From Neobacillus sp. FSL H8-0543 (GTDB taxonomy: Bacteria; Bacillota; Bacilli; Bacillales; Cytobacillaceae), in contig NZ_CP151943.1 in NCBI RefSeq assembly GCF_038592905.1, positions 4,724,501 to 4,788,500 of the forward strand: a stretch of DNA of 64,000 nt. Reading direction: 5' to 3'. Positions 1 through 64,000 of this stretch are shown in pieces (within the stretch, counting starts at the first letter, position 1; each line of letters begins with the position of its first letter). The position numbers and the translations under genes are program-made. Below the pieces are notes generated by a model. It was not told the DNA's origin. It made no database searches and saw only the letters and a program-made list of their open reading frames with translations.

Positions 1-2
1 CT

Positions 3-305
3 GAGTTTTTCCATGGGACACTAGAGTTGGTAGATGAGGATGTACCCGTTTTCTTAGTTAAAGGTGAGGGGAAACGCCGAGTGCTCGATGAGCGTGTTGA
101 AAAGTTCTGTAAACAATATACGAAAAAGCTTGTAGTCCTTGATACAAAAGACTATGAATTGAACGGAATTGACGATGAATTCCGCTGGATATTAGCACCA
201 GCCATTTCTTCCACACTGTTAGTAGACCGTCTGGCTCGCTATTACGAAAAATACACAGGCCATGACCTAGACATGCGCCGTTACTACCGTCAGTTTGATT
301 ATTAG
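3..305 (+). CDS. SIS-domain sugar-phosphate deglycase/isomerase, C-terminal part (FrlB-like)
   Basis: Partial gene: its 5' end lies before the window. The reading frame is open from base 3 and ends at a TAG. The 100 visible residues look like the second half of a double SIS (sugar isomerase) domain: a FFHGTLELVD stretch near the start, which in FrlB/GlmS-like enzymes lines the sugar-phosphate site, and the ending RRYYRQFDY, which resembles the RRY...Y tail of fructosamine-6-phosphate deglycases. Members cleave or isomerise phosphorylated amino sugars in the cytoplasm. No partner gene is visible. A strong terminator follows 55 bp downstream, so this is the last gene of its transcript. The exact substrate cannot be decided from the fragment. 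Confidence 0.7.
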   Translation, partial: EFFHGTLELVDEDVPVFLVKGEGKRRVLDERVEKFCKQYTKKLVVLDTKDYELNGIDDEFRWILAPAISSTLLVDRLARYYEKYTGHDLDMRRYYRQFDY

Positions 306-360
306 GGGAGAGGAACCAGTCCCCTTTTAGAGACAATGACTGTAATTGTAAAACAAACAT

Positions 361-397
361 AATCCCCTTCACGCAACATGTGAAGGGGATTTCTTTT
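361..397 (+). terminator. Rho-independent terminator of the SIS-domain gene
   Basis: Perfect 12-bp stem AATCCCCTTCAC / GTGAAGGGGATT (361-372 and 380-391), 7-nt loop, followed by a T-rich run. Confidence 0.92.
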
Positions 398-1012
398 AAA
401 GTAGGATGATTATGGAGAGAGGTTTGGTTATTAAGCAGGGCGCTGAAAAACTTATGAAAGGATTGGAACAGTAGGTGTAAAAAAATGTATCTCCTCCTCT
501 AGTAGCAGGAAGACAATTGAATATTATCTATCACTAAAGTGTACTGCACTTTTATTCTCCGAATTTTCGAAAATGAAGGCACTATCCATCAAATGGAGGG
601 TTCCTAGCGCTTTTATTTGTAATAGTGAAGTAAGTACCTGTTGGAATTTTCTAAAAGATTAATAAACAAGTAATGGCTCCACCTTCGCCAATTACCATGA
701 CAGCCACACATGCCATCCCCGCTAATACTAGGATAATCAATCATTGTTAAGAGCCTGCTTTGTGGATGTTAAGGTTCTGTAAATGTTTGATTAAATCTAA
801 TGTTCAATTAAGAGGGGGACTAGTTCCCAAACTTTAAATTGAAACTTCCAAGGACAGTTACTTTACAGTAACTGTTCCATTTTTTATGTTCCAATAGCAC
901 TTTTTTCTATTTATTGTAAGTTACTTGAAAAAAGATTAAAAATGTACGGATTCACTTTAAACTTGTCCATTTCAAAAAAAGATTTTTTGCATTTAATGTA
1001 ATATGAATAGAG
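398..1012. other. Non-coding stretch with one hairpin
   Basis: No convincing gene is seen on either strand. The only structure is a terminator-like hairpin at 852-877 (about 11 bp around CAGTTACT / AGTAACTG, loop TTAC) followed by CCATTTTTT. No intact gene feeds into it, so it may end a decayed transcript. Confidence 0.5.
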
Positions 1013-1321
1013 GTGAATAGAAAATTGAAATTTTTGAAATCAGATTGCTGTAGCCCGCTCCTAGTTGGAACGACTGAAACAGATAGGATTGCTGTTGGTT
1101 ATAACTTAGCATGTGGACAACAATCCAGTGTATTGTATGAGGCTGTTAATATGGAGCGCTTTCCAACCGTTACTGCAATAACTCGATTAAGCGGGTCAGA
1201 AAATCCTTGTATAGACTTTTCCCAACGGTTATTTTTATTATATGAATATTTAAATAGTATTGTAATTTTAAAATTTTTAATATATATTGAATATAGTTTT
1301 TATTATTACTTAGTTGTTTAA
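1013..1321 (+). CDS. Doubtful small ORF (102 aa)
   Basis: An open frame starting with GTG, without a good ribosome binding site. The first 60 residues (Cys pair DCCSP, then TTETDRIAVGYN) are of ordinary composition, but the tail is a low-complexity hydrophobic run of Ile/Leu/Tyr encoded by very AT-rich DNA. I do not recognise a family. It lies just before the S-box riboswitch and ends about 30 bp from it. It may be a gene scrap or chance; only weak support for a real protein. Confidence 0.2.
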   Translation: MNRKLKFLKSDCCSPLLVGTTETDRIAVGYNLACGQQSSVLYEAVNMERFPTVTAITRLSGSENPCIDFSQRLFLLYEYLNSIVILKFLIYIEYSFYYYLVV

Positions 1322-1353
1322 GTTGATTAATACCTGATACTACATAATGTTAA

Positions 1354-1460
1354 CCTTATCAAGAGAGGCAGAGGGAATGGCCCGATGACGCCCGGCAACC
1401 GCTATTTTTTATAGTATGGTGCCAAATCCTACAGAACGAGTAAGTTCTGAAAGATAAGGA
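1354..1460 (+). promoter_or_regulatory. SAM-I (S-box) riboswitch aptamer
   Basis: All hallmark segments of the S-box are present in order: P1 5' strand CCTTATC, the AAGAGAGGCAGAGGGA core, GGCCCGATGACGCCCGGCAACC, the GTGCCAAATCCTACAGA segment, and the closing CTGAAAGATAAGG. P1 pairs CTTATC (1355-1360) with GATAAG (1453-1458). S-box RNAs bind S-adenosylmethionine and turn the downstream operon off when SAM is plentiful. The first gene downstream is the BMP lipoprotein of a nucleoside ABC importer, 190 bp away, so that operon is predicted to be expressed when SAM is low. Confidence 0.96.
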
Positions 1461-1475
1461 AGAGTATATACATAA

Positions 1476-1510
1476 ACCCTCTTCCTATTTTCGGAAGAGG
1501 GTATTTTATT
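1476..1510 (+). terminator. Riboswitch expression platform (SAM-dependent terminator)
   Basis: 10-bp stem ACCCTCTTCC / GGAAGAGGGT (1476-1485, 1493-1502) then ATTTTATT. The 3' side of P1 runs into GGAAGAG (1458-1464), which can pair with CTCTTCC of the terminator as an antiterminator, the standard S-box OFF-switch layout. Confidence 0.92.
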
Positions 1511-1647
1511 AGGTGCGAAAAGAAAAACACGAACATTTATATAAAGTATTAAAAAAACATTCGACTTTGTATTGCTATTTTTGATTTATTTTAGTAAATT
1601 AATAGATAAATAGTAATAAAGACGAAATATATTACAGGGGGAACATC

Positions 1648-2667
1648 ATGAAAAAACTACTTTCACTTATTGTACTAGCTTTGGTAATGCTTGTCGCTGG
1701 ATGTGGAGCTGAAGAATCAACGGGGAAAGATACGTCGCCATCGAAAGAGGCTAAGAAGAAAATTGCCCTTGTCCTTCCAGAGAAAATGGGGGTAAACCCA
1801 TTCTTCCAGCAAATGGATGAAGGTGCAAAACAAGCGGCAGAAGAATTTGGAATAGAATTAAAGACAATCGAATCAACTGATCATTCTGCGATCGAAGAAA
1901 ACCTTAGGGTTGCAGTTGCAGAAGGATATGATTTAATCATTACTTCATCATTTGAATCAGAGGATGCATTAAAAAAGATAGCAACAGAAAATCCAGATCG
2001 TCAGTTTGCTATTATTGACACCGTTGTTGACCTTCCAAATGTTCAAAGTGTTAATTTCAGAGAGCATGAAGCAGCGTTCTTACTAGGAGCGGCAGCAGGT
2101 CTTTCTACGAAAACCGATAAAGTCGGTATGGTCGTGGCGATGGATATTCCACTAATGAAAAAATGGACAGTCGCGTTTGAACAAGGATTAAAGGAAACCA
2201 ATTCAAATGCAGAGTTTCTAGTAAACTATGTTGGAGGTTTTACGGATCCTGCGAAAGCGAAGGAATTAGCATTGTTACAAGCTTCTAAAGGAGCGGATTT
2301 CGTTGCAGGAGCTGCGGCAGTCGGAGACTTAGGTGTCTTTGAAGCAGCAAAAGAGCAAGGATTCTTTACTTCAGGTCAGGATGTTGACCGTACAGAGGTA
2401 GATCCAAAACATGTGGTTCTCTCACAGCTAAAAGGGACGGACGCTGCAGCCTATGAAACCGTAAAAGCATTTGCAAACAATAATTTTAAATCTGGCATTG
2501 TCGAGTATGGCTTGAAGGAAAAGGGTGTTGGCTTAACATATGTAACCCATGAAAGCAAAACTCCTCTTAACAGCTTTGTTGGACAGGAAGTAATTGACCA
2601 AGTAAAAGCTCTTTATGAAGAAATTGTATCTGGAAAAAGAGAAATCAAAAATCCATTGAGCAATTAA
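1648..2667 (+). CDS. BMP-family nucleoside-binding lipoprotein of an ABC importer
   Basis: Substrate-binding protein anchored to the outer face of the membrane. It has a lipoprotein signal peptide: a short positive start, a hydrophobic stretch and the lipobox LVAGC (Cys at about residue 19). The rest is a PnrA/BMP (Med) domain, the family that binds purine and other nucleosides, with the typical IALVLPEKMGVNPFFQ opening. Its 339 aa fit the family. The start ATG follows GGGGGAAC. It is the first gene behind the SAM-I riboswitch and is followed by a hairpin (2680-2714) that would leave it more abundant than the ATPase and permeases. Seen: lipobox and domain. Known: BMP proteins bind nucleosides. 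Inferred: the ligand is a SAM-derived nucleoside such as methylthioadenosine. Confidence 0.9.
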   Translation: MKKLLSLIVLALVMLVAGCGAEESTGKDTSPSKEAKKKIALVLPEKMGVNPFFQQMDEGAKQAAEEFGIELKTIESTDHSAIEENLRVAVAEGYDLIITSSFESEDALKKIATENPDRQFAIIDTVVDLPNVQSVNFREHEAAFLLGAAAGLSTKTDKVGMVVAMDIPLMKKWTVAFEQGLKETNSNAEFLVNYVGGFTDPAKAKELALLQASKGADFVAGAAAVGDLGVFEAAKEQGFFTSGQDVDRTEVDPKHVVLSQLKGTDAAAYETVKAFANNNFKSGIVEYGLKEKGVGLTYVTHESKTPLNSFVGQEVIDQVKALYEEIVSGKREIKNPLSN

Positions 2668-2679
2668 TCTGAAAAAAGT

Positions 2680-2714
2680 AAACCGACTGCACATTGTAGT
2701 CGGTTTCCATTTTT
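2680..2714 (+). terminator. Intra-operon attenuating hairpin
   Basis: 9-bp stem AAACCGACT / AGTCGGTTT (2680-2688, 2698-2706) followed by CCATTTTT. It sits between the binding-protein gene and the ATPase gene and probably lowers expression of the distal genes. Confidence 0.8.
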
Positions 2715-2729
2715 AAAAGGGGGAAAACG

Positions 2730-4268
2730 ATGAACTATCGGTTAGAAATGAAGGAAATGACCAAAAAGTACGGTGAGTTCTTAGCTAACGACCGGATTTC
2801 GATAAATCTGAAAAAGGGAGAGATTTTGGCGATTGTCGGAGAAAATGGTGCTGGAAAGACGACCCTCATGCGAATGCTATACGGTCTTGAACAGCCGACT
2901 TACGGAGAAATAAAACTCAGCGGTAAGACTGTAAAATTTTCAGGACCACAAGATGCAATTGAAAATGGAATCGGCATGGTGCATCAGCATTTTATGTTAT
3001 TTTCCGATTTTACCGTAACAGAAAACATTGTCATTGGTCATGAACCGAAACGAAATGGTTTCTTTAATAGAAAACTAGCAGCAGAAAAAGTGAAGGAACT
3101 GAGCGAACAGTATAAAATCCATGTAAATCCATTGAAAAAAGCAGGAGATTGCTCGATAGGAGAACAGCAGCGGATTGAAATTTTGAAAGTGTTGTATCAG
3201 GGTGCTGATATTATTATTCTTGACGAACCAACTGCGGTCTTAACTCCGATTGAGGTTGAGGAATTATTAAAAACAATTCAATTTCTAGCAGAACAAGGGA
3301 AAAGTATTATTTTAATTACGCACAAGTTGCCGGAAGTGATGAAAGTAGCAGATCAAATAACGGTGTTAAGAATTGGTCGGGTAACAGGAAATGTTTTAAA
3401 AGAAAATACTGATATCGAACAGATAGCCACCATGATGGTTGGCCGTGAGCTCCAATATCTTTCCGACCGAACCCAATTCGACGGAGAACCGCTGCTTGAG
3501 GTAGACAATCTTACTATTGGCGGGAAAGACGCGAAACCGATATTGGATCATCTTTCTTTAACCGTACACCGTGGAGAAATTGTTGGGATTGCTGGAGTAT
3601 CGGGTAACGGACAGTCAGAGCTAATTCAGGCGATCTCAGGCTTGAGAAAAATTGATAGTGGCAGTATAAGCTTAGGGGAAACAACCTTGACGGGCAAGTC
3701 CGTGGCATATAGAAGAAGTGCTGGTCTCGCCCATATTCCTGAAGACCGTTACCTATGGGGAGCAGCGAAGGAAGCTTCGGTCGAGGAAACAGGGGTGATG
3801 GGCTATTATCTAATGGAAAATTTCAATCAGTTTTCCTTTATTCGACTCAATGGATTCCGTAAGCTTATTAATGGATGGATTGATCGCTTCGAAATTAAAG
3901 CACAATCCCTAGATGAAAAATCAGGAAACCTATCTGGCGGAAACTTGCAGAAATTAATTGTGGCGCGTGAACTAGGATTTGAAACAGATTTTCTCATTGC
4001 GGCAGAACCGACCCGTGGGGTAGATATTGGCGCAATGGAATATATTCATGAAGCCATCATAAAGAAACGAAATAATGGGGACGGTATTCTCCTCGTTTCA
4101 TCGGAGTTATCGGAAATCCTGACGTTATCAGACCGAATTGCTGTTATGTATGAAGGGAAAATTGTCGATATCCTTGAACGGAAAGATGCGACGGAAGAGA
4201 GATTAAGTGTACTAATGGCAGGAGGAAACGAGAATGAATCTTCAACGAAAACTACAACAACTGCTTAA
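2730..4268 (+). CDS. Nucleoside ABC transporter, double ATPase (NupO-like)
   Basis: Cytoplasmic energising subunit with two fused ABC domains, 512 aa as usual for sugar/nucleoside importers. Domain 1 has Walker A GENGAGKTT (residues 37-45), a CSIGEQQR signature and Walker B IIILDEPT. Domain 2 (from about residue 255) has a degenerate P-loop, GVSGNGQSE, and the signature LSGGNLQK, then AAEPTRGVD; in this family one of the two sites is normally inactive. ATG start 8 bp after AAAGGGGGAA. It overlaps the following permease by 35 bp, so the two are translationally coupled. Together with the BMP lipoprotein and two permeases it forms a complete importer. Confidence 0.93.
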   Translation: MNYRLEMKEMTKKYGEFLANDRISINLKKGEILAIVGENGAGKTTLMRMLYGLEQPTYGEIKLSGKTVKFSGPQDAIENGIGMVHQHFMLFSDFTVTENIVIGHEPKRNGFFNRKLAAEKVKELSEQYKIHVNPLKKAGDCSIGEQQRIEILKVLYQGADIIILDEPTAVLTPIEVEELLKTIQFLAEQGKSIILITHKLPEVMKVADQITVLRIGRVTGNVLKENTDIEQIATMMVGRELQYLSDRTQFDGEPLLEVDNLTIGGKDAKPILDHLSLTVHRGEIVGIAGVSGNGQSELIQAISGLRKIDSGSISLGETTLTGKSVAYRRSAGLAHIPEDRYLWGAAKEASVEETGVMGYYLMENFNQFSFIRLNGFRKLINGWIDRFEIKAQSLDEKSGNLSGGNLQKLIVARELGFETDFLIAAEPTRGVDIGAMEYIHEAIIKKRNNGDGILLVSSELSEILTLSDRIAVMYEGKIVDILERKDATEERLSVLMAGGNENESSTKTTTTA

Positions 4269-5310
4269 ATCGTTGGTACAGCCTGTAACGGCCGTGTTAA
4301 TTGGACTTTTGACAGGGGCAGTTGCCATTAGTCTAGTAGGGGCATCTGTTTTGGAAACCTATAAAGTCATGTGGGACGGGGCATTCGGTAATTTTTACTT
4401 TGTTACCGCCACACTTGCTCGTGCCACTCCTATTATATTAATAGGTTTAGGATTGGTCCTTGCCTTTCGAGCAGGTGTCTTCAATATGGGAGCTGAAGGG
4501 CAAATGGTGTTAGGTGCCGTCAGTGCTGCCCTTGCTGCTTTATATGTTCCGGGGTCTGGGATCATCAAGATGCTGGCTGCATTGGCGGCTGGGTTTTTAG
4601 CTGGTGGCTTATGGTCACTCCTAGCGGGGTGGATGGAAACTAGATTCAAAGTACAATTACTGATTTCTACGTTACTCTTAAACTATGTAGCTGTATTATT
4701 TGCAGGGTATTTAGTTTCGGAGCCGTTTCAAGACAAAAGTGGATCGGCTGCATTAGCACAGACCCCCATGATTGATCAGGTTGCATGGCTGCCTAAGTTA
4801 TTCCAAGGTATGAGTGTTCATATGGGATTAGTTATTGCAATTGTTGTGGCGATTATTCTATTTATAATTCTACGATTTACATCAGCTGGGTATGAAGTAA
4901 GAATGCTAGGTTATAACCCATTTTTTGCTGAATACGGCGGGATTAATAAAACAAAGGTGCTTCTTTACAGCATGTTCTTTAGCGGCGGGATCGCCGGACT
5001 AGCTGGGACAGTTGAAGTCCTCGGATCACACTATCGATATGTGGAAGGTTCCCTGACCGTACCAGGTTATGCATGGACAGGGTTAATGGCAGCACTTTTG
5101 GCGAACTCCCATCCTCTGGGTACAGCGGTCGCGGCGATTCTGCTAGCGGCACTTCAAACCGGTGCAATGGGAATGGAGCGAAATACCGAGGTTCCGTTGG
5201 AAATCGCCAGTGTGATTCAAGGAGTTCTTATTCTTTTTGTTACAGCAAAGATCACCATTAACTGGTGGAAAATAAAGAAGAAAGCAGGTGACATCCATGG
5301 AGCTGCTTGA
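4234..5310 (+). CDS. Nucleoside ABC transporter permease 1 (NupP-like)
   Basis: Integral membrane subunit, 358 aa, with roughly eight to nine hydrophobic segments and the motif GVFNMGAEGQM (near residue 85), typical of the BPD_transp_2 family that partners BMP lipoproteins. The ATG lies inside the end of the ATPase gene behind GGAGGAAACGAG. Its stop overlaps the start region of permease 2. It would form one half of the membrane channel. Confidence 0.92.
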   Translation: MNLQRKLQQLLKSLVQPVTAVLIGLLTGAVAISLVGASVLETYKVMWDGAFGNFYFVTATLARATPIILIGLGLVLAFRAGVFNMGAEGQMVLGAVSAALAALYVPGSGIIKMLAALAAGFLAGGLWSLLAGWMETRFKVQLLISTLLLNYVAVLFAGYLVSEPFQDKSGSAALAQTPMIDQVAWLPKLFQGMSVHMGLVIAIVVAIILFIILRFTSAGYEVRMLGYNPFFAEYGGINKTKVLLYSMFFSGGIAGLAGTVEVLGSHYRYVEGSLTVPGYAWTGLMAALLANSHPLGTAVAAILLAALQTGAMGMERNTEVPLEIASVIQGVLILFVTAKITINWWKIKKKAGDIHGAA

Positions 5311-6214
5311 TCTCTCATTTTTCACGTCAGCCATCCGTATGATCAGTCCTATTCTTTTGGCTGCTCTAGGAGGAGCATTATGTGCACGCGTTGGAATCTT
5401 TAATGTTGGCCTTGAGGGTTTAATTTTAGCAGGTGCCTTTTCCGCAATCGTTGGAAATTACTTTAGCGGCAACGTGTTTGTAGCGGTTATAGTAGGTGCA
5501 CTGGGATCTATCCTTGTATCACTATTATTTGGTTTGGCATCCATTCGTTTTAAAGCAAACCCAATCGTAGCAGGTATTGCCATCAACTTTTTAGTTCTTG
5601 GTTTGACCACGTTTGGTCTTCGAGCCATTTTTGATGTGAAAGGAGCCTTTTATGATAAAAACATGGAAGGACTTCCGAAGCTGGACATCCCGGTGATTGA
5701 AGGAATTCCAGTTGTCGGGAAACTTCTATCGGGCCATTCACCACTCGTATATATCGCCTTTCTAGCAGCAATTTTGTTGTACATATTCTTTTACCGTACC
5801 GTTACAGGCTTTCGAGTTCTTGCGGTTGGGAAAAATGAAGCAGCTGCCAGAAGCCTTGGTTTAAGAGTTACTGTTTTACAATATGGAGCGATTGTGGCGT
5901 GTGGAATTCTTTGTGGTTTGGCAGGTGCGCAGCTCTCACTTGGACAGGTCACTATGTTTACAGAAGGAATGACGGCTGGAAGAGGCTTTATCGCTCTTGT
6001 GGCGATGATGTTAGGTCAATCCCACCCGATTGGCATTGTTGGATCGAGCTTATTATTCGGTCTTATGGATGCGTTGAGCATTAGACTTCAGGGCTTTTCG
6101 ATGCCAACCCAATTTACGGCGATGCTTCCTTATATTATCACCATCTTCGCGATGTTCTTCCTAAAGAATCGCGGGGCAGACTCACAGCTTTCAGGGCAGC
6201 AAAGCTCTAGGTAA
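5297..6214 (+). CDS. Nucleoside ABC transporter permease 2 (NupQ-like)
   Basis: Second channel subunit, about 305 aa, again with the family motif VGIFNVGLEGLIL near its start and multiple membrane helices. The ATG at 5297 is favoured over an upstream in-frame GTG (5288) because AGGTGA lies 6 bp in front of it. It overlaps the end of permease 1 by 14 bp. It closes the transporter part of the operon; 20 bp later the YuiH-like gene begins with its own AAGGAGGAATG site. Confidence 0.91.
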   Translation: MELLDLSFFTSAIRMISPILLAALGGALCARVGIFNVGLEGLILAGAFSAIVGNYFSGNVFVAVIVGALGSILVSLLFGLASIRFKANPIVAGIAINFLVLGLTTFGLRAIFDVKGAFYDKNMEGLPKLDIPVIEGIPVVGKLLSGHSPLVYIAFLAAILLYIFFYRTVTGFRVLAVGKNEAAARSLGLRVTVLQYGAIVACGILCGLAGAQLSLGQVTMFTEGMTAGRGFIALVAMMLGQSHPIGIVGSSLLFGLMDALSIRLQGFSMPTQFTAMLPYIITIFAMFFLKNRGADSQLSGQQSSR

Positions 6215-6234
6215 CTACAAGGAGGAATGAAAGT

Positions 6235-6897
6235 ATGAATAAAGCAGAAAGAATTAAACGAACGAGAGTTCCGGCAGTTGATCCTAAGAGTACAAAACGT
6301 CTTCCGCCTGGTCAGGCATTAACAGAACGTTTCCCGATCCTACATGAAGGAGACGTGCCCGTTTATGATCTGGAAAAATGGGATTTAAAAGTGTTCGGAG
6401 AAATCGACAAAGAGGTGGTTCTCTCTTATGGTCAAATCAAACAAATGCCACAGACGACCATCACCGTGGACATCCACTGTGTAACGCGCTGGTCTCGTTT
6501 TGACAATGGCTTTACCGGTGTAAGATTCGGTGATTTCCTTAAGGAAATTGGTGTGACTCCTAAAAGCAAGTATGTAATGCTGCATGCGGATCATGATTAT
6601 ACAGCCAATATTCCTTTGAAGGATCTGCTTCAAGAAGATGTTCTTCTAGCACATTCGTTTGAAGGAGAGCCGTTAACAGAAAAGCATGGCTGGCCGCTAA
6701 GGCTGGTCGTACCGCATCTTTATTTTTGGAAAAGTGTAAAATGGATCCGCGGAATTGAATTTATTGATGAAAACAAGCCAGGGTTCTGGGAGCAAAACGG
6801 ATTTCATATTAATGGTGATCCGTTTAAAGAAGAAAGGTTCTCAGGAGATGACCTGCCAATACCAGAAGATGAATGGGAGCGAAAAGACTTTGACTAA
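6235..6897 (+). CDS. YuiH-like sulfite-oxidase-family molybdopterin oxidoreductase
   Basis: 220-aa protein of the sulfite oxidase/MsrP (YedY) fold with the molybdenum-ligand Cys in DIHCVTRWSRFDN (about residue 82), as in B. subtilis YuiH. No signal peptide is seen, so it is probably cytoplasmic. The family reduces S- or N-oxides or oxidises sulfite; the substrate here is unknown. It lies between a nucleoside importer and a nucleoside phosphorylase under a SAM riboswitch, an unusual place. A role on a sulfoxide or other sulfur compound linked to methionine salvage is an inference from that context only. Its last codons overlap the start of the next gene. Confidence 0.85.
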   Translation: MNKAERIKRTRVPAVDPKSTKRLPPGQALTERFPILHEGDVPVYDLEKWDLKVFGEIDKEVVLSYGQIKQMPQTTITVDIHCVTRWSRFDNGFTGVRFGDFLKEIGVTPKSKYVMLHADHDYTANIPLKDLLQEDVLLAHSFEGEPLTEKHGWPLRLVVPHLYFWKSVKWIRGIEFIDENKPGFWEQNGFHINGDPFKEERFSGDDLPIPEDEWERKDFD

Positions 6898-7618
6898 ACA
6901 ATTGCCAAATTTAAAAGTAGCATCAGATATACTGCCAGATCGTGTTCTAGTATGCGGGGATCCGAGTCGGGCGAAAATGATCGCCGATTTACTAGATAAT
7001 CCAGTTCAACTAGCCCAAAATCGCGAGTACCATACTTATAGCGGAAGCTGGAATGGGAAACAGGTTGCGGTAGTCAGCCATGGTGTGGGAGCACCTGGGG
7101 CAGCGGTATGTTTTGAAGAACTTATTATGGGTGGCGTACAGTTCATCATTCGAGTAGGAACAGCAGGATCTTATCAAAAAGAGATTAAACCGGGAAGTCT
7201 TGTGGTAAGCACCGCTGCAGTAAGCTGTGATGGATTAACGAAACAAATTGTCCCTCATGGATTCCCTGCAGTTGCAGACCGTAAAGTTGTTGAGGCATTA
7301 ACCAATGCAGCAGTTCTTACTGAAGAAAACATTCCTGTAAAAGAGGGGATCACCCTTACACTCGATGCCTTTTATTCTGGGGTTCTCGAATTTCCACATC
7401 AGCTTTATAAAAAGGCTGGAGTTGTTGCAGTAGACATGGAAAACTCGGCTTTATTCGTTATAGCTAGTATAAAAGGGGTACAAGCTGGAGCGATTCTAGC
7501 CATTGATGGCTATGCGGATGCAGAGCTTCGTGAGGAATACAATCCACACAATGACTTGGTTTCACATGCGGTGGAAGCAGAAATGCAAATAGCCCTGGAT
7601 GCTATTACAGCATTATAA
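6890..7618 (+). CDS. Nucleoside phosphorylase (uridine phosphorylase/MTA-type, NP-I family)
   Basis: Cleaves nucleosides with phosphate to give the free base and ribose-1-phosphate. PNP_UDP (NP-I) family: phosphate-site motif VCGDPSRAKMI near the start, VGTAGS in the middle (RVGTAGSYQ), and the late VDMENSALF, the ribose-contacting Met-Glu motif. I chose TTG 6890 (242 aa) because GGGAG precedes it by about 9 bp and the length then matches the family; ATG 6869 is an alternative. It overlaps the end of the YuiH-like gene. The protein would process the nucleoside brought in by the upstream transporter. The motif set is nearest to uridine phosphorylases, but under a SAM riboswitch methylthioadenosine is a plausible substrate. 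Confidence 0.9.
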   Translation: MTKQLPNLKVASDILPDRVLVCGDPSRAKMIADLLDNPVQLAQNREYHTYSGSWNGKQVAVVSHGVGAPGAAVCFEELIMGGVQFIIRVGTAGSYQKEIKPGSLVVSTAAVSCDGLTKQIVPHGFPAVADRKVVEALTNAAVLTEENIPVKEGITLTLDAFYSGVLEFPHQLYKKAGVVAVDMENSALFVIASIKGVQAGAILAIDGYADAELREEYNPHNDLVSHAVEAEMQIALDAITAL

Positions 7619-7875
7619 ATGGCGAAACGGAAGGATGGGGGAACCATCCCTCTATTTCAATAATAAAATTTTAAATAGTTTTTGAATACAGCCATACAAA
7701 AGTGACGGCACAGACATAATCGGTTTTGATTACGGCCACTAGATATTACCTTCCTCGCCATGTTTTTACCAGCGACTTTACCAAGTAATTAGACTAAAGA
7801 TCTTCCTCAATCGCGGCCGATTTTTGAAGATAGGTCTCGTATGATTTACTCATTAGTCCCACACCAACGTATTTG
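7619..7875. other. Non-coding stretch after the nucleoside operon
   Basis: Contains a small hairpin (GGATGG/CCATCC, 7632-7648) followed by CTCTATTTC that may end the operon. Nothing else recognised. Confidence 0.5.
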
Positions 7876-7925
7876 CAACAAACAAAGGCTCCTGTCCATT
7901 CGCGAACAGGAGCCTTTGTTTGTTG
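7876..7925 (-). terminator. Strong 20-bp hairpin (bidirectional terminator)
   Basis: Perfect 20-bp inverted repeat 7876-7895 / 7906-7925 (CAACAAACAAAGGCTCCTGT and its complement) with a 10-nt loop; T-rich on both sides. It lies just past the end of the minus-strand VOC remnant and would have ended that gene. Confidence 0.85.
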
Positions 7926-7948
7926 GTGAAGCGGAAGTCTGTTTATTA

Positions 7949-8090
7949 CTACGGCTGCTCCCCTTGGAAATTCACATTGAAAATAACCCCGAACTTGTCC
8001 TTAACCATCCCGTACAAGGAGCTCCAATCTGTCTTATGAAGAGGTATAACGACTTGTCCGCCGTCTTCTAAAGCGGCGAAGATTTGCGCC
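7949..8090 (-). pseudogene. VOC-family (PhnB/glyoxalase-like) protein, C-terminal remnant
   Basis: The minus strand encodes AALEDGGQVVIPLHKT, DWSSLYGMVKDKFGV and IFNVNFQGEQP to the stop, which is the C-terminus of PhnB-type VOC proteins (GG.V..PL...W....G...DKFGV.W). The N-terminal part is missing: upstream the frame runs straight into a YitT gene fragment. A fusion of two gene ends by deletion explains this. It is not functional. Confidence 0.75.
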
Positions 8091-8104
8091 TTTGTGTAAT
8101 ACCC

Positions 8105-8353
8105 ACTTCCGTAAGTGTATACCGTTGTCAATTTATTTAAAAATTTATAATCAACGATTAACAAAATTGAATTAAGAATTAAGTTCACCAGACCTGGAGA
8201 CCATTTAAAGAGATAGTAGGTAATAATAGTGATCCCGGTTACTCCACCTTATCCAAGCTCGTTTGAAATAATAAAAAGATTAACTCCTATTGCAAACAGA
8301 AAAGCCCCAATAATAATAATAATAATAACAATATCTACTAACCTTTTTTTCAT
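8105..8353 (-). pseudogene. YitT-family membrane protein, N-terminal remnant with stop codon
   Basis: From an ATG at 8353 the minus strand reads MKKRLVDIVIIII..., then GVNLFIISNELG, a TAA (8249-8251), and in the same frame GGVTGITIITYYLF and LILNSILLIV. This is the first third of a YitT protein (GxNLFxIPNxLGEGGVTGI), with the Glu codon turned into TAA. After TTVYT the sequence jumps into the VOC remnant. An ATT repeat encodes the poly-Ile part. A truncated and nonsense-mutated gene. Confidence 0.8.
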
Positions 8354-8400
8354 TACCGACCATCCTTGTATCTGTAGAATCATCCCATTATACTTGGATT

Positions 8401-8612
8401 TCAGTGCACATTCAACCGCCCAGATCCGTCTTCCATTACGGTTGCACCCAACAACAAAACCTTTAATTGTTCCTTGGAAAGCTGCTGCTTTTCCCATTCT
8501 TTGTATAGACTTTCAATTGCTTCCGGGCCTGTGTCATCAGCCAATCGATAGGCTCCATAATGCATAGGTACAAAAAACTTAGCCTTTAATTCTGTAAACG
8601 CTTTAACAAATC
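8401..8612 (-). pseudogene. MBL-fold metallo-hydrolase, C-terminal remnant
   Basis: The minus strand encodes FTELKAKFFVPMHYGAYRLA, then EAIESLYKEWEKQQL and LLGATVMEDGSGRLNVH to a TGA. VPMHYGAYRLAD...P is the C-terminal metal-site region of NAPE-PLD/UlaG-like MBL-fold hydrolases. Frames upstream are broken and no N-terminal half is found. It lies in the same decayed block as the YitT and VOC pieces. Confidence 0.72.
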
Positions 8613-8733
8613 CCTAAACGTTTTAATGTTGTTCACATCATCTAAGTTTGAATACCGCTTCCTCATTCTCTCACCTTGATCCGTAACTGATTTTTAATAA
8701 AATTATAGCAGAAACAAGGGAAACAAGGGACAA

Positions 8734-8760
8734 AGGACAAGAACCTTGTCCTGATTTTTT
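8734..8760 (+). terminator. Terminator-like hairpin
   Basis: 8-bp stem AGGACAAG / CTTGTCCT (8734-8741, 8745-8752) followed by GA and eight T. Confidence 0.75.
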
Positions 8761-8855
8761 TTATGCATTGAAAATCGTTGCCCAAAGATTTTAAGGGCTT
8801 AGTGTTCATTTAATAATGAGGGTTCCTTCACTGCCAAAAAAAGTTCCTTTTCGTT

Positions 8856-9644
8856 CTATAGCTCATTGTCCAAACCCATTTCATACAACCTGGTGTAATA
8901 GAATTTTGTCAGTTTTTTGTCGAGAATTCCGTAAAAATAAGCGACGTGATTTTTAACTACTTGAGTTAATTTAACCGTACGAATCAGCTGCTTGAATGAC
9001 TGGATCGCGATCTCCAGAACGATCTTCATTTCCTTCTCCAGATTATTGCGGTAGGCTGCAATTTTCGTCATATTCAAATATTCCTCAATTGTCTTTGCTT
9101 CGGAGAAGAAATAGTTTACCAGCTGGACAAAAGGTTGTGGAACTCTATCGCTTACAAATGTGTGGTCCAAAACGGACGGTTCTTCTTGACGTTTATTAAT
9201 CTCTTGTTTTTTAGTTTTAGAAAGATTACTAGTTTCTTTAGGGTGGTTCATTATTTCTTGTTTAGGTGGTTCACTTATGGGAAAACGAAGAAATACATAG
9301 AGATTACTCGATTGTGAACCATTTTTTCGTTCGGTTTCTTGAACCGTGATTACACCTAACTCTACTGCTTTTATGATCATTCGTTTAAAAGTAGAGCGTG
9401 AAATGCCGTTATCCTTGTATTCTTCGTTAATCGCTTTTAAGATCGTTCCGATTTTGGCATTGCAAACGCCAGTGATTTTTGCAGCAAAACGAACAAGCCG
9501 TTTCAATCCAAGCAATTCCCCTTTTGAAAAATCATGCTTATTTATAGCCAGCCACATTTCGAAATGAGTATTAAATTCTTTAAGCGAACTGAATTGTGAA
9601 AACTGTTCAAACCTGTCAATGCTTCCAGATTTTAAATTCGTCAT
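8856..9644 (-). CDS. HTH-type DNA-binding protein of unknown role (plasmid/mobile-element type)
   Basis: About 262 aa. A winged-helix-like segment (roughly residues 40-105) carries GISRSTFKRMI as recognition helix, followed by YVFLRFP; a charged linker and a helical C-terminal region follow. ATG 9644 is chosen because AAAGGGTGGG precedes it; an in-frame GTG lies at 9653. I do not recognise a named family; it resembles replication- or partition-associated HTH proteins. Upstream is a 13-bp inverted repeat (9738-9801). A second, frameshifted copy with the same upstream region is at 34825-35288, so gene and control region moved as a unit. Confidence 0.7.
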   Translation of the reverse strand: MTNLKSGSIDRFEQFSQFSSLKEFNTHFEMWLAINKHDFSKGELLGLKRLVRFAAKITGVCNAKIGTILKAINEEYKDNGISRSTFKRMIIKAVELGVITVQETERKNGSQSSNLYVFLRFPISEPPKQEIMNHPKETSNLSKTKKQEINKRQEEPSVLDHTFVSDRVPQPFVQLVNYFFSEAKTIEEYLNMTKIAAYRNNLEKEMKIVLEIAIQSFKQLIRTVKLTQVVKNHVAYFYGILDKKLTKFYYTRLYEMGLDNEL

Positions 9645-9872
9645 TTTGCCCACCCTTTAATCGTTTAGTTCAGGGACTTTTTTAAGCTCCCCATTCTTCC
9701 TAAAGATAGCCCGGATGAATTTAATAATCGAACGGCCAAAATTCACTTTTTACCCCGTTTTTGACGCCAAACACTCATTTTCTCGCTCAAAAGTGAATTT
9801 TTAAGGCGTTTTTTGCATTTTGGTGCGGTTTTTCTATCGAATTTTAGGTACAATGGTGCCTTTAAAGCTATA
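9189..9872. repeat. Duplicated HTH-gene segment, copy 1
   Basis: About 680 bp shared at high identity with 34834-35516, same orientation. It covers the first two-thirds of the HTH gene, its start and about 220 bp upstream. The match starts at GACGTTTATTAATCTCTTG in both copies and fades after GGTGCCTTTA. Confidence 0.88.
9738..9801. promoter_or_regulatory. Inverted repeat upstream of the HTH gene (putative operator or origin-like element)
   Basis: Perfect 13-bp arms AAAATTCACTTTT (9738-9750) and AAAAGTGAATTTT (9789-9801), 38 bp apart, with CGTTTTTGACGCC and GGCGTTTTTTG around them. The same arms occur upstream of the second copy (about 35383-35447). Conservation with the gene suggests an operator for the encoded protein; an origin role is also possible. 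Confidence 0.5.
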
Positions 9873-9958
9873 AAAGTGTCGTCCTGAATAAAATTAAACT
9901 TCAACTAAAATGGCTATCCGCTATACTCCTACGGTAAAAACAGTCAGCAGAAAGCAGA

Positions 9959-10123
9959 TTGGGTTATCTAGAACCGCCACATTTTCATGTCAGAGGTCAG
10001 GAAAAAACTAGAATCAACATATTATTAGGTGAGTATCTTAAAGGTGATAATTCTCTTTCCAAAAATAAAGAACGTGATATACAAATTTGGCTTGAGAATA
10101 GAAAGGATCTTATGAAGGCATGA
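9959..10123 (+). pseudogene. DUF4160 protein remnant
   Basis: Open frame from about 9959 reading LGYLEPPHFHVRGQEKTRIN, then IWLENRKDLMKA to TGA. EPPHFHVR is the DUF4160 signature. The N-terminal 20 or so residues cannot be read in the same frame. DUF4160 genes commonly pair with DUF2442 genes; a DUF2442 remnant follows directly. Confidence 0.7.
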
Positions 10124-10185
10124 GATGATTGTAGAAAGGGGATTTTACTTATAAATATCCCATCGCTTTATAGGAGGTTTAAAAT

Positions 10186-10438
10186 ATGAGTCAAAAAGAG
10201 GCTTGTTGATATTAAGCCATCCATGAAAGGAATTCTTGAAAAGTTTCATAATCCTTAAGAATTTAGGTAGGGTTATTTTGATGAAGAAGCTGAGACAGTT
10301 GCATGGCCTGACGACCTCCATATTGATCCAGATACCTAAAATAATCGAGGCATTGCAATAAAAGAAGTTGAGAATCTAAGTAAAGCGTTTAATGATTTTC
10401 AAAAAGTAATGAATGAAAAGATATTGTTTAAAATCTAA
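10186..10438 (+). pseudogene. DUF2442 protein remnant
   Basis: A good ribosome site (TAGGAGG) precedes ATG 10186, but the frame hits TGA after seven codons. A later frame reads GYFDEEAETVAWPDDLHIDP then DT and a TAA (10337) before continuing NNRGIAIKEVENL to 10438. VAWPDDLHIDPDT matches the DUF2442 C-terminus (VxWPxGxDxAPDxLY). With the DUF4160 piece it forms a decayed two-gene unit. Confidence 0.65.
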
Positions 10439-10666
10439 AAAAGATCGTTGAGGGAAAATTACTATGTGGAATCCAATAATTGGAAGGTACCTGTACCCCT
10501 TTTTGTTTTATTTATCTAATTTCCGCTGTTAAAATCAGCATTTTACATTGAAATATATAGTTTTAATAACAACAAAGTTTACGAAAAGAGCCAAAATTAA
10601 TAATAAAGTCGGATTTAAAGGAATATTGCTGTATTATGTTGAATTTATTAAATAGAAATATATTTT

Positions 10667-11497
10667 ATGGGGGTGTCAAAAATAGATTTTTTACCTGATA
10701 TTTATTGGTGTAACCGAAAAAAAACTGAGCAATTCCTTAGTATGTTAATCGATGATTTAATGCCTGAGTACACTCTAATTGCATCTCAAGGGAAGTCAAA
10801 TGAAAAAGGACTGGAAGGGAATCTTGGAAAAATAGTCGCAAAATATCAAAAGCAATCTAATGACAGTACCGAAAGGGAAGGGAAAATAATAAGATCAACC
10901 TCATCGCTTTTTAAAGACTTATTCACGATCCTTGAAGATGGGGATAAAATCCAGAAGTTAGCTGGTTTTGATGAGGAGATCTGGAACCAACTTCGTACAG
11001 GTGAGTTCATTGAGATCGATGGTGAATTCAAACAATCCCCTGCAGAACTTGTTATGTCTAGTATGATTGAATTTGCAGATAAGTATAAAGGTTTCTACGC
11101 TGCTGAGACATCCAAAGAGGATATGCAAAAAATTGAATTTGCTACCTCTATTTTTAATCTAAAAAAAGTAACAATGATAATCAATCCTTATGTAGATGGT
11201 GACTTTAAATTTTTCACCTCTTTAGATGCCGAACATTTTTTAGAGGATCGCTATGAATTAGAAGGGGAGTTCACAATCCTGGGTAAAATAAGAAAAATAT
11301 ATAAACCCCATCAAAAAATTGATTTAGCTAAATTGCTACCTGGAAAAATGAAATTTAAAAAGGAACAATTGATAAAATTTATTCCAAACATGAGCCAAGA
11401 TGATATTTCTTTTGATACCGAAGAAATAACTGAAGAATCATTTGAAATAAAAGGTCCTGCAATCGAAATTATGCCAATTGCAATATATCAAGCATAG
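10667..11497 (+). CDS. Uncharacterised protein, 276 aa
   Basis: Intact, AT-rich gene with GGGGGTG near its ATG. It opens FLPDIYWCNRKKTEQFLSML and continues TLIASQGKSNEKGLEGNLG, a pattern of proteins whose N-terminal strand is followed by a nucleotide- or lipid-like 'SxGKxxEK' segment. There is no signal peptide or membrane helix. It vaguely resembles the DUF6414 group, but I cannot confirm that. It lies alone between the DUF2442 remnant and a terminator region, in decayed surroundings, so it is likely an acquired gene. No function proposed. Confidence 0.65.
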   Translation: MGVSKIDFLPDIYWCNRKKTEQFLSMLIDDLMPEYTLIASQGKSNEKGLEGNLGKIVAKYQKQSNDSTEREGKIIRSTSSLFKDLFTILEDGDKIQKLAGFDEEIWNQLRTGEFIEIDGEFKQSPAELVMSSMIEFADKYKGFYAAETSKEDMQKIEFATSIFNLKKVTMIINPYVDGDFKFFTSLDAEHFLEDRYELEGEFTILGKIRKIYKPHQKIDLAKLLPGKMKFKKEQLIKFIPNMSQDDISFDTEEITEESFEIKGPAIEIMPIAIYQA

Positions 11498-11656
11498 CAC
11501 TATATAATGTAATGGAGTTAGTATATACGATTCACGGCTTCTTCTGGATGCCAAGGGGTGTTGGTCCAGGAGAAGGCGGCCATAAATCAGGCAGCAAATG
11601 CTCTTAAGCGAGCTTTTTATGCTGTAAAAGCTATATAGATCGAATGCGAGTTAAAG

Positions 11657-11702
11657 CGCCAGGTTATTTCTAAATATAGGATATTCGCTGGCGATTTTTT
11701 TC
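11657..11702 (+). terminator. Terminator-like hairpin
   Basis: CGCCAG / CTGGCG (11657-11662, 11688-11693) closing a long AT-rich loop and followed by A and eight T. The stretch 11500-11656 before it has no recognisable gene. Confidence 0.55.
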
Positions 11703-11714
11703 TCAATATTTTGT

Positions 11715-11797
11715 CACCTCGGATAAAATCCCTTTTTTCACAAGAATCATATATTGCGAGATGGATGTCAAGCTTTTCAAAAATAACAACAATTATA
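11715..11797. repeat. Short dispersed repeat, copy 1
   Basis: About 80 bp around TTTTTTCACAAGAATCATAT similar to 50141-50219, same orientation. In both places it lies in gene-poor sequence next to accessory genes. Origin unknown. Confidence 0.6.
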
Positions 11798-11900
11798 GCA
11801 AACTATATAAGTGTATCTGTAACTTATTTTATATACCGTAGCAAAAAATAATATCCCTATGTATATATGATAATGAGAAAGATTATATGGAGTGATCACG

Positions 11901-12085
11901 GTGACTAAGCGATTGAACGAGGCTTTTTGGGAGTTTTGTGAAAGGTTGTTTGATTGTGTTCCAACTAATTTTCTGAGAGGTATGTTACTAGATTGGATTA
12001 TGTAGTGGGAAATGGAAGAAAAATATCAGTTGTGTGAAGGGGATCCCGAGTATTTCGAGTGGATCCTTATTTTATTGGGCAGGTC
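11901..12085 (+). pseudogene. Small unknown ORF broken by an in-frame TAG
   Basis: From GTG 11901 the frame reads VTKRLNEAFWEFCERLFDCV and on to DWIM, then TAG (12003-12005), then WEMEEKYQLCEGDPEYFEWI. Composition on both sides of the stop is protein-like. A site GGAGTGATCACG precedes the start. No family recognised; it could be an interrupted small phage- or element-type gene. Confidence 0.35.
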
Positions 12086-12132
12086 ACCAAGATTTTTAGA
12101 TAGCAGCTCGGGTAACCAAAACAACCTCATAC

Positions 12133-12510
12133 TTGGCCGATGCACTAACAAAAATAACTTTTCATCGACCAAAAGATTTCTTTAGATTAAGAGATGGGGC
12201 ATCCTTCCGTATAGTAGAGGTTGAGGAATCTGCGCTAACATTTTACAAAAGGAGATTTCTTAAAGATAAAGACGCAGATGACCTATTGGCACGAAAGAAG
12301 TTAACAAGAAATTTAATCTTGTCTTGTAAGGAACCTGGACCAGTTAATGGTGTTGACTATTGTCGTTATGGATTTATGTCAATGATCTCCTTTGGTAATG
12401 ATTTTATCTACAAAATTTATGAGGATTATTCACCCATTTCATTCGAAAAAAATGCAGCATTATTTGATGAGATAAATGGACTCCTTGGGTTGAATATGGT
12501 GCAACAATAA
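12133..12510 (+). CDS. Uncharacterised protein, 125 aa
   Basis: Possible gene from TTG 12133, without a clear ribosome site at that start. The protein ITFHRPKDFFRLRDGASFRI ... KLTRNLILSCKEPGPVNGVD is a soluble alpha/beta-type sequence with ordinary composition. No motif recognised. The true start may have been lost with the broken ORF just upstream, so it may be the C-terminal part of a larger gene. Confidence 0.45.
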   Translation: MADALTKITFHRPKDFFRLRDGASFRIVEVEESALTFYKRRFLKDKDADDLLARKKLTRNLILSCKEPGPVNGVDYCRYGFMSMISFGNDFIYKIYEDYSPISFEKNAALFDEINGLLGLNMVQQ

Positions 12511-12831
12511 TAGGATGGTCTCCCAGTAACATACTAGAACGTATGACACAGGGATGGGTGAGTATGGTGAACAAGAACGATTTAATGGAAAGGCTAGGAA
12601 ATTTCTTAAATAAATTTCAATGATCATAATAAAAACCAAACTAACAGCTTGAAAGAAAATGATAGTAGTCAAATTGGCTGCTATCTTTGTTTTTTAGGGT
12701 TGTATTAATTGTATTAATGAAGATTATTGGAGTAAAACTGGAAATAGCAGAAAAATAGATACTAAAATAGGTAGACGAGCATATATTCTTAATAGTCCAT
12801 TTGTAGGAGGAATAAGTCAAGGAGGTCTGGT

Positions 12832-13035
12832 ATGGAAATTTTAATAGGAATAAAGTGTAGTAATGATTGTAATTGTGAAAAGCAAATCACCTACTATTCT
12901 AATAGTGGAGAAATAATTGAAAAGAATTATTATTGTAGAACAGCTCTACTTCATGTGGAAAGTATTCCAAAGAAAATTAAAGATATTTGCCTTGCATTAG
13001 AAAAAAACTCAATATTTTTTAATACGACAGATTAA
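12832..13035 (+). CDS. Small Cys-containing protein, 67 aa, unknown
   Basis: Good ribosome site AAGGAGG ahead of ATG 12832. The protein has a KCSNDCNCEKQI stretch near the N-terminus (possible metal or disulfide site) and no membrane segment. It is the first of two small ORFs spaced 8 bp apart, so they were probably co-transcribed. No family recognised. Confidence 0.5.
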   Translation: MEILIGIKCSNDCNCEKQITYYSNSGEIIEKNYYCRTALLHVESIPKKIKDICLALEKNSIFFNTTD

Positions 13036-13043
13036 TTTGTAAA

Positions 13044-13291
13044 GTGGAAAACTTTTATCTCCAAATCCCACAAACGTTTTATTACCAATGTGAAAAGGAA
13101 TTAAAAAGGTATATAGGAAATATTCCACAATCAATTCATGATTTATTAATATCAAATATTAAAGACGATTACGCAATGATAATGTTCGGATAGTAAAAAG
13201 ATGGAATCTACAAAATGTTGAAGAAATAGTATCCGAGGTAATTGCCGAAGTAATTTATAAATATGATGAACTAATTACTGCAGAGGTATAA
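13044..13291 (+). pseudogene. Small unknown gene with a frameshift
   Basis: From GTG 13044 the frame reads VENFYLQIPQTFYYQCEKEL ... DDYAMIMFG and stops at 13191-13193. One base away the frame continues VKRWNLQNVEEIVSEVIAEV and IYKYDELITAEV to a TAA at 13291. A one-base loss near 13188 restores an 80-residue protein. It follows the 67-aa gene. Confidence 0.5.
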
Positions 13292-13341
13292 CTTGTATTG
13301 GAGATTTCTCTATAGAATTCAATAGATAGTAAGGAGAAAAT

Positions 13342-14817
13342 ATGTTTATAACAAAAACAGATTATCTGGCTTATAAGCAATGCCCCAAAGCCTTTTGGTT
13401 AATGAATAATGCCGATCATTGGAAATCCAAAAACGACTCTGATAATTCTAAAATAGATAAAGTGAATATGGTTACTGAAGTTGCACGGGGTTTATTTCCG
13501 GGTGGGAATCTAGTTAATTTACAAGGTTATAAAAAAATGATTCAAGAAACAAAGAAACTTATTAGTAACGGTGTATCGATTATCTACGAAGGAACTTTCG
13601 TCTAAAATGGCATACTGGTAAGATGTGATATTTTAACTCGGGAAAAGGATGGTTGGCATTTGTTTGAAGTGAAATCTTCAACACGTATGAAGGCAAAGTT
13701 CCTGGATGATCTTGCGATTCAAGCTTTTGTGCTTCAAAACAATCTACCTATTAAAAGTGTCAATTTTGTCTACCTCAACAAGGGTTATGCTAGAGAAGAT
13801 GAGCTTGATTTATATTCACTTTTTACCATTGCTGACGTTACTGAGGAAACCACAACACTACAACCGACAGTAGACAAAGATATTGTTACGATGAAAAGCA
13901 TCGTAGGAAAACGCAGCTATAAATATGATATTGGTAACCACTGCGAGAAATATGGGAAAGATGATAATCCGTGCATTTTTGTAAACCAATGCTGGAGTCA
14001 CATTCCAAATTATTCTGTATTTAACCTTGCTAGAATAGGGAAGAAAAAATTTGATTTGTTTCAAAATGGAATAATAAAAATTGAAAATATCCCAGATGAA
14101 TACAAATTAACTAAAACACAACAAATTCAAGTAACTGCTCTAAAAGATAATAAGGACATAATTAATAAAGCTGAAATCACAGAATTTATGTCAAAATTCT
14201 ACTCTCCTTTATATTTTCTGGATTTTGAGACCTTCCAGCAGCCCATCCCATTATTTAAAGGGATAAAACCATATCAACAAATACCTTTTCAATATAGTCT
14301 ACATATATTGGAAGATGAAAGTTCTCCTGAAGAACATAGAGAGTTTCTTGCAACAGCTGGGAAAGATCCAAGGAGAGAGCTTGCTGAAAAATTAGTAGAA
14401 GATATTCCACTTGATGTTTGTTCTATCGTCTATAATCAGAAATTTGAAAAAATGGTCCTAAAAAACTTGGCGGAATCCTTTCCAGATTTGGCAGATCATT
14501 TGATGAACATTCATGATAATATCGTAGATTTAATGATTCCATTTGAGAAGAAGTGGGTCTATAGGAACAAAATGAAGGGTAGTTCTTCTATAAAAAATGT
14601 TCTACCTGCACTACTTCCTGGAATTGCAGAGCTCGAATATAATAATTTAACTATTCAAAATGGTTCGATGGCAATGGAGGTATATGAAACTTTACATTTA
14701 CGAACTCCAGATGAGATCGAAACAATACGTAAAGACCTACTTTCATATTGTAAACTCGATACATTAGCTATGGTGCGATTATGGCAAAAAATAGCCGAAC
14801 TCAGTCAGGATGATTGA
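13342..14817 (+). pseudogene. DUF2779 nuclease (RecB/Cas4-like plus RNase H-like domains) with one in-frame TAA
   Basis: The frame is open from ATG 13342 (after AAGGAGAAAAT) to 14817 except for TAA at 13603-13605. N-terminal part: Cas4/RecB-type start YLAYKQCPKAFW, and after the stop the nuclease core WHLFEVKSSTRMK (E-x-K). C-terminal DUF2779 part: YFLDFETFQQP, YNQKFEKMVL and YCKLDTLAMVRLW, spaced like the three motifs of DEDD exonucleases. Such proteins are presumed nucleases and often sit in defence or mobile loci. Next to it are xseA and xseB. The lesion is one codon (CAA or GAA to TAA) and the rest is undamaged, so inactivation is recent, or the sequence has an error. Confidence 0.8.
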
Positions 14818-14874
14818 TATAAATTTAGTAATTTAAATTGTTTATTAATAATTTTTGGGAAAGAGAGTGCTAAA

Positions 14875-16353
14875 TTGGCAACTTCAATTAATGGAACGAT
14901 CTATACCGTGAGTTCAATTACTGAGGCAATAAAAAATGTAATAGATAATAAAAAGGAATTTCATGAAGTAAGTATTCAGGGTGAAATCTCGAACCTAAAT
15001 ACCCATTCCGGCCACATGTACTTTACATTAAAAGACAAAAATAGCAAACTTAGTGCAGTAATGTTTAATGGGAACAATAAACACTTAACATTTGACCCAA
15101 AGGATGGCCAAGAGGTAATAGTTGAAGGGAAAATTACGGTATATTAACCAACCGGAAATTACCAGATCCTAGTTAATAAAATGTCTAGTACAGGTAATGG
15201 TAAACTATTTAAGGAATTCATAGATTTAAAGAAAAAGCTAAAAAATGAGGGATTATTTGATGAAAATAGAAAACGAGCAATTCCGAACTTCCCAAAGAAA
15301 ATTGGGGTATTAACATCACTAAAAGGCGATGCTGTTAGTGATATTGTCAAGACAATTCTAAGAAGAAATAAGATGGCAGAAATTATACTTTATCCTATAA
15401 CCGTACAAGGGAATTCAGCTCCAGCTTCAATTATTAGTGGTCTTAAGATAATGAAACAATACAATGACATTGACCTTCTAATTTTGGGACGTGGTGGTGG
15501 TTCTATAGAAGATTTATGGGCATTTAACAATGAAGAAGTTGCAAGAGAAATTTCAGAATCACTTTGTCCGGTAATTTCTGCAGTTGGTCATGAAACGGAC
15601 AATACAATATCTGATTTTGTTGCAGATAAAAGGGCATCTACACCAACTGCAGCTGGAGAACTTGCCACACCCATAACATATAAGTATTTAACCGAGCAGG
15701 TAAAGACTCTATATTCTAAAATGAACAATGGAAGTAATAGAATACTAAAAGCAAAAGAAAACCAATTAACAAGTTTTAATCGAATGTTAAAAATTTCTCA
15801 TCCCAAAATGAAAGTGAAGAATGGTGAGAAGGTCCTGCAAAATACCTTAAACAAATTGAACAACAGCAAGAAACAAATCATCCAAACGAAACAGGCTAAT
15901 GTAAGTTTATTAAACCAAAATTTTAAACTAGTAAATTTGAAAAACCAAATACATTCCTCGCAAGAAAAAATGCACCAAATAGCTAAAACGTTAAACATAA
16001 CAATCCACCAAAGAATAAACCATTCTCAAGTAAAAAAACTAGCATTATCACATCCTGAAAAAAAGCTCTCAAATGAATTCGAGAAACTTAAAATAATAAA
16101 CGACTCTTTGGAAGTGACTTGGAATCATGTAATGAAAGAAAAAGATCAAAATCTCAAAGAAATAGGATTAAAATTTGATGGCCTCAGTCCATTTAAGATA
16201 TTAAGTAAGGGCTACGCTTTTGTACAGAAGGATCAATCTATTATTAACAATGCCTCAGGATTAAAAGCTGGAGATCGAATAAAAATATCATTCGAAAATA
16301 ATTATGCAATATGTAAGGTTGAAAAGGTAGAAGGAGGAGAAACGGATGAATAA
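14875..16353 (+). pseudogene. xseA: Exodeoxyribonuclease VII large subunit with one in-frame TAA
   Basis: The protein degrades single-stranded DNA with XseB. TTG 14875 start after GGGAAAGAGAG. The OB-fold N-domain (VSIQGEISNLNTHSGHMYFT) is followed by VEGKITVY and TAA (15145-15147), then PTGNYQILVNKM, where YEPRGNYQL is usual, so one Glu codon became TAA. The catalytic part is whole: ILGRGGGSIEDLWAFNNE and SAVGHETDNTISDFVADKRA. Total 490 residues if read through. xseB overlaps by 8 bp. The coiled-coil C-region is Lys/Asn-rich. The AT content and the neighbours suggest an accessory copy rather than the housekeeping one, but that cannot be tested in this window. Confidence 0.88.
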
Positions 16354-16576
16354 TGATATTAATAGTTTAACATTCGAAGAGGCATTATGGGAAATGGAAG
16401 AAGTAGTGGAAAAACTAGAGGAAGAAAATGTTACTCTCGAGAACTCGATTGATTTATATCAAAAAGGAATGGAACTATTTAAAGTGTGCAATCAGAAGCT
16501 CACAGAAGCAGAAAATAAAATTTCTAAGTTAGTGGAAGAAAATGGAGAAATAAAGAAGGTAAGTGTAGGGAAATAA
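16346..16576 (+). CDS. xseB: Exodeoxyribonuclease VII small subunit
   Basis: 76 aa, all helical, with the family pattern LTFEEALWEMEEVVEKLEEE and later LENSIDLYQKGMELFKVCN. It binds the XseA C-terminal helices. Its ATG overlaps the xseA stop behind GGAGGAGAAACGG, so it is translationally coupled to the (now interrupted) xseA. It is intact although its partner has a nonsense codon. Confidence 0.93.
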   Translation: MNNDINSLTFEEALWEMEEVVEKLEEENVTLENSIDLYQKGMELFKVCNQKLTEAENKISKLVEENGEIKKVSVGK

Positions 16577-16695
16577 CCACAAATTTTTTAAAAGTAATAC
16601 TAAAAGGAGATTAGAAGTTCTAGTGTATGCATCTATTGTTTCAAAATATTAAAGTGCTTGGATAAGGTTTCTATAAAAAAATGGCGGTGAATCTC

Positions 16696-17265
16696 ATGAA
16701 AAAAACCCTTGTAATTGAATACTTCTGTGACATAAATAATAAATTAATCAATCAAGTAATTATGGAAATTGAGAAGGCAGCAGTAAATGGATTTGAAAGA
16801 GTAGTTCTATTAATTGCTTCTAACGGAGGAGATATAGATGCCGGCATAAAAGGTTATAATTACTTGAAATCGATGAATGGAAAAATCCAGATTATTACTT
16901 ACAACGTTGGATTTGTCGAATCTGCAGCTATTTCCTTATACTGTGGAGGTGAAGAGAGATACGCCGTACCAACTTCTCATTTTCTCATTCATCAAGCAAG
17001 AAATACTTACTCCGATTACACAGTGAATAAGATAAAAAATGGAATTAAACTGATCAAAGAAAATAATAAAAGAAGTATTTCGATTATAAAAGACAATGTA
17101 GTACAAAGTAATCGTAAAGTTTTGGATGCCTATTATGCTGGTACAACTTTATCCCCTATAGAGGCTGAAAGTTGGGGATTGATCAAAGCACAATCGAATG
17201 GGGTAGATGATAATTACTTTAAAGCTATTGGTTCTAACTACGAATATTTTAGCCTATACAAATAG
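16696..17265 (+). CDS. ClpP-like protease paralogue A
   Basis: 189 aa of the ClpP/crotonase-like serine peptidase fold. Seen: VVLLIASNGGDIDAGIKGY (strand and Gly-rich turn as in ClpP), nucleophile region VESAAISLY (Ser near residue 76) and FLIHQA with the catalytic His. The Asp of the triad is not obvious: the matching segment reads GTTLSPIEAESWGLI. ATG 16696 is preferred over 16681 because GGTGA precedes it by 5 bp. No N-terminal loop for Clp ATPase docking is recognised. It is followed 15 bp later by a divergent second copy, so the two may form a mixed ring. Likely of phage or mobile-element origin; substrate unknown. Confidence 0.78.
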   Translation: MKKTLVIEYFCDINNKLINQVIMEIEKAAVNGFERVVLLIASNGGDIDAGIKGYNYLKSMNGKIQIITYNVGFVESAAISLYCGGEERYAVPTSHFLIHQARNTYSDYTVNKIKNGIKLIKENNKRSISIIKDNVVQSNRKVLDAYYAGTTLSPIEAESWGLIKAQSNGVDDNYFKAIGSNYEYFSLYK

Positions 17266-17280
17266 TCTGGAGGATTCAAA

Positions 17281-17865
17281 ATGAAGGATCTTTTTATTGA
17301 TTTTTGTGCAGATTGTGAATTAAATTCTATTTATAAGCTATTTGAAATAATAAATAATAATCCTTCCACTAGGATCGTTCTTAGAATTAGTAGTATTAAA
17401 GGCAACTGTTTTGCGGGTATTCTGGCCTTTAATAAACTTAATGCTATTTCAAATAATATTGAACTTGTTACCTATAATTCCAGCTCTATTTCAGCATCAG
17501 CATTACCAATTTATTATGCAGGAAATAAAAGATATGCTGCTAGTACATCTGATTTTCAGATAGGTGTTAATCAGTGGTCATCTGAAAAAAGAGATTTGGA
17601 AGGATTAGTGGAAGATTATCATCGAAATATGTCTTTTGATGAGATAGTTATACGAATATTCAAATACCGAAACGATTTAATTAATTTTGATATAGAAAAT
17701 AAATTCTATAATTGTGAGACAATTTCAATTGAAGAAGCACTAAATACAAGACTGGTTCATGAAATTAGAGAAAATATTAAAAACGAGCTTATAAATGTTG
17801 ATTATTCCTATTTTATTATTAGTCAAGATATTAATGATAAACTAGTTGTTCAACAGTTAATATAA
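17281..17865 (+). CDS. ClpP-like paralogue B, catalytic His missing
   Basis: 194 aa with the same fold and layout as paralogue A: RIVLRISSIKGNCFAGILAF, then SSSISASALPIYYAGNKRY, where the Ser position is kept, but the segment that should hold the His reads DFQIGVNQ instead of FLIHQ. GGAGG precedes the ATG by 7 bp. The pair recalls ClpP/ClpR or ClpP1/P2 systems in which one member is inactive and structural. A terminator (18029) follows, so both ClpP-like genes form the end of the transcript that may start at the DUF2779/xse genes. Confidence 0.7.
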   Translation: MKDLFIDFCADCELNSIYKLFEIINNNPSTRIVLRISSIKGNCFAGILAFNKLNAISNNIELVTYNSSSISASALPIYYAGNKRYAASTSDFQIGVNQWSSEKRDLEGLVEDYHRNMSFDEIVIRIFKYRNDLINFDIENKFYNCETISIEEALNTRLVHEIRENIKNELINVDYSYFIISQDINDKLVVQQLI

Positions 17866-18028
17866 CGACTATTCAAACTGAATTTTTGTGATTGTTTTTT
17901 ATATTTTACTAGGATTAAAGGAAGCTTTGGAAAGTTGGAACAGTTGGTATGAAAGATAATTAATATTATCCTATTTGGCTAAAAACTTATCACGAATTCG
18001 ACTAACTTAATGTAAGTAAGGAACTAAA

Positions 18029-18055
18029 AAATCCCCAATGTAGGGGATTTTTTTT
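18029..18055 (+). terminator. Terminator after the ClpP-like pair
   Basis: AAATCCCC / GGGGATTT with a 6-nt loop (18029-18036, 18043-18050) and a run of T. Confidence 0.9.
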
Positions 18056-18103
18056 CAAGTATCACAAGTGTTTATCTTAAGTTATATGTTTTATTAAGGT
18101 TTT

Positions 18104-19315
18104 TTAACCTTTTTCAGTAATCCACCTATGTACTTCTTTAACAAGGTTTTTGGCGGCAACTTCAGGACTTTTTGAATCGATATTCCAAGCACACTGACTT
18201 ATTTCAATGTCACCTAAGGTTACTTTTGGAAGTGACAGTGTTTTAGCATCCTGAAAATTTAGAAGAAGTCCACGTTTAGATTTCGCAGCAGCTGCAAATG
18301 CTGTTACTTGGTATAAATCTTGACGTTTCCAGTAGCCTTTTGACAACTTATATTTGACATCCCCGACCCCTAATCCATCTCCAAAAACTAGGTCAGGATT
18401 TACTTTTATTAAACTCCCTTGAATTGTCTCACCAATTTGATAAGGTTTTTTTTCTACAGTTTCATTAGTTAAATGTTCGGTAAGAATAGTCCTAAGTCCT
18501 GCTTCAATAACAACAGGAGTTGGTAATAAAAAGGATATAATTGGTAGTTCACCGTATCTCAAATTTAGACCAATCCTGTGAAGAATATGTTTTGCTAGAA
18601 TTAAAGCATCATGATAATAATATGAGCGACGATCTGTTTCAATGGTAAGGTCCGTTGATTGTAATCTTCCAACTCCATCAAAAAGGGATAAAAGGGGTGT
18701 TGCTAATTTTTTCCATTCATCATTAATCATGCTAATAGTTAATAGTGCCTCTACAATCACTCGATTTAAAGGATGATCAACTATAATGTCATCATATTCA
18801 CAATCAAACAGTAATCGACCCATGGAATAGTTCATAATTACTTTTCTCACATCAACGTTTCCACGTATAACAGGGAGTGGTTCATTTACTGTTTGGTAAG
18901 TTGTAAGAATTCCTTGGCGTACCAATTCTTCAACATACTTTAAGAAAGATAAAATGAAAAGGTCCACCAAATTATGACCACTTTCTCCAAATGCTTTTTC
19001 GGAAGCGAGACGTGGCATTCGTGTCGCTTCCGAAAATAGATATAAAAAGTGATCTATTGGTATTTTAGGATTTACTTGGATATTTGCCTCTCCTAAACCT
19101 ATTATACCAATTGCATTTCTTACAATTACCTCATAGTTGCCATCAGAAATTTTTCTACAAGAAATTATGGATCTTTCCTTAGACATATATTCATCGTCTA
19201 TATGATTTTTATCTTGTGCTAATTGTTCAGCCAACTCGTACCCTAGAAATTGTAAAGCTTCAGCTTGTTTAGAACTTAATTTAAGTATCTTTGGTATCGT
19301 CTCTGTCAGTTCCAT
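18104..19315 (-). CDS. McrC-family nuclease subunit of a McrBC type IV restriction system
   Basis: 403 aa, McrC (5-methylcytosine restriction endonuclease subunit) family. The C-terminal half carries the PD-(D/E)XK core: NPDLVFGD ... GVGDVKYK, i.e. the D and D-x-K acidic/lysine set. The N-terminal part would contact McrB. Its start lies inside the end of mcrB (35-bp overlap), so the two are coupled. Together they cut DNA carrying modified bases (typically methylcytosine) at a distance, powered by GTP in known systems. Intact; it converges with the ClpP-like genes across a terminator. Confidence 0.9.
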   Translation of the reverse strand: MELTETIPKILKLSSKQAEALQFLGYELAEQLAQDKNHIDDEYMSKERSIISCRKISDGNYEVIVRNAIGIIGLGEANIQVNPKIPIDHFLYLFSEATRMPRLASEKAFGESGHNLVDLFILSFLKYVEELVRQGILTTYQTVNEPLPVIRGNVDVRKVIMNYSMGRLLFDCEYDDIIVDHPLNRVIVEALLTISMINDEWKKLATPLLSLFDGVGRLQSTDLTIETDRRSYYYHDALILAKHILHRIGLNLRYGELPIISFLLPTPVVIEAGLRTILTEHLTNETVEKKPYQIGETIQGSLIKVNPDLVFGDGLGVGDVKYKLSKGYWKRQDLYQVTAFAAAAKSKRGLLLNFQDAKTLSLPKVTLGDIEISQCAWNIDSKSPEVAAKNLVKEVHRWITEKG

Positions 19316-21146
19316 TTACTTCCTCCGGCCATAAAACATCAAAATTAAATTTTATTTGTAATTTGTCTTCCTTATAATTTATATAATATTCTTCAATAAG
19401 AGGAAAAATCTTACGGTCCCACACGCGTTTCAGAATTTCCCTTGTAATTTCTTTTTTCATAAAGTATGAGTGCCCGATTTCATGATGGCGGTCAATTTCT
19501 GAACGAAGTTGGTTGTTTAAGGATGTAAATCCTTCAATCAATTTATCTACTGAATATGCTTGTTCTTTTTTGTTATTATAAAACTTTCGTAACAAATCAG
19601 ATCTTGCACCTAATTCAAATATTTCAAAACGTCTTCTCAAAGCATGGTCGAGTGCACGAATATTTCGGTCTGCCGTGTTCATGGTTCCAATTATGTATAA
19701 GTTACTTGGGAGTTTAAAACCTTTAGAATACTGTAAGTCTATTTTTCTATCTCTATATTCTAGTAGGTAAAATAACTCTCCAAAGACTTTAGGCAAATTT
19801 GCTCTATTCATTTCATCTATAATTAATACATATTTCTCTTGTTTATCCCTTGCTTCATTTGCCCATTTCATCAATACTCCGGGGGATGCATCAAATTTTA
19901 TTCCTGCAGATGTTGGTACAGGACGGAGTCCCTCAATAAAATCTTCATATGTATAACTAGGGTGAAATTGTACTAACTTAACATTTTCTATTCCCGCAAT
20001 AACCCTACCAAGTTCCTCTGCGACTAATGTTTTTCCTGTCCCAGGGGGTCCAGCTAGAATTATTTGGCCATTTTCCAAAAGAGTTTCTTTTAAATCCTTT
20101 ATAAAACTAAGATCCAAGTTTGTTTTTTTTTGCATTTCGCGCATGAAATCATACCTTTCATATGGGAATGAAAATTTTTCACCAGTATTCGCAATTGCAG
20201 TTATTTCTTTAGAATCAATCCGTTTTTTCTTCAATACTAATTTATTGATAAATTCCTTAGAAACTTGATGAAAATTAGCAATATACACATAGCAATTAGA
20301 AGATGACATTCGTCCTACACGTACAATTTTTGAGGAACTAATAGAAGTAACATCATGAATAACTTCCAATACCCTTGAACCCCAACATTCGTTATCGCTA
20401 TGATAAAAATTAGCATAGGTTGGAATTGAACTGTTTAGCTGTGTTTTTATTACATTAATGGCTTTATGTTCCTCACTAATCTCTAGATAAATGCCTTTAG
20501 GGTAATATTCTGACTTCTCTTTGATTTTTCTTAATTCTGCTGCAGTTACTTTACAGAAAAGTGACTGAGGTTCTACTTGGTAAAATTTAAATCCGGTATA
20601 CTCAATAGATTCAAGGACATTAAACAATTTCTCAAAATCACTTACCAAATCTTCATTACTTGGAATTGCTCCATCTTTGTATACAAATGACATAACGTTC
20701 CCCAAGGAATATAGCTTTGGCCGCTCGGAATTTGTAATTTGATGTAGATCTATATCATTTTTACTTATTCCTGTGACTTGCTCAGTAAGAATATTTAAAT
20801 CCTGTTTTCTTTTTTGTATGACTACTTGTTGAAAACCTTCAGTTCCTTGGTTTAATGATAGATATACACAACTGCCATCTCCTGCAAATAAATAAACTAA
20901 ATAATAACCTAACCCAGGTTTACTCGTATTACGCGAATAAAATGAAATCCAAGGGCAATCAACCCATGTATCCCTTTGAAAGCAACTACTATTTATTTTT
21001 TTACGTGAGAAACCTAGTCTTCTCGCAAATATATCTGGCCCCGATTGTTCAATTAGTTCTTTATAGCGAGTGGGATTAGATGTGGCTCTGGAGGAACTAG
21101 CTCTAGTTTTTAACAAATCTAATATTTCTTGTAAAAAGGTTTGCAA
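19281..21146 (-). CDS. McrB-family AAA+ GTPase of a McrBC system
   Basis: 621 aa. N-terminal half: MrcB/DUF3578-type recognition domain (WISFYSRNTSKPGLGYYLVY, LSLNQGTEGF), thought to read modified DNA. C-terminal half: AAA+ motor with Walker A AGPPGTGKT (about residue 365), Walker B VLIIDEMNRANL (about 445) and the McrB hallmark GTMNTADRN (about 490) followed by ALDHALRRRFE. Known McrB proteins hydrolyse GTP and translocate DNA to McrC. The ATG at 21146 follows a moderate site. This is a complete two-gene defence system facing away from the Mre11/Rad50-like pair. Confidence 0.92.
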   Translation of the reverse strand: MQTFLQEILDLLKTRASSSRATSNPTRYKELIEQSGPDIFARRLGFSRKKINSSCFQRDTWVDCPWISFYSRNTSKPGLGYYLVYLFAGDGSCVYLSLNQGTEGFQQVVIQKRKQDLNILTEQVTGISKNDIDLHQITNSERPKLYSLGNVMSFVYKDGAIPSNEDLVSDFEKLFNVLESIEYTGFKFYQVEPQSLFCKVTAAELRKIKEKSEYYPKGIYLEISEEHKAINVIKTQLNSSIPTYANFYHSDNECWGSRVLEVIHDVTSISSSKIVRVGRMSSSNCYVYIANFHQVSKEFINKLVLKKKRIDSKEITAIANTGEKFSFPYERYDFMREMQKKTNLDLSFIKDLKETLLENGQIILAGPPGTGKTLVAEELGRVIAGIENVKLVQFHPSYTYEDFIEGLRPVPTSAGIKFDASPGVLMKWANEARDKQEKYVLIIDEMNRANLPKVFGELFYLLEYRDRKIDLQYSKGFKLPSNLYIIGTMNTADRNIRALDHALRRRFEIFELGARSDLLRKFYNNKKEQAYSVDKLIEGFTSLNNQLRSEIDRHHEIGHSYFMKKEITREILKRVWDRKIFPLIEEYYINYKEDKLQIKFNFDVLWPEEVNGTDRDDTKDT

Positions 21147-21494
21147 TAAAAATAACCTCCTAATTGGTGTGAAAATTATATACTTTTTATTTTACACGAA
21201 AAAATATTTTTGAGTGAAAATTCGGAATTTAAAAGGTCGTTCGGTGATAAGGCAATCTGCGATATGAATATCATATCAAATATACTAGCTATCAAAACAT
21301 TTAAGTAAGCGACGAACCCACTCAAAGTAATAAAGCATCTTTATTCACATAGGACTAACAGTCTATACTTTTTCAGGAAAAAGAAGGAAAAAGCAGATTT
21401 ATGTAGAAGTTTGTATTAAGTATCAAAGATTTTATAAAATGACCAAATTTAGTTGTATGAGGTAGGGAACTGTTCATTTTAGGAGGGAATCTTT
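21147..21494. other. Divergent intergenic region between mcrB and the yhaO-like gene
   Basis: 348 bp, AT-rich, presumably holding both promoters. No clear operator or hairpin was recognised. Confidence 0.4.
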
Positions 21495-22772
21495 TTGGAA
21501 TTTACATTTATTCACGCAGCGGATATTCATTTAGATAGTCCGTTAAGAGGTTTGGAAAAGTACGAAGGAGCTCCTGTGGAGAAAATTCGTAATGCAACAC
21601 GTGAGGCATTTCAAAACTTGGTCGACCTGGCAATTGAAAAAAAAGTAGCCTTTCTGCTTATCGCTGGTGATCTTTACGACGGAGATTGGAAGGATTACAA
21701 TACAGGGCTATTTTTTATTAGCCAAATGATTCGACTACATAAAGAAAAAATTAATGTTTACTTAATTCGAGGAAATCATGATGCACAAAGCCTCATCACT
21801 AGAGAATTAAAGTTACCTGCGAATGTCTTTGAGTTTTCCGTTGACCATCCTAAGACGATAACGATTGAATCTCTACAGGTTGCATTACATGGACAAGGTT
21901 TTGCATCAAGAGCTGTGACAGAAAATTTGGCAACATCGTACCCGCAAAAAAAGGAAGGATACCTAAACATTGGTCTGTTACATACAAGTGCAACCGGACA
22001 TGAAGGCCATGAAAATTATGCGCCATGTTCAGTAGATGACTTAAAAGCAAAAGGCTATGATTATTGGGCATTAGGTCATATCCACTTAAGAGAAGTGTTA
22101 CATAAAAGCAATCCAGTCATCCTCTTTCCGGGTAATATCCAAGGTCGGCATGTTAGAGAAATTGGAAATAAAGGATGTACCATTGTTACGGTAAAAGAGG
22201 GACAAATTGAACAATATGAACACCATACCCTTGACGTGCTAAGGTGGGAAGTTTGCCAGGTGGACGCTTCTGCTTGTGAAACGGAACAAGATGTATTAGA
22301 TATCGCCAGTGAAAAATTGGAGCAGCTTATGAATCAATCCGATGGTAGGTTCCTGGCCATACGATTCCGAATAACCGGTGCAAGTGAAATTCACCAAAAG
22401 TTAATTGTGGAAAAAGAACATGTGATGAATAATATTCGCTCGATGGCTTTAGAAGTGGGTACTGGAGATGTTTGGATTGAAAAGGTAAAAATTGAAACAA
22501 GTAGAAAAATCGATATCAATGAGTTAAAGGAAAATAGCACCCCTATCGCAAGCATTCTAGAATTCATTGAACAGATTCGGAACGAACCAGAAACGGTTGA
22601 ATTGCTATTAGCGGAATTTAAAGACTTACAAACCGTATTACCCCACGAATTAAAGACGGGGGAAGATGCTTTTGATTTCACAAATCCAGCAATCATTGAA
22701 GATAGAATTAAAGAAGTAGAAGATCTAATTTTACATTACTTGACTACGAAAGCTGGGGAGGTAATTGCATGA
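21495..22772 (+). CDS. YhaO-like DNA repair exonuclease (SbcD/Mre11 metallophosphoesterase family)
   Basis: 425 aa, calcineurin-like phosphoesterase. Metal-site motifs in order: FIHAADIHLDSPL (start), IAGDLYDGDW, IRGNHDAQS and ALGHIHLREV. The TTG start lies 8 bp behind AGGAGGG. Like B. subtilis YhaO and SbcD it should act as the nuclease subunit beside a Rad50-like ATPase, opening or trimming DNA ends. The next gene starts within its stop codon (ATGA overlap), so the two are coupled. The C-terminal 140 residues are helical and presumably cap or bind the ATPase. Confidence 0.9.
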   Translation: MEFTFIHAADIHLDSPLRGLEKYEGAPVEKIRNATREAFQNLVDLAIEKKVAFLLIAGDLYDGDWKDYNTGLFFISQMIRLHKEKINVYLIRGNHDAQSLITRELKLPANVFEFSVDHPKTITIESLQVALHGQGFASRAVTENLATSYPQKKEGYLNIGLLHTSATGHEGHENYAPCSVDDLKAKGYDYWALGHIHLREVLHKSNPVILFPGNIQGRHVREIGNKGCTIVTVKEGQIEQYEHHTLDVLRWEVCQVDASACETEQDVLDIASEKLEQLMNQSDGRFLAIRFRITGASEIHQKLIVEKEHVMNNIRSMALEVGTGDVWIEKVKIETSRKIDINELKENSTPIASILEFIEQIRNEPETVELLLAEFKDLQTVLPHELKTGEDAFDFTNPAIIEDRIKEVEDLILHYLTTKAGEVIA

Positions 22773-25700
22773 AAATAAATTTTATAAATTTGAAAGCATT
22801 TGGTCATTTTACCGATTACTATTTACATTTTGATGAAAAGAAAAACTTTCATTTACTATACGGTCCAAATGAAGCAGGAAAAAGCACGATCCTTCGTTCC
22901 TTTACTAACTATTTATATGGTTTCCCAAAGAACACACCAGACACCTTCCTACACAGCAATCAAAAGCTGAGGATTGAAGGTGAATTGCAAAACAAAAAAG
23001 GGGAAAAGTTGAATTTTACTCGACGTAAAGGTCAATCAAAAACTGTATTAGATGCCTACAATAACCCACTCGATGAAAAACAAGTTCTTCAATTTTTAAA
23101 CGGAATGAGCAAAGATCAGTTCAATAACATGTTTGCGCTAGATCATATTCGATTACGTGAAGGTGGAGAAAGTCTTCTTCAAAGTGATGGAAATGTGGGT
23201 CAAAGTCTATTTTCTGCTGCAACAGGAATGAATGCACTTCGGAGCGTTTTAGACGAAATGGAAATAAAAACAAGCAAGCTGTATACAAAAAACAGGCCAA
23301 AATCAACGATTAATAGTGCGATTAAAGAAGAAAGAGAATCGTCGCTAAAAATTACAGATAACCAAATGAAAATACAAGATTGGAAAGAACTAGAGCGAAA
23401 CTATGTTGAGGGTAAAAAGAAAATAGAGGAATTAAAGACAAGAATTAAAGAGTTAAGAGAAATGGAACAAAAATACTTGCGACTAAAACAAACTTTACCA
23501 AAAATCGCCCTTTACAAGGAAATGCAAGAAAAATGTGAAGAGCTTTCTACCGTTCCCGACTTACCAGAAAATATAGAAGATTTACGAAAAGAAAATGTGC
23601 GAAATTTAGAAGTAGCTAAAATTGCCAAGCAAAAAGCAACGAAGGACTTGGAGCAAGCACAAAAACAACTAGAAACAATTGTTATCCCAGAAGGAATTCT
23701 TGACCAAGCATCTTTTATTGAATCCTTGTATCGGGAAAGCAGCAGTTATCGTAAGGATGTCGAGCAGGTGCCAATTCTTCAAGGAGAATTTCGTCAATTA
23801 GAACAAAGTATTCTCGCCAGGTTAAGAGAGCTAGGTCAAGTTACGGACAATTTTGATACGATAGAGCAATATCGGATCAGTACGGAGCTTAAGAAAAATA
23901 TTCATGAATTAGCGGATCACAAGCTCGTATTAGACAACAATGCAAAGAAGGCAAACGACGATTATAATTCTTTAAACAATGAGCTAACTGAGATTCAAAG
24001 TGATATTCAAGAGGTTAACGAGGCGTTTGATGTGGAGTCACTTGATGCTGCCATTAGTAGAATTCGAGAGGAAGGAAAGCTCGAGAACCTATTAAAAGAA
24101 AAGGAAGAAGAATTACGACAAGTTGAGCAGCAACTAACAGAGCTAATCCACAGCTTGCCTCTGTTTAATGGAACAAGCGATCAATTATTTCAGTTAAAAG
24201 TGCCTACGTTAAAGGAAACCATTAAGAAATTTCAAAAAGACAATGAAGAAATTTCTAGCAAAAAAAAGCAGTTTGAAAAAGAAATTGAGGATGAAAATAA
24301 AGCTATTCTAGATTATGAAAATAGAATTCGTGAACTAGAATCACTTGCGGATATACCGACGATAACTCAATTGCAAGAATCGCGTAAATATCGGGATGAA
24401 GGCTGGCTAGTTATTCGCCAAAAATTGAATACAGGTAATCTTGACGAAGCAGCACTATCCGCCTTTTCAAACGGTCTGCCACTTGATTTGGCATTTGAAA
24501 GAAGTATCCATGAAAGTGATGGTATTTCAGATACGATGCGAACCGAGGCTGAGAAGGTCGGGGTAAAAAATAATTTGCTCCTTAGTATTGAAAAAAGTAA
24601 AAATAATTTGAGTACACTTAAATCATCATTAGAAGGTTTAGTGGAAAAAGAGTTCATTTGGAATGGGCAATGGAAAGAACATTGGCAATCCGTTCATTTT
24701 GAACCATTATCACCACCAGAAATGTTAGAGTGGCTGGATCAATATGAAGCGATTCTTGAACGTAATCAAAGTAAAGAGACAATAGCTGTCCACGTAAAAG
24801 GGTTAAATGAAAAAATCGCAGTGTTTATGGAGTTGCTAAGAGAATCCCTTAGGGACATTGAACCAGGTGCTGACTATTCGACACTTGAAGAACTCGTGAA
24901 AGCAGCAGAAAGAAAGAGTAAAAGAGTAGCAGAAGAGAAGACCAACCGTAAAAACTTGATAAAAAACTTAACGAAAATAAAGAAAAACCTAGAGATCGCT
25001 AAGGAAAAAGTAGCAGAAACCGGTAAGGAACTTGAAATATGGATAGGTAAATGGGACAAGGTAATTGAAAACCTAAAGATCTCAAAATATACCTCTCCAA
25101 CAGTGGTCAAAGAGCTTCTTGAGACATACGAAGATTGTGTAACTAACTATGATAAACTAAAGCACGCAGAAAAAGAAATAGATACCCTAACCAAAAGAAT
25201 TAATGCTTTTGAATACAAGGTAGAAAGCATCAAGCAAATCATTAACATCGAATTAATTCCTAATGCGATGGACCTTGCCGTAATAACGTTGTTTGACGCA
25301 TTACAGAAGGCAAACAAAGACCAAATCGAGATTGACAATCTTAATAGTCAAAAAACGAATGCAACAGGTGAACTTGAAGAGGCGAAAAAGCAAATCACTC
25401 ATGCAAATGATGTTCTAAAAAGGCTACTCGAGCAAGCCTGCTGTGAATCAATTGAAGAACTTGAAAAAATCGAGTCTGACTATAAGGAAAAGTGTAAATG
25501 GAAGGACAAAATTGAACAGTTAGAATTACAGATTATCGAATTGGGTAATGGTCTAATGCTCAATGACCTTCTGGAAGAAGCAAATCTTGCAAACAAAGAT
25601 TCACTAGATATTGACTTGGATGAAGTAAAGCAAGAATTAATAACTTTGGATAAAGCTCGATCTGAAATGGAACAAGCACATGGTGTAGTAAAAAATGAGT

Positions 25701-26290
25701 ACACAGAAAAAATTGAAGGAACGAACTTTTCTTCGGTAAAAGCAGCAGGAGAAAAACAAAGTAAGCTAGCAGCCATTGCAGGGTACACAAATGAATACAT
25801 CAACTATAAGTTAGCTTCACTATTGTTACAAAAAGGGATTGAATACTACCGAGAAAACAATCAAAGCCCAATCCTAAATCGAGCGAGCGAAATTTTCAAT
25901 CGACTAACACTAGGGTCCTTTGATGAACTAACCGTTGACTATGACAAAAAAGACCAACCAATCATCATGGGAGTTCGCAACAATGACGAAAAGGTAGAAG
26001 TTTCAGGTATGAGTGATGGCACAACAGACCAATTATATTTAGCTTTACGAATTGCAAGCATTGAAAATTATGTAAAAGACAATGAACCAATCCCATTCAT
26101 CGTGGATGATATCCTTGTCCACTTTGACGACGAAAGGTCGAAAGAAACATTAAAAGTATTACTGGAACTATCAAAACATACACAAATCATATTTTTCTCT
26201 CACCATTATCGTTTGATTGAACTAATGAATGCAGTATCAACTGATAGTTCCTCTTATCAGTTAAAAGAACTCAACACTGTAACCGTATAG
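22769..26290 (+). CDS. YhaN-like Rad50/SbcC-type AAA ATPase
   Basis: 1173 aa, longer than B. subtilis YhaN (about 960). Walker A YGPNEAGKST is at residues 31-40; a very long central coiled coil (roughly 200-1000, Glu/Lys/Leu heptads) follows; the ABC signature VSGMSDGTTDQLYLALR lies near 1080 and Walker B PFIVDDI near 1110, then FSHH. The two ends form one ABC head, the coil an arm, as in SbcC/Rad50. Coupled to the nuclease gene by a 4-bp overlap. Inferred role: ATP-gated processing of DNA ends in repair or defence; the McrBC neighbours favour the latter but do not prove it. Confidence 0.9.
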   Translation: MKINFINLKAFGHFTDYYLHFDEKKNFHLLYGPNEAGKSTILRSFTNYLYGFPKNTPDTFLHSNQKLRIEGELQNKKGEKLNFTRRKGQSKTVLDAYNNPLDEKQVLQFLNGMSKDQFNNMFALDHIRLREGGESLLQSDGNVGQSLFSAATGMNALRSVLDEMEIKTSKLYTKNRPKSTINSAIKEERESSLKITDNQMKIQDWKELERNYVEGKKKIEELKTRIKELREMEQKYLRLKQTLPKIALYKEMQEKCEELSTVPDLPENIEDLRKENVRNLEVAKIAKQKATKDLEQAQKQLETIVIPEGILDQASFIESLYRESSSYRKDVEQVPILQGEFRQLEQSILARLRELGQVTDNFDTIEQYRISTELKKNIHELADHKLVLDNNAKKANDDYNSLNNELTEIQSDIQEVNEAFDVESLDAAISRIREEGKLENLLKEKEEELRQVEQQLTELIHSLPLFNGTSDQLFQLKVPTLKETIKKFQKDNEEISSKKKQFEKEIEDENKAILDYENRIRELESLADIPTITQLQESRKYRDEGWLVIRQKLNTGNLDEAALSAFSNGLPLDLAFERSIHESDGISDTMRTEAEKVGVKNNLLLSIEKSKNNLSTLKSSLEGLVEKEFIWNGQWKEHWQSVHFEPLSPPEMLEWLDQYEAILERNQSKETIAVHVKGLNEKIAVFMELLRESLRDIEPGADYSTLEELVKAAERKSKRVAEEKTNRKNLIKNLTKIKKNLEIAKEKVAETGKELEIWIGKWDKVIENLKISKYTSPTVVKELLETYEDCVTNYDKLKHAEKEIDTLTKRINAFEYKVESIKQIINIELIPNAMDLAVITLFDALQKANKDQIEIDNLNSQKTNATGELEEAKKQITHANDVLKRLLEQACCESIEELEKIESDYKEKCKWKDKIEQLELQIIELGNGLMLNDLLEEANLANKDSLDIDLDEVKQELITLDKARSEMEQAHGVVKNEYTEKIEGTNFSSVKAAGEKQSKLAAIAGYTNEYINYKLASLLLQKGIEYYRENNQSPILNRASEIFNRLTLGSFDELTVDYDKKDQPIIMGVRNNDEKVEVSGMSDGTTDQLYLALRIASIENYVKDNEPIPFIVDDILVHFDDERSKETLKVLLELSKHTQIIFFSHHYRLIELMNAVSTDSSSYQLKELNTVTV

Positions 26291-26328
26291 TGTGTACTGT
26301 ACAATTACCATAGTAGAAAACAGGGAGG

Positions 26329-26362
26329 GGCACAATTAGTATTAACGCTAGTTGTGCCTTAT
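26329..26362 (+). terminator. Terminator of the yhaO/yhaN-like operon
   Basis: 11-bp stem GGCACAATTAG / CTAGTTGTGCC (26329-26339, 26348-26358), then TTATT. Confidence 0.8.
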
Positions 26363-26466
26363 TACTTGTAAGACTTCATATTGTACCCTATATAAATTAC
26401 CCCTTAGTCTATTTTGTTAGTTGTTGGTGACGTAACAAGATTCTACTAGTAATTCCGTTTCGAATG

Positions 26467-26658
26467 TGACTTATAGTTTACTATGAAAATAGGGGTTGCT
26501 CTGATTATGGTTATGCAAAGAGAATTAATTGGTCTAAGAATTTTTATGATAATCTATTGATATACCTTGAATCTTTTAAGAAGGTGAAATGGTTAGAAAA
26601 GCAAAATTTAAAGCAGTTTGATCTTTTTGATCTATTAGGATTTTTTAAAATAGGTTAA
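26467..26658 (+). pseudogene. Unknown gene remnant
   Basis: A 62-codon open frame without a start codon reads YYENRGCSDYGYAKRINWSK, then LLIYLESFKKVKWLEKQNL to a TAA. Protein-like composition, no family recognised. Probably the tail of a lost gene. Confidence 0.3.
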
Positions 26659-26722
26659 GTTAAAATCATAGGAATATAAAAGATGATAGTTAGCATGTTC
26701 TCATTGCTATATATCTTTTTCC

Positions 26723-27301
26723 TTACTGCTCACATGCCATATTATCCCCATCCCTGTCATGTTTAGAATCATATGCAGGGTGGGTTGAAGGTACCCCATT
26801 AGGATAAACTTTTCTCATTTCAGTACAATTCTTAAAGCTTATGTCTTCGCTTGGAATTGTTTCTTCAACTTCAGTAGGGACCTTAGCTGCTTCTTCCTGT
26901 GCTCTTTGTGCAGCTTCTTCTTCAGCTTTCCTCTTCTCTTCCTCAGCTAATCGTAGTCTTTCTTCTTCTTCCTTTTTCTGTTGCTCTTCTAATGCTTGTT
27001 GTTCTTGAAATTTCTGTTGCTCTTCTAATTCCTTAGCCTTTTCTGCTTCTAAACGCTCGGCTTCCTTCTTTTCATTTTCTTCATTTAATATTTGCTCTTC
27101 ATCAGGTTCACTGACTTCTTCTGTTTCGTCAGGCATTGTAAGACCAAATAATATGAAAGATAGTACAAACAATAAAGCACCTCTTGTTATTGCAGCTTTC
27201 CGAGACTTCATTCTAACTAAGGATGGTTTAATTAAACCTATGATAATAATGATGACCGATACTAAAAGTAACAGCAAAAAAATATTATTAAGAATTGACA
27301 T
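26723..27301 (-). CDS. Membrane-anchored coiled-coil protein with excalibur domain
   Basis: 192 aa. Two hydrophobic segments at the N-terminus (residues 4-25 and 38-55), a long Glu/Lys/Gln-rich coiled coil (about 62-150), and a C-terminal excalibur calcium-binding domain: FKNCTEMRKVYPNGV ... DRDGDNMACE (DxDxDGxxCE type), with the two Cys that usually pair. The C-terminal domain is expected outside the cell. Such domains occur in surface proteins and extracellular nucleases. ATG preceded by AAGGAGGAT. It stands alone between the repair operon and the HNH gene. Role unknown. Confidence 0.8.
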   Translation of the reverse strand: MSILNNIFLLLLLVSVIIIIIGLIKPSLVRMKSRKAAITRGALLFVLSFILFGLTMPDETEEVSEPDEEQILNEENEKKEAERLEAEKAKELEEQQKFQEQQALEEQQKKEEEERLRLAEEEKRKAEEEAAQRAQEEAAKVPTEVEETIPSEDISFKNCTEMRKVYPNGVPSTHPAYDSKHDRDGDNMACEQ

Positions 27302-27579
27302 ATGACTAATCCTCCTTTTTATAATCGATAAAAATATAATGCCTATGTAATTTTACATTTTATTCAAACATTAATGAACAAATAGATTCAATTATCTTGC
27401 ATTATTCCTTTCAATTGTATGTTAACTCGAAGGACATTCATTTATTCAAACTACATACAAACAAAAGCATCGGAAGAATAAAATAATAAGTGGTATAATT
27501 GGGTAAATAAAACAAATATGCTTGTTTATTTATTGGAAGCTTTCATTAACATAAGAATGTATGGACTAAAGGAGAAGAA

Positions 27580-28518
27580 ATGAATAACTACATTGTTATG
27601 CAAGGGCATACGTATCATGAGGAAAAAGAATTAGGGATCATTTGGTCACCGCAACAAGACAAAGGTGGGAATGTTCCACACTCTTGGCTCCGTATGAAAG
27701 AGGTGCAAAAAGGAGACCGAATTTTTCATTATGTTAAAGGGTTTATTGTTGCCATAAGTATTGCAACCGAGGATTTTAAAACGGCTCCTAAACCTTCCAT
27801 TTTGCAAAATCATAGCAATTGGAATAATGAGGGCTATATTGTGAAATTGGATTACCATGAGTTAGACGTAGCTTTAAATTTGAAAGCGAATTTAAGTGAA
27901 ATACTTTCTCTTCTTCCAATCAAATATTCCCCATTTCAACAAAACGGGGATGGTAACCAAGGCTATTTATACCCATGTAATGAGGAACTCGCAATAAAGC
28001 TTCTTGAACTGATTAGTGAGTTAAATATCTATCAAGTAAACCAGGAACAACTTGAACTATCGATCGATAATGTGAGAAGAACGGAACGAAATACCTTAAT
28101 ACCTGTTATTGCTGAAACAGAATCAGAAATGAAAACGAAGGTGCGAATAGGTCAACAGAAATTTCGCAAGGCCCTTATGCCATTGTGGAATTCTAAATGC
28201 GCACTTTGTAGTATTGACCTCCCTGAATTACTTCGTGCGAGCCACTCAAAGCCATGGAAGGATAGTACGAACGAAGAACGATTAAATCCGTATAACGGGA
28301 TACTGCTTTGCTCTAACCATGATGCCCTGTATGACAAAGGATATATCGCTTTTGATGGACAGGGGAGACTACACATATCCTCTTTGATAGAACCCGAGAA
28401 TTACCTAAAATATGGATTAATGCCAAGAACAAAAATAGATCTTCAGCCAGAAAATAAGCCATTTTTTAAATGGCATAAAAAGTTTATATTTGGAAAAGGG
28501 AGTATGGAAGAAAGTTGA
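27580..28518 (+). CDS. HNH restriction endonuclease with PUA/EVE-like N-terminal domain
   Basis: 312 aa. C-terminal HNH nuclease: CALCSIDLPELLRASHSKPW (about 207) and NPYNGILLCSNHDALYDKG, with the His and Asn/His metal-site residues and a Cys pair for structure. N-terminal half: YIVMQGHTYHEE ... GDRIFHYVKGFIVAISI, the beta pattern of EVE/PUA-type domains that read modified bases. That combination suggests a modification-dependent (type IV) nuclease, matching McrBC nearby. ATG after AAAGGAGAAGAA. A 60-bp piece of this gene (around 28013-28074) is duplicated at 45287-45348. Confidence 0.82.
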   Translation: MNNYIVMQGHTYHEEKELGIIWSPQQDKGGNVPHSWLRMKEVQKGDRIFHYVKGFIVAISIATEDFKTAPKPSILQNHSNWNNEGYIVKLDYHELDVALNLKANLSEILSLLPIKYSPFQQNGDGNQGYLYPCNEELAIKLLELISELNIYQVNQEQLELSIDNVRRTERNTLIPVIAETESEMKTKVRIGQQKFRKALMPLWNSKCALCSIDLPELLRASHSKPWKDSTNEERLNPYNGILLCSNHDALYDKGYIAFDGQGRLHISSLIEPENYLKYGLMPRTKIDLQPENKPFFKWHKKFIFGKGSMEES

Positions 28519-28605
28519 CCTGGTCAGCTTTCTTTTTTTAAAATCAATGGCTGTATTAAACAAGTCAGTTGATTTGCGCTTAAATAACAGCGAAAGTAAA
28601 ATAAG

Positions 28606-28674
28606 CGGAGATTTTCCGGTTATTTGAAAAATGGAGCTCGTTTCGTGGAATATTAACGGAGATTTTCCGGTTAT
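28606..28674. repeat. 18-bp direct repeat pair
   Basis: CGGAGATTTTCCGGTTAT occurs at 28606-28623 and 28657-28674. Each has an internal CGGA/TCCG inverted repeat. Part of a palindrome-rich spacer before the IS110 element. Confidence 0.75.
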
Positions 28675-28711
28675 GCTATGCAGACATCCCCCATTTTTAT
28701 GTTTTTTATAT

Positions 28712-28738
28712 AAATAGGCGGAATCTCTCCGTCTATTT
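28712..28738. repeat. REP-like hairpin, copy 1
   Basis: AAATAGGCGGA / TCCGTCTATTT, 11-bp stem with one G-T pair and a 5-nt loop. A near-identical hairpin is at 30399-30425, beyond the other side of the IS110 gene. Confidence 0.75.
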
Positions 28739-28785
28739 CTTACGATTAGTCAAGTGTATTTTAGTTAATTCATTTATGTTTTTTT

Positions 28786-28831
28786 ATTTAGATGTATTTG
28801 GGAGGGGTACCCCTCCCAAATACATCTAAAT
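28786..28831. repeat. 46-bp perfect palindrome
   Basis: A perfect inverted repeat with no loop, centred between 28808 and 28809 (GGGAGGGGT | ACCCCTCCC at its core). T-rich on both sides. It lies about 75 bp from the 3' end of the IS110 transposase gene and may act as terminator for both directions. Confidence 0.85.
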
Positions 28832-28905
28832 TTTTCCATAACGAAAAGACCTCACGATATTCTTTTTTTCGAAAGGTCAGTGTGCTATAGTGAATATAAA
28901 CTTGG

Positions 28906-30129
28906 CTACGATTTCTGAGCTGGTAGTGCGGACTCATAATCGTAAAGTATGCCGTGTGTCAGTAACTGAAACATCACTTTCAGAAACTTATTGATACACG
29001 CCACAATCGCGACCTTATGAGGCTTTCTCTGAGGTTGCGTTTTTAATTTGTAATAATAGTCTACTAAATGATTAGGTTTTCCTTTTGCCATAAGCATCGT
29101 ACAAATCATAAAAAATAAAATCTTCCGTAGCTTCTTATTTCCTCGTTTATTAATACGATCACGGTATTGTGTATTGCCAGATTGATAGCGCATAATATCG
29201 ATGCCAACGTAAGCGTTCAGTTGTTTCGCGTTTTTAAATCGGCGAATATCACCTAGTTCGCCAATAAGTCTGCATGCTGTTGTATCACCAATCCCTGGAA
29301 AGGAGCGTAATACGGTATATTCCTTTCTTCCTTCAGACATCATAACCATCTGTTTCACAAGCTGGTCTTTCTTTTCCATTAAATCCGCAATACGTCGGGC
29401 ATAATCGCCTACTTGATTACAACGAATATCCGTTGGTTCAATGGCAGGATATGAATTTTTCGCAGCTTCTAATAACACGATGGCTTTTTTCTCTGCACGT
29501 TCTAGTGAAAGATTTTTACGTGTATTACTTTTTAAACGATTTTTAATAATTGTCTTTGACTGAGCTAATAAAAGTGCTGGATGTGGATACAATTGCACAA
29601 AATTTAAAAATAGCGCTGAACTCGGTGTAATAAGTCGTTCCAACTCTGGAAATGAAAGATGTAAAATGGCATGCATACGATTGCGTAAAAGAATAAGTTC
29701 TTCTTCAATCTCGTCATAATAACGAGTAATCGCCCGCATCTGTTCATAATATTCATTCTGCACATACGTCGTTTCACGTTCTAATTTAAAGTGGGTTTTC
29801 GCTAACTCATGGGCATCGCTAATATCGGTTTTGTTTCGACGCATTGAAGCCATTTGTAGGTTCGCTTCAAGCGGGTTCATGCGACAGTATGTATGTCCGT
29901 GATCCCGTAGAAACTTTTCAACTGATTTTGAATAGACACCCGTCGCCTCAAATACGATTTCAGGGGCTTGTCCATCAAGAGCCGTTATTTCCTTAATACG
30001 AAGGTGTAGCTGCTCAAAATCAATGCGTGTATGATACAATTCCCCTTCAAATTCACATTGTCTATAGCCATCATAAATGGCAATGGTACTTTTCCCTTTA
30101 CTGACATCAAGAGAGATGACATGTTTCAT
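28906..30129 (-). CDS. IS110-family transposase (DEDD recombinase)
   Basis: 407 aa and intact. N-terminal RuvC-like DEDD domain: ISLDVSKGKSTIAIYDG (first Asp near residue 8), IVFEATGVYSK (Glu) and RNKTDISDAHELAK (Asp/Asp). C-terminal Transposase_20 domain: FPGIGDTTACRLIGELGDI and LNAYVGIDI with the conserved Ser region YQSGNTQY. The start ATG 30129 follows AAAAGGAGAAT. Recombinases of this family use a bridge RNA made from a non-coding end of the element; for the IS110 group this end is upstream of the gene. The absence of lesions suggests the element is recent and may be active. Confidence 0.95.
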   Translation of the reverse strand: MKHVISLDVSKGKSTIAIYDGYRQCEFEGELYHTRIDFEQLHLRIKEITALDGQAPEIVFEATGVYSKSVEKFLRDHGHTYCRMNPLEANLQMASMRRNKTDISDAHELAKTHFKLERETTYVQNEYYEQMRAITRYYDEIEEELILLRNRMHAILHLSFPELERLITPSSALFLNFVQLYPHPALLLAQSKTIIKNRLKSNTRKNLSLERAEKKAIVLLEAAKNSYPAIEPTDIRCNQVGDYARRIADLMEKKDQLVKQMVMMSEGRKEYTVLRSFPGIGDTTACRLIGELGDIRRFKNAKQLNAYVGIDIMRYQSGNTQYRDRINKRGNKKLRKILFFMICTMLMAKGKPNHLVDYYYKLKTQPQRKPHKVAIVACINKFLKVMFQLLTHGILYDYESALPAQKS

Positions 30130-30320
30130 ATAAATATTCTCCTTTTATAACCAATCATAGAAGTCTTCACAGTGCCTTATCGATTCCATTTTCTTATACA
30201 CGATCTCTAAGACCCAACATACTAAACTGATTCAAACAAGGGTGTGAAGTTGGCCTGTTTAAATACGGACTCTTACATGGTCCTATAGACGGATCGACCT
30301 TCCTTCACTTCTACTATAAA
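30130..30320 (-). ncRNA. Candidate IS110 bridge-RNA region
   Basis: About 190 bp upstream of the transposase contain no ORF and end before a strong hairpin at 30325-30360. In characterised IS110 elements this is where the bridge RNA (target- and donor-binding loops) is encoded. Only position and length support this; the loops were not folded. Confidence 0.4.
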
Positions 30321-30324
30321 AAAA

Positions 30325-30360
30325 TAGTAGCACAAACCATGGCCTTGGTTTGTGCTACTA
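30325..30360 (-). terminator. 15-bp hairpin beside the IS110 upstream end
   Basis: Perfect stem TAGTAGCACAAACCA / TGGTTTGTGCTACTA (30325-30339, 30346-30360), loop 6 nt. On the minus strand it is followed by TATTTTTTTATAG, so it would stop transcription coming into the element. Confidence 0.75.
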
Positions 30361-30398
30361 ATGTTAGTATGTTTAGGCTATTTTTAATGCTTTTTACC

Positions 30399-30425
30399 AA
30401 ATACGCGGAATTTCTCCGTCTATTT
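30399..30425. repeat. REP-like hairpin, copy 2
   Basis: AAATACGCGGA / TCCGTCTATTT, differs from copy 1 (28712-28738) at only two positions. Confidence 0.75.
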
Positions 30426-30570
30426 AGATTCTTAAAATTAATAAAATCAACAATATCCTTTAACATAGCCTTAACAATAAATGGTATGGATGTTACTAGG
30501 ATCGAATAAAGCTTAGAAAAGTTCAAACATTAGTTACTAAATACCTTATGATGTATTATGCGAAAGATAA

Positions 30571-30619
30571 GTGCCAGGTATCACCCGAGAAATTGGGCGG
30601 TGCCTGGCATTTTTTTTAG
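30571..30619 (+). terminator. Terminator-like hairpin
   Basis: TGCCAGG...CACCC paired with GGGCGGTGCCTGGCA, followed by eight T. It sits in the non-coding stretch 30430-30845, where no intact gene is seen. Confidence 0.8.
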
Positions 30620-30878
30620 AATGATGAAGACAGTTGTTTATTTCCAATTAATCAAACCTATCACTCATTAAGAACGTATTATATAGAAATGGCACATTTC
30701 TGCCCTGACAGGATTGATTCAGTTTGCTGATTATATGGTCATATGTGCGTGGGTAATGAATTCATATTTTTTATATAAGAAATCTATCCCTATATCCTGC
30801 AATTCTCCAGGAAACATAGACAAATAAACCTAATATGGTATTCTTTTGGTATATTTAATGATTGAAAGGTTGAATGTG

Positions 30879-31616
30879 ATGTACAAGAAACAAGATTTAG
30901 TTAATCATCTTAAAGAATTGGGAATCGACGAAAATGGATCATTACTTGTTCATTCATCAATGAAAAGTATTGGACAAGTAGAGGGTGGGGCGGATACTGT
31001 CCTTGATGCACTTTCAGAATATATGAAAAATGGTCTTTTGGTTTTTCCCACCCATACATGGTCGTATATTAAAGCGGAGAATCCTCGATTTTATGTCAAA
31101 GACTCACCATCTTGTGTTGGTTTATTAACGGAACTGTTTCGAAAACGTCCGGGTGTTGTTCGCTCATGGCATCCAACGCATTCAGTAGCTGCCCTGGGAA
31201 AAGAAGCACATGAATTTATTACGGGAAATGAAAAATTCGACACTCCTTGTGCACGGGAATCGAGTTGGGGGAAATTACTCGATCAGAAGGCAGTCATCTT
31301 GTTAATCGGAGTCGATTTACGTAGATGTACATATATTCATGGAGTCGAGGAATGGCTTGATATACCAGGTCGATTGACCGATGATCACGAAATGCTTTAC
31401 ACAATCTTACCGGATAACACCGAACTTTCCATACCGCAAAGAAGACATATTGGTCATACCTCTGAAAAATACAATCGTGTTGAAGATATTTTTCTAAATA
31501 ATCAAGCTATGTACAAAGGGCAATTTGGCGATGCAACAGTAAGAGTATGTGACTCAGTAAAAATGACAGACTTGCTAAATCACTTACTAAAAGAAAAACC
31601 AGATTTATTTTCTTGA
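30879..31616 (+). CDS. AAC(3)-type aminoglycoside N-acetyltransferase family protein (YokD-like)
   Basis: About 245 aa, Antibiotic_NAT family. Motifs: LLVHSSMKSIGQVEGGADTV near the start, LLVFPTHTW, VVRSWHPTHSVAALGKEA with the catalytic His, and CARESSWGKLLD, then LIGVDLRRCTYIHGVEEW. ATG 30879 is favoured over in-frame starts at 30846 and 30858 because GAAAGGTTG precedes it and the family opens there. Members transfer acetyl from acetyl-CoA to the 3-amino group of aminoglycosides, but many chromosomal Bacillus members give no resistance, so a resistance role is unproven. A long hairpin follows as terminator. Confidence 0.88.
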   Translation: MYKKQDLVNHLKELGIDENGSLLVHSSMKSIGQVEGGADTVLDALSEYMKNGLLVFPTHTWSYIKAENPRFYVKDSPSCVGLLTELFRKRPGVVRSWHPTHSVAALGKEAHEFITGNEKFDTPCARESSWGKLLDQKAVILLIGVDLRRCTYIHGVEEWLDIPGRLTDDHEMLYTILPDNTELSIPQRRHIGHTSEKYNRVEDIFLNNQAMYKGQFGDATVRVCDSVKMTDLLNHLLKEKPDLFS

Positions 31617-31623
31617 TTTATGG

Positions 31624-31675
31624 GGACGGTTCACATGTATCATTTGAATTTTCAAATGATACATGTGAACCGTCC
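31624..31675. repeat. 25-bp perfect inverted repeat with 2-nt loop
   Basis: Arms 31624-31648 and 31651-31675 (GGACGGTTCACATG... and complement). Unusually long for a simple terminator and without a T run; it has the look of a REP/RAYT-type palindrome and starts 8 bp after the AAC(3) gene. Confidence 0.85.
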
Positions 31676-31719
31676 ATTTGTTATCTTTATTTATTTACGG
31701 CCTGGACCCCAGCCATTTG

Positions 31720-31800
31720 CGTCGTTATCCACCTGAGTTTTCTGGGGGACAATGGCAAAGAATTGGCATTGCCCGAGCGTTGGACGGCTCGTTATTGGAA
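31720..31800 (+). pseudogene. Oligopeptide ABC ATPase remnant
   Basis: The frame reads [20 protein letters not shown] then [23 protein letters not shown] is the ABC signature and helix of OppD/OppF-type ATPases. Walker motifs are absent and frames around it are closed. A scrap of a lost transporter gene; the rest of 31800-32090 shows nothing. Confidence 0.6.
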
Positions 31801-32098
31801 CCTGGCGGGACAACTTTATATGGTTAAATAGTGATGCACTTACAAAAAGCAACAAACGCGGTCAGTCCCATTTCTTGGAAAACTGGCTGCATTTTTTTAC
31901 GCTTTGTTTGAAGACTTTACAATCCTGGGAAAAAGGCTTGGTCCAGCAAACGGTCTTATTTCCTTAGATATTATCTTGTAGTGCCAGACACTTTTAATAC
32001 TTTAAATAAACATTCTCCCTATTTCAGAGCTGGTTTTCTATTTTCTTTTTCATTTTTGTGTAAAATAGAATAGAAAATAAAAAAGAATAGGTGATAAC

Positions 32099-33460
32099 AT
32101 GAATCAATTATCCGATTTTGTATCCAAGCATCATCATCAAAATGTTGAGGAATTAAAAGAATTACTACGTATTCCAAGCATAAGTTCCTTATCTGAGCAT
32201 AAAGAGGACATGCAAAAAGCAGCTTCCTGGATCGCCAATAAGTTAAAAAACATTGGAATGGAACATGTTGAAATCGTACAAACAAAAGGTCATCCGATTA
32301 TTTATGCTGACTGGCTTCATCAGGAAAATGCACCAACTGTATTAGTATATGGTCATTATGACGTACAGCCCGTTGACCCGATTGATTTATGGGAAACCCC
32401 TCCGTTTGAACCAGACATCCGAGATGAAAAAATCTTTGCCAGAGGGGCAACAGACGACAAAGGGCAAACGTTCTTACACATTAAAGCAGTTGAAGCACTA
32501 CTAAAAGTAGAAAATAAATTACCGGTAAACCTAAAATTTTGCATCGAAGGAGAAGAAGAAATCGGAAGTCCTTATCTTCCACAGTTTTTATCCGAAAATA
32601 AAGAAAAATTAGCCTGTGATGTGGTGGTAATATCCGATTCTGATATGTGGGATAGGGGAGTTCCTGCTATTACTTATTCTTTAAGAGGTCTGTGTGCTAT
32701 TGAGGTTTCCCTTAAAACGGCTAATACGGATTTGCATTCGGGTATGTTCGGCGGGGGAGTTCAGAACGCTAACCATTTATTAGTTCAGTTGCTTTCTACT
32801 CTTCATGATGCAAACGGAAAAGTAAATGTTGAACAGTTCTATGATGATGTATTAGAATTGACAGAATTTGAAAAGGAACAAATTAAAGCACTGGGCTTTG
32901 ATGAGGAAAAGCTAAAAAAATCGTTAGGGTTAACAGAATTAACGGGAGGGGAAACAAATTATCCATATCCTGAGAAAATCAGTTCTCGACCAACATTAGA
33001 ATTAAACGGTATTTGGGGTGGATTCCAGGGGGAAGGTACAAAAACCGTCATTCCGAACGAGGCACATGCCAAAATCACTTGCCGGTTAGTCAATAATCAA
33101 AATCCTGAAAAAATCCAGGGATTAATCAAAAAGCATATAGAAGAACAAGCACCAAAAGGATGCACGGTAAAAGTGACACTTCAAGATACAGGTAATCCAT
33201 TCTTAACCCCAATCGATCATCCGATGATTCAAAAAGCGGCTGAAGCCTATGAACAGGTTTATGGAAAAGCACCTGTTTATAAACGAGAAGGGGGTTCAAT
33301 TCCGATTGTATCGGATTTCAACCATACCCTAAATTCTCCTGTTGTCTTAATGGGATTCGGGTTGCCAGATGAAAATCTCCATGCTCCTAATGAGCATTTT
33401 AACTTGGAAAATTTTGATAAAGGGATCTTAACGATCTGTTCGTTTTTAGAACGGGTCTGA
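32099..33460 (+). CDS. M20-family dipeptidase
   Basis: 453 aa zinc peptidase of the M20 (CNDP/PepV-like) family, cytoplasmic, hydrolysing dipeptides. Metal ligands: GHYDVQP (His, about 84), RGATDDKG (Asp, about 116), EGEEEIGS (catalytic and ligand Glu, about 150), ISDSDMW (Asp) and LHAPNEHF (His, near the C-terminus). The lid domain lies between. ATG after GGTGATAAC. A single gene between debris and a strong terminator. Its last 245 codons plus terminator are copied at 44474-45255, so this locus is the complete one. Confidence 0.93.
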   Translation: MNQLSDFVSKHHHQNVEELKELLRIPSISSLSEHKEDMQKAASWIANKLKNIGMEHVEIVQTKGHPIIYADWLHQENAPTVLVYGHYDVQPVDPIDLWETPPFEPDIRDEKIFARGATDDKGQTFLHIKAVEALLKVENKLPVNLKFCIEGEEEIGSPYLPQFLSENKEKLACDVVVISDSDMWDRGVPAITYSLRGLCAIEVSLKTANTDLHSGMFGGGVQNANHLLVQLLSTLHDANGKVNVEQFYDDVLELTEFEKEQIKALGFDEEKLKKSLGLTELTGGETNYPYPEKISSRPTLELNGIWGGFQGEGTKTVIPNEAHAKITCRLVNNQNPEKIQGLIKKHIEEQAPKGCTVKVTLQDTGNPFLTPIDHPMIQKAAEAYEQVYGKAPVYKREGGSIPIVSDFNHTLNSPVVLMGFGLPDENLHAPNEHFNLENFDKGILTICSFLERV

Positions 33461-33474
33461 ATAGATAGGCAAAG

Positions 33475-33501
33475 GAGGGATGCATAGCATCCCTCTTTTT
33501 T
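33475..33501 (+). terminator. Terminator of the dipeptidase gene
   Basis: GAGGGATGC / GCATCCCTC with a 3-nt loop (33475-33483, 33487-33495) and six T. Confidence 0.93.
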
Positions 33502-33735
33502 GCTTATAAAAGTTCCGAGCACCTTCCAAATTCTAGTAACTAAACTGAATCGCTAATAGTTGGAACACTTGAAGCTAAAAGCTTTGAGTGTTTTTATTTA
33601 CTAAATTATAAATCAACCAGTCCTATTCCATCTATTAATCCAATACTGAAGTATTTCATAATTGTAAAAATAGTACAAATTTTATATAGTTTATCTGAAG
33701 GTCCTTTTCTAATTATTCAGGGAGATATGATTTCG

Positions 33736-34681
33736 ATGAAATACAGACGTTTAGGAAATAGTGGGTTAAAGGTAAGTGAAATAAGTTTAGGAAGCTGGCT
33801 AACCTACGGGAAAACGGTTGAAGATAACACTGCTGAGAAAACAATACATAAAGCATATGAACTAGGAAATTAACTTCTTTGATTCTGCCAATGTTTATGA
33901 GCGTGGTGAAGGTGAACGAGTTATGGCTGGGGCTTTAAAGGAATATCCACGTGAATCCTATGTCATTACGACAAAAGCGTTCTGGCCAATGGGTGAAGGT
34001 CCGAATGATCGCGGATTATCGAGGAAACATGTGATTGAACAAGCCAATGCGAGCTTGAAGCGAATGAACTTAGATTATGTTGATATTTTTTATTGTCACC
34101 GCTATGATCCGCAAACGCCAGTTGAAGAAACGTTGAGAGCCATCGATGATTTAATTCGTCAAGGAAAGATTCTTTATGCAGGTGTAAGTGAATGGAGTGC
34201 GGCTCAGATTGAAGAGGCAGTCCGTGTGGCTGATAAGTTCCTTTTAGATCGAATTGTCGTGAACCAGCCTGTATATAACATGTTAAACCGCTATATTGAA
34301 AAGGAAGTTATTCCGGTGAGTTCAAAGCATGGGATCGGACAGGTGGTCTTTTCTCCTCTTGCTCAGGGGATTTTAACAGGAAAATATAAAGGAAATACCA
34401 TTCCAGAGGATAGCCGTGCCTCAAATACAGAAATCAACAACTTCATAAAGGGTATGCTAACTGAGACTACCTATACTAAAGTGGAACAGTTAGAGAAGAT
34501 CGCCAAGGAATTAGAAATCACTCTATCTAGCCTTGCGTTAGCATGGATTTTACGTCAGCCAAATGTTTCAAGCGCATTAATTGGTGCAAGTAGACCAAGC
34601 CAAGTAGAAGAAAATGTAAAAGCCGTTGAAATTGAACTTACAAGTGAAGTTATTGAAAAAATTGAGCGGATTTTGGCATAG
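33736..34681 (+). pseudogene. Aldo/keto reductase with a one-base frameshift
   Basis: From ATG 33736 the frame reads MKYRRLGNSGLKVSEISLGS ... KTIHKAYELGN and stops (33872). With one A removed from GGAAATTAAC it continues INFFDSANVYERGEGERVM and the rest of an AKR barrel to 34681: catalytic Asp/Tyr in FDSANVY, YCHRYDPQTP, GVSEWSAAQI and LIGASRPSQ. It resembles the Kv-beta/YhdN-type NADPH-dependent oxidoreductases, full length about 315 aa. The single extra base in an A-run could be a mutation or a sequencing slip. Followed by its own terminator. Confidence 0.88.
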
Positions 34682-34753
34682 AAACAATTTTAGATCAGAC
34701 TGTTGAAAAGTAAGTAGTTCAATTTTTGAGGAGAAAATAACATAACATTAAAA

Positions 34754-34797
34754 ATAGAGTGCTAAATCTTCGAAGGTTTAGCACTTTATTTTTTTTG
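34754..34797 (+). terminator. Terminator of the aldo/keto reductase gene
   Basis: AGAGTGCTAAA / TTTAGCACTTT with a 10-nt loop, then a run of T. Confidence 0.88.
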
Positions 34798-34824
34798 TAT
34801 TATTAATTGTAATAGAAATGAAGA

Positions 34825-35288
34825 AAATCGAAGGACGTTTATTAATCTCTTGTTTTTAGTTTTAGAAAGATTACTAGTTTCTTTAGGGTGGTTCATTATT
34901 TCTTGTATAGGTGGTTCACTTACGGGAAAACGAAGAAATACATAGTGATTACTCGATTGTGAACCATTTTTTCGTTCTTTTTCATGAACCGTGATTAAGC
35001 CTAACTCTTCTGCTATTTTGATCATTCGTTTAAAAGTAGAGCGTGAAATACCGTTATCCTTGTATTCTTCGTGAATCGCTTTTAAGAGCGTTCCGATTTT
35101 GGCATTGCAAATACCAGGGATTTTTGCAGCAAAACGAACAAGCCGTTTTAATCCAAGCAATTCCCCTTTTGAAAAATCATGCTTATGTATAGCAGCCACA
35201 TTTCGAAATGATTATTAAATTCTTTAAGTGAACTAAATTGTGAAAACTGTTCAAACCTGTCAATGCTTCCAGATTTTAAATTCATCAT
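34825..35288 (-). pseudogene. Frameshifted second copy of the HTH protein gene
   Basis: Same protein as 8856-9644, from the MNLKSGSIDRFEQFSQF start at 35288. One base is missing near 35193 (ATAGCAGCC instead of ATAGCCAGCC) and one T near 34856, so the frame breaks twice, and the last third of the gene is absent. The remaining frame from 35199 still shows GISRSTFKRMI and NHYVFLRFP. The 3' end of the copy abuts the terminator of the aldo/keto reductase. Confidence 0.88.
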
Positions 35289-35516
35289 TTTGACCCACCC
35301 TTTAATCGTTTAGTTCAGGGACTTTTTTAAGCTCCCGATTCTTCCTAAAGATAGCCCGGATGGATTTAATAATCGAACGGCCAAAATTCACTTTTTACCC
35401 CGTTTTTGACTCCAAACACTCATTTTCTCGCTCAAAAGTGAATTTTTAAGGCGTTTTTTGCATTTTGGACGTTATCTATCAAATTTTGGAACAAGGGTGC
35501 CTTTACAGCGATATAG
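34834..35516. repeat. Duplicated HTH-gene segment, copy 2
   Basis: Matches 9189-9872 at high identity, including the upstream region with the AAAATTCACTTTT / AAAAGTGAATTTT arms. See copy 1. Confidence 0.88.
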
Positions 35517-36041
35517 ATTAGCAACGATATTGATTTCAAAACAAATAAATAGTAGAAATAGCATGAACGAATTTAATAAAGTTTATTTTATACGGCTGAC
35601 ACTCACAAATGTTGAAAATTTCAATGTTTGTAAGTGTTTATTGATTAAAGGTTAGTTCTAATCGAATCACTGCTTAAATGTAACGGGGGACAACAGAATG
35701 TACTTTCGTAGTATACTTTGAATACTATATTTTTTAAATAGGGTTTTACTGTCAATAAGGTAAAATAAAAAGGGATAAACCCCACGTAGAATACGTTAAG
35801 GTCTATCCCTAATTATAGTAGTGTTTTCAAAACGGAACCCTTTATTTTACGAAAAGTCCACGCTTCCAATACCGAGTCTTGGATCCTTTTATTTTTATTG
35901 CCATATATTTCAGTAATGGATTATAATAAGAATAATAAATTAAAAGAATATTCTATTAATTAAAATGTATGCGCTTACTTTTTGAGTATTATCAATAATG
36001 GTTTTTTTGGTGTTTCTTAAAAAGGAAGGAGGTCTGAATGA
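35517..36041. other. Intergenic region before the V4R/PucR regulator gene
   Basis: No gene seen. Two hairpins: 35600-35640 (ACACTCACAAA...TTTGTAAGTGT, terminator-like with TTATTG after it) and 35788-35816 (AGGGATAAACC...GGTCTATCCCT region). The regulator promoter should lie in the last 150 bp. Confidence 0.45.
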
Positions 36042-37844
36042 ATGAAAGCTAGTCGTTTATCTTTTGATAATATGATAGACATCAATGCCCGTACTGGAAT
36101 GATTTCGGTAAAAGGAAAAAGAATGGCATTGATGTCTACCGAGGCTTTGGGATTATTGCGCAGGGATTTAATGATCACATTTGGAATAGAAAAGGCCAAA
36201 AATTTTATTATGCAATATGGGTGGGTTTGCGGCTTTAATGATGCTGAAATAATGGAAAGCAGAACGGATTGGGACTCAAAAGATGAAATATTTTTGGCTG
36301 GGCCTGCCATGCACACTTTAGAAGGGTTCGTTACGGCGGAAGCTTATATTAAAGAAGTTAAAAACGGAATTCCTTTATTTCATGGCTTTTGGTGGAATTC
36401 ATTTGAGGCAGAAGAGCATATCAAACATTTTGGCATAACAGAAGAAACGGTCTGTTGGATGCTAGTTGGCTACGCTAATGGGTATGCAGCAAAATTATTT
36501 GGAAATGAGCAGGTATTGATCTATGAAAAGACGTGCCGTGCAAAAGGGGATGAGTACTGTTCCTTTGAAAATAAATTTGTTGGAGATTCAATAGTGGATG
36601 TACTAGAAAAAGTAGATACGAAGTATAATAAATCTTCACGAAATGAATTCGACCGGATCTATTTGGAAGTTTCACAATTAAACAAGGATTTGTTAGAAGT
36701 AGAAGAAATCCAAAAAAGGCTAAATCAACTTATACTTGAAGATAAAACCCCGTTAGACATCATTCAATATGCGGCAACTGTTCTCAATTGCTCTATCATT
36801 TATAAAAATAAAGACGCTGAAAAAATCGCGTGCTTTAAAATGAATGAGGAAGAAAAAATCCTGCGGGATTGGATGAAGGCCGGTGAACCATCTAGCACGA
36901 TTATTAACAAAAGGTATGTGGATTCATTCCACATTCATGGGAGCAAATACTTCGGAAATTTGGTCGTAATCGGAGAAAAAAAGCTTTGGACAATAGATAA
37001 GATGAAGATTGAAAGGATCCTGCTGACACTTTCAATTCAACTAAATTACCAAGAAAAAATAGCACAATCCTTAGTTAAAAAGAGGGAAGCATTTTTTGAG
37101 CAGCTTTTTACTGAAGGGCTTGAAAACGATGCCTCTTTAATGGATTCCTCCATTTATGGTTTCAATTCACAAAAATCTCATTATGTTATATCACTAAATA
37201 TTTTCCCCAAAGAAAAAACAGAAGAAGTACTCTATTATCTAATTTCACGATATCCTCAATGGAACCAATATAGTAAAGATCAAAATATATATATCATTAT
37301 CGCCTCAGAAAATGTAGATAATATCTATCATTTTATGAAAAGAATAGTGAAGGAAATCAACGCTCAATTTCCTGATGTTCATTTGTATGCAAGTTCCGGG
37401 AGATTAGCGGAAACAGTCGACCAACTTGGAAAAAGTTACCGTGATGCGTGTTCTTTCTCTAAGTATTTGCAGATGATGTATCCTAATGCAAATAAGATCG
37501 CCACTTTTAATGAATTGCAGCCTATTCTGTTATTTGTAAACTCCGCCAATCATGAAGAGTTAATAGAATTTTACAGCACGACCCTCGGCAGGCTTATTGA
37601 ATATGAACAATCCAGTCAAAGAAATTTTGTTGAAACCTTAAATATATATCTTGAAAATAGTGGGAATCTCCAGCAAACGGCAAATGATTTACATATTTCC
37701 ATTGCAGGGCTGCGGTATCGAATTGAACGAATTGAAACCCTTTGTGAAGTGGATCTTAAAACAGGTGAAGGCAGGTTTCAATGCCAATTGGCACTTAAAG
37801 TTTACTATTCAATCAAAATGATGGATGAATTGGTAGTATCTTAA
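36042..37844 (+). CDS. V4R-domain, PucR-type HTH transcriptional activator
   Basis: 600 aa. N-terminal XylR-N/V4R sensor: FGIEKAKNFIMQYGWVCGFN, DEIFLAGPAMHTLEG, then EKTCRAKGDEYCSFE, whose Cys residues match the V4R metal site used by phenol-sensing regulators. The middle is a GGDEF-like/CdaR region. The C-terminus (about 545-590) is a PucR HTH_30: LENSGNLQQTANDLHISIAG LRYRIERIE. There is no AAA+ sigma-54 domain, unlike XylR/DmpR. AAGGAGGT lies 10 bp before the ATG. It is followed by a terminator and then the aromatic operon in the same direction, so it is the likely activator of that operon in response to the aromatic substrate. Confidence 0.88.
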   Translation: MKASRLSFDNMIDINARTGMISVKGKRMALMSTEALGLLRRDLMITFGIEKAKNFIMQYGWVCGFNDAEIMESRTDWDSKDEIFLAGPAMHTLEGFVTAEAYIKEVKNGIPLFHGFWWNSFEAEEHIKHFGITEETVCWMLVGYANGYAAKLFGNEQVLIYEKTCRAKGDEYCSFENKFVGDSIVDVLEKVDTKYNKSSRNEFDRIYLEVSQLNKDLLEVEEIQKRLNQLILEDKTPLDIIQYAATVLNCSIIYKNKDAEKIACFKMNEEEKILRDWMKAGEPSSTIINKRYVDSFHIHGSKYFGNLVVIGEKKLWTIDKMKIERILLTLSIQLNYQEKIAQSLVKKREAFFEQLFTEGLENDASLMDSSIYGFNSQKSHYVISLNIFPKEKTEEVLYYLISRYPQWNQYSKDQNIYIIIASENVDNIYHFMKRIVKEINAQFPDVHLYASSGRLAETVDQLGKSYRDACSFSKYLQMMYPNANKIATFNELQPILLFVNSANHEELIEFYSTTLGRLIEYEQSSQRNFVETLNIYLENSGNLQQTANDLHISIAGLRYRIERIETLCEVDLKTGEGRFQCQLALKVYYSIKMMDELVVS

Positions 37845-37880
37845 GATTGAAGGATTAGATTACTATCATTTAATAGAGAT

Positions 37881-37922
37881 AATCGGGATTAGTTTACGAA
37901 ACTGTATCCCGATTTTTTTTTG
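37881..37922 (+). terminator. Terminator of the regulator gene
   Basis: AATCGGGAT / ATCCCGATT (37881-37889, 37906-37914) and nine T. Confidence 0.92.
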
Positions 37923-37968
37923 CGGTGAAAATCAGAAGGTACCGCAAAAATGTATATAAAAGTTTGAA

Positions 37969-38001
37969 TTTTCACTATATTTTTACGCTACTAAGTGAAA
38001 A
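37969..38001. promoter_or_regulatory. Inverted repeat, candidate regulator site for the aromatic operon
   Basis: TTTTCACT (37969-37976) and AGTGAAAA (37994-38001), centres 25 bp apart, 68 bp before the first operon start codon. No sigma-54 box (GG-N10-GC) was seen near it. Role inferred from position. Confidence 0.4.
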
Positions 38002-38068
38002 GAAAAGTCCCTATACTTTTGATTAGGAAGATGTTCCCAATACAGTAATCGATAGGAGTTGAGTTGGA

Positions 38069-39607
38069 TTGGTTGAAACAGTGAAGAAAACAGCAAGGCC
38101 TTTAACAGGAAAAGAATATTTAGAAAGCCTGCGAGATTCCCGGGAAATTTGGTTTCATGGAGAAAAAGTTGAAGATGTCACCACACATCCGGCATTTCGT
38201 AACTCTGCCAGATCTATTGCAAGACTTTATGATGCCTTGCATGATGAAAAAACAAAAGGCATCTTAACGAGGGAAACCGATACAGGTAGTGGAGGCTATA
38301 CCCACAAATACTTTGTTGTATCTAGAACGACCGAGGATTTGGTAGAAGCACGGGATGCGATTGTAGAGTGGGCGAAGCTCACTTATGGACAAATGGGAAG
38401 AACCCCAGATTACAAAGCATCCTTTATTACTACGTTAGGATCAAATCCGGACTTTTATGGAGAATATGCGGATAATGCACGGCGTTGGTATAAAGAGGTA
38501 CAAGAAAACTGTTACTTTCTAAATCACGCCATTATTAATCCCCCAGTTGACAGGCATAAGCCGGTTGAAGCCGTAAAAGACATCTTTATTCGTGTCGAAG
38601 AAGAAACTGAGGAAGGACTGATTGTAAGCGGTGCCAAAATGGTTGCAACTAGCTCCGCATTAACAAATTATAACTTTGTTGCTCCTGCGAATCCGGTTTC
38701 TTCCGAAGATATGGCCCTTGTTTTCATTTGTCCGATGAATATTCCGGGGGTAAAGCTAGTCAGCCGCGCTTCCTATGAAATGAACGCAGCTGTAATGGGA
38801 AGTCCATTTGATTATCCGTTGAGCAGCCGTTTTGATGAAAATGATGCGGTATTGGTATTTGAAAGAGCGCTTATCCCTTGGGAAGGAATTTTGGTATACA
38901 AAGACATTCAAAAAGCCAATTTTTTCTTCATTGCAAATCATTGGGCCAATCTGTTTACATTTCATGGAACAACTCGGCTGGCTGTAAAATTTGATTTTAT
39001 TACGGGGCTTCTGCATAAGGCGGTAAAGACCTCGGGAGTCGATCAATTTAGGGGCGTACAGGCCAATATTGGTGAAGTGGTCGCTTGGAGGAACCTGTTT
39101 TGGGGCATCAGTGATGCAATGGCATTGAATCCTCAACCAGGCCATAACGGGGCAGTGGTGCCCAACCTCGACTACGGCATGACTTACAGGATTATGATGT
39201 CAAAAGCGTGGCTAAGGATGAAGGAAATTATTGAGGATTTGGTTGCCGGAAACCTAATTGTGCAGCCTTCCAGCGCAAAAGATTTTAAAAACCCGGAACT
39301 GCGTCCGACATTGGATAAATTATACCGTGGGTCGAATGGGATTACATCTGTTGAAAAAATAAAATTGATCAAGCTATTGTGGGAAGTCATCGGTACAGAA
39401 TATGGAGGACGTCACGAACTATACGAACTAAATTATTCCGGTAGTTCCGACCGGGTTCGGACGGAAGCATTAGATTATTCCCGAATGAAGGGCGACATTT
39501 CAAAGTTTGAAGTATTTGTAGAGGAATGCATGGATGATTATGATTTGGATGGCTGGAAAAACGATACCTGGATTAACCCAGATGATGTTCACTATTTTAA
39601 AAAATAA
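38069..39607 (+). CDS. HpaB-like FAD-dependent aromatic monooxygenase (phenol/4-hydroxyphenylacetate 3-hydroxylase large subunit)
   Basis: 512 aa, HpaB/PheA family two-component monooxygenase that ortho-hydroxylates phenols with FADH2 and oxygen. Visible: YLESLRDSREIWFHGEKVED at the start, TGSGGYTHKYFVV, TYGQMGRTPDYKASF, NHAIINPPVDRHKP, and ALIPWEGILVYKD. TTG start behind AGGAG, 10 bp. Known thermophilic Bacillus phenol hydroxylases (PheA1) have this size and pair with a small flavin reductase; the reductase gene is the last of this operon. The product would be a catechol, fitting the extradiol dioxygenase downstream. Phenol and 4-hydroxyphenylacetate cannot be told apart from sequence alone. 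Confidence 0.92.
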   Translation: MVETVKKTARPLTGKEYLESLRDSREIWFHGEKVEDVTTHPAFRNSARSIARLYDALHDEKTKGILTRETDTGSGGYTHKYFVVSRTTEDLVEARDAIVEWAKLTYGQMGRTPDYKASFITTLGSNPDFYGEYADNARRWYKEVQENCYFLNHAIINPPVDRHKPVEAVKDIFIRVEEETEEGLIVSGAKMVATSSALTNYNFVAPANPVSSEDMALVFICPMNIPGVKLVSRASYEMNAAVMGSPFDYPLSSRFDENDAVLVFERALIPWEGILVYKDIQKANFFFIANHWANLFTFHGTTRLAVKFDFITGLLHKAVKTSGVDQFRGVQANIGEVVAWRNLFWGISDAMALNPQPGHNGAVVPNLDYGMTYRIMMSKAWLRMKEIIEDLVAGNLIVQPSSAKDFKNPELRPTLDKLYRGSNGITSVEKIKLIKLLWEVIGTEYGGRHELYELNYSGSSDRVRTEALDYSRMKGDISKFEVFVEECMDDYDLDGWKNDTWINPDDVHYFKK

Positions 39608-39624
39608 AAGGAGATTTTAAAGAG

Positions 39625-41097
39625 ATGCTTAATCTGGAACAGAGGATAAAAATAGCAGGCGTCAAAGTATCTCCTTTCCAATACATTGACGGCCGCAGGG
39701 TTTTGTCTAAAGCAACGTTTCTTAATTTTAGCCCCATTGACGGAAGCATTCTATGCGAAATGTCGGCAGCAGATCAATCTGATGTAGATGCTGCTGTTCA
39801 GGCCGCCTACCGGGCTTTTCCGGAATGGGCAGCCTTGGGGTCAACGGGACGGGGAGAGTATTTACGTCGCTTGGCCGATATCATCGAAGCGAATGCTGAA
39901 AAAATTGCTCAAGTCGAAACTGCTGATAATGGGTCATTGCTCGCGGCAAACCTGCATTTTATGGTGAAACGCTCTGCCCATAACATCCGTTTTTTCGCTG
40001 ATTGGGCTGAAAAGCTTCAAGGAGAAGGCTGGGACTCCAACGGGATTCGCTACAAAGTGCATTACGATCCATCTGGTGTTACTGCGTTAATTACGCCGTG
40101 GAATGCCCCGTTTATGCTAACGACTTGGAAGGTGGGACCTGCTCTTGCCGCTGGAAATCCAATCGTGATCAAGCCGCCGGAATGGGCACCGCTAACATGC
40201 TCACTCTTGGCAGATTTTGCGGAAGAGGCTGGGATTCCTCCCGGGGTAATCAACATTGTTCAAGGTATTGGAGAGGTGGCGGGGGCAGAGTTAGTCAACC
40301 ATCCGCTCGTTAATCGAATCTCTTTTACCGGCTCCACAGATACAGCAAAAATCATCGGAAGTGCCGCCGCGAAGCGGATTGTACCTGTAAGTATGGAACT
40401 TGGGGGAAAATCGCCATTTATCATTTTTGCAGATGCTGATATGGACGCAGCAGTCAGCCATGCATTGGCGCAATTTAACAACGCAGGTCAGGTTTGTCTT
40501 GCTGGAACTAGATTACTAGTGGAGGAATCGATAGAAAAGGAGTTTCTTGAAAAATTTTCACAACGGGCAAAACAACTGAAACTTGGGGATCCTCGGCAAA
40601 AAGAAATAAGAGTTGGGCCACTAATCAGTCAAGAACATTTTGATCGTGTTTCCGGTTTTGTGGAGCGCGCCAAGCGTGAGGGAGCCAAGCCTTTATTCGG
40701 GGGAGGACCTTCAAAAGAACAGGGCGGATTATTCTTCGAACCGACGTTGTTCATCGACGTCCCCAAAGATGCAGAAATCTTAAAGAAAGAAGTATTTGGC
40801 CCTGTCTTGACGTTTCAAACCTTTAAAGATGAAGAAGAGGCTATCCGGATGGGAAATGATACGGATTATGGACTTGCGGCGACAGTCTTCACAGGTGAAG
40901 AAACCCGTGGGGAACGTGTTGGGCAAAAGCTACGGGCAGGAACCGTTTGGGTCAATACCTATTACGCCCGGGATCTAAAAGCTCCATTCGGCGGGTCCAA
41001 ACAATCTGGAATAGGCCGGGAAGGCGGAACGCACAGCTTTGATTTCTTTTGTGATGTCAAGACACTATCCCATAAAATGGGGTCATTTTACCATTAA
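39625..41097 (+). CDS. Aldehyde dehydrogenase (hydroxymuconate-semialdehyde type)
   Basis: 490 aa NAD(P)-dependent aldehyde dehydrogenase. Motifs: TPWNAPFMLTTWKVGPALAA, IKPPEWAPLT, FTGSTDTAKII, MELGGKSPF (Glu near 257), and catalytic Cys in GQVCLAGTR (about 291), plus KEVFGPVL. It should oxidise the ring-cleavage semialdehyde to the dicarboxylate (HpaE/XylG/DmpC role). It starts 18 bp after the monooxygenase behind AAGGAG, so it is in the same transcript. Its place in the operon gives the substrate class; the exact semialdehyde depends on the first enzyme. Confidence 0.9.
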   Translation: MLNLEQRIKIAGVKVSPFQYIDGRRVLSKATFLNFSPIDGSILCEMSAADQSDVDAAVQAAYRAFPEWAALGSTGRGEYLRRLADIIEANAEKIAQVETADNGSLLAANLHFMVKRSAHNIRFFADWAEKLQGEGWDSNGIRYKVHYDPSGVTALITPWNAPFMLTTWKVGPALAAGNPIVIKPPEWAPLTCSLLADFAEEAGIPPGVINIVQGIGEVAGAELVNHPLVNRISFTGSTDTAKIIGSAAAKRIVPVSMELGGKSPFIIFADADMDAAVSHALAQFNNAGQVCLAGTRLLVEESIEKEFLEKFSQRAKQLKLGDPRQKEIRVGPLISQEHFDRVSGFVERAKREGAKPLFGGGPSKEQGGLFFEPTLFIDVPKDAEILKKEVFGPVLTFQTFKDEEEAIRMGNDTDYGLAATVFTGEETRGERVGQKLRAGTVWVNTYYARDLKAPFGGSKQSGIGREGGTHSFDFFCDVKTLSHKMGSFYH

Positions 41098-41158
41098 TAT
41101 TTCTGGATATTAACAGCATATAAAAACAATCCATTTTGATTATTGGAGGGACATTTTT

Positions 41159-42157
41159 ATGACAAAGGAACATTTTTTTGACTTGGCCCAGCTTGCTTAT
41201 ACAGAAATATTGACGCCGACATTGGAGGAGTCCCTGCATTTTTTTACTGAATATCTGGGCATGTTTATCGTGGACCGTACTGAAAAGTCCATCTATCTCA
41301 AAGCATATGAAGAAACCTACCACCATTCTTTAAAGTTAACAGAAAGTACTGAGCCAGGGGTTGGTGCCATCGGGTGGCGGGCCGTATCACCACAGGGATT
41401 ACAAAGAAGAGTCAAAATAATCGAAGAAGCAGGGTATGGGATTGGCTGGACTACAGGAGATCAAGGTTATGGAGAAACCTATCAATTCAAAACTCCTTCC
41501 GGACATGTGATGGAACTATTTTGGGATGTGGAGTACTACAAACCCTTGGAAACTGAAAAAACAAGTCTGTTAAACCGTGCCCAAAAGCGGCCTAATCGGG
41601 GGGTGCCGGTTAGACGTCTTGACCATATTAACCTCATGGTGAATGATGTAGACAAAATGTCTCAATTCTTAACAGATGTTCTCGGCTTTAAAATGCGGGA
41701 ATATGTCCGGTTTGAAAATGGAAAAATGGCATCGAGCTGGCTGAGTGTATCCAATCTTGTCCATGAAATCGCACTTACACTAGACCCTACAGCTGAAACA
41801 GGCAGACTTCACCATGTCGCTTATTGGTACGGATATCCACAGAATCTCTATGATGTTGCTGACTTATTAAAAGAAAACGGTATTTTCATGGAGGGTGGCC
41901 CGGGTAAACACGGAATCAGCCAGGCGTTTTGCTTGTATGTATACGAACCAGGCGGGAACAGAATAGAATTTTTTGGTGACACCGGCTACCTTATTTTTGA
42001 TCCAAGTTTTGAACCTGTCGTTTGGGACTTAAAGGATATACCTGGAAAAGGAGATATTTGGATCGGAGCTCCGCTTCCTCCAACATTTATTACGTATGGT
42101 ACTCCCATAAGAGAAGTGAAGCAGCCGCCAGTTCCTGCTCCTATCATGCAGTCTTAA
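41159..42157 (+). CDS. Extradiol (catechol 2,3-type) dioxygenase, VOC superfamily
   Basis: 332 aa, two VOC domains. The C-terminal domain holds the Fe(II) ligands: RLDHINLMV (His, about 156), RLHHVAYWY (His, about 218) and NRIEFFGD (Glu, about 269). The N-terminal domain (LAQLAYTEILTPTLEESLHF) lacks ligands, as in all type I extradiol enzymes. It opens the catechol ring next to the two hydroxyls to give a yellow semialdehyde. ATG behind TTGGAGGGAC. Length and motifs are close to PheB-type catechol 2,3-dioxygenases of bacilli. Confidence 0.92.
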   Translation: MTKEHFFDLAQLAYTEILTPTLEESLHFFTEYLGMFIVDRTEKSIYLKAYEETYHHSLKLTESTEPGVGAIGWRAVSPQGLQRRVKIIEEAGYGIGWTTGDQGYGETYQFKTPSGHVMELFWDVEYYKPLETEKTSLLNRAQKRPNRGVPVRRLDHINLMVNDVDKMSQFLTDVLGFKMREYVRFENGKMASSWLSVSNLVHEIALTLDPTAETGRLHHVAYWYGYPQNLYDVADLLKENGIFMEGGPGKHGISQAFCLYVYEPGGNRIEFFGDTGYLIFDPSFEPVVWDLKDIPGKGDIWIGAPLPPTFITYGTPIREVKQPPVPAPIMQS

Positions 42158-42211
42158 AAAACTTTTTTCGCTGATAGATGAAAATTTATTAACATAAAAG
42201 GAGATAGGTAA

Positions 42212-43003
42212 ATGAGTAAACTTAAAGGATATTCCCTTCCGTTGTCACCTGAGGGAAGGGCCAATATCATTCCAGCCCCACCTTGGTATTATTCGGGAAC
42301 GCTGTTAACGGTTGAATTCAAAGCAAATCCGGATGCTGTTGCGGCATTGCTCCCAGAACAATTAGAGCCAGCTGATGACCCTGGCCTATGCACCGTAACT
42401 TTTGCCGATTGGCAATCATGCTCTGAGGATAAGCATGAATTACTTGATCCCTATTACGCCCAATATAAAGAAGCTTACATTACCATTGGCGCAAAATATA
42501 ATGGGAGAGACGTATCTCGCTGTGCCTATATATGGGTAGACAAAGATTTTGCTATGTTTAGAGGATTGGTTCAAGGCTTTCCAAAGAAGATCGGTTCTAT
42601 TGAAATAACGAGGCCAGTTGATATAGGCATTGGAGGACCCCGCATTGAAAAAGGGGGGCAACTGGCAGCAAATGCATCAGTAGGTGGACGAAGACTAATG
42701 GAAGCTCGGATTCAGTTGGAGGAATTAACCAATATAGGATCAAGTTTGGGACGAAAACCTTTACATCATACCAGACATTTCCCGGCAATTGACCACCCCG
42801 GTGCCGCGCTCGAAGAATTGGTTGCTCTTTCCATACAGGATGTAGAAATAGGCCCTATTTGGAAGGCCTCTGCAGAGTTAACTTTCTTTGACTCTCCGAC
42901 TGAGGAACTATCAGCATTAGCACCAATTGAAATTACAGGTGCATACTACCACAAAATCGGCTATTCGTTTAAAGGCGGGCAACTGCTAGAAAAATTAATA
43001 TAA
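42212..43003 (+). CDS. Acetoacetate-decarboxylase-like protein
   Basis: 263 aa, ADC superfamily. The Schiff-base lysine motif is present as GLVQGFPKKIGSIEITRP (Lys-Lys near residues 123-124); PAPPWYYSGTLLTVEFKANP at the N-terminus is typical. ADC-like proteins decarboxylate acetoacetate or, in some members, catalyse aldol/dehydration reactions through a lysine imine. Its seat between the dioxygenase and the FAH-family gene, with no hydratase or aldolase gene in the operon, suggests it acts on a meta-cleavage intermediate (oxo-acid). That is an inference. AAAGGAGATAG precedes the ATG. Confidence 0.87.
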   Translation: MSKLKGYSLPLSPEGRANIIPAPPWYYSGTLLTVEFKANPDAVAALLPEQLEPADDPGLCTVTFADWQSCSEDKHELLDPYYAQYKEAYITIGAKYNGRDVSRCAYIWVDKDFAMFRGLVQGFPKKIGSIEITRPVDIGIGGPRIEKGGQLAANASVGGRRLMEARIQLEELTNIGSSLGRKPLHHTRHFPAIDHPGAALEELVALSIQDVEIGPIWKASAELTFFDSPTEELSALAPIEITGAYYHKIGYSFKGGQLLEKLI

Positions 43004-43016
43004 AGGGGGACTCCTA

Positions 43017-43841
43017 GTGCAAAAGGTTCGCGTGAATCGCAATGGTATTCCCGTATGGGGATATCTCGAAAATCAACAAATCTATTTGGATAGTGGTGAG
43101 AAAATAAAACAGGAAGAGGCTGAATTTTTAGCTCCGGTCGAACCTTCTAAGATTATCGCTGTCCATCTTAATTACCCTAGTAGATTGGAAGCTTTTGGCG
43201 GAAATATCCCTCCATGGCCATCCTATTTCCTGAAGCCGGTCTCGGCATTATCTGGCCACCAGGCAGAAGTAGCCCGGCCAAAAAATACGAAGTACTTAAA
43301 TTATGAGGGTGAAATTGCCGTCATCATCGGCAAACGGGCAAAAGCAGTAAGCAGGGAGGATGCCTTGAATTATATTGCTGGTTATAGTCCTGCTAACGAT
43401 TTTGGTGTTCATGATTTTCGGACATCCGACAACAACTCAATGCTGCGGGTTAAAGGGCAGGATGGATTTTGCCCAATTGGTCCGGGCATCATCCCTGCTC
43501 ATGAAGTAGACCCTCATAATATGCCATTGAGGACCTATGTGAATGGAAAACTGGTCCAGGTAGGAAATACAAGAGAGTTAATGTTTCCATTTGATTATTT
43601 AATCGCTGACCTATCCAGACTTATAACACTTGAACCAGGTGATGTGATCTTAACCGGAACACCTGCAAATTCCCGTCCTGTCCATCCCGGTGACATTGTT
43701 GCCGTGGAAATAGAAGGTTATGGACGGCTTGAAAATAGAATCGTAGAGTCCGAGGTTGATTTTGGTGATTTTGGTGCACAGCCTGAGGACTCCGAATACG
43801 GACGGAACACTGCATTTGAAATAGGAAGAGTAAAGAAATAA
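43017..43841 (+). CDS. Fumarylacetoacetate-hydrolase-family protein (oxalocrotonate decarboxylase/isomerase/hydratase type)
   Basis: 274 aa FAH fold. Metal-binding acids: KYLNYEGEIAVIIGK (Glu pair, about 96), PANDFGVHDFR and the catalytic lysine in RVKGQDGFCPIGPGI, then VILTGTP. Members of this size act as HpaG-like decarboxylase/isomerases, 4-oxalocrotonate decarboxylases or 2-oxopent-4-enoate hydratases in meta-cleavage pathways. GTG start behind AAAGGGGGA, 13 bp after the ADC-like gene. The choice among the three reactions cannot be made by motif. Confidence 0.88.
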   Translation: MQKVRVNRNGIPVWGYLENQQIYLDSGEKIKQEEAEFLAPVEPSKIIAVHLNYPSRLEAFGGNIPPWPSYFLKPVSALSGHQAEVARPKNTKYLNYEGEIAVIIGKRAKAVSREDALNYIAGYSPANDFGVHDFRTSDNNSMLRVKGQDGFCPIGPGIIPAHEVDPHNMPLRTYVNGKLVQVGNTRELMFPFDYLIADLSRLITLEPGDVILTGTPANSRPVHPGDIVAVEIEGYGRLENRIVESEVDFGDFGAQPEDSEYGRNTAFEIGRVKK

Positions 43842-43854
43842 CCAGTTTGTTACG

Positions 43855-43886
43855 TTCTGTCAGGTAGCCAAGCTATCTGACAGATT
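43855..43886 (+). other. Intra-operon hairpin
   Basis: CTGTCAGGTAG / CTATCTGACAG with a 5-nt loop between the FAH-family and flavin reductase genes, with no T run. It may stabilise or separate mRNA segments. Confidence 0.55.
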
Positions 43887-43906
43887 AACGTAGAAGGGGT
43901 GACATC

Positions 43907-44389
43907 ATGGATGAACGTTTGTTTAGAAACACCATGGGAAAATTCGCAACAGGAGTGACCGTTATTACCACAAAATATGAAAACGAAACGGTAGGAATGA
44001 CCGCAAATGCATTTGTTTCTGTTTCACTGGACCCAAAGTTAGTGCTAATTTCAGTAGCAAATAAGGCAAGAACGCTTGGTTACATTCAAAACGCGAAGGA
44101 ATTTGCTGTCAGTTTTTTATCAGACCAACAAAAGGAAGTATCGATGCGTTTTGCCGGACAGTTGAAGGAAGACACGGCTTTTGAATTTTTTCTGTTTAAT
44201 CAACTGCCGGTAATAAAAGATGCTTTGGCAGCCATTACCTGTAACTTATATGCGGAATATGAAGCTGGTGACCATACCCTGTTGTTAGGTGAAGTTACCG
44301 ATGTTCACGTAAGGGATGGCGACCCATTGTTATTTTTCCAGGGGAAATACCGTAGCCTACAGTCTCTTGAAGAAATCAGCACACTATAG
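43907..44389 (+). CDS. HpaC-like flavin reductase
   Basis: 160 aa flavin reductase domain protein: FRNTMGKFATGVTVITTKYE, GMTANAFVSVSLDPKLVLIS, AVSFLSDQQKEVSMRFAG and a late HTLLLGEVTDV. It supplies reduced FAD to the HpaB-like monooxygenase as the small component of a two-component system. ATG behind AGAAGGGGTG. It is the last gene of the operon; no clean terminator is seen after it, and the truncated dipeptidase copy begins 85 bp later. Confidence 0.92.
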   Translation: MDERLFRNTMGKFATGVTVITTKYENETVGMTANAFVSVSLDPKLVLISVANKARTLGYIQNAKEFAVSFLSDQQKEVSMRFAGQLKEDTAFEFFLFNQLPVIKDALAAITCNLYAEYEAGDHTLLLGEVTDVHVRDGDPLLFFQGKYRSLQSLEEISTL

Positions 44390-44473
44390 TTCGGTGGAGG
44401 CTCTGGGGTCAGACCCAATGTCATTAAGACAAGCTTCAATAAATTAACAAATGCTATATTCATACACCATTAG

Positions 44474-45212
44474 GTGTACGGATTTGCATTCCGGCATGTT
44501 CTGTGGGGGAGTTCAGAACGCTAACCATTTGTTAGTGCAGCTGCTTTCTACTCTTCATGATGCAAACGGAAAGGTTAATGTTGATCAGTTCTATGATGAT
44601 GTATTAGAATTGACAGAATTTGAGAAGGAACAAATTAAAGCACTGGGCTTTGATGAAGAAAAGCTAAAAAAATCATTAGGATTAACAGAATTAACAGGAG
44701 GGGAAACAAATTATCCTTATCCTGAGAAAATCAGCTCGCGGCCAACATTAGAATTAAACGGCATATGGGGCGGATTTCAGGGGGAAGGGACAAAAACTGT
44801 CATTCCGAACGAGGCACATGCCAAAATCACTTGCCGTTTAGTCAATAATCAAAATCCAGAAAAAATCCAGGGTTTAATCAAAAAGCATTTAGAAGAACAA
44901 GCACCAAAAGGATGCACGGTAAAAGTGACGCTTCAAGATACGGGAAATCCATTCTTAACCCCAATCGATGATCCGATGATTCAAAAAGCAGCTGCAGCCT
45001 ATGAACAGGTATATGGAAAAGCACCTGTTTATAAAAGAGAAGGGGGCTCGATTCCGATTGTATCGGATTTTAGCCATACCCTAAATTCTCCTGTTGTCTT
45101 AATGGGATTCGGCTTGCCGGATGAAAATCTACATGCTCCGAATGAACATTTTAACTTAGAAAACTTTGATAAAGGGATCTTAACGATATGTTCTTTTTTA
45201 GAATTGATCTGA
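44474..45212 (+). pseudogene. Truncated second copy of the M20 dipeptidase (C-terminal 245 codons)
   Basis: From TDLHSGMFCGGVQNANHLLV to the stop the product matches residues about 211-453 of the dipeptidase at 32099-33460 with only scattered changes. The N-terminal catalytic domain with most zinc ligands is absent, so it cannot be active. The match includes the terminator. The segment lies between the aromatic operon and the cyd operon. Confidence 0.93.
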
Positions 45213-45225
45213 ATAGATAGGCAAG

Positions 45226-45255
45226 GAGGGATCGCATAGCATCCCTCCTTTTTGC
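45226..45255 (+). terminator. Terminator copied with the dipeptidase fragment
   Basis: GGAGGGATCGC...GCATCCCTCC followed by T; same element as at 33475-33501 with small changes. Confidence 0.85.
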
Positions 45256-45286
45256 CGATAAAAGTGTCAGCACCCTTCCAAATTGT

Positions 45287-45348
45287 GAGTTAAATATTTA
45301 TCAAGTAAACCAGGAACAACCTGAACTATCGATCGATAATGTGCGATG
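45287..45348 (+). repeat. 60-bp fragment of the HNH nuclease gene
   Basis: TGAGTTAAATATTTATCAAG...GATCGATAATGTG matches 28013-28074 inside the EVE-HNH gene with about two mismatches. It is fused directly to the end of the dipeptidase copy. Confidence 0.85.
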
Positions 45349-45421
45349 TACTTAATACGTTTTTTTATAATAGTAGAAACTGGTCACATAGAGTGAGGAT
45401 GATTATTATTTTTAACAACGA

Positions 45422-45520
45422 TTACTTAACTGCGTTATCATTAATGGAAATCCAAAAAGCTATTACAATTGAGGCAATAACGACTAGAATAGGTGCGTAA
45501 AAGATAAGGAAATCGTCCAT
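45422..45520 (-). CDS. cydS: CydS, small third subunit of cytochrome bd oxidase
   Basis: 32-aa protein, missed by length cut-offs: MDDFLIFYAPILVVIASIVI then AFWISINDNAVK. One membrane helix with an acidic N-terminus and a Trp after the helix, like Geobacillus CydS (single helix, about 33 aa). Behind AGGAGAAAACGAAA, just after the cydB stop (13 bp). It should sit in CydA's membrane groove in the complex. The position at the end of cydAB is the same as in Geobacillus. Confidence 0.82.
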   Translation of the reverse strand: MDDFLIFYAPILVVIASIVIAFWISINDNAVK

Positions 45521-45533
45521 TTTCGTTTTCTCC

Positions 45534-46559
45534 TTAAGCATTATCGATTTGTTTACCTTCGACATAATTCTTATTAAACAAAAATAGTCTAAGAAGAAGA
45601 ATCAGGGATGGAATAAGTAGTAGAAGTCCTGCAATAAAGGCAATGATTAAAGAAATGGCCATTGCTTCGTTCGTAAAGCCGTCATAAATGGTGAGGAATG
45701 GATAAAGCAAATAAGGATAATGGGAGATGCCGTAAGCGAAAAAGGCTAAGAAAAATTGGCCTACTACGAATCCAAACGCTACACCAAAAGATTTTCTCTT
45801 CCAAATTAAATAAACTGTTCCAACAAATAATGCAAATGATAGACTAAATATCCACCCAAAATCCATTAATCGCTCATAGTGTTCCGGATTATGTGTACGC
45901 ATTTCAAAAATAATGCCTACAGCTGTCAAAATTAAAGGTATGGCCCATGAAAGTGCATAAATCCGCAGCAAATTCGTGGCAGCTTCATCTTTTGCTTTAT
46001 GTGCATACCAGGTTAAAAACACGGACGAGATATACAAAACGGCTGTTAAACTAAGCAAAACAATGCTCCATGTCAAAGGGCTCGTAAACAATGTCCAATA
46101 ATGTAGAACTGGTCCCAATTCCTCCATTGTCACGAAGCCACCTTCTGAAATTGTCAGAACAATGGACAAAGAAGCCGGGATAATTAATCCGGTTAGACCA
46201 TATAAGTAGATATACTTTTTAGATTTAAGCTTTCCATAAGTGGTAAAGGCATAATAAGCTCCGCGGATGGCAAGCAAGATAATCGCAATGCTTATGGGAA
46301 CAAGCAATGTTGTCCCATAATAGTACGCCGTTTTTGGAAAAAAACCCACAACCCCTACGAAGAAGAATACTAAAAATACATTCGTGACTTCCCAAACAGG
46401 GGATAAATAGCGTTGAATGATTTTTGTTAAAATATGTTGTTTACCCCTAAGTGTACTGTATGCATTAAAAAAGCCTGCACCAAAATCGATGGAAGCGACC
46501 ATGACATAACCAAACAGAAAAAGCCATAATACTGAAATTCCTATTATTTCAAGTGTCAT
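45534..46559 (-). CDS. cydB: Cytochrome bd ubiquinol/menaquinol oxidase subunit II
   Basis: 341 aa integral membrane protein with about eight helices. CydB family: IISVLWLFLFGYVMVASIDFG-type start (split here as IGISVLWLFLF and GYVMVASIDFGAGFF), SPVWEVTNVFLVFFFVG and TWYAHKAKDEAATN. Its start overlaps the cydA stop (ATGA), so the two are coupled. With CydA it forms the terminal oxidase that reduces oxygen to water at low oxygen tension. Intact. Confidence 0.93.
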   Translation of the reverse strand: MTLEIIGISVLWLFLFGYVMVASIDFGAGFFNAYSTLRGKQHILTKIIQRYLSPVWEVTNVFLVFFFVGVVGFFPKTAYYYGTTLLVPISIAIILLAIRGAYYAFTTYGKLKSKKYIYLYGLTGLIIPASLSIVLTISEGGFVTMEELGPVLHYWTLFTSPLTWSIVLLSLTAVLYISSVFLTWYAHKAKDEAATNLLRIYALSWAIPLILTAVGIIFEMRTHNPEHYERLMDFGWIFSLSFALFVGTVYLIWKRKSFGVAFGFVVGQFFLAFFAYGISHYPYLLYPFLTIYDGFTNEAMAISLIIAFIAGLLLLIPSLILLLRLFLFNKNYVEGKQIDNA

Positions 46560-47902
46560 AAAGAATCACCAGCTTTCTCCAATCCATGATCAGCCAATTC
46601 CTGTTCAACCGTATTCTTCCGAAACATTCGTGTAAGTACCACGATACTTCCAATTCCTAAGATAAAATAGAGTCCAGCAAACAAGATCAGCATGGTATCA
46701 ACATGAGTATTTGTCGTGGCCGCATCTTTTGTTTTCATTATTCCACGCAATATCCAAGGTTGACGTCCCACTTCATCAAGCCACCATCCGGCTTCAATTG
46801 CTAAAATAGAAAGCGGGCCTCCAAATAAAATGAGCCAATTGAACCCATTTGAAAGTACGAAACGCCATTTTCTCCAAATGCCGATAACATAGATAAAAGC
46901 AATCAAGATCATCATCATTCCTATTGTCACCATGATATCAAATAGGTAGTGAATATAAAGTGGTGGCACTTCATCGTTAGGAAATTGATCAAGACCAATC
47001 ACTTCAGCATTAGGTTTTAAATGGGCCAAAATGCTGAGTGCATAAGGTATAGTAATAGCATATTTCACTTCTCCATTTTCAAGTACTCCATAAAAGATTA
47101 AAGGCGCGCCTTCTTTTGTTTCAAAATGCCATTCCGCAGCTGCTAGTTTTTCTGGCTGATATTCGGCTAGATACTTTCCAGAAAAATCCCCAAGAATGGC
47201 TGTAACAATTGAAAACAGCAATCCAAGTTTCAGTGTTAAAAATAATGCTTTTTTATGATATACATGTTTTGAACCATTAAGTAATCGGAAAGCTCCAATA
47301 GAAGCGAGTACAAATGCGCATGTCATATAGGCTGTGACGAGGACATGTGACACCTTAGTAGGCATGGACAGATTAAACATGGCTACTATAGGATTAATAT
47401 TCGTTAATTGACCATTTACGATATCAAATCCTTGTGGTGAATTCATAAAGGCATTCACCATCGTAATGAATACAGCAGAAAAAGAGGCACCTAAAGCTAC
47501 CGGAATGAGCAACATTAAATGCTTTTTCTGATTCTCAAAACGCTCCCATGTATACAAATAAATACCTAAAAAAATAGCTTCAAAGAAAAAAGCAAAGGTT
47601 TCCAAAAATAAAGGCAAAGCAATTACGTTTCCTGCCAATTCCATAAAATTCGGCCATAGAAGAGATAACTGAAGTCCAATTGCAGTCCCTGTAACGACTC
47701 CAACAGCTACTGTAATAACAAACCCGCGAGCCCAACGTCTTGCTAACAGTATGTAGTGCTCGTCCTGTTTCTTGATCCCTACCCACTGAGAAATCATGAT
47801 CATCAGTGGAATTCCAACACCAATCGTTGCATAAATGATATGGAACGATAATGTTAATTCAGTTAATATGCGACTGAAGAAAACAGTCTCTTCGTTTACC
47901 AT
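46556..47902 (-). CDS. cydA: Cytochrome bd oxidase subunit I (short Q-loop, CIO-like)
   Basis: 448 aa. Quinol oxidation and all three haems sit in this subunit. Seen: haem-ligand His near the start (LTLSFHIIYATIGVGIP), the EAIFLGIYLYTWERF region, GDFSGKYLAEYQPEKLAAAE and the invariant GRQPWI. The loop between helices 6 and 7 is short, as in the cyanide-insensitive/bacillus type. ATG 47902 is preferred over TTG 47908 because GGGGA lies 7 bp ahead. Preceded by a 31-aa ORF on the same strand. Confidence 0.93.
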   Translation of the reverse strand: MVNEETVFFSRILTELTLSFHIIYATIGVGIPLMIMISQWVGIKKQDEHYILLARRWARGFVITVAVGVVTGTAIGLQLSLLWPNFMELAGNVIALPLFLETFAFFFEAIFLGIYLYTWERFENQKKHLMLLIPVALGASFSAVFITMVNAFMNSPQGFDIVNGQLTNINPIVAMFNLSMPTKVSHVLVTAYMTCAFVLASIGAFRLLNGSKHVYHKKALFLTLKLGLLFSIVTAILGDFSGKYLAEYQPEKLAAAEWHFETKEGAPLIFYGVLENGEVKYAITIPYALSILAHLKPNAEVIGLDQFPNDEVPPLYIHYLFDIMVTIGMMMILIAFIYVIGIWRKWRFVLSNGFNWLILFGGPLSILAIEAGWWLDEVGRQPWILRGIMKTKDAATTNTHVDTMLILFAGLYFILGIGSIVVLTRMFRKNTVEQELADHGLEKAGDSL

Positions 47903-47914
47903 ATTCAAATCCCC

Positions 47915-48010
47915 TTATCCGGAAAAGATTCGCCCAATGAGCGATAGTCCCATAATAGAAGCGACTATAAAGCTTAACCAAATTAATTTACGCTCATGAC
48001 TTTTATACAT
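47915..48010 (-). CDS. Small single-helix membrane protein encoded before cydA (31 aa)
   Basis: MYKSHERKLIWLSFIVASIM then GLSLIGRIFSG: basic N-terminus and one membrane helix. GGAGAG stands 6 bp before the ATG, and the stop is 12 bp before the cydA start, so it would be the first gene of the cyd operon. It does not match CydS. It may be a short regulator or assembly partner of the oxidase. Found by reading the leader; only sequence evidence. Confidence 0.6.
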   Translation of the reverse strand: MYKSHERKLIWLSFIVASIMGLSLIGRIFSG

Positions 48011-48049
48011 CAGGAATCTCTCCTTTCTGAGTACTCAATCATAACTTTT

Positions 48050-48490
48050 TGGATTAGCTTCAAGTAATTCTCACTGGTTAGGGTACCCAAATGGTAATAA
48101 AATACACGGTTATCATTTTTCGCCATTTGTATAAAAATAGATTTAGAAATGTTGTAGTAGTGGCTTTATTTTGTAAATCGATCGCATAGCTGGAGGCAAC
48201 AAATGAATTTGGTTTGATTTTAGGTTCAAGCCTCATTACTTCAATTCTAGTTACCATTTCTTCAAAAAACTTCTGATCTTATTTCGGTTACCTGAACCAA
48301 TGTCTAGATGACCTTCCATTGTAAAGGTAGCTCCTTTGTATATATTAGGAAGTACGATATCCTTCAAAATATTTTTTCTTTCTTCAGTGAACATAGCCAC
48401 TACTTGTTCTGTTAATGAGGTTTCTTGAGAATTCCGTTCATGCAAATGATTCATTCCTCTAGGAATGAGCATTTTTCAAATACTTAGATA
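48050..48490 (-). pseudogene. Broken ORF of unknown type
   Basis: The minus strand reads MLIPRGMNHLHERNSQETSL ... KDIVLPNIYKGATFTMEGHL to a stop at 48251. In another frame it continues FFEEMVTRIEVMRLEPKIKP and NSFVASSYAIDLQNKATTTT. A frameshift at AGAAGTTTTTTGAAG explains the switch. No family recognised. Confidence 0.35.
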
Positions 48491-48601
48491 GTAAATTGAT
48501 ATTTATTAATGAGTGTCTAAATAGAAATCAAGTGTTAAAATTAGGTAATACTATAGTAAAATAGAAGAAATGACTTTGAATGTTGTATAGGAGAGAGCAA
48601 A

Positions 48602-48816
48602 ATGAATGAGATTCGCCAAAAGGTGCTAGCGTTCCGTGATGAAAGAGGCTGGAAGAAATATCATAGTGAAAAGGATTTGGCCATATCTGTTTCCCTGGAA
48701 GCAAGTGAGTTGCTAGAGAATTTTCAATGGCATTATCAAGTGTGGCCCAGGTACAGGCAAATCGGTTATAGCAATAATGTGCCGGGAAACATCCAAAATC
48801 TGGATGCTTCCTGTTA
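48602..48816 (+). pseudogene. MazG-like/DUF2075 fusion relic
   Basis: Opens exactly like the MazG-like gene at 54220 (MNEIRQKVLAFRDERGWKKY, EASELLENFQW), with the same upstream sequence, then jumps. After FQW the next bases, in a shifted frame, read IIKCGPGTGKSVIAIMCRET, the P-loop of the DUF2075 protein that follows MazG in the intact locus. So a deletion removed everything between the two points of an ancestral copy. Not functional. Confidence 0.82.
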
Positions 48817-48822
48817 ACATTA

Positions 48823-50135
48823 TTAATTATTTTTTGATACGAAATTTCGCAAAACAGTTCGTAATTCGGCAAAAGATTTACAATCATTTTCGACAAACAA
48901 ATTCCATACTATATTTGAATTATGATAACCTATTTTGGGCATGTATTTTGTCCATAATTCCATTTGCTGGGTTTGGGTTAAGCCAATTTGTTCTTTTAAA
49001 AACAATTTTAGGTCGTCATAAGATGATACTCTAAGTGGTTGCTGGTTCCTTTGTAATTTTTTATCGGAAATTTGCTGCATTATTCTCTTTCTCCGTTCCT
49101 CTTCTTGTTGCAGCCTTTCCCTGTATTAATTTCTGCCTTTGTTTTTCCTCTAACTGTCTTTGTTCTTCTTGTATTCGATGTTCCTCTTGATATTCAAATT
49201 GTAATCGCAGAAATTTCTGAGTAAATTCGTTGCGATATTGTTCTTCTAGAATAGAGCTACTTAATATTAATTCTTTTCTAATTACAAGTGCTTCAGCAAA
49301 AGGTATCTCATAACCATCATTAAGAAGAAAAGCACGGTAAGGTTTGACCATTCGGTCTTTTAAGAACCGCTGAACCTTAACGACGATACGCTCCCAATTA
49401 GAATAAATGTAATACATACTTCTAACATCAATCTCTAGATGGTCCATTGACACTGGATAATTAAAATAGGTAAAAAACATCTTGTCTTCAACAAAAGGAA
49501 CAAGCAAGGAATCCCATTTTTTATCCTCATTTGTTTTTGCTGCAATCGTTAACTCCGCATCCCACAGAACGATAGCATTTTTATCTATTCCAATGGATTG
49601 CTCTTTTATCTCAATAAACCAAATAGGCTCCATTCCTTGATCAAGGAAATAGCGGTGCCTTTTGCTAATTTGATTGGCTAGTGCTGTCCACTGTTGGTTT
49701 CACATCGGTAACAATAGAAAGAGCGAATTCCTTATCGGCAATTTTCACCCAAATATCAGGATATTCCTTTAAATGTGATTTAGCTTTATATCCATAATCG
49801 ACGATAATCTGCGAATTCCTTTTCGCTTGAGTACTAAGTTCATCATGTACAATACTAACCATTTCTTTATGAATCTTTGTTTCTCTTTCAGTTTGTTTAG
49901 TATACCTTTTCTCCGCCTTATCAACGGTTTTAGACTCTATGTAAGCTTCTGAATGCTGGTGAGAAAAATAGAGCCCTCGCTCATCATAGTATTTGACTAT
50001 TAATTTAGCACTGCAGTAGGGGCACTGAAAGGGATCTTTTTCGGCTAATTTCTTAAAGTTATATACTTCTTCACCAGTTGCTGTATATGGAAGGCTGAAT
50101 AATACATTATTATTTACATGGAGTGCGTCTTTCAT
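48823..50135 (-). pseudogene. Second CoiA-like gene with two frameshifts
   Basis: Homologous in order to the intact gene at 52738-54039: CPYCSAKLIVKYYDERGLYF (zinc-ribbon-like), then EYPDIWVKIADKEFALSIV (nuclease-like core); the frame breaks near 49685 (KPTV to TALANQISKRHRYF) and resumes as MEPIWFIEIKEQSIGIDKNA. It breaks again in the Gln/Glu-rich stretch near 49110 and ends SDKKLQRNQQPLRVSSYDDL. ATG 50135. It is inverted relative to the intact copy and diverged at protein level, so the duplication is old or the copy came from elsewhere. Confidence 0.8.
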
Positions 50136-50730
50136 TTCTTAACCTCAGAAAATTCCCTTTTTTCACAAGAATCATATATTGCGGGATGGATGTAAAGCCG
50201 TCCATGAAAAATAACAATTAAATTGGAAAAAGGTTAATTAAAACCGATTTGTACTATGGTATCTTTTGTCTAGGTAAGGTTTGGATATCAAGGTTGTTGA
50301 TACTTCTAAAGGATCGAGGATTTTTAAATATAAGCCTGCTAAAAATAATTTTTAATGAGAAAACCATTGCAATAACAATGAGTAAGAGAAGGTATTATAA
50401 CAAAAAGATATTCCCGATGTAGAAGGTTATTAAGTTTGGGGATTGGATACAAATGTTGATCCACTTTCGAAGTGAATTCCGAAGTAAACTAAAGCTTTAA
50501 CCGCTAGGGGGCAATAAATTCCCTGAAAAAGATCTCTCTTCTGTTTACTTTTTATCAACAATTAAGTCTTAAGAGTTAATGCCAAAATATGTTGAAAAAC
50601 ATGATTCTTATTTGAAAATGTCGGTAAAATTTACAAAATTAAACATTTTTCCCTAATAAGTGATAGAATAATATAATACAGCAAAGGTGATTATATAATA
50701 ATATTTTTTAAAAAGGAGAGAAGTTATTTG
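50136..50730. other. Gene-poor stretch before the dGTPase gene
   Basis: Holds copy 2 of the dispersed repeat (50141-50219) and a possible -10 box TATAAT at 50672-50677 for the dGTPase gene. No gene seen. Confidence 0.45.
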
Positions 50731-52056
50731 ATGAAGTCAGAAAGTCAATATTTAACTGAATTTCTTAAGGAACATTATCTACCTCTTGTGGAACTGGATA
50801 AAAGAAGGCATGCTGAAAACCCATCTAGAACTAGAAATGAGTATCAAAGGGATTATTCCAGAATTTTATACTCAACTTCCTTTAGAAGGTTACAAGGTAA
50901 AATGCAATTATTAGGAATACAATCTGATAAGTTCTATAGAAATCGATTAACTCATAGTTTAGAAGTCGCACAAATTGCAAGAGGAATTACTGATCAATTA
51001 AAAGATTTATCTGGATTTGATAATTTTTATATTGATGACACTTATGTTATAGAAGCTGGTTCACTGGCTCATGATATTGGTAATCCGCCTTTTGGACATC
51101 ATGGGGAAAGGGTTTTAAACGAATTAAGTAAAAAGTATGGTGGATTTGAGGGGAATGCTCAAACAATAAGAGTATTAACTGAATTGGAAAAAAAACTGCC
51201 CAATAATAGGGGGTTGAACTTAACTTACAGAACTCTATTAAGTGTTGTAAAGTATTATATTCCTCATAAGGATGAAAAAAGTAAATTTATTTACGATGAT
51301 AGCTATGAATTTTTTGAAGAAATACTTTCTGAATATCCAAATGTTGCACCAAGAACTTTAGATGTGCAAATTGTGGATCTAGCTGATGAAATTGCGTATG
51401 CAGCCCATGATCTTGAAGATGCTCTTAGTCTAAAGTTATTTAATATTGATGAGTACATGTTTGAATTTCAACATTATTTGAATAAAGAAGTCGATTTTGG
51501 TGTTGCTCATTACAAATTGGAGGAAATTATTAAAAGGGCAAAAGAAGTGGCAAGTTCTGCAACTAATTATAATTCATCAGAAGAATATGGATTTTTGTTG
51601 CGAAAGGAAATTACTTCAAATATTGTGCATGCATTAATAAATGATATTGGTGTTATTAGTGTAGAACAAAAACACATTGAAAAGACTGGAACTAAACATA
51701 TTAACGAATTAGGCTTTAAAAATCTTGGGAAGTTGGCAAGTGGATTGAAGGATTTTACATTCAAATCAATCAATAGAACAAACCAGGTGCAACTTTACGA
51801 AAAGCAAGGAGAAAAAATAATAAAAGGTTTATATGAAGTATTCTCTGATCAAAAGTTCAACAAACAAGGTCTTCTTTTACCAGTTGAATTTAGGTCGAAT
51901 GATGATGAAAAACAAAAAAGATTTATTATTGATTATATCTCCGGTATGATGGATTCCTTTGCAACTAAAACCTATTCTGATTTGTATGGGGAATCTATGG
52001 AAAAGTTATATGATAGCAGATATTTTGGTAACTATATTAATATTAATAACTCTTAA
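50731..52056 (+). CDS. HD-domain dNTP triphosphohydrolase (dGTPase family)
   Basis: 441 aa. HD superfamily Dgt-like protein: SRILYSTSFRRLQGKMQLLG, NRLTHSLEVAQIARGI (His), LAHDIGNPPFGHHGERVLNE (HD) and IVDLADEIAYAAHDLEDAL (Asp), the four metal-site segments in order. It would split dNTPs to deoxynucleosides and triphosphate. GGAGAG precedes ATG 50731 (TTG 50728 directly before is an alternative). It lies in a defence-like region between CoiA-like genes; such enzymes are also known as phage-defence proteins that deplete dNTPs. Housekeeping use is possible too. Confidence 0.9.
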   Translation: MKSESQYLTEFLKEHYLPLVELDKRRHAENPSRTRNEYQRDYSRILYSTSFRRLQGKMQLLGIQSDKFYRNRLTHSLEVAQIARGITDQLKDLSGFDNFYIDDTYVIEAGSLAHDIGNPPFGHHGERVLNELSKKYGGFEGNAQTIRVLTELEKKLPNNRGLNLTYRTLLSVVKYYIPHKDEKSKFIYDDSYEFFEEILSEYPNVAPRTLDVQIVDLADEIAYAAHDLEDALSLKLFNIDEYMFEFQHYLNKEVDFGVAHYKLEEIIKRAKEVASSATNYNSSEEYGFLLRKEITSNIVHALINDIGVISVEQKHIEKTGTKHINELGFKNLGKLASGLKDFTFKSINRTNQVQLYEKQGEKIIKGLYEVFSDQKFNKQGLLLPVEFRSNDDEKQKRFIIDYISGMMDSFATKTYSDLYGESMEKLYDSRYFGNYININNS

Positions 52057-52312
52057 TGAAATGTGGGATCACCTTATATAGTATTTGTTAGTTCGATCCG
52101 AAATAACATACTAAAAGGGGTTATTTCTAGGCAAAGAAGCTTCGCATATACTTTTATTCTTAGCTGTGCTAAATTTTTATTGGCGTAGCAGCAACGAAGT
52201 TTGACATTTTTACTTTATCTCAAAATTAGGAATTTTTCAGCACTATGCTACCACTTGCCTAAGGTATTTAAACAGCGATAAACAGAGACGGCGTTCTAAA
52301 TAACCGATCTAG

Positions 52313-52339
52313 TGCGTTCAGTAAATGAGCGCTCTTTTT
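52313..52339 (+). terminator. Terminator-like hairpin
   Basis: GCGTTCA / TGAGCGC with a 5-nt loop and TCTTTTT, between the dGTPase gene and the ISL3 remnant. The rest of 52057-52447 has nothing recognised. Confidence 0.6.
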
Positions 52340-52447
52340 CATTGACAAAGGAAACCGCCAATTTCAATACTCTTTTATGTGAAGTATAGGACTACTAGAA
52401 TGCCCCCACTACCAGAAAAAATATCTAAAATGGGGGTTCATATATTA

Positions 52448-52594
52448 ATCTATCTTTTTGACTTTTTAGTAGTCTGTATTATCAATTGGACATCGGAAAA
52501 TATAGAGCAGATAGCTAGAACGGTCTGTAGTGACATGTCTCCAGCCTTCATAAAAGGCGTCGAATCTGAGTTCAGGAAGATAGTTCAGTACTGA
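52448..52594 (+). pseudogene. ISL3-family transposase remnant
   Basis: Open frame reading DFLVVCIINWTSENIEQIAR and TVCSDMSPAFIKGVESEFRK. V(C)xDMSxAFIKGVxxxF is the ISL3 DDE-domain Asp segment. No other part of the transposase is present. Confidence 0.65.
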
Positions 52595-52737
52595 TTGTAA
52601 ATAAAGATAGTATCATTAGTTTTATAGGATTTAAAGATGTAAAGGTGCATTCATAATAAAGAGAATTACAGGCTATTTTAAGAGTAATTAATACAACACA
52701 AAACACCTAATAAAAAGGAATAGAGGAGAGGATTTTT

Positions 52738-54039
52738 TTGCAAGAAGCTTTATATGAGGGAAAGTATTTTCATTTAAGAACACATTTAGATTCTATGAAT
52801 AATGAAAAAAGTGAGCTGGATAAATTAAAAAAACGGGCAGATAAAGGGGCCTATCATTGTCCATATTGTGGTGGAGATTTAATCATCAAATCAGGTGAAA
52901 TTCGCGAAGAACATTTTTCCCATCGTCATTCAAAATCCTGTGAGGTATCAGTGGCAAGCGAAGTTTATCAAAAGCAAATTAATAGGGAGTCCAAAAAACA
53001 TTCAAGTATTAAAGAGATTATTTACGATGAATTAAAGACTCAAGAAAAACTAAATAATGATCTCCAGGTTGAATATGGTTATGTTGAGAAAGCGAAAGAA
53101 AATTGGCGCTATTATCCTGATATCGTCATGAAAAATAAAGATAAAGAGATTGCAATTACTATTTTAACAAACGTTAATGCCAATAAAGATGAGAAATTGG
53201 TAAAACAAATAAAGAATCGTAACAGGTATTTTAATAAAAAAAGCATGGAAACAATCTGGTTCGTGGAAGATGCGGAACTATCAATAGATCTAAATAACAA
53301 TGTAATACACCTTTGGGAAGCTGAACTAGATATCGCATTAAAAACTAATGAGGATTTGATTTGGGAGGCGGCCATAAACGACCTAGCACTAAATTACTCA
53401 ATATATGAGCTGTTCAACTATTACCATAGGAGTCTACCAAAATCTTATGATATTAAGAGTTTGTATTATGTACATACATCTGAAACTCATATCGTTTTTA
53501 CAGTTCACCGTTTTATAATAGATGAGTTAAAATATCCATTTCGTGCTTTTGCATTAAATAATGGTTATCAAATTAGTTTATCAAAAGCTCTTTTGGCACA
53601 ACAAGAATCCTTACAACTAAGCGATCACCATATCGAAAATGAAAATAGAGAAAAGTTTATCAATCTAGTTATAGAGAAGCAGTTAGAAAAAATAAAAGAA
53701 GAGCAAGAGCTGAATAAGTACACATCGGAGTCTTTGGAAAAGGTAGCAGAAGAGTTATTTGCTCAATCAAGGATAGTAGAGTCAGAAAGTCCACCGCTAG
53801 GAACTTATATGTTAAAGAAGAGTTATGGTGAATGTACTTCATATGAGGAATTATTAAATCGACATTTAGAGGAATTAAAGAAGATAAGAAATATGGAAGA
53901 TAAAATTCCTGTAGGTCTTAAAAAAGATTGGGATTTTATTCAAGAAACTGTCGGGTTTGCAAAAAACAGGACTAGTTTTGATTACAGTAGATTTAAACTA
54001 TTGCTTGAAAACTTAAAAAACTCTTTGCGTATTAAGTAA
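52738..54039 (+). CDS. CoiA-like protein (zinc-ribbon plus putative nuclease domain)
   Basis: 433 aa. Residues 41-75 hold a Cys/His motif: YHCPYCGGDLIIKSG ... HFSHRHSKSCE, as in competence protein CoiA. A PD-(D/E)XK-like core follows: YYPDIVMKNKDKEIAITIL (about 122-142; D ... E-x-x-I pattern), then NRYFNKKSMETIWFVED. The C-terminal third is helical. TTG start behind GAGGAGAGG, 8 bp. CoiA helps recombination during transformation; this protein is only distantly similar, so a nuclease role is inferred. It is followed by MazG-like and DUF2075 genes on the same strand, and a broken relative of the same gene lies at 48823-50135. Confidence 0.75.
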   Translation: MQEALYEGKYFHLRTHLDSMNNEKSELDKLKKRADKGAYHCPYCGGDLIIKSGEIREEHFSHRHSKSCEVSVASEVYQKQINRESKKHSSIKEIIYDELKTQEKLNNDLQVEYGYVEKAKENWRYYPDIVMKNKDKEIAITILTNVNANKDEKLVKQIKNRNRYFNKKSMETIWFVEDAELSIDLNNNVIHLWEAELDIALKTNEDLIWEAAINDLALNYSIYELFNYYHRSLPKSYDIKSLYYVHTSETHIVFTVHRFIIDELKYPFRAFALNNGYQISLSKALLAQQESLQLSDHHIENENREKFINLVIEKQLEKIKEEQELNKYTSESLEKVAEELFAQSRIVESESPPLGTYMLKKSYGECTSYEELLNRHLEELKKIRNMEDKIPVGLKKDWDFIQETVGFAKNRTSFDYSRFKLLLENLKNSLRIK

Positions 54040-54219
54040 CGAAACCGCTGACCATTATTCCCCTTTCCAATATCTAGTAGTGGGAAATGGATGTTAAATA
54101 GGATGCAGATAAGGTTAAAGATATTTCATTTGCTATCGATATAGGAAATCAAGTGTTAAAATAAGGTATTACTAAATTTAGCATAGAATATAAATTAAAT
54201 GATTTTAGGAGAGGAAAAA

Positions 54220-54534
54220 ATGAACAAGATTCGCCAAAAGGTGCTAGCTTTCCGTGATGAAAGAAGCTGGAAGAAATATCATAATGAAAAGGATTTGGCC
54301 ATTTCTGTTGCTCTAGAAGCAAGTGAATTGCTTGAGAATTTCCAGTGGAGAACCAGTGAGGAAGCAGTAACTGAGACAAGACAAAACATAAAAGAAGAAA
54401 TGGCTGATATCTTAATTTACCTTGTGCAGCTTGCCGATAAGATGGAGATTGATTTAGAAGAGGAAGTCTTAAGGAAGCTAGAGAAAAATGCTATAAAATA
54501 TCCTGTTAACAGAATTGAGGAAACAAGCAAATGA
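54220..54534 (+). CDS. MazG-like nucleotide pyrophosphohydrolase
   Basis: 104 aa, all-alpha NTP-PPase fold. Metal-binding pattern ALEASELLENFQW (ExxE) and EEMADILIYLVQLAD (ExxD) is complete. Single-domain MazG-like proteins hydrolyse (d)NTPs to monophosphates and pyrophosphate. ATG 54220 has AGGAGAGG 5 bp ahead; an in-frame ATG at 54199 lacks a site. Its stop overlaps the ATG of the DUF2075 gene (ATGA), so the two are made together. The pairing is repeated as a relic at 48602. Confidence 0.92.
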   Translation: MNKIRQKVLAFRDERSWKKYHNEKDLAISVALEASELLENFQWRTSEEAVTETRQNIKEEMADILIYLVQLADKMEIDLEEEVLRKLEKNAIKYPVNRIEETSK

Positions 54535-56378
54535 TCATTTATAATGAGTCCTCTTCAAAATTCTTAAATCATATATATGAAAATAAAATTGGTTACGTTC
54601 TCAAAGAAAATGTCCTGACAAAAATGAATAAGGTGGTATCCGGCAGTGAGTTGAGATCCTGGGAAAATTCACTCCCACAAATGGCAAAGGTACTAAGAGA
54701 CGCAGATTTAAAAGAGGATACGCATGTCTTGTTAGAGTACAAGCTACCATCTTCTGAAAAAAGAATCGACTTCTTCGTAGTAGGTGAAGACGAGAAGGGT
54801 AAGAAAAATGCTCTAATCATTGAATTGAAACAATGGCAAAAAGCAAAGGTGTCTGAAGGAGATGGGATTGTTCGGACGTATTTAGGAGGAAGGGAACGGG
54901 AAACGGTTCATCCTGCCTACCAAGCTTCCTCCTATAAGAGATATTTGCAGAATTTCAATGAGTCTCTTTACAGTGACTCATCCGCTATTCAGCTGCATTC
55001 CTGTGCTTATTTACATAACTATATTATGGCGAGTATCGGGGAGCCGCTTCTTGACAAAAGATACAGCAATTATCTTCAGGAATCTCCTCTGTATTTCCAA
55101 TTCGGTGATCGAGAATTAGCAAAAAATATTCGGCAGCTTGTTTCCAATGGAAATGGTAGGGAAATCGCTGAGACCATTGAAAATGGTAAAAGTCGCCCTT
55201 CAAAAAAACTGGTTGAAACGGTTGGATCACTGTTAAAGGGGAATGAAGAGTTTGTGTTATTAGATGAACAAAAGGTAGCATATGAAAAGGTTGTTAGTAA
55301 ATACAATCAATTCAAAACACAAACGGGCCAAAAGCATGTCATTATTATCAAGGGTGGTCCTGGTACAGGTAAATCAGTAATCGGATTAAATTTAATGAGC
55401 TATATGCTAAATTCTAAGGCATATGTGGAGTATATAACCCCTAATCAGGCATTTAGAGAAGTGCTGCGGAAAAAGCTAATTGGGACATCCGGACATGTGG
55501 AGGTTAGAGACTTATTTAAAGGGTCTGCCTCATATGTACAAGCACCCGAAAATTACTTTGATGTCCTTATTTGCGATGAAGCGCATCGGTTAAAAGAACA
55601 GGGACATATGAAAAAGAAAATTGAAGGGGAAAATCAGGTAACACAAATCATTCGATCTTCAAGAATCAGTGTATTTTTTGTTGATGATTTTCAGAAAATC
55701 TCCAAAAAGGACATTGGCAGTGTGAAGGAAGTAGAAAAAGAAGCAGCTAGATTTGGGGCAGATATTCACACAATCGAACTAGAATCTCAGTACCGTTGCT
55801 CAGGGTCAGGGAACTACATCTCCTGGCTAGAAAGCATCCTCAATGATGGTGAGGATAATTTTATCCTTGAAGGCGATTTTGATTTTAAAATTGTTTCTAG
55901 TCCTCAAGAATTGAAAGAAGAAATTGTCGATAAACGTGGTGGCAGACTTTTAGCGGGTTATGCATGGGATTGGAATAAAAACATGGTAAATGGGAAGCTT
56001 CCTAAGGACGTAATAATAGAGGAGCATAATTTTGCCCTGCCATGGAATGATCCTAACAGGATTGACTGGGCTATTCATCCAGAATGCGCTGAACAAATCG
56101 GATGTATCCACACGGTACAAGGGCTAGAAATGGATTACGTCGGCGTAATTATAGGTAAGGACCTGGGCTATGATGAAGAAACCAAACAGTTAATTGTAAG
56201 ACGAGATGAGTTTAAGGATAAGGGAGCAAAGCCGGCTAAACCGAAAAAGGGACAGTTAGACCCGCTAGTGGAACTTGTCAGGAATACATATAAGACGTTA
56301 ATGACTAGAGGGATGAAGGGGTGTTATGTTTATTGCTGTGATAAAGGGTTGGATAGGTATATCCGAGCACATATTTGA
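54531..56378 (+). CDS. DUF2075 nuclease-helicase fusion
   Basis: 615 aa. The N-terminal region has a nuclease-like core: EYKLPSSEKRIDFFVVG (Asp about 79) and ALIIELKQWQKAK (E-x-K about 95-97), i.e. PD-(D/E)XK. Then a superfamily I-type P-loop domain (DUF2075): VIIIKGGPGTGKSVIGL (about 273), Walker B LICDEAHRLK (about 345), FFVDDFQKIS, LESQYRCSGSGNYISW and the late TVQGLEMDYVGVIIG and MTRGMKG motifs of helicases. Coupled to the MazG-like gene by a 4-bp overlap. DUF2075 proteins are common in defence islands; function here inferred. Confidence 0.88.
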   Translation: MIIYNESSSKFLNHIYENKIGYVLKENVLTKMNKVVSGSELRSWENSLPQMAKVLRDADLKEDTHVLLEYKLPSSEKRIDFFVVGEDEKGKKNALIIELKQWQKAKVSEGDGIVRTYLGGRERETVHPAYQASSYKRYLQNFNESLYSDSSAIQLHSCAYLHNYIMASIGEPLLDKRYSNYLQESPLYFQFGDRELAKNIRQLVSNGNGREIAETIENGKSRPSKKLVETVGSLLKGNEEFVLLDEQKVAYEKVVSKYNQFKTQTGQKHVIIIKGGPGTGKSVIGLNLMSYMLNSKAYVEYITPNQAFREVLRKKLIGTSGHVEVRDLFKGSASYVQAPENYFDVLICDEAHRLKEQGHMKKKIEGENQVTQIIRSSRISVFFVDDFQKISKKDIGSVKEVEKEAARFGADIHTIELESQYRCSGSGNYISWLESILNDGEDNFILEGDFDFKIVSSPQELKEEIVDKRGGRLLAGYAWDWNKNMVNGKLPKDVIIEEHNFALPWNDPNRIDWAIHPECAEQIGCIHTVQGLEMDYVGVIIGKDLGYDEETKQLIVRRDEFKDKGAKPAKPKKGQLDPLVELVRNTYKTLMTRGMKGCYVYCCDKGLDRYIRAHI

Positions 56379-56455
56379 TATCTGAAAAATTTAGTTGAAT
56401 AAATGATAACATATATTTTTTTGATTTTATTTAGTCTAAGTAACGCCACCATCAA

Positions 56456-56635
56456 TTAAAAACAAGACGTGTAAGGTTAGTATCATTATCAGTTCGAACT
56501 ATAGATATTTTAAAAGAATACTTTAAGGAAACAAAAGAATTTGAAAATGAAAACTTATTTCTAACATACTAAGGTGAACCACTCTCAGCAATAGCCGAGG
56601 AGATTATGAAAAAGCTAAAGAAGAGAAAAGAATGA
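56456..56635 (+). pseudogene. Tyrosine recombinase fragment
   Basis: Open frame LKTRRVRLVSLSVRTIDILK ... NENLFLTY, then TAA and GEPLSAIAEEIMKKL. Resembles the middle of the integrase catalytic domain (...P...L..Y......LF.T..G.PLS), lacking the catalytic HxxR and Tyr segments. A scrap. Confidence 0.55.
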
Positions 56636-56681
56636 ATAATATTTTGGCTAGTCTGCTGCAAATTAGCTGATAGCTTGTTTG

Positions 56682-56712
56682 AAGGGTATGTAGGAATCAT
56701 ACCCTTTTGGTT
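56682..56712 (+). terminator. Terminator-like hairpin
   Basis: AAGGGTATG / CATACCCTT, 7-nt loop, then TTGGTTTCTTTG. Confidence 0.75.
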
Positions 56713-56841
56713 TCTTTGTTATACTTAATGAAATTTTGATTTTATAAATTTGCATACCTCGTTTGCTAATAATTACAAATTATAACATTATTTTCATTTT
56801 TAGATTATACTTATATTAATGAAAAGCTAAGGAGACTTAAA

Positions 56842-58299
56842 ATGAAAATAAGTGAGATTTTTAACATTGAAAAAACACAAAGAGAATTAGACTTTGTTGA
56901 TATTGATACCGACTTAGATATTCCTCTATTTATTGATCCGTACTTTCTCTCTATGAGATCTGACCCTTGGTCATTGGATGCTCATAGAACAGTAGAAAGC
57001 TTTTTTCATTATGTTATTGATTTATATGATGCAGGTAGAAAGAGTGATGCAAAATCACTTTTTCAAAATTTAAGTGAGCCAAATGAAACTTGTTTTGGTG
57101 TATCTAATGGTAAACCGAGGGGAAGGGGAGTAGGAACAGATGAAGCAGTAGAAATTTTTGATAACTTAGTAAGTAGTAATGCTTTAGAGCATGGATTAGT
57201 AAGCCATCTTGAAGATTTAGCAATTTTTGTCGAAAATGTGGGTAAAGATAAGATTTCGGATTTGACAACCAATGTCATAAGGAACCATTTAATTGACTAT
57301 ACTAAAACGCAATGTGAGTTACACGGTATTCCCCTTACTCAAAATGTTCCAACTGGTTTTTTTTGGGATGCTGTTCGAAAACAATGGAATAACGATTATA
57401 ACAAAATGTTAGTAATTGACGGCAAAGTTATTTTGCTTGTTCCTAAAAGTATAGTTTCGTATTCCTATAGATATACTCATGAAAACTATTGCAGGCATTT
57501 CGTATTAGAATTTTTAAGACATGAACATATACGATTAAATTCTAGTCTGGTAAAAAGAAGGAAATTAAAAAGTGGGAAAGAGAAAGTTTGGGTAATAAAA
57601 GAGGAAATTGCAAAAGAAGAAGGTGCATATCAAAAGAATTATCTAAGAGACTTTACTAGAAAACATCCTGAAATTTTTAAAGATTTTCAGCAATCCGCAA
57701 AAAAACAAGTAAAGCCACTATCGCATGAACAACTAGAATCAGAAGAAGATTTTAACTTAGAAGAATTTATCGATCTTCTAATAAGTAGATTGCAGAGCAT
57801 AAAAACTGGAAGGGAAAATGCCACAACATATCATAGACATATCTTAGGTATAATGGAGTTTATATTTTATCCAAATCTAACTCGTCCAATAATGGAGCAA
57901 GATATTCATGATGGTCGAAAACGGATAGATATAACCTTTGATAATTCTGCTGTAAAAGGTTTTTTTCATCAACTTCATGCCTCCAAAGATATATCTAGTC
58001 AATACATATTTGTGGAGTGTAAAAACTATGGTTCAGAGGTTGCAAATCCTGAACTAGATCAAATTTCGGGAAGATTTTCCCCAAATAGAGGGAAATTTGG
58101 ATTACTTGTTTGTAGGACGATTGATGATATGGAAAGATTTATTGCAAGATGTGCGGATACATATCACGATTCAAGAGGTACTATTATTCCTTTGGTTGAT
58201 GACGATTTCATTTATATGTTAAATGAAGTTAAAAAAGGTAGGGAAAATCCAGAAGAAGAATTATTAGCTGATAGATTAAGAAAAATAATACTGAGGTAA
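56842..58299 (+). CDS. Large protein with C-terminal PD-(D/E)XK nuclease domain
   Basis: 485 aa, intact. The N-terminal two-thirds are of unknown fold: DFVDIDTDLDIPLFIDPYFL and GKVILLVPKSIVSYSYRYTH are the most ordered-looking parts. The C-terminus has a restriction-nuclease core: GRKRIDITFDN (Asp about 361) and YIFVECKNYGSEV (E-x-K about 391-393), then LDQISGRFSPNRGKFGLLVC. AAGGAGACTT precedes the ATG. It stands alone with its own terminator just after the DUF2075 locus and before mobile-element debris. Likely a defence or mobile-element nuclease, but no system can be named. Confidence 0.75.
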   Translation: MKISEIFNIEKTQRELDFVDIDTDLDIPLFIDPYFLSMRSDPWSLDAHRTVESFFHYVIDLYDAGRKSDAKSLFQNLSEPNETCFGVSNGKPRGRGVGTDEAVEIFDNLVSSNALEHGLVSHLEDLAIFVENVGKDKISDLTTNVIRNHLIDYTKTQCELHGIPLTQNVPTGFFWDAVRKQWNNDYNKMLVIDGKVILLVPKSIVSYSYRYTHENYCRHFVLEFLRHEHIRLNSSLVKRRKLKSGKEKVWVIKEEIAKEEGAYQKNYLRDFTRKHPEIFKDFQQSAKKQVKPLSHEQLESEEDFNLEEFIDLLISRLQSIKTGRENATTYHRHILGIMEFIFYPNLTRPIMEQDIHDGRKRIDITFDNSAVKGFFHQLHASKDISSQYIFVECKNYGSEVANPELDQISGRFSPNRGKFGLLVCRTIDDMERFIARCADTYHDSRGTIIPLVDDDFIYMLNEVKKGRENPEEELLADRLRKIILR

Positions 58300-58327
58300 T
58301 TAAGGAAGAATATAATTGAGAATATTG

Positions 58328-58355
58328 AGCCGTACATAATGTATGGCTTTTTTAT
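58328..58355 (+). terminator. Terminator of the nuclease gene
   Basis: AGCCGTACA / TGTATGGCT with a 3-nt loop and seven T. Confidence 0.88.
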
Positions 58356-58505
58356 TTGGATGTAAATCCAAATAACTAGAATAATGGGGACATAACTTAA
58401 ACTTTTTGATACATAAAAATATGAACCTAGCATCAAGGCTTCGTAGCGTCTCAAAAATTTGTCTCATAATTGGTTTCTTTTTTTAGGAGGAGGAAAATTA
58501 GTATT

Positions 58506-58661
58506 ATGCAAAAATATGGGTACATTAGAATATCATCCAAAGACCAAAATTTAACTCGACAATTGGAATCACTAATCAAGTTTGGAAATCCAGAAGAAAA
58601 TATTTATATTGAAAAAAAAACCGGTAAAAACTTTGATAGGGAAAATTATCAGTTTCTATAA
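58506..58661 (+). pseudogene. Serine resolvase, N-terminal remnant
   Basis: MQKYGYIRISSKDQNLTRQL, then YIEKKTGKNFDRENYQFL and a stop. YIRISSKDQN carries the catalytic Ser of the resolvase/invertase family. The rest is lost where IS3 sequences begin at about 58662, so the insertion probably broke it. GGAGGAGG lies about 14 bp before the ATG. Confidence 0.8.
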
Positions 58662-59826
58662 GTCACCGGACTTAAGTAGTCAAGTATGCTGTGCGGCCGG
58701 ATATTATTGTACAAATTAACATAATCGAAAAGTTAAAAAACAAGTTGTTCAAGGGTAAGAAAGTATGTACCGTTGATTAATTCAGTTTTAAATATCTTAA
58801 ATGTCGCTTCTGCCACGGCATTATCATAAGGGTTTCCTTTATCGCTCAGTGAGCGTGTAATCTGATGTCACACAATAATTCATCAATATCAACGTTCTTA
58901 AATTCAGATCCACGATCTGTATGAAAGATTTTCACACTTCCTAATGGACATCTAATCGATGAAAATTGCAGGCTGAACTAAAGCTGCACCTTGCGCACTC
59001 CAGCGCTGTAACCAACTATTTCTCTAATATATAAATCTATTAAAAACATTCGTAGCTCCAACTCTTGCCTACTAGCAAGTAGGTCAAGTTACTGACCAAT
59101 TCAGACACTCTTCGTCTATTTCAAATTCTCGATCCAACACGTTTTGTACGGATTCTTCATTTGGTGGTAAGGTCATGGCTTTGTGGGATGCTTGTGCATA
59201 TTTCTATCGAATTCCAAGTTCCCCCATTAATCGACCTATGCGCCTTCTGGAGACTGTGTAACCTAGCTTTAAAAGGGCATTTTTAATTTTGCGAGAGTTC
59301 CATATACTTGACGGCTTTTTTTAAAAATATTTGGATTTCTTCTTTTAATTTTTGTTCTTCTACAGCCTTTTATTGTTCTTTTTGAGCGGCTATTTCTGTT
59401 TCATAGTAAAAAGTACTCTGAGTAATTTATAGGACCCAGCACATTGCTGATACCGAATATTTGTGACGATTTCTTTCAATCACTTCAATTTTAGTCCCAT
59501 GATCAGCGCGGCTTGCTTTAAAATATCGACTTACATTTCTAGCAGCTTATTTCTATTTCTTAACTCCGTCAATTCTTTGTTCTTCAGGGCTTCTGTTGTC
59601 TTTCTCTTTAAAAGATCCAGACTGTTGGAATTGCTTAATCCACCTGTCTAAAGAAGATGCAAGTTAATTCATATTCACTAACAATATCTTGACGACTTTT
59701 CCCATTTTCATATAAAGCCACCACTTGACTTTTAAAGTCTGTTGTAAACGTTCTTCTTTTTTGGGACATAGTAGATTCTCCTCACTTGTTATGTATTATT
59801 CTACTCGCCCTTATTTTTATTGTCCA
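58662..59826 (-). mobile_element. Degenerate IS3-family element
   Basis: Minus strand. orfA-like: MSQKRRTFTTDFKSQVVALY from 59769, ENGKSRQDIVSEYELT, then a frame change (SSLDRWIKQFQQSGSFKEKD). orfB-like: further fragments including KIFHTDRGSEFKNVDIDELL (DDE Asp segment) and DKGNPYDNAVAEATFKIFKT (with the Glu region). Several stops and frameshifts. The right end reads TTGTCCAACTAAGTG; the left limit is approximate. It sits inside the resolvase gene. Confidence 0.85.
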
Positions 59827-60065
59827 ACTAAGTGTAACCTATTCAATGTAAACAAGATGGAAACAAAGTATTATCAATAGTCAGCAACCTATCACACCCA
59901 TTTGAATAGGGTTGCGACAGCAGAATAAATTTTTATGTAAGGTATAATAGACTATCCTTTACTGTCGTAAAGGTGTGCTCTGCGCACTAAAATCAAACTC
60001 CAAAGATATTGGGCTAATTACCCAAACCTTGCAAACGTAAAACGTTGCATTTAATACCTATTAAG
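59827..60065. other. Stretch between IS3 remnant and next gene
   Basis: No gene recognised. Confidence 0.4.
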
Positions 60066-60095
60066 TTGGATTTTTTTGTCTATATATGGTATAAT
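60066..60095 (+). promoter_or_regulatory. Sigma-A-type promoter
   Basis: TTGGAT (60066-60071), 18-bp spacer, TATAAT (60090-60095). It precedes the gene at 60134. Confidence 0.7.
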
Positions 60096-60133
60096 TTGTT
60101 GAAAAAGGTACTATCTGGAGGAGCGTGGATTTT

Positions 60134-60994
60134 TTGTCTATAGAGGGAGCTTTATTTAAATATAAGGGTAATGTAGAAGAAATTGATGTAAAAACAATAG
60201 AAACACGTACAGATTTTGAAATATTAAAAAAAAACTTATATTGCACCTATGATGGATGTCCAGCAAAGATTGAATACGTGCCAAGAGGTGTTTACAAAGC
60301 ATATTTTAAAACTTGGCCAAAACAAGACCACACTGCTGACTGTATAGATTATTTTGACAGAGAGAAGAAAAGAAAAAGTGAAGAGGGATCAGCAACAATC
60401 AATGTCACTCTTTCTGAAAAACATATTAGAAATGTTTTAAAAACTCTTTATAAAGAAGTAAATGAAACAAAAGAAGCTAGAGAGAAACGGTTGGAAAATC
60501 AGAAAACTAATAAAAAGAAAAAAAATAAAACTGTTGATGGTTCTCAGCCTGCAGAAACAACAGTGAAAATGAATGCTACTACCGAAAGAGGAGAAACTGT
60601 TGGAAAAGGCGTGAGAGAACCAAACGTCCGGAAAAAACATAATATTCAGTTGCTAAATGAAGCTGATATAGGATTCACACGTGCTATATATGGCTTAATT
60701 GAGACAATTGATATTTCTAATGGTAAGGTAACAATGATTTTATATTTTAATAATAAAAAATGCAAAGTTCATTTTGAAGAAGCTTTTTTTGCAACAGCTG
60801 CAAGAAATATTTTAAGTATGTTTCAAAGTGTAAAAACAGCTCTGTTAAACGGTTATGAATTAGAGTTTACTGGCGCGGGGCAAGTAATAAAAAGAGAGCA
60901 ACAAATAGATTTGTTAATATTAGAGCAATATGCTTTCTCTATTAATAACTATCCAATTGCTGTGTTTTCTTTTAATTATAGCAATGGAGTTTAA
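60134..60994 (+). CDS. Uncharacterised protein with Zn-finger-like N-terminus, 286 aa
   Basis: TTG 60134 is about 10 bp after GGAGGAG; an in-frame GTG lies at 60125. Residues 30-75 have CTYDGCPAKIEY ... HTADC, a CxxxxC...HxxxC pattern. The middle is a Lys-rich linker and the C-terminal 110 residues are an alpha/beta region (LNEADIGFTRAIYGLIETID). No family recognised. Own promoter; neighbours are recombinase remnants, so it is probably cargo of a former element. Confidence 0.65.
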   Translation: MSIEGALFKYKGNVEEIDVKTIETRTDFEILKKNLYCTYDGCPAKIEYVPRGVYKAYFKTWPKQDHTADCIDYFDREKKRKSEEGSATINVTLSEKHIRNVLKTLYKEVNETKEAREKRLENQKTNKKKKNKTVDGSQPAETTVKMNATTERGETVGKGVREPNVRKKHNIQLLNEADIGFTRAIYGLIETIDISNGKVTMILYFNNKKCKVHFEEAFFATAARNILSMFQSVKTALLNGYELEFTGAGQVIKREQQIDLLILEQYAFSINNYPIAVFSFNYSNGV

Positions 60995-61004
60995 TAGATT
61001 TATT

Positions 61005-61680
61005 AACTATAGGACAAGCAACGAATGATATTACAAAAACGGATATACGAGAATATAAAAGCTATCTGTTGAACGTGAAAAAATTGTCTCTTGCTTCAAT
61101 CAATCGTAAATTAAAGCCAGTTGTCAATATCAAAAACTTCTTATATGCTATTGGAGAAACGAAGACAACAGTTAAGGCAAAGGATGTTCTCCAAAAGAAT
61201 ACAATCAAATTCGATCACGAAGTTAAGATAGTAGAGAAACAAGACTTATACAATTGAAACGTACTACTGAAGCCAGTGGAAGCAAGCGAAATATTGCAAT
61301 TTATTATTTATTGTTTGGTACTGTGGTTCGGGTATCTGATTAGAAATGGATAATATCCCCTTAACAGAAAGAAACGGTGATAATAACTTTTCATCTATCA
61401 TTGTAAAAGGTAAAGGGATAAGATTTGTAAAATCGAATTAAATGCTAATGTAGTCAAAGCAATAAAGGAATATATTGAAGTTAGACCAACAACAACAGAT
61501 AATAAGTTGCTTCAAGGTCAAAGAAGTTCAATGACAAGTTTAGGGATTAATAAGCTATTGGAGAAGTATTCTAAACAAGCAGGAATTGAAACAGTAACGC
61601 CACACACACACATGTATTGCAGGACATTTTTCAACAGACGTAACTTATAAGTTTTATGCTTAAGGAAAGCTGAAGATCGT
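61005..61680 (+). pseudogene. Tyrosine recombinase/integrase, broken
   Basis: Several frames in order: TDIREYKSYLLNVKKLSLAS and INRKLKPVVNIKNFLYAIGE (SAM-like DNA-binding domain); then RTTEASGSKRNIAIYYLLFG, EMDNIPLTERNGDNNFSSII and PTTTDNKLLQGQRSSMTSLG, ending near VTPHTHMYCRTFF (HxLRHTFAT region). At least four frameshifts or stops. A second recombinase relic close to the tRNA, as expected for an integration hotspot. Confidence 0.75.
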
Positions 61681-61725
61681 CAAAATGCAGTCGATAAATT
61701 AGATATTTAATAATCATTATGAATT

Positions 61726-61752
61726 GAGTATCTGAAAAGATGCTCTTTTTTA
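61726..61752 (+). terminator. Terminator-like hairpin
   Basis: GAGTATCT / AGATGCTC with loop GAAA and seven T. Confidence 0.75.
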
Positions 61753-62140
61753 TATGCCATAAACATGTTATCACTTGTTTGTGTTCACGATTTCTGGCAT
61801 CGAATTCCGTATTCTACGAATTTCAATAAATCCTAATAATAGCGAGCATGGGAAGCTTGGTGAATTTTCAATTCCCCCTTCTTCGACCATGTCTTCTTCG
61901 GTCATATAGGGAGATTGATAGAAGTTTCAAATGAATTTCGTAATGAAGTCAATCTGTAGAAAATAGATGAAGACAGGGATTATAAAACGGTGCTATAACT
62001 GAAATAGGAATGAAGATGAGTTTTAATTATCGTTTCCTTATGTTAAAATTAACAGTGTGAACCGCCAGTTAGACCGTGCGAATGGTCGGGAAAAACCGTC
62101 GGAGTGGTGCGGATAAACATTGATATATCAACATTTGGTA
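61753..62140. other. Spacer before the selenocysteine tRNA
   Basis: No ORF, promoter or repeat recognised. The selA/selB genes that often adjoin this tRNA are not in it. Confidence 0.4.
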
Positions 62141-62237
62141 GGGGTTGAATGGGGTACTGGTGTCCTCCACGGTCTTCAAAACTGCTTGAGACCTGCGTGC
62201 CAGGTCTGGTGGGTTCGATTCCCACACAGTCCCGCCA
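62141..62237 (+). tRNA. selC: tRNA-Sec (anticodon UCA)
   Basis: 97 nt with encoded CCA and G as discriminator base. Anticodon loop CTTCAAA (62174-62180) gives UCA, reading UGA. Hallmarks: a long variable arm (AGACCTG / CAGGTCT, 62189-62195 and 62201-62207, 7 bp), a D-arm with a 4-nt loop TGGT, T-arm GTGGG-TTCGATT-CCCAC, and an extended acceptor (GGGGTTG / CAGTCCC plus one mismatch). The lower anticodon stem has two mismatches and the D-stem one bulge, so it may be somewhat degenerate. A phage-type integrase lies at its 3' end, which fits use as an integration site. Confidence 0.75.
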
Positions 62238-62279
62238 ACTCAAATATACCAAGGGTTCTAGCGAACACCTTACATACAT

Positions 62280-62308
62280 AGACCAGGAGTGACTTGGTCT
62301 TTTTTTTA
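62280..62308 (+). terminator. Terminator after tRNA-Sec
   Basis: AGACCA / TGGTCT with a 9-nt loop and eight T, between the tRNA and the convergent integrase gene. Confidence 0.82.
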
Positions 62309-62356
62309 TTGCCATGTGCCCAAAAAGTGCCATTCTTCCTTTTGTGCCATCTTTTG

Positions 62357-63486
62357 TTATTTAAGTAGGGTGTCTAAGGTATCTACCGCAATTCCTTCAA
62401 TCGAATCTGTTAGATGGGAATAGGTGTCCATGGTCACGGAGATTTTGGAATGTCCCAGACGGGCGCTGACGATTTTAGGATGAACATTGGCTTTCAGTAA
62501 GATCGTTGCATGTGAGTGGCGCAAATCATGAAAGCGAATATCTGGTAGATTAGCTGCCTTGATCGCTCTTTTTAAGGCTCTTGAGATTTCTGAAGGGGCC
62601 ATGATGTTCCCTTTAGAGTTGCAAAAGACGAGATTATGAGGATTGAAGGCATCACCAAGTAATCGTTTTTGCTTCTCATGTTCCTCTTTGAGTGATTCTA
62701 GTAGCTTTGCGAGCTCTGCCGTTAGCCTTACCCCTCTAGGTCTTTCATTCTTTGGAAGTGTATTGAAAAAATATTGTCCATTTGCTTCTGTAATCGTTTG
62801 TCGAATATAGAGCCTTCGCGTGTGAAAGTCGACGTTCTTCCAGGAGAGCCCAATTAACTCACTTTTCCTCATGCCTGTATGAGCTGCAGCGTACATAATC
62901 GGATAAAACACAGGTGTTCTTTCTTTTGCCGTTTTAAGCAGGAAATTAAGCTGTTCGACAGAGTAGGTGTTCATTTCCCTTTTGGTTGGCTTTGGAGGTT
63001 TGGCTCCTTTGGCGACATTTTTCTCGATGAACTCCCAGTCAATGCCGTCATTCAAGGCTTTAGAGAGCACTCGATGGTGATGAGTAACCGATTGGGCTGA
63101 TTACACATTCAATTTCTCTTTGTAATAGTTTTGTAAGTGGGTGCTTTTTAATTCATGGAGCGCTATGTGCCCCAGCGACGGTTGAAGATGAGTTTTAACG
63201 ATCTTCTCATACTCGGCATATGTCTTTGGCTTCGTATTCGTCTTTGCATAATTCTCAAGCCAATACGTTAGGTACTCACCAACTGAAATCTCGGTATTTT
63301 TTGTTTTATTTTTGCTACTATCTAACTCAAGTGATGCATTTTCCATCGCTATTTTCGCTTCTTTTTTTGTGTTGAAGCCGGAACGTTTTATTCGGGTAGT
63401 TTTCCGTTGAGATTTTTACCTGCTTCTAGCACAAAGAGCCACTTACCTGTATTCTGATCCTTTTTTGGATAACCAGTGCCAGCCAT
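62357..63486 (-). pseudogene. Phage/ICE tyrosine integrase with a frameshift and an in-frame TAA
   Basis: Intact parts: MAGTGYPKKDQNTGKWLFVL (AP2-like start, ATG 63484-63486 after GGAGGTAAAATA), GFNTKKEAKIAMENASLELD, core-binding EYLTYWLENYAKTNTKPKTY, and catalytic AAHTGMRKSELIGLSW (Arg), FHDLRHSHATILL (HxxR), RLGHSKISVTMDTYSH (His and nucleophile Tyr). Lesions: one-base frameshift near 63395 and TAA at 63101-63103 after YYKEKLNV. Full length about 376 aa. It converges on tRNA-Sec, as integrases of elements inserted in tRNA 3' ends usually do. Confidence 0.92.
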
Positions 63487-63628
63487 TATTTTACCTCCAT
63501 CCTTAAATTAGCTGGACACCAAGCATCTTGCTCCTTACCATCATTATACTGAATTATCCTTATAATGGAAATGATTTGCTGGTGCCCAAGCTGATTTCAA
63601 TAATTAGCGAGCCGCCAATAGCATTCTA

Positions 63629-63853
63629 TTAGATTGTGGGTTCTATTAAAGTAGTAGTCATATCAGTTTGAGCAGGCATACCTTCAAACCATTCTAAGAA
63701 TGATTTCTTGGATATAAGGATGCGCTTGCCGACTGTAACCGTATGAAAAGAGCTTGATTTGACAAGCAGATAGGCTTGACTGCGCCCAATTCCAAGAAAC
63801 TCTTGAATATGTTTTACTTCCAACACCGCTGGTAATTCAAAAGTAGTTTTCAT
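63629..63853 (-). CDS. AlpA/excisionase-family DNA-binding protein
   Basis: 74 aa winged-helix (MerR-like/excisionase) protein: LEVKHIQEFLGIGRSQAYLL, then VGKRILISKKSFLEWFEG, the helix-turn-helix and wing of AlpA/Xis-type proteins. ATG behind GGAGGGCTTTAT. It lies upstream of the integrase on the same strand, the classic xis-int order. Intact although the integrase is broken. Confidence 0.9.
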   Translation of the reverse strand: MKTTFELPAVLEVKHIQEFLGIGRSQAYLLVKSSSFHTVTVGKRILISKKSFLEWFEGMPAQTDMTTTLIEPTI

Positions 63854-63871
63854 ATAAAGCCCTCCAATTCT

Positions 63872-64000
63872 TTAAATCTCACAAAGCATATTGTCTACAG
63901 CAATTGCTGCACCTGTATTCAGTAGTTGTAGGTTAGTTATAGAAGGGGCCTTACCCTCGCGCACTAATCTTGCTTTTTCTTGATTGCTAAAGCGAAGTAA
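63872..64000 (-). CDS. C-terminal end of an element gene, cut by the window edge
   Basis: Partial: 42 residues, LLRFSNQEKARLVREGKAPS to VDNMLCEI and TAA. The frame is open to the window edge and the stop is 19 bp before the excisionase start. Too little to name a family. Confidence 0.5.
   Translation of the reverse strand, partial: LLRFSNQEKARLVREGKAPSITNLQLLNTGAAIAVDNMLCEI

Follow-up and report, generated by a model that had tools for sequence, protein, structure and literature searches.

A conserved six-gene nucleoside import operon of Neobacillus with a predicted SAM riboswitch and PurR-type operator: a candidate for methylthioadenosine salvage

We analysed a 64,000-nucleotide stretch of the Neobacillus sp. 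FSL H8-0543 genome (the window) and found a conserved operon in which a nucleoside importer, a molybdoenzyme (MOLY) and a nucleoside phosphorylase (NP) stand behind an S-box (SAM-I) riboswitch and a predicted PurR-type operator. Our best explanation as a whole, which we favour with modest confidence, is salvage of an extracellular purine nucleoside that carries the sulfur of SAM, the likeliest being 5'-methylthioadenosine (MTA) or something closely related to it, under two-entrance control and with an accessory molybdoenzyme. The cassette would then be a concrete, testable MTA importer candidate in easily grown soil bacteria; no named bacterial MTA importer was seen in the literature searched. 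The operon would also be an instance of wiring to two nutrient signals, one for each half of the molecule proposed as substrate.

The six-gene operon

A profile search of the open reading frames identified six co-oriented genes on the forward strand between positions 1648 and 7618 (Table 1). A BMP importer and a nucleoside phosphorylase running in one direction had already been recognized in an earlier sequence-only reading, whose gene inventory was right in these parts but incomplete, since it overlooked the MOLY gene between permease 2 and NP. The BMP lipoprotein carries a lipobox-like VAGC with Cys19, as read from its translation. If NP starts at the ATG at 6869, its gene overlaps that of MOLY by 29 bases; our NP analyses ran on 6872–7615, that is, minus this first ATG. 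The six-gene cassette is conserved across loci: the identical gene order was found in 48 of 51 homologous loci from other genomes, and flanking ORF families were common to at most 12 of them. Distributions given below refer to 52 operons, namely these 51 loci and the window.

Table 1. Features of the operon and its upstream region (window coordinates)
Feature	Position	Strand	Basis
Candidate upstream promoter P1, TTGTAA-17-TATATT	1260..1288	+	9/12 consensus matches
S-box (SAM-I) riboswitch aptamer	1353..1460	+	RF00162, 101.7 bits, E 1.6e-23
Intrinsic terminator of the riboswitch	1476..1502	+	predicted stem
PurR-type operator, two inverted 14-bp PurBoxes, 16-bp spacer	1525..1568	.	pattern scan, spacing test, published description
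Candidate second promoter P2, TTGCTA-17-TAAATT	1572..1600	+	8/12 consensus matches
BMP/PnrA-type substrate-binding lipoprotein	1648..2667	+	PF02608, 196.2 bits (cut-off 24.1)
ABC ATPase, two nucleotide-binding domains	2730..4268	+	PF00005 in two stretches
Permease 1 (BPD_transp_2)	4234..5310	+	PF02653, 139.6 bits
Permease 2 (BPD_transp_2)	5297..6214	+	PF02653, 137.2 bits
MOLY, single-domain molybdopterin oxidoreductase, sulfite-oxidase fold	6235..6897	+	PF00174, 152.8 bits
NP, nucleoside phosphorylase (PNP_UDP_1)	6869..7618	+	PF01048, 138.5 bits

Riboswitch, operator and candidate promoters

The S-box match spans model positions 1–108 of 108 of RF00162, with a score well over the gathering cut-off of 44.4 bits. 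The leader folds with a z-score of -5.1, and none of 200 shuffles folded equally well. When the 5' arm of the aptamer's P1 stem was omitted, GGAAGAG of the 3' arm paired with the terminator arm CCTCTTCC as a predicted antiterminator, giving the window S-box a predicted expression platform of terminator and competing antiterminator, as the sequence-only reading had described. Terminators follow 33 of 33 S-boxes (window included), and the antiterminator complement is present in 30 of these. The search for S-box plus BMP operons in other genomes, suggested with that reading, was productive: in 32 of the 51 loci the homologous gene is immediately preceded by an S-box, among them loci of Neobacillus, Mesobacillus, Metabacillus, Peribacillus and Brevibacillus, and its position before the operon is therefore not due to chance. 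Candidate promoter P1 is a consensus match only, in a region whose 17 promoter-like sites are no excess over the shuffle mean of 15.4; a promoter candidate scoring at least 9 occurs within 110 nt upstream in 24 of the 33 S-box operons.

Aptamer, terminator and antiterminator are shared with the S-box regulon of Bacillales. Other S-boxes of this genome precede metK, a MetN-like importer (scoring below its family cut-off), methionine biosynthesis genes, homoserine dehydrogenase, mtnK and mtnW, whereas the one studied here stands before genes for nucleoside import, a molybdoenzyme and a phosphorylase. An S-box upstream of such an importer operon was not described in the literature searched; Rodionov et al. 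2004 may list it.

A predicted PurR operator with the core CGAA-N26-TTCG at 1530–1563 lies downstream of the riboswitch terminator and ahead of the first gene. It agrees with the PurBox description in the available part of PMC8789054 (inverted, CGAA-centred 14-bp boxes with a 16–17 bp spacer, near a promoter). In a spacing test, the exact CGAA-N26-TTCG occurred in 19 of 52 upstream regions, and no other gap in the range 14–41 was present in more than one region. Allowing up to one mismatch, PurBoxes were found in 38 of the 52 regions (one of them, L053, doubtful). The strict pattern gave six sites in the own genome (control: 0), located in the window, at purE (TIGR01162 over cut-off), at two PF00860 nucleobase permeases, in the interval separating a PbuX-like permease gene from a divergently oriented gene for a Rieske oxygenase, and, with a different spacing, within a gene.

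A promoter-like sequence is fixed behind this operator. Candidate P2 lies directly 3' of the PurBoxes, and in 28 of the 38 PurBox operons the -35 of the best candidate (scores 6–9) begins 8–9 nt past TTCG. In 24 of the 38, a candidate whose -35 is no farther than 20 nt away reached a score of 8, versus 6.3% of mononucleotide shuffles, the loci being related and so not independent. As described in PMC8789054, the B. subtilis PurR regulon shares the inverted CGAA/TTCG boxes, the 16-bp spacer and the place just upstream of the -35, but the operator here stands behind a SAM riboswitch terminator and ahead of a candidate second promoter.

Both elements were present in 28 of the 52 operons, the S-box only in 5, PurBoxes only in 10 and neither in 9. 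Where both occur, PurBoxes and the P2 candidate sit 3' of the terminator, as they do in the window (1525–1600), where the sequence-only reading had noted neither. Consequently, the earlier claim that the riboswitch controls the operon holds in that it can do so, but it probably acts on upstream transcripts only and not on all. Its sequence suggests that the operon responds to a lack of SAM or to purine/PRPP signals. We infer that P1 transcripts would halt at the S-box terminator under plentiful SAM, and that P2 transcripts would start past it, with PurR at the PurBoxes repressing them until PRPP signals purine demand. The riboswitch might instead be functionally minor, with most expression coming from P2 and only a slight SAM effect, which would fit either substrate. 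The elements placed after the terminator point this way, as does the lack of a detected S-box in several lineages (19 of 52 operons, including Paenibacillus loci, one of the 19, L034, being on a cut contig). Yet the terminators and antiterminators of the S-box operons, together with the five S-box-only operons, point to selection acting on the S-box, and we consider a minor role improbable.

The imported nucleoside

As we infer substrate and products, the BMP lipoprotein would bind the nucleoside, the ABC complex would import it, and NP would split MTA into adenine, destined for the purine pool, and methylthioribose-1-phosphate, destined for the genome's mtn methionine salvage pathway. A rival account is ordinary scavenging of adenosine, inosine or guanosine within the PurR regulon, to which the S-box would have been added because SAM shortage reflects adenine-nucleotide or one-carbon demand, or recruited by chance in some lineages. 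PurBoxes being somewhat more frequent than S-boxes (38 versus 33 of 52) favours that account, and so do the other PurBox sites of the genome at ordinary purine genes. It leaves the S-box-only operons and the molybdoenzyme unexplained.

B. subtilis NupNOPQ is another BMP/PnrA nucleoside importer. In the BMP protein studied here the stacking Phe pair F52 and F198 and the residues D124, D245 and K262 are conserved in 52 of 52 operons. The last three are ribose contacts, as in ordinary nucleoside binders, which is consistent with ordinary scavenging and counts against MTA. Residue numbering was mapped onto our alignments from the accessible parts of PMC13325309 and PMC7093131; judged by these, the domain set and all five residues are shared with BmpA, BmpD and TmpC, but the base contacts Asp19 and Asn28 of BmpD are Pro44 and Phe53 here in 52 of 52. 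This exchange, set against the usual SFN motif in two other BMP proteins of the same genome, counts against ordinary scavenging.

NP belongs to the hexameric PNP/MTA phosphorylase superfamily by its PF01048 score and by the purine-type catalytic Asp (at N7), Asp212, present in 170 of 170 alignment rows, which also favours ordinary scavenging. Some sources name it a uridine phosphorylase, but it scored 164.6 against an equivalog cut-off of 280.3 bits (TIGR01718); as a DeoD-type PNP it reached 100.7 against 232.25 bits (TIGR00107). The conserved His that contacts the 5'-OH at the sugar 5' end is lost: the position holds Asn in 155 rows, Ile in 12, Val in 1, a gap in 2 and His in none, whereas His occupies it in the genome's two DeoD proteins, its Udp-like paralogue and Plasmodium PNP (PfPNP). 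The latter, a dual inosine/5'-methylthioinosine phosphorylase, gave the best PDB sequence matches (E 6.6e-40). NP retains the equivalents of its Val66, Val73, Met183 and Asp206 but has Asn for His7 and, in 170 of 170 rows, Phe for Tyr160.

The retained residues speak for MTA, as do two PfPNP mutants: the inosine:methylthioinosine kcat/Km ratio fell from 1.6 to 0.1 in His7Ser and 0.3 in His7Phe (PMC3885546, Table 1). Several observations count against MTA: His7Ala left the preference unchanged (ratio 2.2), and Tyr160Phe lowered methylthioinosine efficiency at least tenfold (PMC3885546), the Phe of NP also suiting ordinary scavenging; in B. subtilis PNP, according to the available part of PMC3434127, the adenosine 5'-OH was found on Arg43* and not His4*; and the Asn of NP could still bind a 5'-OH.

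mtnW scored over cut-off in 22 of 22 NP-bearing genomes of the family versus 80 of 171 without NP (Fisher p = 2.6e-7, uncorrected for shared ancestry), and in the own genus in 10 of 10 versus 23 of 51 (p = 0.0012, likewise uncorrected). The control gene urease was mildly enriched too (14 of 22 NP genomes versus 62 of 171, p = 0.019). In the own genome, mtnB lies within the S-box-preceded mtnW cluster. Ordinary scavenging explains neither this co-occurrence nor the lost His, and we find it rather unlikely. Salvage of a SAM by-product, as the sequence-only reading proposed, is the best-supported reading in view of these two findings and the S-box in other loci.

5'-Deoxyadenosine, from radical-SAM reactions, and S-adenosylhomocysteine (SAH) are also SAM by-products and purine nucleosides without a free 5'-OH, and either in place of MTA would be consistent with the S-box, the PurBoxes and the missing His. 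Their phosphorolysis products, however, do not enter the mtnW pathway, so that of the by-products named earlier MTA fits the mtnW link and these two do not predict it; for SAH, the Val72/Val79 positions of NP match a small methylthio pocket, small for homocysteine. We regard both substrates as very unlikely.

The genome also encodes an MTA/SAH nucleosidase (TIGR01704, 358.9 versus a cut-off of 73.8 bits), as well as a trimeric MTAP-like protein that falls short of its own (214.6 versus 274.85), so NP is unnecessary for internal MTA. The nucleosidase counts against MTA, as do the 19 operons lacking a detected S-box.

The molybdoenzyme

MOLY is a single 220-residue domain over the PF00174 cut-off. 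It shares the Moco-domain fold and a conserved Cys with MsrP/YedY and sulfite oxidases, but differs in being single-domain, in having no export signal that was seen on inspection of the sequence by eye, and in scores far below cut-offs: assignment as the methionine sulfoxide reductase MsrP gave 59.7 against an equivalog cut-off of 207 bits (NF003767), and SoxC and SorA were likewise far from their NCBIfam cut-offs.

Within MTA salvage, MOLY may act on the same substrate in an accessory capacity, perhaps by repairing an oxidised sulfur. A bolder version, which we consider unlikely, is that the operon salvages oxidised SAM by-products: extracellularly formed MTA sulfoxide, or a comparable S-oxide of a nucleoside, would be taken up, cytoplasmic MOLY would reduce the sulfoxide, and the adapted NP would then free adenine and methylthioribose-1-phosphate. 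If true, the operon would encode a nucleoside sulfoxide reductase pathway jointly under a SAM riboswitch and PurR. MTA sulfoxide was measured in human cell culture supernatants, as stated in the part of PMC2219991 consulted.

In a sample of 101 genomes, close relatives of MOLY were 64–88% identical to it versus 38–55% for other PF00174 proteins, which we take to be YuiH-like, a gap in sequence identity between the two sets. The operon would give this uncharacterised molybdoenzyme group a defined metabolic context.

A conserved six-gene operon behind a SAM riboswitch

The window occupies positions 4724501-4788500 of the single-contig 5.3 Mb genome of Neobacillus sp. FSL H8-0543. In the leader fold, the S-box (SAM-I) aptamer and its terminator form jointly (z -5.1), and once the 5' arm of the aptamer stem P1 is omitted from the fold, the 3' strand of P1 forms pairs with the terminator arm. 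The proposal of an S-box with terminator and antiterminator in the sequence-only reading was thus borne out. Downstream follow, in order, genes for a BMP lipoprotein, an ABC ATPase, two permeases, a PF00174 molybdopterin oxidoreductase (MOLY) and a PNP_UDP_1 nucleoside phosphorylase (NP). BMP importer and phosphorylase had been recognised before; MOLY, the only PF00174 protein detected in this genome, had been omitted. Given an NP start at ATG 6869, NP and MOLY overlap by 29 bases.

Table: Features of the window and selected sites elsewhere
Feature	Position	Strand	Remarks
Short ORF	1013-1321	+	just 5' of leader; no Pfam/NCBIfam family at thresholds used
S-box (SAM-I)	1353-1460	+	101.7 bits, E 1.6e-23
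Riboswitch terminator	1476-1502	+	downstream of S-box
Candidate second promoter	TTGCTA 1572-1577, TAAATT 1595-1600		8 of 12; downstream of riboswitch terminator
Selenocysteine tRNA	62141-62237	+	Rfam 59.7 bits; ARAGORN anticodon tca
Tyrosine recombinase-like gene	62357-63070	-	adjoins selenocysteine tRNA
Locus with another S-box, own genome (L064)	3369838-3378000		before ribose-type ABC importer genes (binding protein, ATPase, permease)
Locus with weak S-box, own genome (L068)	4961551-4969500		33.5 bits, below cut-off; before M20-type amidohydrolase (TIGR01891 over cut-off)
Locus with exact CGAA-N26-TTCG, own genome (L088)	near 4972844		upstream of another BMP gene, usual SFN motif
Purine riboswitch RF00167, Brevibacillus centrosporus	L025:3025-3124		74.6 bits; ~5 kb 5' of BMP gene
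Second BMP gene, Halalkalibacter	L056:14312-15298		44% identity; 3' of cassette

Scanning a genome collection with the BMP protein yielded 51 homologous loci, belonging to Bacillaceae, Brevibacillus, Paenibacillus and relatives. The order of the six genes is kept in 48 of them; L020 and L057 stop at contig edges, and L059 is without MOLY but retains NP. ORF families beyond the six are common to at most 12 loci. Of 101 genomes sampled from the own family, 12 carry NP (E <= 1e-40), in each case right beside a MOLY of no less than 73% identity. Close MOLY proteins (at least 64%) were found in 13 of these genomes, and distant PF00174 proteins (38-55%) in many without NP.

A search for S-box plus BMP operons in other Bacillaceae had also been suggested. 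Using a model built from eight own-genome S-boxes (E <= 1, E-values rough), we found that 32 of the 51 loci carry an S-box just 5' of the BMP gene, and nowhere else, L034 offering just 175 bases of upstream sequence for this judgement. An Rfam check of eight loci found the same S-box in all five model-positive and none in three model-negative ones; eight further S-box-less loci gave no RNA family at the gathering threshold. With the window included, a terminator lies 3' of the S-box in 33/33 cases, and an antiterminator complement is detectable in 30.

A PurR-type operator and a candidate second promoter

An inverted repeat, CGAA-N26-TTCG, is common even to loci without an S-box. It has the same form as the B. 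subtilis PurBoxes, which PMC8789054 describes as two 14-bp boxes with a 16-bp spacer. Across 52 upstream regions (window plus 51 loci, each up to 300 bases, gaps 14-41), the exact core occurred at gap 26 in 19, versus one region at most for any other gap (one each at 19, 27, 40 and 41). When a single mismatch was permitted, gap 26 was found in 35/52, versus 1 to 14 at others (maximum at gaps 32-34). A strict pattern matched six own-genome sites (reversed control, 0): the window operon, the purE operon (TIGR01162, 231 bits), two PF00860 nucleobase permeases, a site flanked by a PbuX-like permease (378.9 bits against a cut-off of 414.15) and a divergently oriented Rieske oxygenase gene, and an intragenic site of different spacing. 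The exact core 5' of the L088 BMP gene comes in addition to these six.

In 28 of the 38 PurBox operons, the -35 of the best promoter candidate begins 8 or 9 bases past TTCG, some scores being low (6 or 7 of 12). A candidate scoring 8 or more, its -35 no further than 20 bases away, was present in 24/38, versus 6.3% of mononucleotide shuffles, the loci being related and not independent.

Sorted by element, 28 of the 52 operons have both, five the S-box only (L037, with a degenerate repeat, L041, L047, L048, L049), ten PurBoxes only (L017, L019, L021, L023, L027, L030, L031, L034, cut by its contig, L043, and L053, doubtful) and nine neither (L046, L050-L052, L054-L057, L059). The simplest reading is one of two parallel promoters in an OR arrangement. 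Alternatively, PurR could act as a roadblock to transcripts from the upstream promoter candidate, giving AND-like control. The Paenibacillus operons L050-L054, without S-box or clear PurBoxes, have a different conserved stretch upstream of BMP, which in L053 contains TTGACA-18-TAGGAT.

The individual parts of the operon are of known kinds. A search of an open-licence literature collection gave no match for the combination of SAM riboswitch, PurR operator, nucleoside importer, molybdoenzyme and altered phosphorylase, of which an earlier mention is possible.

Methionine salvage context

Of ten RF00162 matches in the own genome, nine exceed the cut-off. Genes preceded by an S-box include metK (above the TIGR01034 cut-off), a cluster for methionine biosynthesis, the gene of a homoserine dehydrogenase, that of an importer resembling MetN (score short of the cut-off), mtnK (TIGR01767, 523.2 bits) and a gene cluster holding mtnW (TIGR03332, 660.6 bits) and mtnB (above the TIGR03328 cut-off). 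The L064 ABC importer is a candidate methylthioribose importer.

Among 193 family genomes, NP (E <= 1e-60) occurred in 22 and mtnW in 102. All 22 NP genomes carried mtnW, versus 80 of 171 without NP (p 2.6e-7), and within the own genus the figures were 10/10 versus 23/51 (p 0.0012), both counts ignoring kinship. Urease, chosen as a control gene of middling frequency, was also enriched (14/22 versus 62/171, p 0.019), so that ancestry or genome size may make up part of the mtnW signal; moaA is near-universal and hence uninformative. Other routes for internal MTA are offered by an MTA/SAH nucleosidase scoring above the TIGR01704 cut-off and by an MTAP-like protein that falls below its cut-off, both encoded in the own genome.

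Phosphorylase and binding protein residues

We aligned 170 NP rows, some duplicated (50 from window and loci, 120 listed of 1065 matches). At position 13, 155 rows have Asn, 12 Ile and one Val, two have a gap, and none has His; His stands at the equivalent position in the own genome's two DeoD proteins and Udp-like paralogue, and in Plasmodium PNP (PfPNP). Judged from these residues, NP departs at the 5' end from ordinary PNPs. The PfPNP His sits 3 A from the 5'-OH of a bound inhibitor (PMC3885546), and in B. subtilis PNP His4* contacts sugar hydroxyls of 2-fluoroadenosine, the 5'-OH lying on Arg43* in the adenosine complex (PMC3434127). The inosine:methylthioinosine efficiency ratio of PfPNP falls from 1.6 to 0.1 in His7Ser and 0.3 in His7Phe, and is 2.2 in His7Ala; no Asn variant is listed in the table consulted (PMC3885546). 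PfPNP Val66, Val73, Met183 and Asp206 are kept in NP as Val72, Val79, Met189 and Asp212, but Tyr160, which favours methylthio substrates (PMC3885546), is Phe167 in 170/170 rows. With the pocket partly kept, Tyr160 replaced and mixed His7 mutant data, the residue evidence on substrate is mixed.

The BMP protein was compared by alignment with BmpA and BmpD, with residue roles taken from PMC7093131 and PMC13325309. All 52 proteins retain the stacking Phe pair together with the ribose contacts, but BmpD Asp19 and Asn28 are replaced by Pro44 and Phe53, again in 52/52. The predicted pocket is that of a nucleoside binder with altered base contacts and does not single out one nucleoside. Two other BMP proteins of the own genome (L086 and L088) carry the usual SFN motif.
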